22,953 bases of DNA. Source: a virus. Below, piece after piece: positions 1 to 22,953 of the stretch. Under the pieces are notes generated by a model. It had not been told where the DNA came from. It ran no database searches and saw only the letters and a list, made by a program, of their open reading frames with translations. The position numbers and the translations under genes are program-made. The stretch spans positions 1 through 22,953 of the IMG/VR virus record IMGVR_UViG_3300025425_001250, one strand, 5' to 3'. Positions within the stretch are counted from its first letter, which is position 1. Each line of letters begins with the position of its first letter.

Positions 1-1143
1 TTTTTCAACTACTTCCACATATGACCTTTGAAAGAACACTGTTTGAATTGGTTCGTTTGGATGTATTAATCCATCTCCTGCGTAGTCGGCCACAAAATTA
101 TACCCCAGCACTCGATTTAACAACAATGACCAAACAACTGCTGGGTTCTTATTTGGTGTGTTTTCTAATACTGTGCTTTCATTAGTATCCGGTGCATATT
201 CCGGATTGGCCTTGTAAAAACTGTTAAACGATTTTTTGGCCAGAACTCCGTCATTATTTCTCAAACGTATTACATCGCCTTCAATCTCAATCCCTGTTAC
301 AGTCCATCTAGGCGTCTTCGCATTTGGGTTTGATATGCGAGCAAGGTCGCCAATTTTGAATTTTAGCTTTGCTTCTTCTGCCGGATCGTTGGCTACAGCA
401 GCTACAGGCTCTACCTTTTTTTTGTGCAACTTTACTTCATTATCTCTTACTTCAAATTCATCACCTTCTTCGCCAATGACGTCGATAACCTCGTATGTCA
501 TGTCTTGCATGCCGTAATTGTTATATATATTTAAAACAGTAAGAATTACATTTTTATCGGATAATAGTACAACCTGATCCCCCACAGAGATCTTATTTTC
601 TGACCGATATGCATTGAACTTTTGTGGATTAACCAGCAGTTCGGCCAATATCCGTGTTAAATTCCAGATATATCCTGCTGGGCTGTGTACCCGTGCATCC
701 GAAACGCTGTTTTGAATTATTTTATCAAAAACATCTTGTGTTACGCTGTCATTTTGAGATGACACATAATCAAACAGCTTTTTTCTATCTGCTTCCAACG
801 CGCCTTTTCTGTATTCGTCTACCACAAGTCCTTTTGCTGAGTCTTTTGCAGAAATCAACCAGATGTAAGGAGCGTTACCAGCAAACGGCACTCCTCCTAC
901 TAGACCGTCAGCTTTAATAGAGGTCATAATATCGTTGGTGAGTGGGTAACTATAGATTCCAATTGGAGTATTATAGCTACTCATTGGGTTAATACCAATC
1001 TTATCTATGGCAGTATAACTAAGATATAGAAAACTATTTTTGGAATAACTATCGATTCTTGCTATAATTGATGATTCAGTCTCTTTTTGATTGAGTTCAG
1101 GATTGCGTCGTTTTTCCACAATTTTAAATTCATTATATTTCAT
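1..1143 (-). CDS. Large phage protein of unknown function, C-terminus outside window
   Basis: The frame is open from the ATG at 1143 to base 1 (381 codons, no stop), so the 3' end lies beyond the window. The start follows a good Shine-Dalgarno (ACGGAG) and a late promoter box at 1162-1169. The N-terminus MKYNEFKIVE resembles the capsid-targeting/prohead-protease site of T4 internal head proteins. The middle has two beta-rich stretches that look like KOW/SH3-type small barrels (about residues 175-235 and 255-305), separated by an acidic/lysine linker. Two similar helical stretches follow the pattern A-x-x-W-x-L-x-x-x-L (about 155-170 and 335-350). The second leads into a G-D-G-L-I-H-P-N-E-P-I-Q motif of a kind I associate with phage proteins of unknown role. 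I do not recognise a function. A late-expressed virion or internal protein is the best guess. Confidence 0.75.
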   Translation of the reverse strand, partial: MKYNEFKIVEKRRNPELNQKETESSIIARIDSYSKNSFLYLSYTAIDKIGINPMSSYNTPIGIYSYPLTNDIMTSIKADGLVGGVPFAGNAPYIWLISAKDSAKGLVVDEYRKGALEADRKKLFDYVSSQNDSVTQDVFDKIIQNSVSDARVHSPAGYIWNLTRILAELLVNPQKFNAYRSENKISVGDQVVLLSDKNVILTVLNIYNNYGMQDMTYEVIDVIGEEGDEFEVRDNEVKLHKKKVEPVAAVANDPAEEAKLKFKIGDLARISNPNAKTPRWTVTGIEIEGDVIRLRNNDGVLAKKSFNSFYKANPEYAPDTNESTVLENTPNKNPAVVWSLLLNRVLGYNFVADYAGDGLIHPNEPIQTVFFQRSYVEVVEK

Positions 1144-1161
1144 CAGCAGTCTCCGTCAAGA

Positions 1162-1169
1162 TATTTATC
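1162..1169 (-). promoter_or_regulatory. T4-type late promoter box GATAAATA
   Basis: On the minus strand GATAAATA overlaps the stop codon (AGA TAA) of the DUF454 gene and lies 19 bases upstream of the next ATG at 1143. An ACGGAG ribosome site sits between them. It matches the T4 late consensus TATAAATA in 7 of 8 positions and fits the other late boxes in the window. Confidence 0.6.
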
Positions 1170-1581
1170 TCAAACTCAAAATACGCTTGCCCTGATCAAC
1201 TCGCTTTGCATGTTCTTCTGCACTTCCGGGGTACCGCCAACTCCAAATTGCAACCAGTGCCATAGATAATCCGCCCCACAACACTGCCATCGGGTTACTG
1301 GTTGTAGCCCAGATTATCAGCAAGCTCGAACTCATAGTTGCAATCATAAAATACTTGAACTTGGTAGGAAAAATGCGTTTCTCTGCCCAACCAGTTAAGA
1401 ATGGTCCAAACAGCCTGTGATTGTACAACCAACGGTGCATACGTTCACTGCTCTTTGAAAAACAATATGCTGCGCCCACAGCCGGAGTACTCCAAGGTAG
1501 TCCTGGAAGGTAGACGCCTATAAAGGCAATGCCTAAAAGTAATATGCCAGCAGTAAACCAAAGTGCTTTAGGTAAGTTCAT
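1165..1581 (-). CDS. DUF454 (YbaN-like) small inner-membrane protein, copy A
   Basis: This 138-residue protein has hydrophobic segments at about residues 5-27 and 78-112. It carries the DUF454 signature: [28 protein letters not shown] and then GPFLTGW near residue 60 (written here as the pattern [22 protein letters not shown]). The family is found in bacterial inner membranes and its biochemical role is not established. The start at 1581 overlaps the end of hemA by 14 bases, so translation is probably coupled to it. It is a paralogue of the copy on the other side of hemA (2767-3183): same length, about two thirds identical by eye. A membrane protein paired twice with ALAS suggests a link to heme or porphyrin handling, but that is inference from position only. 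Confidence 0.85.
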
Positions 1582-2770
1582 TTAGTACCTTTCTAAGTGC
1601 TCTGACACAGTCGTCTATCATTGCGTCAGTGTGTAGTGGAGTAGGAGCAAAGCGAAGACGCTCTGACCCTACTGCAACTGTTGGATAGTTAATAGGCTGA
1701 CAGAAGATACCGTGTTCATCTAATAACCGATCACTGATCTGCTTGCACAGTTTAGCGTCACGGATCATTACTGGAACGATATGAGTACAGGCAGTGTCTA
1801 ATACTTCTATACCAGCCTCTTGTAGTTTCTGTTTAAACTTCAGTGCAACAGCCTGATGCTGAACACGTAGGTCGTTGTGATCTTTTAGATACTTTATTGA
1901 GGCCAACGCACCTGCACACAGTACTGGTGACATTGAGGTTGTAAAGATAAACCCACTGGCCACACTGCGGATTGCGTCTATGACTGCCCTGTCCGCTGAG
2001 ATGTAACCTCCTGTAACGCCATAGGCCTTGCCGAGCGTTCCGTTTACTATGTCTACCCTATCTTGAATACCCAGCAGTTCTAGGTAGCCTGCTCCATGCG
2101 TTCCATACAGACCCACCGCATGGACTTCATCAATATAGGTAATAGCACCGTAACGATCGGCAAGATCGCAAATGTGAGAAATTGGGCTGACGTCGCCATC
2201 CATGCTATACACAGATTCGAATACTATACAAGGCGTTTGATTCTCTACGGAAATTTGCTTCAACTTCTCTTCTAAGTCGCTCATATCGTTGTGCTGCCAA
2301 ACGATTTTGTCAGCACCACTGTGTCGGATCCCCTGTATAAGGCTTGCATGATTCTTTGAATCACTTAAAAACACAATGTTGGGAACGATCTGGCTTAGAG
2401 CAATTAGACTCCATTCATTTGCGACATAAGCACTGGAGTACAGTAATGCCCCTGACTTGCTATGCAAGTTGGCAAGTTCGTGCTCCAATGCTACGTGGTA
2501 ACGACTTGTGCCGCCTATGTTTCTGGTGCCTCCGCTGCCTGCACCTGTTTGATCAAGTGCAGTATGCATCGCATCAATTACCACTCTGTGTTGACCCATT
2601 CCCAAATAATCGTTGGAGCACCAGTTTACGATATTCTTAATTGCATACTTGCCATACCAGATAGCCCGTGGAAAATCACCACGCTCTCGTACTATGTCGT
2701 TGAATACCCGATACTTGCCATTTTCTTTAAGCGTGTCAAGCAGTGATTGGAATGGTGTCAAATCTATCAT
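1568..2770 (-). CDS. hemA: 5-aminolevulinate synthase (ALAS, Shemin pathway)
   Basis: A 400-residue PLP-dependent alpha-oxoamine synthase that condenses glycine and succinyl-CoA to 5-aminolevulinate, the first step of heme synthesis in alphaproteobacteria. ALAS rather than KBL or BioF is indicated by NDYLGMGQH (residues 53-61), [13 protein letters not shown] (76-88), [10 protein letters not shown] and the Schiff-base lysine K248 in [16 protein letters not shown]214 and H217 in YIDEVHAVG fit the PLP-ring contacts, and these numbers coincide with those of the Rhodobacter capsulatus enzyme. I chose the ATG at 2770 because it makes an ATGA overlap with the upstream DUF454 gene. A TTG at 2779 is the alternative. 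The length is complete and all key residues are present, so the enzyme should be active. In a phage this is an auxiliary metabolic gene that would raise host porphyrin supply during infection. The phage setting is inferred from the neighbours. Confidence 0.93.
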
Positions 2771-3183
2771 CTTAGCCAAGCAACCCTTTGGCCTGCGTCT
2801 ACTCTGCGTTGATATTCTGCTTCTGAACTAGGATATCTCAAAGCCCAAATCGCAACCAATATCATAAAACCACCGGTCCATATCGCAGCCGCAGTATTGC
2901 CAGTGGCCAACCAAGTTATTGCCACAGTAGTTGACATGGTTAAGATCATTAGATACTTTAATTTCTGAGGGAAAATACGTTTTTCTTGCCATCCTAACAG
3001 GAATGGACCAAACCTTGGATGACTGTAAATCCAACGATGCATACGCTCGCTTGACTTTGAAAAACAATATGCTGCCGCTACAGAAGGCGTACTCCAAGGT
3101 ATTCCTGGAAGTACAACTCCAACAAAGGCTAGGCCTACAAAAAATAATCCTGCTGTTAGCCACAGTGCTTTACGTAGATTCAT
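2767..3183 (-). CDS. DUF454 (YbaN-like) small inner-membrane protein, copy B
   Basis: 138 residues with the same architecture as the copy downstream of hemA: an N-terminal hydrophobic helix (about 6-27), the LPGIPWSTP and [11 protein letters not shown] motifs, [18 protein letters not shown], and a hydrophobic region (about 78-112) ending in a basic tail. Its stop overlaps the hemA start (ATGA, 2767-2770) and its own start overlaps the end of the small gene upstream by 14 bases. The four minus-strand genes therefore form one tightly coupled transcription unit. The two copies have diverged in sequence but not in length, so the duplication is not recent, or the copies were acquired separately. 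Function unknown. Confidence 0.85.
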
Positions 3184-3343
3184 CCGATTCGACTTTCTTT
3201 TTTTCGTAATATTCCTTTAGAGTTTGCTCGTCAATGTAGCACCAAATTCCTGATGTTGTGGGGAAACTGTAAATTCCCATTTCTGAAATTTCGTTTTGTC
3301 CTGCTACAAAATCTTTGTAAAACTTTTTTAGAAACTTTATCAT
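3170..3343 (-). CDS. Small protein of unknown function (57 residues)
   Basis: The protein starts MIKFLKKFYKDFVAG and ends in a charged tail ([13 protein letters not shown]). The centre has a G-I-Y-S-F-P-T-T-S-G-I-W-C-Y-I stretch. That stretch is similar in character to PIGIYSYPLT in the large minus-strand protein at 1-1143. I prefer the ATG at 3343 over one at 3379, because the longer form would start upstream of the late promoter box. There is no ribosome-binding site, and the box GTTAAATA ends 5 bases before the ATG, so the late transcript could be leaderless. It is the first gene of the hemA/DUF454 unit. No family recognised. Confidence 0.6.
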   Translation of the reverse strand: MIKFLKKFYKDFVAGQNEISEMGIYSFPTTSGIWCYIDEQTLKEYYEKKKVESDEST

Positions 3344-3347
3344 ATAG

Positions 3348-3361
3348 TATTTAACTAAATA
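3348..3361. promoter_or_regulatory. Back-to-back late promoter pair
   Basis: The stretch TATTTAACTAAATA is a near-perfect palindrome. It reads CTAAATA on the plus strand (3355-3361, 20 bases before the ATG at 3381) and GTTAAATA on the minus strand (3355-3348, 5 bases before the ATG at 3343). It lies exactly between two divergent transcription units. The plus gene has a GGAG ribosome site; the minus gene has none. Confidence 0.55.
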
Positions 3362-3380
3362 TATATAACGGAGAAACAAT

Positions 3381-3668
3381 ATGAGTTTAGATATACTGGG
3401 TGCAAATCAACTAACATTAACCCGGCCAAATGACCCGCTTGATCCAAACGGCATTGCTGACGTAACAGTGGTACAGAACGCAGAGCCTGACAACAGATTT
3501 CGTCAGATACTGGCCATGTTGAATTCAGAAAGCTTTGGCGATTATGCCAATACACCCAACGAGATTGTAAGTGATGTGGATTCAGTAACAACACTGGCAG
3601 GCGGCGGTGTAAATGGTCCTAAAGATCCTAAAGACATCAGAGTAAAAGACCCGAGAGGATTTGAATAA
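3381..3668 (+). CDS. Small conserved-looking phage protein, 95 residues
   Basis: Starts MSLDILGANQLTL after the ribosome site CGGAG and the late box at 3355-3361. The protein is acidic and polar, with many Pro, Asp and Asn residues and no membrane segment or cysteine. It ends with a lysine/proline-rich tail (GPKDPKDIRVKDPRGFE). The stop overlaps the start of the next gene by one base (TAATG). The late promoter and the following structural-type gene suggest a virion or head-completion role, but I do not recognise the family. Confidence 0.7.
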   Translation: MSLDILGANQLTLTRPNDPLDPNGIADVTVVQNAEPDNRFRQILAMLNSESFGDYANTPNEIVSDVDSVTTLAGGGVNGPKDPKDIRVKDPRGFE

Positions 3669-3874
3669 TGGCAGCAAATGGTATATCAACACTAGCAACC
3701 AAACAACTCAGACAGATTGCTAAACTTGATCTGGCAGCCGCAAAGCGTGCAGCGGATGGAAACCCTAGAGCAACATATGATATCACACAGTTGCCTACAC
3801 AATATAACGACGACGCAGTTGTCGACAATCCCAACACAGGCGGATTAGTACAAGGACGCCCGTGGGCAGTATGA
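3668..3874 (+). CDS. Small phage protein, 68 residues, probable virion protein
   Basis: Starts MAANGISTLATKQLRQIAKLDLAAAKRA and continues with NPRATYDITQLPTQYNDD (first part given as the patterns STLATKQLRQ and LAAAKRAADGN). Small proteins with this N-terminus and the ATYDITQLPTQY segment are, as I recall, common in T4-like marine phages. Their function is unknown to me. It is translationally coupled to the gene before it (TAATG). The TGA stop at 3872-3874 overlaps the beginning of an orphan coding-like stretch in another frame. Confidence 0.7.
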   Translation: MAANGISTLATKQLRQIAKLDLAAAKRAADGNPRATYDITQLPTQYNDDAVVDNPNTGGLVQGRPWAV

Positions 3875-3992
3875 GCTGGTAATTACAGCAGCCTGGGCCA
3901 GTGCAGCCAACACACTGAGCGTACAATTTCAAAACTACGGCAATAATACTGATCCAGCCGCATTCAATATTGCCTACTTTGCCTGGGTCTAA
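3849..3992 (+). pseudogene. Orphan coding-like stretch, possible 3' remnant of a structural gene
   Basis: Between two genes, one frame reads ELVITAAWASAANTL...VQFQNYGNN...AFNIAYFAWV and then TAA at 3990-3992. The composition is that of a real protein C-terminus, but there is no start codon: a stop lies just upstream at 3846-3848. It is in a different frame from the 68-residue gene it overlaps. It could be the tail end of a deleted gene, or the second half of a frameshifted product of the 68-residue gene. Evidence is composition only. Confidence 0.3.
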
Positions 3993-3995
3993 TTG

Positions 3996-4265
3996 GTGTC
4001 TGCTGTCACTTGGATCAATCCTGAAGTAAAAGGCAGTTGTAGCACAGCGGCTTGCGGAGTTGCCTGCTGTAAATTTAGAATATATACAGATGCTGTGAAT
4101 TATACACTGGAGTGGTGCGAGTATTTTCAGCAAGACTCTAAAACTTGTGGTATATATGCGACAAGGCCTGAGGGTTGTAGAAGATATCCCGATATTAGAA
4201 CATTTTTAAAAGAAAAAACATTTCCGGGATGTACATATTATTTAGAAGAAGCTATAAATGATTAA
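3996..4265 (+). CDS. YkgJ-like Cys-cluster (zinc/iron-chelating type) protein
   Basis: About 89 residues with a cysteine pattern typical of the YkgJ/UPF0153 family: C-(x4)-CGVACC near the N-terminus, a C near residue 40, C in TCGIYATRPEGCRRYPD, and a last C in FPGCTYY. The signature is CxIYxxRPxxCRxYP. Family members are predicted to bind a metal or Fe-S cluster; their roles are poorly known. There is no ATG: GTG at 3996 or TTG at 3993 must start it, directly behind the stop of the orphan stretch and without a clear ribosome site. It is followed by a strong hairpin terminator. Confidence 0.75.
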   Translation: MSAVTWINPEVKGSCSTAACGVACCKFRIYTDAVNYTLEWCEYFQQDSKTCGIYATRPEGCRRYPDIRTFLKEKTFPGCTYYLEEAIND

Positions 4266-4297
4266 CCCCCCTAGAACTAACTAGAGGGGCTTCTTTT
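4266..4297 (+). terminator. Rho-independent terminator between convergent genes
   Basis: CCCCCTAG, then a 6-base loop, then CTAGAGGGG, followed by CTTCTTTT. The stem has a one-base imperfection. It lies directly after the stop of the YkgJ-like gene and could also act in the opposite direction. Confidence 0.7.
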
Positions 4298-4299
4298 GA

Positions 4300-4323
4300 T
4301 TAATTAATAACAGGCTATGCCTG
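4300..4323 (-). terminator. Possible terminator for the minus-strand unit
   Basis: On the minus strand CAGGC-ATA-GCCTG (4323-4311) is followed by TTATTAATTAAT. The stem has only 5 base pairs and sits about 28 bases past the stop of the 97-residue gene. Confidence 0.35.
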
Positions 4324-4350
4324 GACATAGTAAAATAATACTTATATAAT

Positions 4351-4644
4351 TTATTTAGACTTGTTCACGTTTACGAAATCGTAAAACTTGTTAGCAGCCT
4401 CAAGCACAGCGTCAACACCTGGTGTCTGTGGTACTGTTACTGTAGTAACGACTTCGTCGCCGTCCTTGGTAATCGCAGTTTCATACACACCAAACTTGGC
4501 ATAGTAATCTTGCCATGCCTGTGTCTGTGCCATTTCAAGAACCTTGGTTCTGATCTCATAGCCGTTGGCATTTGTTGATACTTTTGGCATAGCTGCCTTC
4601 ATCATTTCTGCGAACTGTTCAAATTGTTTGGTCATGTCATTCAT
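4351..4644 (-). CDS. 97-residue protein of unknown function, strongly expressed early
   Basis: The protein is helical at the N-terminus (MNDMTKQFEQFAEMMKAAMP) and loosely resembles a phasin-type start. It then has a region rich in Thr and Val (ITKDGDEVVTTVTVPQTPG) and ends with a helical tail. There are no cysteines or membrane segments. It has one of the best translation signals in the window (AAGGAGA, 7-8 bases before ATG). It is driven by a TTGACA-N17-TACAAT promoter with a late box inside the spacer, so it should be made throughout infection. Function not recognised. Confidence 0.75.
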   Translation of the reverse strand: MNDMTKQFEQFAEMMKAAMPKVSTNANGYEIRTKVLEMAQTQAWQDYYAKFGVYETAITKDGDEVVTTVTVPQTPGVDAVLEAANKFYDFVNVNKSK

Positions 4645-4677
4645 TGTGTGTCTCCTTGTGTGTGTGAATGTGTTACT

Positions 4678-4706
4678 ATTGTAACAAAATTATTTAGTGT
4701 TGTCAA
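4678..4706 (-). promoter_or_regulatory. Sigma-70 early promoter with a late box in its spacer
   Basis: On the minus strand TTGACA (4706-4701), a 17-base spacer, then TACAAT (4683-4678). The spacer contains CTAAATA (4697-4691), the T4-type late box. The gene start (4644) is 33 bases beyond the -10 element, with a strong ribosome site. Confidence 0.75.
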
Positions 4707-4713
4707 CTGTTTA

Positions 4714-4839
4714 TTACGCAGTTCTATCTTCCAGCATGATTTTTTTCGCAAGGTCATGACGACCCATTCTAGCAAATTCCGCAGCCGCTCTAGCACGACC
4801 CATGCGTTCGAAAAACTTTACGATACGATTCCACATCAT
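4714..4839 (-). CDS. 41-residue DUF1127-like basic peptide
   Basis: Reads MMWNRIVKFFERMGRARAAAEFARMGRH and then DLAKKIMLEDRTA (the pattern RARAAAEFARMGR is the distinctive part). The start at 4839 overlaps the stop of the DUF1127 gene by ATGA, so translation is coupled. Short DUF1127-type proteins with an amphipathic Arg-rich helix are common in alphaproteobacteria, where some affect RNA turnover or phosphate and amine metabolism. The role in a phage is unknown. Spacing, coding composition and coupling support a real gene despite its size. Confidence 0.65.
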   Translation of the reverse strand: MMWNRIVKFFERMGRARAAAEFARMGRHDLAKKIMLEDRTA

Positions 4840-5051
4840 GCTGTACCTCTGTTGTCAAAATAAGTTTCCATAGCAACGCTGTGAATCATGCCGCGGTTGA
4901 TACCAATATCGCACAGTTCTCTGTCTGACAGTTGACTAAGTTCTTTTAGTGTAGTTCTGTAGGCTCTCTTCTGAGCTAGCTTTTGTCTGTAATTCTTAAA
5001 CCAACTGGAAAAGCCGTCCCAGTTAAACGCATTTACAACCATAGTTGTCAT
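4836..5051 (-). CDS. DUF1127 domain small protein (71 residues)
   Basis: The C-terminal half carries the DUF1127 pattern: YRTTLKELSQLSDRELCDIGI followed by NRGMIHSVA (key elements L-x-x-L-S-D-R-x-L-x-D-I-G-I-x-R). The N-terminus MTTMVVNAFNWDGFSSWFKNY is aromatic. I chose the ATG at 5051 because the upstream extension to 5231 is low-complexity and passes through a promoter and hairpin. Such proteins are typical of alphaproteobacterial chromosomes, which supports that host. It probably acts as a small regulator of host RNA or metabolism, by analogy only. Confidence 0.8.
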   Translation of the reverse strand: MTTMVVNAFNWDGFSSWFKNYRQKLAQKRAYRTTLKELSQLSDRELCDIGINRGMIHSVAMETYFDNRGTA

Positions 5052-5080
5052 CTTTCTTATCCTATCTATATATGTGTGAT

Positions 5081-5114
5081 AACGCTGCACCGCAGCATTA
5101 CCTATATATTTAAC
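5081..5114 (-). promoter_or_regulatory. Late promoter box followed by a 5' hairpin
   Basis: On the minus strand GTTAAATA (5114-5107) is followed a few bases later by AATGCTGC-GGT-GCAGCGTT (5099-5081), an 8-bp stem with a 3-base loop and one G-U pair. The predicted late start is about 5101, so the hairpin would sit at the very 5' end of the DUF1127 mRNA. Confidence 0.5.
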
Positions 5115-5211
5115 ACAATGCAGATGCAAAATCAACAAAAATTGTCCGTTTTTAGTGCATACCACCGTGCGGATTTGTGCATACCTACCAATGGTTAAGC
5201 ATAAGTACAGT

Positions 5212-5409
5212 ATGATTATAAAAATACTCACAGCACCTCTTGTGGCTTATATGCTGACATTTCCTGCAATAATTATAGTTCAGACTGTAATGGGCAAGAC
5301 GTGGATAAGAGACACACTGAATGACAGTGCTATCAGTATATGGTTAGTGTTGACAGGCATCTTAGTTATTGCTATAATAGTGCATTATTTTCTAAAAGGT
5401 AAACAATGA
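5212..5409 (+). CDS. Small membrane protein with two transmembrane helices
   Basis: 65 residues from ATG 5212. There are two hydrophobic segments: about residues 3-24 (ending IIIVQTV) and 40-61 (IWLVLTGILVIAIIVHYF). A short polar loop with MGKTWIRDTLND separates them, and the protein ends in a Lys-rich tail. An ATG at 5191 would add seven residues. The stop overlaps the next start (ATGA, 5406-5409). No family assigned; a size and topology like this would fit a small holin-like or envelope-modifying protein, but nothing proves that. The 160 bases before it (5052-5211) contain only the divergent promoter/hairpin and two copies of GTGCATACC. Confidence 0.65.
   Translation: MIIKILTAPLVAYMLTFPAIIIVQTVMGKTWIRDTLNDSAISIWLVLTGILVIAIIVHYFLKGKQ
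5350..5378 (+). promoter_or_regulatory. Consensus sigma-70 promoter inside the small membrane gene
   Basis: TTGACA (5350-5355), a spacer of exactly 17 bases, then TATAAT (5373-5378): 12 of 12 consensus positions. The predicted start near 5385 would serve the dehydrogenase gene at 5406. Confidence 0.75.
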
Positions 5410-6158
5410 ACATACTCATAGCCGGCTACGGATTTGTAGGACAAGCACACCAAGCAGCACTCAAAGACACGTTTGATGTAACTGTGTATGATCCTGCAAA
5501 AGGCCACACAGACTTTGGTACGCCACAGGGCATAATTATCTGTGTAAGTACTCCAGCACACCAAAATGGTTCATGTAACTTTGATAACATAGCAGAAGTA
5601 ATAGGGCTAGTGTCAGACCACGTTCCTATCTTAATTCGCAGCACTGTTAGCGTAGAAGGTTGGCGTGCTATACAAAAACAGTATCCCCAGCATCGTCTAG
5701 CCTTTAGTCCGGAGTTTTTGAGAGCAGCCAGCGCAGTAGAAGACTTTCTAGCTACTAGACATGTGTACATGGGCGGCGATGAGGTAGGCTTCTGGCACAG
5801 TGTATTCCGTGTAGCATTCAATGACCCTAATTTTATTACACAGATAGCAGAGCCAGAAGAACTGATACTGGCCAAATACTTTCGCAACAGTTTCCTAGCA
5901 ACCAAAGTTGCGTTCTTCAATCAGGTGTATGATCTATGTGAGAGCACTGGTGTTGACTATGCCGCGGTCAAACATATGATTGCTGAGGACTCTAGGATAG
6001 GTCACAGCCACACAGAAGTCACTGAGGCAAGAGGCTTTGGCGGACACTGCTTCCCCAAAGACATCGCAGCCATAGTTCACACTGCTGACCTAGCAGGAGT
6101 GGATCTAAGTCTAATCAAACAAGCTGCCAACTATAATCACAAGATACGAAAAGAATAA
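5406..6158 (+). CDS. Short UDP-glucose/GDP-mannose dehydrogenase family protein
   Basis: 250 residues. The N-terminal Rossmann domain has G-Y-G-F-V-G at 7-12. CVSTP (46-50) and a RSTV motif (79-82) follow, then FSPEFLRA (100-107), then the central helical domain with K167 and N172. The catalytic-cysteine motif is GFGGHCFPKD (C215). Family members oxidise a nucleotide sugar to the uronic acid with 2 NAD. Typical enzymes have about 390-450 residues; here the C-terminal sugar-binding domain is absent and the frame ends cleanly. Short forms occur in T4-like phages. It either works with another chain or has a changed activity. It has its own consensus host-type promoter, which suggests early expression and a role in surface sugar or precursor metabolism. 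Confidence 0.85.
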   Translation: MNILIAGYGFVGQAHQAALKDTFDVTVYDPAKGHTDFGTPQGIIICVSTPAHQNGSCNFDNIAEVIGLVSDHVPILIRSTVSVEGWRAIQKQYPQHRLAFSPEFLRAASAVEDFLATRHVYMGGDEVGFWHSVFRVAFNDPNFITQIAEPEELILAKYFRNSFLATKVAFFNQVYDLCESTGVDYAAVKHMIAEDSRIGHSHTEVTEARGFGGHCFPKDIAAIVHTADLAGVDLSLIKQAANYNHKIRKE

Positions 6159-6175
6159 TCTACACCTGTTCTACG

Positions 6176-6182
6176 CTAAATA
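6176..6182 (+). promoter_or_regulatory. Late promoter box CTAAATA
   Basis: CTAAATAC lies in the 43-base gap before the 83-residue gene. The predicted start is near 6188. An AAGGAA ribosome site follows directly, before the ATG at 6202. Confidence 0.55.
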
Positions 6183-6201
6183 CTTGTAAGGAACAACTGC
6201 T

Positions 6202-6453
6202 ATGAAAAAACGAACACGTGGAATATTAGAAGAACTCAGCACAATTGGTCGCAAAACCCACGGTGAAGAGTTTATTCAGACAACTGGTAATAATATTATT
6301 GAGAGTGCTATCAACTTGTTATCTAAAATACACGAAACATACGACGCTGATACTGCACTTGATCTTGAAAGACGTTTCCTCAATGCAATTAAGAGTAATA
6401 ATCCTCGTAAATTTAAAACTGGTGTAGACAAAGTAATCGAGAGTAAAAAATGA
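6202..6453 (+). CDS. 83-residue helical phage protein, unknown function
   Basis: Starts MKKRTRGILEELSTIG and continues with an all-helical charged sequence (NNIIESAINLLSKIHETYD, then LERRFLNAIKSNNPRKF). The N-terminal ILEE followed by L could be a prohead-protease type site ([I/L]-x-E), shared in general form with several genes downstream. It is the first gene of a coupled late unit: its stop overlaps the nucleotidyltransferase start by ATGA. I believe similar small proteins precede this nucleotidyltransferase in T4-like cyanophages, but I cannot check this. Confidence 0.7.
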   Translation: MKKRTRGILEELSTIGRKTHGEEFIQTTGNNIIESAINLLSKIHETYDADTALDLERRFLNAIKSNNPRKFKTGVDKVIESKK

Positions 6454-7211
6454 AACTTAACGAAGGCGGCAATGTATTTTCTGACGCAGAACCTTTTGAT
6501 CACGCACAGATTCCTGAGATTATGAAACAGGTCAACAGCGTATTATCTAAGCTAGGAATCAAAGCGTTGCCTATGGGATCAGGTGCTACACCAACAGCAG
6601 GCAAGCAGAGCGGCGACCTTGACATGATTGTAGATGCTGATGCATTGGCAAATCATTTTAAATCACCTGATGCAAAGGAAGTGCGCAAACAGTTGAGAGC
6701 GCTGTTTGATCAAGCAGGATTTCAAACTGGACAGAGTGGCGTAAGCGTACACGTTAGAACCACAGCGGGCAACAGTGCTCAACAGGTAGACATCATGACT
6801 GTGCCCAAAGCAGAAATAGCACAGAAGTTTCATGTTCACGACATACCCAAAGGCAGTCCCTACAAAGGTGTACACAAACAGATAGCCATAGCTAAACTGG
6901 CAAAGAACAACAACCTACTGTGGAGCCCCTATGAAGGACTGTGGACACGCGGTCCTGATGGTAAGAAGAGCAAGTTCTACACAGACGACCTAAACAAGAT
7001 AGCACAGACACTGTTGGGCAAAGGTGCCACCAGCAAAGACTTAGCCAGCTTAGAAACTATTCTAGCGAAACTGCCCGATGATGGTAAAGAACTGTTGCAG
7101 GATCTACAACAAGACAAGACCTTTCAAACTAAGTTAGTAAAAACAGAAACACAGTCAATGAGTTCTTCATCGCAGGAACTAGACAGAATCAAACAACTGA
7201 GCGGACTATGA
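6450..7211 (+). CDS. Pol-beta-type nucleotidyltransferase
   Basis: 253 residues. The catalytic core is PMGSGATPTAGKQSGDLDMIVD: the helix-capping GSG at 43-45, metal-binding D56 and D58 in DLD, and a third carboxylate D113 in QQVDIMTV. This is the hG[GS]...DxD...D arrangement of the Pol-beta superfamily, which transfers NMPs to RNA, proteins or small molecules. No CCA-adding or poly(A) polymerase C-terminus is apparent; the tail is helical and ends SQELDRIKQLSGL. The N-terminus MKLNE-GG fits a prohead-protease site, so the protein may be packaged. It overlaps both neighbours by ATGA and is next to a ligase-like protein. The two probably act together on nucleic acid; the substrate is unknown. 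Confidence 0.75.
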   Translation: MKLNEGGNVFSDAEPFDHAQIPEIMKQVNSVLSKLGIKALPMGSGATPTAGKQSGDLDMIVDADALANHFKSPDAKEVRKQLRALFDQAGFQTGQSGVSVHVRTTAGNSAQQVDIMTVPKAEIAQKFHVHDIPKGSPYKGVHKQIAIAKLAKNNNLLWSPYEGLWTRGPDGKKSKFYTDDLNKIAQTLLGKGATSKDLASLETILAKLPDDGKELLQDLQQDKTFQTKLVKTETQSMSSSSQELDRIKQLSGL

Positions 7212-8299
7212 GATATCAAGAGTTTAAAATATTGACAGAAGCGGCCAAAGTAGGCCGCGAGTACCAGCACTTGGAAGACCTTGTATTTGTCGACGGCAGT
7301 CGGGGTGCATTAGAAGCAGCTGATATTCTCGATAAACTAGGTTCAGATGCTAGTGATGTTGCTATCAAGTGGGACGGAAATCCCACTGTCTATTACGGCC
7401 GCGAACCCAATGGCGAATTTGTACTAGTAGGCAAAAACGGCTGGGGCCGCAACATGAGCACCTCCGGCGAAGATCTATCCAAATTTATTCAAAGCACAGG
7501 CAAAGGCGAAGATTGGCGTCAAAAGTTTAGTGCCGACATGGCACAGATATTTGACATTGTCAAAGGTAGTGTACCAGAAAACTTTGAAGGTTATGTATAC
7601 GGAGACTTGATTTATCATCCCGGCAAGCCGCAAACAAAAACCAAAGACGGTATACAATTTACACCCAACAAAGTAACCTACACTGTTGATCCAAACAGCA
7701 ACCTTGGAAAACGTGTTGCAGGCAGCAAAGTCGGAGTTACACTGCACACAAGGTTTGACAGTTTTGGCAGCAAGAATGGCACACCAATAGAAGACGTTGC
7801 TGATCTAAACAACAGAGATGTTGTGGCACTTGGACAAACTTATGTAGCACATCAGCCCAGTGTTGACACTGATGAAACCAACAGCATTCGTCAGTTTGTA
7901 AAATCAAATGGTAAATTTATTGACAATTTCCTAGCACCAACAGCCGGGATGAGCGATCTAAAAAACATCATCTATACATTTGTTAATCAACAAGTCAAAG
8001 CTGGTGCTATTGATAATATTAGTGTTGACGGATTTTTTAATTGGCTCAAGACCAGCAAGGTAAGTCAGCCAAAACAAACCAAAATATATGAATTACATCA
8101 AAACAACAAAAGCGGATTGACTGCAATATTTGCGTTGGTTAATCGGATTATGACTGTTAAGAACCATATCATTGATCAACTAGATGCTGCTCCAGCTGAT
8201 GTAAAGGCCAGCACTGATGGCACTCCTGGCGGCGAAGGATATGTTGCACAAGGCAGCAAAACTAAACTGGTTCCACGTCACAGATGGACGCCCAATTAA
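7208..8299 (+). CDS. ATP-grasp-free, ligase-like covalent nucleotidyltransferase with capsid-targeting N-terminus
   Basis: 363 residues. A ligase-type motif I is visible: AIKWDGNPTV, with K54 as the putative nucleotidyl-lysine and D56-G57 completing KxDG. A motif-III-like EGYVYGDLIYHPG follows at 127-139. At the C-terminus motifs IV and V appear as GGEGYV and then KLVPRHRWTPN, in the style of RNA ligases (EGxV ... K-h-V-x-R ... F-x-x-N). The spacing between III and IV is larger than in small ligases. The first residues, MRYQEFKILTE-A, closely resemble the T4 internal-protein capsid-targeting sequence with a protease site after LTE. I infer a virion-packaged DNA or RNA ligase-like enzyme paired with the nucleotidyltransferase just upstream (ATGA overlap). 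Activity is unproven. Confidence 0.65.
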   Translation: MRYQEFKILTEAAKVGREYQHLEDLVFVDGSRGALEAADILDKLGSDASDVAIKWDGNPTVYYGREPNGEFVLVGKNGWGRNMSTSGEDLSKFIQSTGKGEDWRQKFSADMAQIFDIVKGSVPENFEGYVYGDLIYHPGKPQTKTKDGIQFTPNKVTYTVDPNSNLGKRVAGSKVGVTLHTRFDSFGSKNGTPIEDVADLNNRDVVALGQTYVAHQPSVDTDETNSIRQFVKSNGKFIDNFLAPTAGMSDLKNIIYTFVNQQVKAGAIDNISVDGFFNWLKTSKVSQPKQTKIYELHQNNKSGLTAIFALVNRIMTVKNHIIDQLDAAPADVKASTDGTPGGEGYVAQGSKTKLVPRHRWTPN

Positions 8300-8342
8300 A
8301 CTTCGTTTTGATGGTGTTATACCCCGTATTTTCACTTAGAGA

Positions 8343-8400
8343 CTAAATACATTATAAGAACTTCACTGAGCGTGAAGTGACCATTTAGAGATCAAGGAGA
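8343..8400 (+). promoter_or_regulatory. Late promoter, leader hairpin and strong ribosome site
   Basis: CTAAATA at 8343-8349, predicted start near 8355, then a 7-bp stem ACTTCAC/GTGAAGT (8360-8366 with 8372-8378) with a 5-base loop, then AAGGAGA at 8394-8400 before the ATG at 8407. It looks like a leader built for a stable, highly translated late mRNA. Confidence 0.6.
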
Positions 8401-8406
8401 ATTAAA

Positions 8407-8775
8407 ATGGCAGACGTAACAAGTTTAGTAGTTGGTAGCACTACAGTTGGTGCTAACTACGAAAAGCACGCAATCAACACATCAGACGCAGGCCGCGAGC
8501 TTATTGTTAAGATCGCAAAAACCGACATCACCAACGCAGAGCTAAACACAATTATTCGTGAAATGACTGTACAAGGCGGCGTAGGCACTGCTTCTGACGC
8601 TTTCACAGTAGCAGGCGTAGGCACTGCAACTGGTGCAGCATTTGTATCAGGTACAACTGATGTAGTATTCCTACGCCTACAAGGCACTGGTACTTACACT
8701 GCTGAAGGTACAAACGCACATGGTGTAACTGGTGCAGTAACCACTATTGAAGCAGTATTTGCTCCAGCAAAGTAA
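8407..8775 (+). CDS. Probable abundant virion protein (122 residues)
   Basis: The protein is rich in Thr, Ala, Gly and Val, and has no cysteine or tryptophan. It starts MADVTSLVVGSTTVG and has alternating small and beta-branched residues (AFTVAGVGTATGAAFVSGTTDVVF), as in phage decoration or surface beta proteins. It forms a single-gene unit: late promoter with leader hairpin in front and a strong terminator behind, which suggests very high late expression. By this context a head decoration, tube or fibre-type protein is likely; the exact role is not recognised. Confidence 0.7.
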   Translation: MADVTSLVVGSTTVGANYEKHAINTSDAGRELIVKIAKTDITNAELNTIIREMTVQGGVGTASDAFTVAGVGTATGAAFVSGTTDVVFLRLQGTGTYTAEGTNAHGVTGAVTTIEAVFAPAK

Positions 8776-8794
8776 TAGTTGATTAACTAACACT

Positions 8795-8825
8795 AAAGGG
8801 TTCGTATTTTACGAGCCCTTTTTTT
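8795..8825 (+). terminator. Strong rho-independent terminator
   Basis: AAAGGGTTCGTA (8795-8806), a TTT loop, TACGAGCCCTTT (8810-8821): a 12-bp stem with one T-G pair, followed by a run of T residues to 8825. It ends the transcript of the preceding virion-protein gene. Confidence 0.88.
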
Positions 8826-8831
8826 ATGGCT

Positions 8832-8839
8832 GTTAAATA
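8832..8839 (+). promoter_or_regulatory. Late promoter box GTTAAATA close to a start codon
   Basis: The box ends 5 bases before the ATG at 8844. No Shine-Dalgarno sequence is present, so the transcript is probably leaderless or nearly so. The spacing equals that before the minus-strand gene starting at 3343. Confidence 0.5.
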
Positions 8840-8843
8840 CAGC

Positions 8844-9245
8844 ATGAGAATACAGCTAATAACTTTGATAGACATTACCCAAACTAATGCCCGTAAGGGT
8901 GATGATCCGTTTGAACAGCAACAACAACAAAACTTTTTAACCACAGTTCAAACACTGAGTTTGAGAAGCAATCCAACCATCAACGACATGCCAACTTGTG
9001 TTGTCGAAGATGTTAAAACACATAACTTTGGTAGCGTTTACAAAGGCAAACATTCTATATGGAAATTGTCGTTTGAGTATGAGCAGACCATCGAAGATAT
9101 AATGAAAATACTCAATGAAGATTTTAATTTGGTACCTTTTATTACAAATTTAACAGAGACTGTAGCTGTTGATATACCTGTTTTTAATACAAACGATAAA
9201 ACAATTAAAAACATAATCTTAGTTGAACAAAAATATAACAATTAG
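8844..9245 (+). CDS. Phage protein of unknown function (133 residues), tail/neck-type context
   Basis: I chose the ATG at 8844 (MRIQLITLIDITQTNARKGDD) over 8826, because 8826 lies in the terminator tail and upstream of the late box. The protein has a Gln-rich stretch (EQQQQQN) and then NFLTTVQTLSLRSNP. The rest looks like a mixed alpha/beta fold, with W in HSIWKLSFEYEQ. No membrane segment or cysteine cluster. In T4-like phages small proteins of this type are often virion or assembly factors, but I recognise no named gene. The stop overlaps the next late box. Confidence 0.65.
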   Translation: MRIQLITLIDITQTNARKGDDPFEQQQQQNFLTTVQTLSLRSNPTINDMPTCVVEDVKTHNFGSVYKGKHSIWKLSFEYEQTIEDIMKILNEDFNLVPFITNLTETVAVDIPVFNTNDKTIKNIILVEQKYNN

Positions 9246-9272
9246 ATAAATACATTTAGAGTAGTAAACTCT
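9245..9272 (+). promoter_or_regulatory. Late promoter with a short 5' hairpin
   Basis: GATAAATA (9245-9252) shares its first base with the TAG stop of the preceding gene. The predicted start at about 9258 coincides with a 5-bp stem AGAGT/ACTCT (9258-9262 with 9268-9272). The leader to the ATG at 9334 is about 75 bases long and has a weak GGAG site. Confidence 0.5.
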
Positions 9273-9333
9273 TAGGCATTTGATATAGATACGACCAAGG
9301 CTTTTCCCGTCGAAACAACAATTGGAGTATTAA

Positions 9334-9561
9334 ATGTCGACCACTGATCTCGAAAGAACTAGTTTAGAAGCACATGTTGATTTGTGTGCAATACGTTACA
9401 ATGCTTTGGACAAACGTTTGAACAATGTGGAAAAGAAACTAGATATAATTGCAGATGACATGAAAGCAGGACAAAACAGTCTTTCCAAGGTAATCATAGG
9501 CGCCGCAGGCACAATTGCAGCAAGTCTACTGTCAATTGTTGTTGTACTTTTAATGCAGTAA
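9334..9561 (+). CDS. Coiled-coil protein with C-terminal membrane anchor (XhlA/holin-like)
   Basis: 75 residues. The N-terminal helix with heptads is about 5-48 (LEAHVDLCAIRYNALDKRL, then NNVEKKLDIIADDM). A single hydrophobic helix is at about 52-75 (VIIGAAGTIAASLLSIVVVLLM). This layout matches the XhlA-type proteins encoded with phage lysis genes, and small membrane-anchored proteins in cyanophages. No lysozyme or second holin gene is next to it, so a lysis role is plausible but not shown. Confidence 0.65.
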   Translation: MSTTDLERTSLEAHVDLCAIRYNALDKRLNNVEKKLDIIADDMKAGQNSLSKVIIGAAGTIAASLLSIVVVLLMQ

Positions 9562-9572
9562 CTCCTTATAAC

Positions 9573-9580
9573 GATAAATA
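9573..9580 (+). promoter_or_regulatory. Late promoter box GATAAATA placed for a leaderless transcript
   Basis: The last A of the box (9580) is 6 bases before the A of the ATG at 9586. This is the distance from a T4 late box to its transcription start. There is no ribosome-binding site. Confidence 0.55.
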
Positions 9581-9585
9581 ACTGT

Positions 9586-9861
9586 ATGTTATTACGTGAA
9601 CTATATAATACAGAAATCGAAGAAAAGCTAATTTGGGGTCGCAATGGCAACAAAGTAGTACGCAAGTATCGTTGTACTGGCGGTCGTCGTAATGGGCGTA
9701 TTGTAAGCAATGCACAGCAATGTTTTGCACCCTTGGATTTCAAACAAAGTGCAAGATTTAAGAAAACCAAAGCAAGGCTTGGAGGTCGTATGGCTCGTAA
9801 ATCAAAGAGAACCAAACGTGTCAATCCTGCAAGCAAGCGAGTACAGGCGTTGAACAAATAA
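9586..9861 (+). CDS. Small very basic protein, copy 1 of a tandem pair
   Basis: 91 residues with many Arg and Lys. The pattern is WGRNGNKVVRKYRCTGG, then GRIVSN, C (in QQCFAPLD), then a Lys/Arg-rich tail with ARLGGRMARKSKRTKRVN and ASKRVQALNK (parts). The next gene has the same order: WGR..KGVVR+YRCT.G..KGRVVAKP..C, +KT+, K+, SKR.. SLNK. Two cysteines are conserved. The charge suggests nucleic acid binding; a head-packaged DNA-condensing protein is plausible. Its stop overlaps the next start (TAATG). The N-terminus MLLRELYNTEIEE contains an acidic [I/L]-x-E site that could be processed. Function not known to me. Confidence 0.7.
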   Translation: MLLRELYNTEIEEKLIWGRNGNKVVRKYRCTGGRRNGRIVSNAQQCFAPLDFKQSARFKKTKARLGGRMARKSKRTKRVNPASKRVQALNK

Positions 9862-10151
9862 TGTTAGTAGTCGAGGTGTTAGAGGGTTACAAGCAGACAT
9901 GGGGACGCAGCAGCAAAGGAGTTGTTAGGCGTTATCGGTGTACTGACGGCAAGAAAAAAGGCCGTGTAGTTGCTAAACCCACAACATGTATAACTGCAAC
10001 AAATCCAAAAAAAAGTTTAAGTCTTAAAAAAACACGCCGTTCAATTGGAAGTAAACAATCAATCAAGCGCAATACAAGATTAAAACATCCTACTAGTAAA
10101 CGTATTATGTCATTAAACAAGCCACGTCATAAAAGGAAATCAAGAAAATGA
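9861..10151 (+). CDS. Small very basic protein, copy 2 of a tandem pair
   Basis: 96 residues, diverged paralogue of the gene before it: YRCTDGKKKGRVV in place of YRCTGGRRNGRIV, the second cysteine in PTTCITA, then a tail with SLKKTRRSIGSK, PTSKRIMSLNK and RHKRKSRK. The N-terminus MLVVEVLE-G would fit a prohead-protease site after VLE. Both copies are coupled to each other and to the gene that follows (ATGA, 10148-10151). The amplification of a basic protein inside a block of probable internal head proteins fits a DNA-packing role, but this is inference. Confidence 0.7.
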   Translation: MLVVEVLEGYKQTWGRSSKGVVRRYRCTDGKKKGRVVAKPTTCITATNPKKSLSLKKTRRSIGSKQSIKRNTRLKHPTSKRIMSLNKPRHKRKSRK

Positions 10152-10567
10152 GAGCAGAAGAATTTATTACTCTTGAGCAAAAACTAGACGAAGTGGTTCC
10201 GTTGATGACACGCAACAACAGTATCGAACAAGCACGCCGCGGCGTCACCCAAATAAAACAACCTACTGGGTCGATATCTACAAACAAACCAACTGGTACG
10301 CAAGGTACTCCACAAAGTGTTGTTAAAAAACAAATACCAAATCAAGGCGATGTTACCAAAGCCCAAATTGAAGTTGACAGAGCAATTGCTCCAGGTAAAA
10401 CTGTTCCGTTGCCTGCTGCTGGTACAGGAAAGCCAACCAACTTCAAGATTACTAGGGTAAGCGGCAACGAAGTAGAAATAGAGAATCCAGACGGAAAAAA
10501 AGATCCTAATCAGCCTAATAAATTAACCTACAATAGAGACGATCTCAAGAAGTCAATAGCAATATGA
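10148..10567 (+). CDS. Pro/Thr-rich phage protein with capsid-targeting-like start
   Basis: 139 residues. The N-terminus MRAEEFITLEQKLDE resembles the form M-[KR]-x-x-E-F-x-x-[I/L]-x-E of T4 internal-protein targeting sites. A low-complexity middle (KQPTGSISTNKPTGTQGTPQ) leads to a small C-terminal domain: PTNFKITRVSGNEVEIENPDG and LTYNRDDLKKSIAI. This domain looks like a short beta barrel ending in an amphipathic helix. It overlaps both neighbours by ATGA. Probably a late internal or structural protein; function unknown. Confidence 0.65.
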   Translation: MRAEEFITLEQKLDEVVPLMTRNNSIEQARRGVTQIKQPTGSISTNKPTGTQGTPQSVVKKQIPNQGDVTKAQIEVDRAIAPGKTVPLPAAGTGKPTNFKITRVSGNEVEIENPDGKKDPNQPNKLTYNRDDLKKSIAI

Positions 10568-10770
10568 AACTAAATGATATCATAACCGAGTTTGAAATAT
10601 TCACAAGCAATGAAGAGAAAAAATTGCTTGACAGTATTATCAAACCCTGCTATAGTGAAACACTGAGTGAACGTGAACTAGTGGTTGCACAAAACTTAGT
10701 TCGCAAAAGTCTATTAACCAAAGTTAACTATAATGGCAGCGTGGTATTTATTCCTAATGAAAAATCTTAA
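10564..10770 (+). CDS. 68-residue phage protein, unknown function
   Basis: MKLNDIITEFEIFTSNEEKKL and then a helical, charged sequence ending VNYNGSVVFIPNEKS, which reads like a small winged or beta-hairpin end (the pattern KVNYNGSVVFIPN is typical of a strand pair). The N-terminus has IITE, compatible with a prohead-protease site. It overlaps the next gene by 14 bases if that gene starts at 10757. A strong sigma-70-like promoter lies inside it (10628-10656). Confidence 0.6.
   Translation: MKLNDIITEFEIFTSNEEKKLLDSIIKPCYSETLSERELVVAQNLVRKSLLTKVNYNGSVVFIPNEKS
10628..10656 (+). promoter_or_regulatory. Sigma-70-like promoter inside a coding region
   Basis: TTGACA (10628-10633), a 17-base spacer, then TATAGT (10651-10656), 11 of 12 consensus positions. 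It could give early expression of the gene at 10757. Being inside an ORF, it may also be chance. Confidence 0.4.
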
Positions 10771-11188
10771 ATCAGCACTAACAGATCTAGAAAACATTGT
10801 TAATACAACAATATTACAATATAACTTGCCAGTAGAAAAAGGCAATACACTACGTATTGGAAATATGATTGTACGCAACAGCAAACGATTTGGTTATGTT
10901 ATCGTTGATGCTAATACAAATAAAAGTGTAGACAGGGCATATAGTAAATATGGTGCAGTAGCATTAGCAAATGCACATATTAAGAAGTTGTCTATTAAAC
11001 AAATCAAACGTTGTGACGAAATTATCGAAAAAAACATCAACGATAGTTATTTTTATGTTAATAGTTTAAAGAATACAGACGACGAACTCAAACAAGCAAT
11101 TCTAGAATCTCGTTTAGAAATTGCCCAAAGTAACATTAATAATGCAAAGTACTTTCTAGATGAGTTCATCTTGAAACATATTAGATAA
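10757..11188 (+). CDS. 143-residue helical phage protein, unknown function
   Basis: I prefer the ATG at 10757 (MKNLKSALTDLENIVNTTI) to the one at 10733, since it halves the overlap with the gene before. A beta hairpin region (NTLRIGNMIVRNSKRFGYVIVD) is followed by AYSKYGAVALANAHIK and a long lysine-rich helical region with SLKNTDDELKQAILESRLEIAQ. The combination of a small N-terminal domain and a helical tail is seen in many phage virion-associated proteins. No family recognised. The stop overlaps the late box at 11184. Confidence 0.65.
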   Translation: MKNLKSALTDLENIVNTTILQYNLPVEKGNTLRIGNMIVRNSKRFGYVIVDANTNKSVDRAYSKYGAVALANAHIKKLSIKQIKRCDEIIEKNINDSYFYVNSLKNTDDELKQAILESRLEIAQSNINNAKYFLDEFILKHIR

Positions 11189-11191
11189 ATA
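11184..11191 (+). promoter_or_regulatory. Late promoter box GATAAATA
   Basis: The box overlaps the stop (AGA TAA) of the preceding gene. The predicted start near 11197 leaves a 24-base leader with a TAGGAA ribosome site before the ATG at 11221. Confidence 0.55.
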
Positions 11192-11220
11192 AATTTAACA
11201 ACCCAATTAGGAACCTTAAC

Positions 11221-12039
11221 ATGCAAGTACGTGAATTCGCAAAACCAGTAACTTCAAAAACGTTAAATGAGAGCTTGGCATCTCGTTTTGGACAGAAAAT
11301 TAAACTAGAAAAATTTACACTTGAACAACTTCAAGATGTTCGTAACAAGATACGTACCCAACTTTTCAATGTTGAAACCAATGAAAGTTTTGACAGTGTT
11401 CAAAACGATACATATGCAAAATCTAAAATGATGCTTGATGTTTTAAACGCAGCTATTAGCGAACGTGGTGATATTGAAGAAACATCATTAGAAGAAAATA
11501 AATTACGTGAAGGCGCAGAAGATGCAGCCGAACTAGTAATGGCAGCAAAAGAAATGGTTGATCGTGTTACTGGATGGATGGAAGACACTGCCGAAATGCA
11601 GACAGAGTCGATGCTGGAATTAGCAGATGCTATTCGTGACGAAATGGGTCAAGAAGCAGCAGAATCATTTACAAACAGTGTTAAACCCAGCTTAGAAAGT
11701 CTGTATTCTGCACTTGAGTCAACTCGTGGTGCGTTGACTACTGGTGTTTCGTATCTCACAGGCGAAGGCGCTCCAGAGGACACTATGGGCATGGATGATG
11801 GTATGGACGATATGGGCATGGACGATATGGAGCCAACTGTAGATGGCGAAATGGACGACATGGATGGCATGGACATGGATGCAGCCAGCGACGACTTTGG
11901 TAGTGCAGAGGCTGCATCAGGCGGTGAAGAACCAGCTGATCGTGCCAAGCGAGAAAGTATCGAACGTATTGTTAAAAAAGTTAAAAAAGAATCGGTAAAT
12001 GGTGCTAGATTAGCAAGCGCACTTTCAAAAAAAAAGTAA
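11221..12039 (+). CDS. Acidic scaffold-like/internal head protein, candidate frameshift donor
   Basis: 272 residues. It starts MQVREFAKPVTSKTLNE-SLA, which fits a prohead-protease site after LNE. A long helical acidic region follows (ENKLREGAEDAAELVMAAKE, MEDTAEMQTESMLELADAIRD, SLESLYSALESTRGAL). A Met/Asp/Gly repeat region (residues about 190-225, units like MGMDDGMDDMGMDDM) and a Lys-rich end complete it. Size, acidity and coiled nature recall prohead core proteins such as T4 gp22, but I see no direct sequence match. It ends SALSKKK-stop at an A9 run, where the heptamer A-AAA-AAG is in frame directly before TAA. A -1 shift there would continue into the next ORF and give about 377 residues. 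Confidence 0.75.
   Translation: MQVREFAKPVTSKTLNESLASRFGQKIKLEKFTLEQLQDVRNKIRTQLFNVETNESFDSVQNDTYAKSKMMLDVLNAAISERGDIEETSLEENKLREGAEDAAELVMAAKEMVDRVTGWMEDTAEMQTESMLELADAIRDEMGQEAAESFTNSVKPSLESLYSALESTRGALTTGVSYLTGEGAPEDTMGMDDGMDDMGMDDMEPTVDGEMDDMDGMDMDAASDDFGSAEAASGGEEPADRAKRESIERIVKKVKKESVNGARLASALSKKK
12030..12036 (+). promoter_or_regulatory. Candidate -1 ribosomal frameshift site A-AAA-AAG
   Basis: The heptamer is in the frame used by the E. coli dnaX slippery site and is followed immediately by the UAA stop. The -1 frame continues without a stop into the next ORF, which has no convincing start of its own. An assembly error in the A9 run is the main alternative. Confidence 0.45.
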
Positions 12040-12353
12040 TTGAATCTTCACAAAATACAAACAAACTCTACCGTGTGTTGAACTTGTTAAAAGACAACGG
12101 CATGGTAGAGTTTTCTCTTGAGCAACTAAACAGATATATGCTCAACATGGGCGACCCGCAGTTTGATTATGAAACATTGAAGGTGGCGTATGATAGCGAT
12201 CCTCGTATTTCGGATATTATCAAAGATTTTACACAAGATACTATCGAATTAAAAACCAGCGAAGTTGATGATTTAAATCCAAAATCTTCTACTGCCAGGA
12301 CTACTGTTAAACAAATGGCTAAAAAAGCAACCAATCTAGGCAAGAAACTTTAA
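12036..12353 (+). CDS. Probable frameshift extension, or separate 92-residue gene from GTG 12075
   Basis: The reading frame is open from inside the end of the preceding gene: VIESSQNTNKLYRVLNLLKD and onward (part). The residues before the GTG at 12075 look coding (NTNKLYR). There is no ATG until 12102 and no ribosome site before either start, which supports -1 frameshifting or a homopolymer error. The rest is FSLEQLNRYMLNMGDPQFDY, KVAYDSDPRISDIIKDF, then a Lys-rich tail (MAKKATNLGKKL). The early part resembles a helical domain. Function unknown; it is probably the C-terminal part of the same virion/core protein. Confidence 0.6.
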   Translation, partial: VIESSQNTNKLYRVLNLLKDNGMVEFSLEQLNRYMLNMGDPQFDYETLKVAYDSDPRISDIIKDFTQDTIELKTSEVDDLNPKSSTARTTVKQMAKKATNLGKKL

Positions 12354-12354
12354 C

Positions 12355-12383
12355 TTGACAATTATAAAATAGTATGTTAGTAT
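12355..12383 (+). promoter_or_regulatory. Sigma-70 early promoter of the nuclease gene
   Basis: TTGACA (12355-12360), a 17-base spacer, TAGTAT (12378-12383). The expected start falls at or next to the A of the ATG at 12390, and no ribosome site is visible, so this mRNA may be leaderless. Confidence 0.6.
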
Positions 12384-12389
12384 GGTGCT

Positions 12390-13073
12390 ATGACATTAAT
12401 TAAACCCAAGTATACATACGAGAAATTAAAACGAGTTGAAGTTGACGGCAAAAGAAGATACGCTGCACCTGGTGGAGCGCCCGTAGCCAGTGTTACTACT
12501 ATTCTCAGTGCTACCAAAGATCAAACACATTTGATACAGTGGCGCAACAGAGTAGGCCATGCCAAAGCACAAGAGATTACCATTGAAGCTGCTGGTGTTG
12601 GCACTAGAATGCACAAGTATCTTGAAGATTATGTAGACAATGGTGTGTGGACAGAATCAGCAGGCAGCAATCCCTATGCACAGCAGGCATACAAAATGGC
12701 CTGCGTGGTACGTGATGAGGCTATGGTTCATGTTGATGAGATATGGGGATCAGAAGTTCCGCTGTATGTTCCAGGCATTTACGCTGGTACCACTGACCTA
12801 GTTGGACAGTACAAAGGTAATCCTGCAATTATGGATTTTAAGCAGTCCAACAAACCCAAGAAGCCTGAGTGGGTAGAAGACTATCGATTACAAATTGTTC
12901 TTTATGGTATTGCACATAATGAAGTCCATGGTACCGATATTCGTGAAGGCCATATCTTTATGTGCTCGCGTGCTCTCGAATATCAACAGTTTGATGTATG
13001 GCCGGATGAATGGGAATACTGGTCAAAAAAAGCATGGGACAGAGTATACGATTATTATAAGAATTGTGCATAA
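12390..13073 (+). CDS. PD-(D/E)XK exonuclease, Cas4/RecB-type
   Basis: 227 residues. The core has the order typical of RecB/Cas4-like nucleases: GTRMH (H75), D136 in GTTDLVG, D149-F-K151 in AIMDFKQSNK, and the Q-x-x-x-Y motif in YRLQIVLYG (Q168, Y172). No Fe-S cysteine set is present, so it is not a classical Cas4. Such phage nucleases process DNA ends in recombination and host DNA breakdown, acting with single-strand binding and recombinase proteins. The early-type promoter directly in front fits an early replication/recombination role. Its 3' end is duplicated in tandem downstream (13074-13268), with an 82-base identical block. Confidence 0.85.
   Translation: MTLIKPKYTYEKLKRVEVDGKRRYAAPGGAPVASVTTILSATKDQTHLIQWRNRVGHAKAQEITIEAAGVGTRMHKYLEDYVDNGVWTESAGSNPYAQQAYKMACVVRDEAMVHVDEIWGSEVPLYVPGIYAGTTDLVGQYKGNPAIMDFKQSNKPKKPEWVEDYRLQIVLYGIAHNEVHGTDIREGHIFMCSRALEYQQFDVWPDEWEYWSKKAWDRVYDYYKNCA
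12883..12964 (+). repeat. 82-bp perfect direct repeat, copy 1 (inside nuclease gene)
   Basis: Bases 12883-12964 and 13078-13159 are identical over 82 positions with an offset of 195 (65 codons, in frame). Beyond the block the two copies stay similar in protein but differ in many bases. Confidence 0.92.
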
Positions 13074-13268
13074 TTGAATCGATTACAAATTGTTCTTTAT
13101 GGTATTGCACATAATGAAGTCCATGGTACCGATATTCGTGAAGGCCATATCTTTATGTGTAGTCGTGATCTAACCTATCAACAGTTTGATGTATGGCCAG
13201 ACGAGTTTGACGACTGGGCTCGGGAATGGTGGAAGCGTTGTGAGCAATACTATTCCGAAAACGGCTAA
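13074..13268 (+). pseudogene. Duplicated C-terminal end of the nuclease gene
   Basis: The frame directly continues that of the nuclease after its TAA: LNRLQIVLYGIAHNEVHGTD, then FMCSRDLTYQQFDVWPDEFDDW, and 20 more residues to a TAA at 13266-13268. It repeats residues from RLQIVLYG on, with an alternative tail (DDWAREWWKRCEQYYSENG in place of EYWSKKAWDRVYDYYKNCA). It lacks motifs GTTDL and DFK and any ribosome site; the only start would be TTG. It is either a dead fragment, a tail allele left by recombination between two phage strains, or an assembly bubble. Confidence 0.75.
13078..13159 (+). repeat. 82-bp perfect direct repeat, copy 2 (after nuclease gene)
   Basis: Second copy of the block at 12883-12964, located 5 bases after the nuclease stop codon. 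Confidence 0.92.
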
Positions 13269-13271
13269 ATA
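13265..13271 (+). promoter_or_regulatory. Late promoter box CTAAATA of the tail protein gene
   Basis: The box overlaps the stop of the duplicated fragment (GGC TAA). The predicted start is near 13277, followed by TTAGGAGA and the GTG at 13297. Confidence 0.55.
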
Positions 13272-13296
13272 CTACTAATAAATTAGGAGAGTTATC

Positions 13297-14919
13297 GTGG
13301 CCGTGGTACAAATAAGTAGAATTCAGCACCGTAGAGGACGCAAATTAACATCAACTGGAATGCCACAGTTGGCATCTGCAGAAATAGGTTGGGCAGTTGA
13401 CACGCAGGAATTGTATATTGGTAACGGTAGTGTTGGCGAGGGCGCTCCCTCTGTAGGTAATACAAAAATATTAACCGAACATGATAATATTTTTGATCTT
13501 GCAGAGCAGTACTCTTACAAACCAGATGACAGCTTATGGGGCGCACTTACTCCTACCGCTAGAAGCTTACAAAATAGATTAGACGACTTTGTCAGCATTG
13601 GCAACTTTGGAGCCAACGGAGATGGCACCGATCAAACTACAGAAATACAAAATGCATTGGATAGCTTATACCTAAACGGCGAATCGTCTAATCGTATTAT
13701 ACTATACTTCCCTCCGGGGGTCTATCTAATCAATCAAGCGTTGTCAATTCCTCCATATGCAACCATCCGAGGTGCAGGCAAAGAGAAAACTATATTTACA
13801 AGCAATTCCAGTGACGTGTTTAAAACAGTAAACAGCACAAAAGATGTAGATACTACAACTCCGTACAATGACAGCAATCCAAATCAAGCTAGATATATTG
13901 ACATGGCCGACTTTACAGTTAATGTCAACGGTAGTAATACTGCACTTGATGTTGTAGATTGCGTTAACAGCACATTTAAAAACATCAAATTTGTGGGCAC
14001 CTGGACAACTGGTGGTGCAGATGATCTTCTAATAGCAATCAAACTGTCTGCTAGATCAACTAGCGCAGGAACAGTTGAAACAAAATGGAATCTATTTGAA
14101 AATATAGAGATTGACAGTTTTCATTATCCAGCTTATAGTGACTATGACATTAGAGAAAATACTTGGAGAAACTGTAGAATTTATATGGCTAGATTTGGTA
14201 TAGCATTAGGTGAAAATACCAATATTGGTGGAGTAGGAATGCTCACCGGGCCGCTGTTCAACATCATTGAAGACTGTACGTTTGATATGGTTGATGACCA
14301 GGGTATACTAATTCAAAATGGCGAATACAACATCAGCAAAGGAAACAAATTCTTTGGAGTTGGTAATCGTGGCGGTGCAAGTAATGTTAATGTTACTCCA
14401 GTAATTTCATTTGCCAGCATTACCAATGTAAGCGAACTAGATTATTTTGAGCGTACTCAAGATCTAACACCAAACTCAGTGGATGATACTGGGTATAATG
14501 TGATCTATGTTCCGGAGATTGAAGGCAGAACACTGTACAATAACCGTTATGCCAATCAAGTTGTAATCGGACAACAGATACTTTCTAAAGAAATTTTAAA
14601 GTTTCCAGTGGTCAATACAGGCACTATCTTTGTTGATTATATCTACACTGACGAGTTTGCAGGAATTGTAAGAGAAGGTACGCTTTCTCTTATGATTGAC
14701 AATCGCACCGGTTCGGAAGCAGTACAAGTCAATGACGAGTACAATTTCATGCTTAGATCACCATTGGATCCAGCAGCATTCAGCACTGCAATGCAATTTA
14801 CTGCGAATCTAGCTGACTTAGGTGGCGACAGTGCATTTGATACAGTCAGTGTAGAAGTAACCAACACTAATACAACAGTCAATGATAAGTTCACGTACAC
14901 AATAAGAGTTAAATCGTAA
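13297..14919 (+). CDS. Tail/receptor-binding-type protein: Mtd-like N-domain plus pectate-lyase beta-helix
   Basis: 540 residues from a GTG start with a strong AGGAGA site. The N-terminal 60 residues (ISRIQHRRGRKLTSTGMPQL, then ASAEIGWAVDTQELYIGNG) form the small domain seen at the start of major tropism determinants and other phage tail proteins. From about residue 97 a pectate-lyase-3 type right-handed beta-helix begins with GNFGANGDGTDQTTEIQNAL and FPPGVYLINQAL, then IPPYATIRGAGKEKT. The following turns (FKNIKFVGTW, FENIEIDSFHY, WRNCRIYMARF, IEDCTFDMVDD) repeat the rung pattern. The C-terminal 150 residues are beta-rich. Such proteins form trimeric virion spikes or fibres that bind or degrade surface sugars. 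A late promoter fits this. Confidence 0.8.
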   Translation: MAVVQISRIQHRRGRKLTSTGMPQLASAEIGWAVDTQELYIGNGSVGEGAPSVGNTKILTEHDNIFDLAEQYSYKPDDSLWGALTPTARSLQNRLDDFVSIGNFGANGDGTDQTTEIQNALDSLYLNGESSNRIILYFPPGVYLINQALSIPPYATIRGAGKEKTIFTSNSSDVFKTVNSTKDVDTTTPYNDSNPNQARYIDMADFTVNVNGSNTALDVVDCVNSTFKNIKFVGTWTTGGADDLLIAIKLSARSTSAGTVETKWNLFENIEIDSFHYPAYSDYDIRENTWRNCRIYMARFGIALGENTNIGGVGMLTGPLFNIIEDCTFDMVDDQGILIQNGEYNISKGNKFFGVGNRGGASNVNVTPVISFASITNVSELDYFERTQDLTPNSVDDTGYNVIYVPEIEGRTLYNNRYANQVVIGQQILSKEILKFPVVNTGTIFVDYIYTDEFAGIVREGTLSLMIDNRTGSEAVQVNDEYNFMLRSPLDPAAFSTAMQFTANLADLGGDSAFDTVSVEVTNTNTTVNDKFTYTIRVKS

Positions 14920-15335
14920 TGTTTGACAAAAAGGATTCAGACCGGCTTCGTGCCTGGGTTGACTTTAGAAATACATTAGAAACTTCTGATAATCCAATAC
15001 AAGACACTATAAATTTTTACAATGCGGCTCCTTTGGTGAGTATTCAAATAGATCCCTACAATAGAGATACATGGTTAGATCCTTGGCAACTGCTGGCAGA
15101 AAATCGTTACTGTAATTTTGCAATTTTATTGGGGATTTTTTATACTTTACAGTTAACTACTAGGTTTTCTAATGCTCCTGCAGAGATACATATTCGTACG
15201 AATAAAGAAACATCTGAAGTGTTATATCTACTGTTTATCAACGACATTGCTATTGGCTTTGATCGACAACATGCTGTAAACAGCAAGGATATACCTATTA
15301 GTTATACAGTTGAAATCAAATATACGCTAAATTAA
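14919..15335 (+). CDS. 138-residue phage protein, unknown function
   Basis: Starts MFDKKDSDRLRAWVDFRNTL directly on the stop of the tail gene (TAATG). The centre reads DPYNRDTWLDPWQLLAENRY, then CNFAILLGIFYTLQLTTRF, and the C-terminal half is beta-rich. I recall similar WLDPWxLxxExxYCxF proteins in T4-like cyanophages, where they have no known role. Coupling to the spike protein suggests tail or fibre assembly, or a small structural part. Confidence 0.65.
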   Translation: MFDKKDSDRLRAWVDFRNTLETSDNPIQDTINFYNAAPLVSIQIDPYNRDTWLDPWQLLAENRYCNFAILLGIFYTLQLTTRFSNAPAEIHIRTNKETSEVLYLLFINDIAIGFDRQHAVNSKDIPISYTVEIKYTLN

Positions 15336-15339
15336 AAGT

Positions 15340-15347
15340 AATAAATA
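15340..15347 (+). promoter_or_regulatory. Weak late-type box AATAAATA upstream of nrdA
   Basis: The box lies 35 bases before the nrdA ATG, and an AAAGGA site precedes the start. Its first base differs from the common late forms in this window. No TTGACA-type early promoter was seen here. Confidence 0.35.
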
Positions 15348-15382
15348 TCACAATATTAAAAATAAGTTTAAAAGGATAAAGT

Positions 15383-16324
15383 ATGATTCAAGTTACCAAA
15401 CGCAACGGCACTCGAGAACCACTGGATATTGAAAAGTTACACAAAGTAGTTTTTTATGCGTGTGACGGCGTCAACGGAGTAAGCCCTAGCGAAGTAGAAA
15501 TCAAGAGTCAGATTCAATTTTACAATGGTATTACTACCAAAGAGATTCAAGAAACATTGATCAAAGCGGCCGCGGATCTAATCACAGAAGAAACCACTAA
15601 CTACCAGTATGTGGGCGGCAGGTTGATCAATTATGCACTGCGCAAAGAAGTATACGGACAGTTTGAACCTTGTGCTGTCAAAGACCTAGTCAAGCGCAAC
15701 ACTGATCTAGGATTTTATGATCCAGAATTGATCTCATACTATACGGACGAAGAGTGGGATCGCATCAACAGCTTTGTAAAACACGAGCGTGATGAAAGTT
15801 TAACCTATGTGGCCATGGAACAACTGCGCGGCAAGTATCTAGTACAGAACAGAGTCAGTGGTGAGATCTTTGAAACACCACAGATGTGTTATATCCTTAT
15901 CGCTGCCACACTGTTTCACAACTATCCTCAAGAGTCAAGACTAACCTGGGTCAAGGACTACTACGACGCAATCAGCCAACACGACATCAGCTTGCCTACA
16001 CCGGTTATGGCAGGAGTTCGTACACCACAGCGTCAGTTCTCAAGTTGTGTGTTGATTGAAACAGGTGACAGCTTAGACAGCATCAACGCCACAGCCAGCA
16101 GCATTGTCAAATATGTTAGTCAGAAAGCAGGCATTGGTATTGGCGGCGGAAGTATCCGTGCTATTGGTAGCCCAATCCGCAAGGGTGATGCGTATCACAC
16201 TGGTATTATTCCATTCTATAAGCACTTTCAATCAGCTGTTAAAAGCTGTTGTTTAGATCCCGATACATACGTTGAAGTTATTGATGAAGATAGCAAGGGG
16301 GAGTTAGAGGAAAAAGATAAATAA
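15383..16324 (+). CDS. nrdA: NrdA fragment 1 (extein 1-289) fused to split-intein N-part (IntN1)
   Basis: Class Ia ribonucleotide reductase large subunit, first of four pieces. Residues 1-90 are the ATP-cone (VTKRNGTREPLDIEKLH, then YQYVGGRLINYALR). The catalytic barrel starts after that and includes the redox cysteine C222 (RQFSSCVLIETGDS; C225 in E. coli). The extein ends at AVKSC, inside the invariant motif KSC-SQGGVRGGA. Then a second Cys begins IntN1: CLDPDTYVEVIDED, 24 residues ending KDK-stop. The N-part carries only intein block A. Trans-splicing with the IntC at 17179 is needed to restore NrdA. The last codons GAT AAA TAA double as the late promoter of the following endonuclease. Confidence 0.92.
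   Translation: MIQVTKRNGTREPLDIEKLHKVVFYACDGVNGVSPSEVEIKSQIQFYNGITTKEIQETLIKAAADLITEETTNYQYVGGRLINYALRKEVYGQFEPCAVKDLVKRNTDLGFYDPELISYYTDEEWDRINSFVKHERDESLTYVAMEQLRGKYLVQNRVSGEIFETPQMCYILIAATLFHNYPQESRLTWVKDYYDAISQHDISLPTPVMAGVRTPQRQFSSCVLIETGDSLDSINATASSIVKYVSQKAGIGIGGGSIRAIGSPIRKGDAYHTGIIPFYKHFQSAVKSCCLDPDTYVEVIDEDSKGELEEKDK
16250..16321 (+). other. Split intein 1, N-terminal part (24 residues)
   Basis: It starts with Cys1 (16250-16252) directly after AVKSC. Only block A (CLDPDTYVEV) is present. The break between blocks A and B is the atypical split position known for a few phage inteins such as AceL-TerL. Confidence 0.85.
16316..16323 (+). promoter_or_regulatory. Late promoter box GATAAATA of endonuclease 1
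   Basis: The box lies in the last codons of IntN1. The predicted start is about 16329, followed by AGGAG (16331-16335) and the ATG at 16344. No inverted repeat was found around it. Confidence 0.55.
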
Positions 16325-16343
16325 GCATACAGGAGATATTATT

Positions 16344-17189
16344 ATGGCATATACTTATTTAATCGGCTGGTCTAAATTAGAAAAGTATTATTATGGAGTT
16401 AGGTATTCTAAATTTGCTCGGCCCGAAGAACTCTGGGTAACGTACAAAACTTCGTCGAAGTATGTTAAAGAAATAGCGGATGAATTTGGTCCGCCAGATT
16501 TAATACAAATTCGAAAAATATTTAATAATAAAGTAGATGCAATTAATTGGGAAAGTAAAGTATTGCGTCGAATGAGGGTAATAGAGAATTCTAAATTTAT
16601 TAATAGGTGGGATAACAGTATGGTCCCAATTAACATCAATGGGCACTACCCGTTTGAGGACAGTGTGATACAAGCAAAGGTAGAAAGAACATTTAAAGAG
16701 AAATATGGAGGGAAAGGTAGTGGGTCTGACATTATTAAGAAAAAAGTTTTTGATACTAACGTGCAGCGATATGGCACATATCATACCCTTCATCTAGATA
16801 ACGTAAAAGATGCAAGGATTCAAGGAAACTTACAAAAATTTGGAACTGACAATGCATTTAAGAACAAAGAACAATTAGCAAAGATTATGCTCGAGCGTCA
16901 CGGGGTTACTAATATGATGTTGGATCCGGCAACTAAATTGAAACACGCTAACGTAATGAAAGAAAAAGATTGGACTGATAGAAATATTAAAGTTAAGGAA
17001 ACAAATTTACAAAAATACGGAACAGCATGTGCAATGAATCGATCCGAAATTCGCATGAAACACACCCGTGTGTGCCCATTCTTATGCCGTGACAGCCACA
17101 AATATGATGCAGGAAATTTTACAAACCATATGAAGAAAAAACATAATTGGACTACCGAACAAATACAGGATTTTAAAAATGAAAACTAA
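16344..17189 (+). CDS. GIY-YIG homing endonuclease between the halves of intein 1
   Basis: 281 residues. The N-terminal GIY-YIG nuclease is YTYLIG at 3-8 and KYYYGVRYSK at 14-23, with the catalytic Glu in INWESKVLRR (E70). The central part has repeats of the type LQKFGTDNAFKN and LQKYGTACAMNRSE, DNA-binding repeats common in phage endonucleases. The C-terminal end has CPFLC...H...H, a probable zinc finger (about 245-268). The enzyme would cut intein-less nrdA alleles and spread the locus. It has its own late promoter and ribosome site. Its last 11 bases overlap the start of IntC1-NrdA. It is freestanding, not fused to the intein. Confidence 0.85.
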   Translation: MAYTYLIGWSKLEKYYYGVRYSKFARPEELWVTYKTSSKYVKEIADEFGPPDLIQIRKIFNNKVDAINWESKVLRRMRVIENSKFINRWDNSMVPININGHYPFEDSVIQAKVERTFKEKYGGKGSGSDIIKKKVFDTNVQRYGTYHTLHLDNVKDARIQGNLQKFGTDNAFKNKEQLAKIMLERHGVTNMMLDPATKLKHANVMKEKDWTDRNIKVKETNLQKYGTACAMNRSEIRMKHTRVCPFLCRDSHKYDAGNFTNHMKKKHNWTTEQIQDFKNEN

Positions 17190-17577
17190 GCTAATAAAGA
17201 TTAAAGACTTAAAGCCCGGCATGAAAATTAAGTCATACGATGAAGTTGCACACGAAGTAGTGTATAAAGAAGTTACTGATGTTTGGGAAACAGAAGTAAA
17301 AATAGAGGATCAGAGGCACATATTTTTCTCTAATGGTACAGAACTAAAATGTTCGAGTAATCACCCAATTATGGTTCTCAATAAAGGCACGATGCAACAA
17401 ATATTACCCGACGATCTGCAACCCGAACATCATATTATTAGCGAATACAGGATAACCACTATTGATAAGATCACATATAGTAACCGGCCACCGGCACATA
17501 TAGATATTACGGTAGAAGATGGCCATGTATTTTTTGCATCCGATAGACTAGATGACGAACAAATTTTAACTCATAAT
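17179..17577 (+). other. Split intein 1, C-terminal part (133 residues)
   Basis: It contains blocks B, F and G. It ends with His-Asn (THN), and the first extein residue is Ser (17578-17580). Together with IntN1 it gives a 157-residue mini-intein. Confidence 0.88.
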
Positions 17578-18333
17578 TCCCAAGGCGGAGTAAGAGGCGG
17601 TGCAGCCACTATCTACTACCCTATATGGCACTATGAGATAGAAGATATGTTGGTGCTGAAGAACAACAAAGGCACAGAAGAAAATCGTGTGCGTCATATG
17701 GATTATGGCGTACAGTTTAACAAACTGTTTTATGAAAGACTGATACAGGGCGCTGACATTACACTGTTTTCTCCAGCTGATGTTCCTGGGCTGTATGATG
17801 CATTTTTTGCTGACCAGGATCTATTTCGTAAACTGTATGAAACTGCTGAACGCAACACCAAACTGCGTAAAAAGACAGTAAAAGCAATTGATTTATTCAG
17901 TGCGTTTATGGAAGAGCGTAAAAACACAGGCCGTATCTATCTACAGAATGTAGACAACGCAAACGACCACGGTAGCTTTATTCCGTCAATTGCTCCTATC
18001 CGCCAGAGTAACTTATGTCTAACAGGCGACACTAAGATTGAAGTAATATTCAATAATGAAAAATTAATTATTAATCTCGACGAAATCGGAACGTTAATGG
18101 TTCAGGACGAAGATCTGTTAGTTAAATCTTACAATATACTTGATAATAAAACAGAGTATAAAAAGGTTGAAGCATTTGCAAAGACCAACCCAGATGCAGA
18201 AGTTATTAGTATCTTTGACGAAGATTCCGGAAAGACTATAGAATGCACACCTGAGCATAAAATTTATACATTGAACCGAGGGTATGTAGAAGCGCAAGAA
18301 TTAACGGAAACTGACAGACTTTTAATATCGTAA
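17179..18333 (+). CDS. nrdA: IntC1 - NrdA fragment 2 (146 residues) - IntN2
   Basis: 384 residues in three parts. Residues 1-133 are the C-part of intein 1, with block B as KCSSNHPIMV (H62) and the end DEQILTHN. Residues 134-279 are NrdA sequence: SQGGVRGGAATIYYPIWHYE, VDNANDHGSF and finally IAPIRQSNL. Residues 280-384 are IntN2: CLTGDTKIEVIF, block B as IECTPEHKIY, ending RLLIS-stop. The start codon overlaps endonuclease 1, and a CAGGA site precedes it. The extein piece alone lacks the ATP-cone and the radical-site Cys, so it must be spliced on both sides. The presence of both an IntC and an IntN means it must take part in two separate trans-splicing events. Confidence 0.92.
   Translation: MKTKLIKIKDLKPGMKIKSYDEVAHEVVYKEVTDVWETEVKIEDQRHIFFSNGTELKCSSNHPIMVLNKGTMQQILPDDLQPEHHIISEYRITTIDKITYSNRPPAHIDITVEDGHVFFASDRLDDEQILTHNSQGGVRGGAATIYYPIWHYEIEDMLVLKNNKGTEENRVRHMDYGVQFNKLFYERLIQGADITLFSPADVPGLYDAFFADQDLFRKLYETAERNTKLRKKTVKAIDLFSAFMEERKNTGRIYLQNVDNANDHGSFIPSIAPIRQSNLCLTGDTKIEVIFNNEKLIINLDEIGTLMVQDEDLLVKSYNILDNKTEYKKVEAFAKTNPDAEVISIFDEDSGKTIECTPEHKIYTLNRGYVEAQELTETDRLLIS
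18016..18330 (+). other. Split intein 2, N-terminal part (105 residues)
   Basis: It starts with Cys1 (18016-18018) after QSNL. It has block A (CLTGDTKIEV) and block B (CTPEH). The split is at the classical position. Confidence 0.88.
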
Positions 18334-18339
18334 CTAAAT

Positions 18340-18380
18340 TAATCTCCGTACATAGAGGTAAATACTATGTACGGAGATTA
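18340..18380 (+). promoter_or_regulatory. Perfect hairpin with the late promoter in its loop and the ribosome site in its arm
   Basis: 18340-18355 pairs with 18365-18380 over 16 bp without mismatch. The 9-base loop is AGGTAAATA, so the late box GGTAAATA (18357-18364) lies in it. The ribosome site CGGAG (18372-18376) is in the 3' arm. A transcript starting at about 18370 would lack the 5' arm and free the site. Confidence 0.85.
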
Positions 18381-18382
18381 TT

Positions 18383-19297
18383 ATGAACTATGATACATTA
18401 TATAAAAATTTTATAAACTACTGCAAAACTACATCTCCTCGATGTAGATTACAATTAAGGAATGACACAGACATGAGACTGCTCAGTGAACACATATATG
18501 TTGAAAATCATCATATTATTCCAGTTTCGGTGGGCGGCGATAATTGTGTTGACAACTTAGTTTTATTGTTACCAGAAGAGCATTTAATGGCTCACAAGAT
18601 AAGATACAAAGCATACAGTTTAAGGCAAGATATGTTAGCAGTTCGTTTTATTCTTAATGGACTAATGAGCAAGGGACATATCAACAAGGTTACTAGAATG
18701 CAAATAACAAAATACATCAAGCAACAATATGCATGGATCCGTAGCTCATCGGCAGAATTTAGATTGCAGCATGGCTGGCAGACAAAATCAGGAATTGAAA
18801 GAATATCAGCCGCTAGGAAAGGAACTATGCCAGTTAAGGATGCAATAACTGGAAAAATGATAGGCTCTGTTAGCACAACACACCCTAGCGTGTTATCAGG
18901 ACAGTGGGTTCATCATTCGAGTGGTAGACAACTAAGCAACACGCATAAATCAAAACTAAAGTCACAGATCGGCACTAAAAATAATAATTACAAGACATTT
19001 GCAACTCGTGAGTTTTTATTAGATTTTTTAAACAATAATCAAGCCGCAGCAATGAGTGACTTGGTGTATTTTTCCAACAAACATTTCAATGCGCTACTTA
19101 AAGAACATGTTCAAAAAACATATAACTCAAAAATAAATGCTAATACCATATTAACAAACCGATTTCTATCTGTCGAAAATTTTATAAAAACATATAATCA
19201 AATGTATAGTGAAAATATAATTTATAATCCGTACTATCGCAGTATCGAATATAAACAAAAAATCTCTAATACACTCAAGGAAAAAAATAAATGCTAA
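18383..19297 (+). CDS. HNH homing endonuclease between the halves of intein 2
   Basis: 304 residues. The HNH core is at 40-72: YVENHHIIPVSVGGDN, then DNLVLLLPEEHLMAHK (H43/H44, N58, H67, H71). The later part is Lys/Arg-rich with motifs such as GMPVKDAITGKMIGS and NTHKSKLKS, probable DNA-binding modules. It belongs to the same type as the endonuclease at 21914. The start is 2 bases after a perfect hairpin that hides its ribosome site, so it should be made only from its own late promoter. The stop overlaps the IntC2 start by 7 bases (ATGCTAA). AT content is higher than in the NrdA exteins, consistent with a foreign element. Confidence 0.85.
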   Translation: MNYDTLYKNFINYCKTTSPRCRLQLRNDTDMRLLSEHIYVENHHIIPVSVGGDNCVDNLVLLLPEEHLMAHKIRYKAYSLRQDMLAVRFILNGLMSKGHINKVTRMQITKYIKQQYAWIRSSSAEFRLQHGWQTKSGIERISAARKGTMPVKDAITGKMIGSVSTTHPSVLSGQWVHHSSGRQLSNTHKSKLKSQIGTKNNNYKTFATREFLLDFLNNNQAAAMSDLVYFSNKHFNALLKEHVQKTYNSKINANTILTNRFLSVENFIKTYNQMYSENIIYNPYYRSIEYKQKISNTLKEKNKC

Positions 19298-19389
19298 AAA
19301 TTACAAGACAAAATAAAAGAGAAGCAGTGTATGATATCACGGTATCAGACAACGAAAATTTCTTTGCAAACGGAATACTAGTACACAAT
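19291..19389 (+). other. Split intein 2, C-terminal part (33 residues)
   Basis: Blocks F (YDITVSDNENFFANG) and G (ILVHN) are present. The +1 residue is Cys (19390-19392), the radical cysteine of NrdA. Confidence 0.9.
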
Positions 19390-20295
19390 TGCGCAGAAAT
19401 TGACCTGCCTACCAAGCCGTTGAACGATCTCAATGACCCAGACGGCGAAATCTCGCTTTGTACCTTGTCAGCAATAAATTGGGGCAACATTCGCACACTA
19501 ACAGACTTTGAGCGTGTATGTCGTTTAGCAGTTCGTGGACTAGATGCACTGTTGAGCTATCAAAACTATCCTATCCTAGCTGCCCAACTTAGCACAGAAA
19601 AGCGTAGGCCTTTGGGTGTTGGCATTATCAATTTTGCCTACTGGATGGCCAAGAACGGACTCAGCTATCAAAACATTGACGCACAAGGGCTAGCACTGAT
19701 TGACGAATGGGCAGAAGCTTGGAGTTACTATTTGATCAAAGCCAGTGCTGATCTTGCTGTTGAGTTTGGTGCTTGCCCTGGAACACCCGAAACCAAGTAC
19801 GGCTTGGGCATCACACCTAATCAAACCTATGCATCAGCACTGGACGAACTAGTACCACATCAAGAACGCATGGACTGGCAAGGTCTGCGTGAACAGCTTA
19901 AGACAACTGGCATCCGCAACTCAACACTGATGGCACTGATGCCTAGTGAATGTCAAAGCTTGGCAAATGAAATGAGGCTAAAAGATGGAACAGTTGTAAC
20001 GCTCGCCGAAGTTATTCAAGATTACGGAAAAATTGATATTAACACTGTTCACGAAAAATTCATGATAGGTCAGAGATTTCCATTCCTTAAACCAGTTGAA
20101 TTGTCAGATAGTATAGCATATGAATGTTATTATAATGGCCCTCAATCTGTTACAGAAATTGAATTAGAAGACGGATCGGTATATAAATTTACTAATAATC
20201 ACAAACTTCTTGTATTACGAAATAACATAAAAGAATGGATCGAAGTTAAAGATTTATTAGAAGATGACGATATTGTTAGCGTTAATGATAAATAA
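19291..20295 (+). CDS. nrdA: IntC2 - NrdA fragment 3 (187 residues) - IntN3
   Basis: 334 residues. Residues 1-33 are IntC2 (MLKITRQNKREAVYDITVSD to ILVHN). Residues 34-220 are NrdA: CAEIDLPTKPL, in which the first Cys corresponds to the thiyl-radical Cys439 of E. coli; ISLCTLSAINWG (redox partner Cys462); RRPLGVGIINFAYW; ending STLMALMPSE. Residues 221-334 are IntN3, ending VSVNDK-stop. IntC2 has its own ribosome site (AAGGA). The stop region (GAT AAA TAA) is also the late promoter of endonuclease 3. This fragment holds most of the catalytic core and cannot act before two splicing reactions. Confidence 0.92.
   Translation: MLKITRQNKREAVYDITVSDNENFFANGILVHNCAEIDLPTKPLNDLNDPDGEISLCTLSAINWGNIRTLTDFERVCRLAVRGLDALLSYQNYPILAAQLSTEKRRPLGVGIINFAYWMAKNGLSYQNIDAQGLALIDEWAEAWSYYLIKASADLAVEFGACPGTPETKYGLGITPNQTYASALDELVPHQERMDWQGLREQLKTTGIRNSTLMALMPSECQSLANEMRLKDGTVVTLAEVIQDYGKIDINTVHEKFMIGQRFPFLKPVELSDSIAYECYYNGPQSVTEIELEDGSVYKFTNNHKLLVLRNNIKEWIEVKDLLEDDDIVSVNDK
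19951..20292 (+). other. Split intein 3, N-terminal part (114 residues)
   Basis: It starts with Cys (19951-19953) directly after MPSE. Block B is FTNNHKLLVL. Block A is unusual: CQSLANEMRLKDGTVVTLAE lacks the usual G-D-T after the Cys. Confidence 0.82.
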
Positions 20296-20316
20296 TTATA
20301 AGCATTAACGCTAACA
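20274..20316 (+). promoter_or_regulatory. Perfect hairpin enclosing the late promoter of endonuclease 3
   Basis: GTTAGCGTTAATG (20275-20287) pairs with CATTAACGCTAAC (20303-20315), 13 bp without mismatch, plus T20274-A20316. The 15-base loop holds most of GATAAATA (20287-20294) and the IntN3 stop codon. The ribosome site AGGAG (20316-20320) starts at the foot of the 3' arm. Confidence 0.85.
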
Positions 20317-20325
20317 GGAGATAAT

Positions 20326-21309
20326 ATGAAAGCAAACCCGTATGACTGGGAATATGTAATGAAGAGAGATGCTTGTTCTAAGGAACAAGCACTCGACACC
20401 ATTTCAAAACTAAAAGAAAAATCTGCATGGAACCGAGGAAAAAAGATTAAAAAGTCTAACCCATATGATCCGGAATATGTAATGAAAAGAGATGCTTGTT
20501 CCCAGGAACAAGCACTTGCTACTATTTCAAAGTTTAAAGCAGACAAAGCAACGTCACAGGCAAACTTTATTAAAAAATATGGAAACGAAGAAGGCACCCG
20601 GCGGTATAACAATTGGAAGAGTAAGTCCTTACAAAAAGGTTGGGATACTGTTAAGAAGAATGGAAGATCACAGTCACCTCGTTGTAAAGAATACTATATA
20701 AGGAAGGGACATACTCCCGAAGATGCTGTAACATGCGCAATAGAGTTCCAACATAAAAATAGTCCGATGCATATTCAGTATTATCTGGATAGGGGAAAGT
20801 CTTTTGATTATGCAAAAAGAAAAATTAGAGAAATACACGATCAAAAAATAGGTATTGATTCTTACAGACAATATTTAGAAAAGACAACGTTATTAAATGA
20901 AAACGAGATTAATCATAAGATAAAGGAAAATAGAGGTCACAACACAATTAATAACCTAGGAGAAAACGTTTTTAAAGAACGGCAATCAAAGATCAGAAAA
21001 ACATTAGAAGAAAATGGCATTTGGGTTCCATATTGTGACTTATCCAATTATAAAAAGTATCACAAAGAAGTATGGAAATATACTAATCAACATGACCTAA
21101 ATTTATTAGTGAATTATGAAAAAAGAGGCCGAGCAGGTATCAACAACGCCTATCATCTAGATCATAAATTCTCAATATCTCGAGGATTTATTGAAGGAAT
21201 TGATCCTGCGCTATTAGGAAGCTTGCAAAATTTAGAATTTATTCCCTGGGAAGATAACGTGTCAAAACAAGGAAAATGTTCAATTACAAAAGAGGAATTA
21301 TTAAAATGA
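20326..21309 (+). CDS. HNH-type homing endonuclease with N-terminal repeats, between the halves of intein 3
   Basis: 327 residues. The N-terminal half has four related helical repeats: NPYDWEYVMKRDACSKEQAL, NPYDPEYVMKRDACSQEQAL, SPRCKEYYIRKGHTPEDAV and SPMHIQYYLDRGKSFDYAK. They are probably DNA-reading modules. The C-terminal nuclease part is NAYHLDHKFSISRGF, IDPALLGSLQNLEFIPW and EDNVSKQGKCSI, an HNH/His-Me-finger form with H-x-D-H. This differs from the HNH type of endonucleases 2 and 4. The stop overlaps the IntC3 start (ATGA). It would cut intein-less nrdA near the PSE-TS codons and favour spread. Confidence 0.8.
   Translation: MKANPYDWEYVMKRDACSKEQALDTISKLKEKSAWNRGKKIKKSNPYDPEYVMKRDACSQEQALATISKFKADKATSQANFIKKYGNEEGTRRYNNWKSKSLQKGWDTVKKNGRSQSPRCKEYYIRKGHTPEDAVTCAIEFQHKNSPMHIQYYLDRGKSFDYAKRKIREIHDQKIGIDSYRQYLEKTTLLNENEINHKIKENRGHNTINNLGENVFKERQSKIRKTLEENGIWVPYCDLSNYKKYHKEVWKYTNQHDLNLLVNYEKRGRAGINNAYHLDHKFSISRGFIEGIDPALLGSLQNLEFIPWEDNVSKQGKCSITKEELLK
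20335..20415 (+). repeat. DNA-level repeat unit 1 in endonuclease 3
   Basis: 27 codons (NPYDWEYVMKRDACSKEQAL and seven more) match the unit at 20458-20538 in most bases, with identical runs such as GAATATGTAATGAA and AGAGATGCTTGTTC. This indicates a recent internal duplication. Confidence 0.8.
20458..20538 (+). repeat. DNA-level repeat unit 2 in endonuclease 3
   Basis: Second copy of the unit at 20335-20415. Two more distant copies are visible only at protein level. Confidence 0.8.
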
Positions 21310-21410
21310 AAATTAAACGTATTACAAGAGACGCAGGAACAGAACACACTTGGGATGTTTCAACTGACAACGAAACTTATACCTTGTCAAATGGATGCAT
21401 TAGTCATAAC
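21306..21410 (+). other. Split intein 3, C-terminal part (35 residues)
   Basis: Block F is TWDVSTDNETYTLSNG and block G is CISHN. The +1 residue is Thr (21411-21413), within the NrdA motif MPSE-TSAQ. Confidence 0.9.
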
Positions 21411-21851
21411 ACTAGTGCGCAAATTGCAAATGCTACCAACGGTATTGAACCACCGCGCAGTCTAATCTCAATCAAGCAGAGCAAGCATGGCGTACTCAAG
21501 CAGGTAGTGCCAGAGTTTAAAAAGCTCAAGAACAAATATGATCTACTGTGGGATCAGCGTAGCCCAGAAGGCTATTTAAAGATCATGGCAGTGTTGCAGA
21601 AATATATTGATCAAGGCATCAGTGTAAACACCAGCTACAATCCACAGTACTACGAAGACGAGAAGATTCCACTTAGTACAATGTTGCAGCATCTGTTGAT
21701 GTTCTACAAGCTAGGCGGAAAACAGCTTTATTATTTCCAAACAAACGATGGCCAAGGAGAGTTGGACACAGACAAAATGATATCTGATAACAGCGTACAG
21801 GAATTGCCCGCCGTCGAAGATGATCAAGATTGTGAATCTTGTCATATCTGA
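21306..21851 (+). CDS. nrdA: IntC3 - NrdA fragment 4 (C-terminal 146 residues)
   Basis: 181 residues from the ATG at 21306. This start makes an ATGA overlap with endonuclease 3 and has an AGAGGA site in front; an ATG at 21276 is less likely. Residues 1-35 are IntC3 (MKIKRITRDAGTEHTWDVST to CISHN). The extein begins TSAQIANATNGIEPPR, the phosphate-binding segment after PSE. It continues to KQLYYFQTND (the Tyr pair of the radical path) and ends DDQDCESCHI, the mobile CxxC redox tail. With the other fragments it completes a 768-residue NrdA (T4 and E. coli enzymes: about 750-760). Confidence 0.92.
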   Translation: MKIKRITRDAGTEHTWDVSTDNETYTLSNGCISHNTSAQIANATNGIEPPRSLISIKQSKHGVLKQVVPEFKKLKNKYDLLWDQRSPEGYLKIMAVLQKYIDQGISVNTSYNPQYYEDEKIPLSTMLQHLLMFYKLGGKQLYYFQTNDGQGELDTDKMISDNSVQELPAVEDDQDCESCHI

Positions 21852-21884
21852 GCAAGACTTGACGCTTGTGAAGTTTAACTTTTA

Positions 21885-21915
21885 GATAAATAATAGCAAG
21901 GAGACTTGCTATTAT
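21885..21915 (+). promoter_or_regulatory. Late promoter and hairpin with the ribosome site in its loop
   Basis: GATAAATA (21885-21892) is followed by TAATAGCAAG (21891-21900), a GAGA loop, and CTTGCTATTA (21905-21914). The site AGGAG (21899-21903) spans the loop and the ATG is in the 3' arm. A start at about 21898 would remove most of the 5' arm. Confidence 0.75.
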
Positions 21916-22552
21916 GAATTACCAAAGAATATACGATGCATTATGCAAACGAGGAAGAGAACGAGTGTTAAAGGAGTATACTGAAAAACATCATATTCTT
22001 CCTCGTTGTTTAGGAGGAAGTGATAGTAACGACAATCTTACTAAGTTAACAGCTAGAGAACATTATCTAGCACACTACTTATTAACTAAGATGTGTCCGA
22101 GAGATTATAAACTGTTACACGCATTTGCTAGTATGTCTAGAGTTAGTCCGAACCATCAAAGAACACATATGTCTAGACATTATGAAAAGATGACAGCGGC
22201 TAGGTCGTTAGCAATGAAGATAAACAACCCTGCCAACGGCGTCGCATGGAATAGCGGAACTGCTGGACAAGGACACAAAAGTCTGCGTAAGACAGATATC
22301 ACAGACTGGGAGAAAAAAGCTGCATCTGAAAGAATGAAAAAGAACAATCCAAACGCATCCGGTGATCAAAATAAGAAGACAACATATGTATATAGTGTTG
22401 ACGGCACAGAAAGTTTTGAATTTAATAGCCTTACAGAAGCAGAGAAATTTATAAGTAATCACACTGGCAAATTAATAAATCATACCTCGGTATGGAACAA
22501 TATGAAAAAAAATAGATCGTATAAGGGATACATTTGGACATATACCATCTAA
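21914..22552 (+). CDS. Freestanding HNH homing endonuclease between nrdA and nrdB
   Basis: 212 residues. The HNH core is EKHHILPRCLGGSDSNDNLT and REHYLAH (H26/H27, N41, H50, H54), the same type as endonuclease 2 (both start MNY-x-x-x-Y). The C-terminal 55 residues (VYSVDGTESFEFNSLTEAEK, then a helix and YKGYIWTY) look like a NUMOD1-type DNA-binding module. It is not flanked by intein parts: nrdA ends 60 bases before it with a normal CxxC tail. It therefore sits in an intergenic spot, as do T4 Seg and Mob enzymes. The start lies in a hairpin with a late promoter overlapping the 5' arm. Confidence 0.85.
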   Translation: MNYQRIYDALCKRGRERVLKEYTEKHHILPRCLGGSDSNDNLTKLTAREHYLAHYLLTKMCPRDYKLLHAFASMSRVSPNHQRTHMSRHYEKMTAARSLAMKINNPANGVAWNSGTAGQGHKSLRKTDITDWEKKAASERMKKNNPNASGDQNKKTTYVYSVDGTESFEFNSLTEAEKFISNHTGKLINHTSVWNNMKKNRSYKGYIWTYTI

Positions 22553-22556
22553 GTCG

Positions 22557-22585
22557 TTGACAACAATAGAAAAACATTATACAAT
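22557..22585 (+). promoter_or_regulatory. Sigma-70 early promoter of the nrdB unit
   Basis: TTGACA (22557-22562), a 17-base spacer, TACAAT (22580-22585), 11 of 12 consensus positions. The expected start is near 22592, directly before AAGGA and the ATG at 22603. Confidence 0.75.
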
Positions 22586-22602
22586 AAGAAAAAGGACATA
22601 TT

Positions 22603-22827
22603 ATGAGCGACACTGATTATGATCATCTAATAGATTTGTTATCTAATGACGTTGGGAGATTTACCAAGGATATTCTTGCATTTGAATTAATACAAGAATC
22701 CCTTCCTGAACTTGCAGCAAGCGGGCTAAATGAAATAATTTCAAAACACAGAACCATTCTAAAGGAAACCAAAAGTGACCTTAAAGGACTACTAAAGAAA
22801 AAATTAACGCAAGGAGCAACTGAATGA
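22603..22827 (+). CDS. Small helical protein upstream of nrdB, unknown function
   Basis: 74 residues, acidic at the N-terminus and basic at the C-terminus: MSDTDYDHLIDLLSNDVGRF, then LPELAASGLNEIISKH and LLKKKLTQGATE. No cysteine or membrane segment. It is translated from an AAAGGA site after an early promoter, and it is coupled to nrdB by ATGA (22824-22827). Its place suggests an early nucleotide-metabolism accessory, but nothing in the sequence shows this. Confidence 0.65.
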   Translation: MSDTDYDHLIDLLSNDVGRFTKDILAFELIQESLPELAASGLNEIISKHRTILKETKSDLKGLLKKKLTQGATE

Positions 22828-22953
22828 GTGTATTTGACACCACCAACACAGTAGACCACACTACAGTAAAGGCGTTCCTTGATCCAAGTGGTGGCCCAAC
22901 AATTCAGCGTTATGATACACTGAAGTACAAACAGTTTGATCAACTAACAGACA
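22824..22953 (+). CDS. nrdB: Ribonucleotide reductase small subunit, N-terminal part only
   Basis: 43 residues are visible before the window ends: MSVFDTTNTVDHTTVKAFLD, then GPTIQRYDTLKYKQFDQLTD. The segment I-x-R-Y-D-x-x-K-Y-x-x-F-x-x-L matches the start of class Ia NrdB (in E. coli and T4 followed by FFWRPEE). Position downstream of nrdA supports the call. The diiron ligands and radical Tyr lie outside the window. NrdB supplies the tyrosyl radical to NrdA. Here it is expressed from its own early promoter, separate from the broken nrdA. Confidence 0.8.
   Translation, partial: MSVFDTTNTVDHTTVKAFLDPSGGPTIQRYDTLKYKQFDQLTD

What the first reader, a model, noticed from the sequence alone, without database searches (positions are those of the whole stretch)
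18340..18380. Perfect 16-bp hairpin puts the late promoter in its loop and hides the ribosome site of endonuclease 2
The stem is mismatch-free. GGTAAATA is in the loop, CGGAG in the 3' arm, and the ATG two bases beyond. Read-through RNA from nrdA would fold and block translation. RNA starting at the late promoter (about 18370) lacks the 5' arm and is free. The same logic is known for the T4 td-intron endonuclease I-TevI. Here it controls an endonuclease nested in a split-intein gene.
Basis: partly seen in the sequence, partly recalled or inferred. Interest (0 to 1): 0.85.

Follow-up and report, generated by a model that had tools for sequence, protein, structure and literature searches.

The report
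RNA lock delaying phage homing endonuclease
A perfect RNA hairpin with a phage late promoter in its loop probably keeps a selfish DNA-cutting enzyme, lodged between the halves of a split intein, silent until late infection; the trick is known from phage T4, and here it recurs across many split-intein endonucleases.

Summary
The hairpin is real: 16 of 16 pairs, 18340-18355 with 18365-18380, loop AGGTAAATA, GGAG in the 3' arm, ATG at 18383; 0 of 200 shuffles of the window reach 16 pairs. The T4-type reading (late promoter inside a hairpin that hides the ribosome site) is well supported in silico. Among 112 TAAATA-preceded genes in the window and four related phage records, endonuclease 2 has the largest predicted gap between read-through and late RNA (20 kcal/mol); endonuclease genes exceed other genes (p = 2e-4). 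Its relatives, nearly all in a split intein at the same ribonucleotide reductase site, mostly keep the layout with different arm sequences. Swapping arms between relatives abolishes pairing (14.7 vs 7.0 kcal/mol, p = 9e-5), with no such effect in other late genes. Two more endonucleases here and the one in the gp41-1 split intein carry similar hairpins. A close relative lost the gene by a deletion starting inside the hairpin. The device is known (I-TevI, I-TevII, Aeh1 mobE), so this is a new, very strong member of a known kind; its spread through split-intein endonucleases was not found in the papers searched. Transcript starts and late-only translation are untested.

The parts
18340..18355 (+). 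5' arm of hairpin, contains anti-SD TCTCC; lies after the stop codon of the NrdA/intein-N ORF
18356..18364 (+). loop AGGTAAATA with T4-type late promoter element GGTAAATA (18357-18364)
   Evidence: motif class enriched upstream of genes; same GGTAAATA in the equivalent hairpin of L157
18370..18370 (+). predicted late transcription start (6 nt after last A of TAAATA); inferred from the T4 rule, not mapped
   Evidence: inference; used
18365..18380 (+). 3' arm of hairpin, holds Shine-Dalgarno GGAG (18373-18376)
18383..19297 (+). endonuclease 2 (HEG2), 304 aa, HNH homing endonuclease (phrog_655)
17179..18333 (+). IntC of intein 1 + middle NrdA extein + IntN of intein 2 (CLTGDT... to stop)
19291..20295 (+). 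IntC of intein 2 + NrdA extein + IntN of intein 3; own SD (AAGGA) inside the end of HEG2
20274..20316 (+). second hairpin of the same kind: 14/14 bp arms 20274-20287 / 20303-20316, TAAATA 20289-20294 in loop, before HEG3
20326..21309 (+). endonuclease 3 (HEG3), in split intein 3
21890..21915 (+). third hairpin: 11/11 bp arms 21890-21900 / 21905-21915, SD in loop, start codon in 3' arm; TAAATA 21887-21892 overlaps the 5' arm
21914..22552 (+). endonuclease 4 (HEG4), free-standing HNH gene after nrdA
16344..17189 (+). endonuclease 1 (HEG1) in split intein 1; GATAAATA at 16316-16323 upstream but no hairpin
15383..16324 (+). NrdA N-terminal part + start of intein-1 N fragment
21276..21851 (+). IntC of intein 3 + C-terminal NrdA part

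Best explanation
A timing lock for a homing endonuclease. Transcripts that read through nrdA early or mid infection carry both arms, fold the 16-bp hairpin and bury the GGAG ribosome site, so endonuclease 2 is not translated although nrdA parts, which have their own ribosome sites, are. When the phage late sigma factor becomes active, RNA polymerase starts inside the hairpin at about 18370, so the late RNA lacks the 5' arm and is translated. Shown by sequence and computation: hairpin, promoter element, ribosome site, split-intein context, differential accessibility, conservation of the layout with arm sequences that change together. Inferred: start site, early read-through, translational block, late expression.
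For: Anatomy. ATAAATA enriched 16-31 nt before starts, 43 vs 5. Late sigma factor (phrog_12791, E 4e-76) next to a gp47-like gene in the 251-kb relative. HEG2 ranks 1 of 112 TAAATA-preceded genes in read-through minus late opening cost, 20.0 kcal/mol; 11 endonuclease genes vs 101 others p = 2e-4, and 7e-4 without HEG2. Positive controls I-TevI, I-TevII and Aeh1 mobE give 8.8, 12.3 and 7.7. HEG2 relatives: 15 distinct upstream regions with TAAATA 17-35 nt before the start, 12 with opening cost of at least 10 kcal/mol in read-through RNA. Arm swap: native 14.7 vs chimeric 7.0 kcal/mol, p = 9e-5; GIY-YIG family 8.9 vs 5.5, p = 1e-5; 33 non-endonuclease late genes 5.9 vs 5.3, p = 0.25. Same layout before HEG3 and HEG4 in this window and at the gp41-1 split intein. 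Each downstream NrdA part has its own SD-like sequence, so silencing HEG2 need not cut NrdA.
Against: No expression data. GGTAAATA departs from the usual ATAAATA (second base G: 6 forward vs 3 reverse). The window is a 22,953-base fragment and holds no late sigma gene itself. HEG1 has a promoter element but no hairpin. L084 and L092 keep the HEG3 hairpin but lack TAAATA in its loop, L084 with an intact HEG3. Relative L149 has no TAAATA. Some virion genes also score high, so the layout is not unique to endonucleases.
Confidence: 0.85

Rival explanations
1. Intrinsic transcription terminator or attenuator after the NrdA/intein-N gene.
For: Long stable stem just after a stop codon.
Against: No U-run after the stem on either strand; the terminator scan does not list it. 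Downstream nrdA parts must be transcribed. In relatives the SD or start codon sits in the loop or 3' arm.
Confidence: 0.04
2. DNA palindrome bound by endonuclease 2 as an autorepressor operator resembling its homing site, as described for I-TevI, in addition to or instead of an RNA hairpin.
For: 3' arm TATGTACGGAGATT matches some intein-less nrdA junctions up to 12/14; the junction ranks near the top of 200 nrdA positions.
Against: Against each relative's own joined junction the similarity is at chance for 15 family members (combined p = 0.56; window itself 0.17). Arms differ in sequence between relatives although the protein is conserved.
Confidence: 0.08
3. Chance or relic: the hairpin is left over from insertion or deletion of the endonuclease and has no regulatory role.
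For: Mobile elements leave repeats; L004/L005 carry half of the 5' arm as a relic.
Against: Beyond all shuffles; layout recurs with unrelated arm sequences in many relatives, and native arms pair far better than swapped ones. The relic arises by loss of the gene, and there the lock is gone too.
Confidence: 0.04
4. Hairpin only lowers translation at all times, with the promoter element a coincidence, as in HEG3 of L084 where TAAATA is missing.
For: L084 and L092 HEG3 hairpins without TAAATA; GGTAAATA is an uncommon variant.
Against: TAAATA lies in or beside the hairpin of 15 HEG2-family upstreams at a consistent 17-35 nt from the start, and L157 has the same GGTAAATA in the loop of an unrelated-sequence hairpin.
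Confidence: 0.1

Closest known systems
Aeromonas phage Aeh1 mobE (HNH gene inside nrdA)
   Same: HNH endonuclease between two parts of nrdA; hairpin with TAAATA inside and RBS in 3' arm (PMC2988022). Short HNH-region similarity to HEG2, 48% over 40 aa.
   Different: No split intein in Aeh1 according to PMC3653736 (parts function unspliced); hairpin sequence unrelated; shorter protein.
T4 I-TevI and I-TevII (intron endonucleases)
   Same: Late promoter inside or beside an RBS-sequestering hairpin; same prediction by the same metric (PMC2988022, PMC3014915).
   Different: Lie in group I introns, GIY-YIG enzymes; early silence also protects RNA splicing there, which cannot apply to a split intein.
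Fractured genes: split inteins with an endonuclease gene between the halves (Dassa et al. 2009, cited in PMC3653736 and PMC10448857)
   Same: Extein-IntN / endonuclease / IntC-extein arrangement, in nrdA and others.
   Different: The cited paper itself could not be read here; no mention of promoter or hairpin control was found in the papers searched.
T4 genes e and soc
   Same: Late gene with 5'-arm-dependent RBS hairpin on early read-through RNA (PMC3014915).
   Different: Phage structural or lysis genes, not mobile endonucleases.

Membership tests
Late-promoter / RBS-hairpin control of phage homing endonucleases (I-TevI, I-TevII, mobE type) | Hairpin pairs the RBS region in read-through RNA | tested here: met
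   opening cost 22.6 kcal/mol
Late-promoter / RBS-hairpin control of phage homing endonucleases (I-TevI, I-TevII, mobE type) | T4-type late promoter placed so that late RNA lacks the 5' arm | tested here: met
   sequence: TAAATA in loop; late opening cost 2.5 kcal/mol; the start itself is not mapped
Late-promoter / RBS-hairpin control of phage homing endonucleases (I-TevI, I-TevII, mobE type) | Phage has a T4-type late transcription sigma factor | tested here: inconclusive
   present in the 251-kb close relative; the window is a fragment without it
Late-promoter / RBS-hairpin control of phage homing endonucleases (I-TevI, I-TevII, mobE type) | Endonuclease translated only late | not testable with these tools
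   needs infection experiments
Late-promoter / RBS-hairpin control of phage homing endonucleases (I-TevI, I-TevII, mobE type) | Promoter region mimics homing site (autorepressor operator, I-TevI) | tested here: not met
   similarity to own junction at chance; not a defining feature of the hairpin device
Fractured gene: split intein plus nested endonuclease gene | Extein-IntN and IntC-extein as separate ORFs flanking an endonuclease gene | tested here: met
   same in relatives
Fractured gene: split intein plus nested endonuclease gene | Halves trans-splice into full NrdA | not testable with these tools
   motifs present (CLTGDT, VHNC), activity not tested
HNH homing endonuclease, phrog_655 | Profile match over full length | tested here: met
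   E 1.1e-20, residues 1-299
Intrinsic terminator | Stem followed by U-run | tested here: not met

The most novel reading that the evidence does not exclude
The late-promoter hairpin lock is a general, repeatedly re-evolved part of endonuclease genes nested in split inteins, across HNH and GIY-YIG families and across host genes (class I and other RNR, gp41), so late timing is selected for reasons other than protecting RNA splicing.
Probability: 0.6. Interest if true: 0.6.

Novelty: new member of a known kind. Interest (0 to 1): 0.5.

Why it matters
For I-TevI it was argued (PMC2988022, PMC3014915) that delayed translation matters because ribosomes would disrupt intron folding. In a split intein nothing is spliced at the RNA level, yet the same lock is present, often stronger, with different arms in different phages. 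That separates two explanations for late endonuclease expression (protecting splicing versus limiting or timing DNA cleavage) and offers many natural variants, including a natural deletion (L004/L005), for testing. It also adds a regulatory part to the split-intein modules from which the widely used gp41-1 intein comes.

Tried and rejected
DNA operator or homing-site mimicry: a suggestive match with some intein-less alleles did not hold against each relative's own junction. Intrinsic terminator: not met. Rfam: no family matched. TAAATA count over the window is not above chance, so the motif alone carries no weight. Search for HEG2 with one sequence found only an identical contig; the family appeared only with an alignment query. 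T4 gp55 gave a hit in only two of nine relatives; the others are fragments. PDB search of HEG2: no useful relative. Structure prediction was not run, as the protein fold does not bear on the hairpin. Not all HEGs fit: HEG1, L149, L195 and L207 lack a strong hairpin.

Full report
OBSERVATION. The hairpin is exactly as described: 16/16 pairs, 18340-18355 with 18365-18380, nine-base loop AGGTAAATA, GGAG in the 3' arm, ATG at 18383. Free energy -27.6 kcal/mol, z = -6.7. In 200 dinucleotide shuffles of the whole window the longest perfect inverted repeat never passed 14.

CONTEXT. The window is a complete 22,953-base IMG/VR virus record. nrdA is cut into four ORFs by three split inteins: 15383-16324, 17179-18333, 19291-20295 and 21276-21851, with endonuclease genes HEG1, HEG2 and HEG3 in the three gaps and a free-standing HNH gene HEG4 behind. 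Each NrdA part after a gap has its own SD-like sequence, so it need not depend on translation of the endonuclease. HEG2 is an HNH homing endonuclease of phrog_655.

NOT ALONE. The second and the seventh inverted repeats of the window have the same role. Before HEG3: 14/14 pairs with GATAAATA running into the loop, the SD just outside the stem. Before HEG4: 11/11 pairs, SD in the loop, start codon in the 3' arm, TAAATA overlapping the 5' arm. HEG1 has GATAAATA but no hairpin. The HEG2 hairpin lies wholly after the stop codon of the upstream ORF, whereas the 5' arm of the HEG3 hairpin is inside the upstream coding sequence and would be opened by translating ribosomes; the HEG2 lock is the better placed one.

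IS IT A LATE PROMOTER? TAAATA is not over-represented in the window as a whole. In 866 called ORFs of the window and four related records ATAAATA is concentrated 16-31 nt before start codons, 43 on the coding strand against 5 on the other. The closest large relative (251 kb, 92% identical over NrdA and intein-N) encodes a late sigma factor (phrog_12791, E 4e-76) beside a gp47-like gene. GGTAAATA is an uncommon variant, but L157 has the same octamer in the same place in a hairpin of unrelated sequence.

DOES THE LAYOUT PREDICT TIMING? The free energy needed to open -16..+3 was computed for read-through RNA and for RNA starting six bases after TAAATA. Of 112 genes preceded by TAAATA, HEG2 shows the largest difference (22.6 to 2.5), HEG4 ranks 3 and HEG3 10. 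Eleven endonuclease genes, labelled by profile or motif, exceed the 101 others, p = 2e-4, or 7e-4 with HEG2 left out. The same metric gives 8.8 for I-TevI, 12.3 for I-TevII and 7.7 for Aeh1 mobE, the cases described in PMC2988022 and PMC3014915. Some virion genes also score high, as T4 e and soc would lead one to expect.

COMPARATIVE TEST. An alignment query found 40 loci of the HEG2 family, 18 with distinct upstream regions. All but one of the loci examined lie in a split intein after the SNL|C site of a ribonucleotide reductase large subunit, in both NrdA-like and quite different RNRs. Fifteen have TAAATA 17-35 nt before the start and twelve of these need at least 10 kcal/mol to open in read-through RNA. 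Arm sequences differ (for example CCTCTTTGCAT/ATGCAAAGAGG in L143, TTCCTCTTCGT/ACGAAGAGGAA in L146, TTGGTTCCTTACTG/CAGTAAGGAACCAA in L157). When the part upstream of the predicted start of one relative is joined in silico to the downstream part of another, the occlusion is lost: native 14.7, chimeric 7.0, late-only 2.9 kcal/mol, p = 9e-5. A GIY-YIG family from a different insertion in nrdA gives 8.9, 5.5 and 3.2, p = 1e-5. A random set of 33 non-endonuclease late genes gives 5.9, 5.3 and 3.5, p = 0.25. Within the GIY-YIG family paired changes are plain: ATAATACTATAC/GTATAGTATTAT against ATAATATTATAC/GTATAATATTAT. A GIY-YIG gene at the HEG2 site in L009 and the GIY-YIG gene inside the gp41-1 split intein (GTAAGTTATAC...TATAAATA...GTATAACTTAC, L280) have it too.

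NATURAL DELETION. L004/L005 are identical to the window up to 18350 (AATTAATCTCCGTA) and then continue with the last codons of HEG2: the gene, late promoter and 3' arm are gone, half of the 5' arm remains, and the split intein is kept. The junction has a three-base overlap, GTA. L007 also has the split intein without the endonuclease, and L011 has a joined intein without one. Neither L004 nor L007 keeps the hairpin, so the lock goes with the endonuclease and not with the intein.

CONTRARY FACTS. L084 and L092 keep the HEG3 hairpin but without TAAATA; their loop GCTTATA is the reverse complement of TATAAGC in L091, as if inverted between the arms. L084 still has an intact HEG3. HEG1 has no hairpin. 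L149 lacks TAAATA.

REJECTED. The 3' arm looks somewhat like the intein-less nrdA junction of other phages, which would recall the I-TevI operator, but tested against each relative's own joined junction it is at chance. No terminator. No Rfam family.

STANDING. Function most likely: a lock that restricts HEG2 translation to late transcripts (0.85). The device is known from T4 and Aeh1; PMC2988022 lists I-TevI, II, III, segB and Aeh1 mobE. The fractured-gene arrangement is known too (Dassa et al. 2009, cited in PMC3653736; the paper is not held). The combination, and its recurrence through split-intein endonucleases, was not found in the papers searched, which is not proof of absence. It matters because in a split intein no RNA splicing needs protection, so late timing must serve something else, most simply limiting or timing DNA cleavage.

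Noticed in passing
L004:5973-6200, L049:5490-6488, L091:3088-4090: A further insertion in the nrdA part after intein 2 (about residue 48 of that ORF, ISLC): 226 nt without ORF in L004, with a GIY-YIG gene in L049/L091. Too short for an intein, presumably a group I intron, but no Rfam match at gathering score.
   Followed up: partly
L084:925-980, L091:4940-4990, L092:3530-3587: HEG3 hairpin loop occurs in opposite orientations (GCTTATA vs TATAAGC) in near-identical phages, and the 10-nt stretch with the late promoter element is missing; looks like inversion between hairpin arms.
   Followed up: partly
window 12890-13268: ORF 13074-13268 repeats the C-terminal about 60 residues of the exonuclease-like ORF 12390-13073 (phrog_298), a tandem partial duplication.
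   Followed up: no
L011:3754-5199: Same intein site occupied by a joined, endonuclease-free mini-intein, an alternative state to the split one.
   Followed up: partly
L006:3848-5735: Relic of HEG1 C-terminus (54% over 53 aa) and two stretches matching the NrdA2 ORF, suggesting a different stacking of inteins in nrdA.
   Followed up: no
L107:17613-18566: A tail-fibre-like gene has the second strongest late-promoter hairpin effect (17.6 kcal/mol), so the lock is also used for some virion genes in this phage group.
   Followed up: no
L273, L299 (gp41-1 loci): Some gp41-1 split inteins have only the IntC ORF or an unrelated ORF behind IntN, possible endonuclease-loss states.
   Followed up: no
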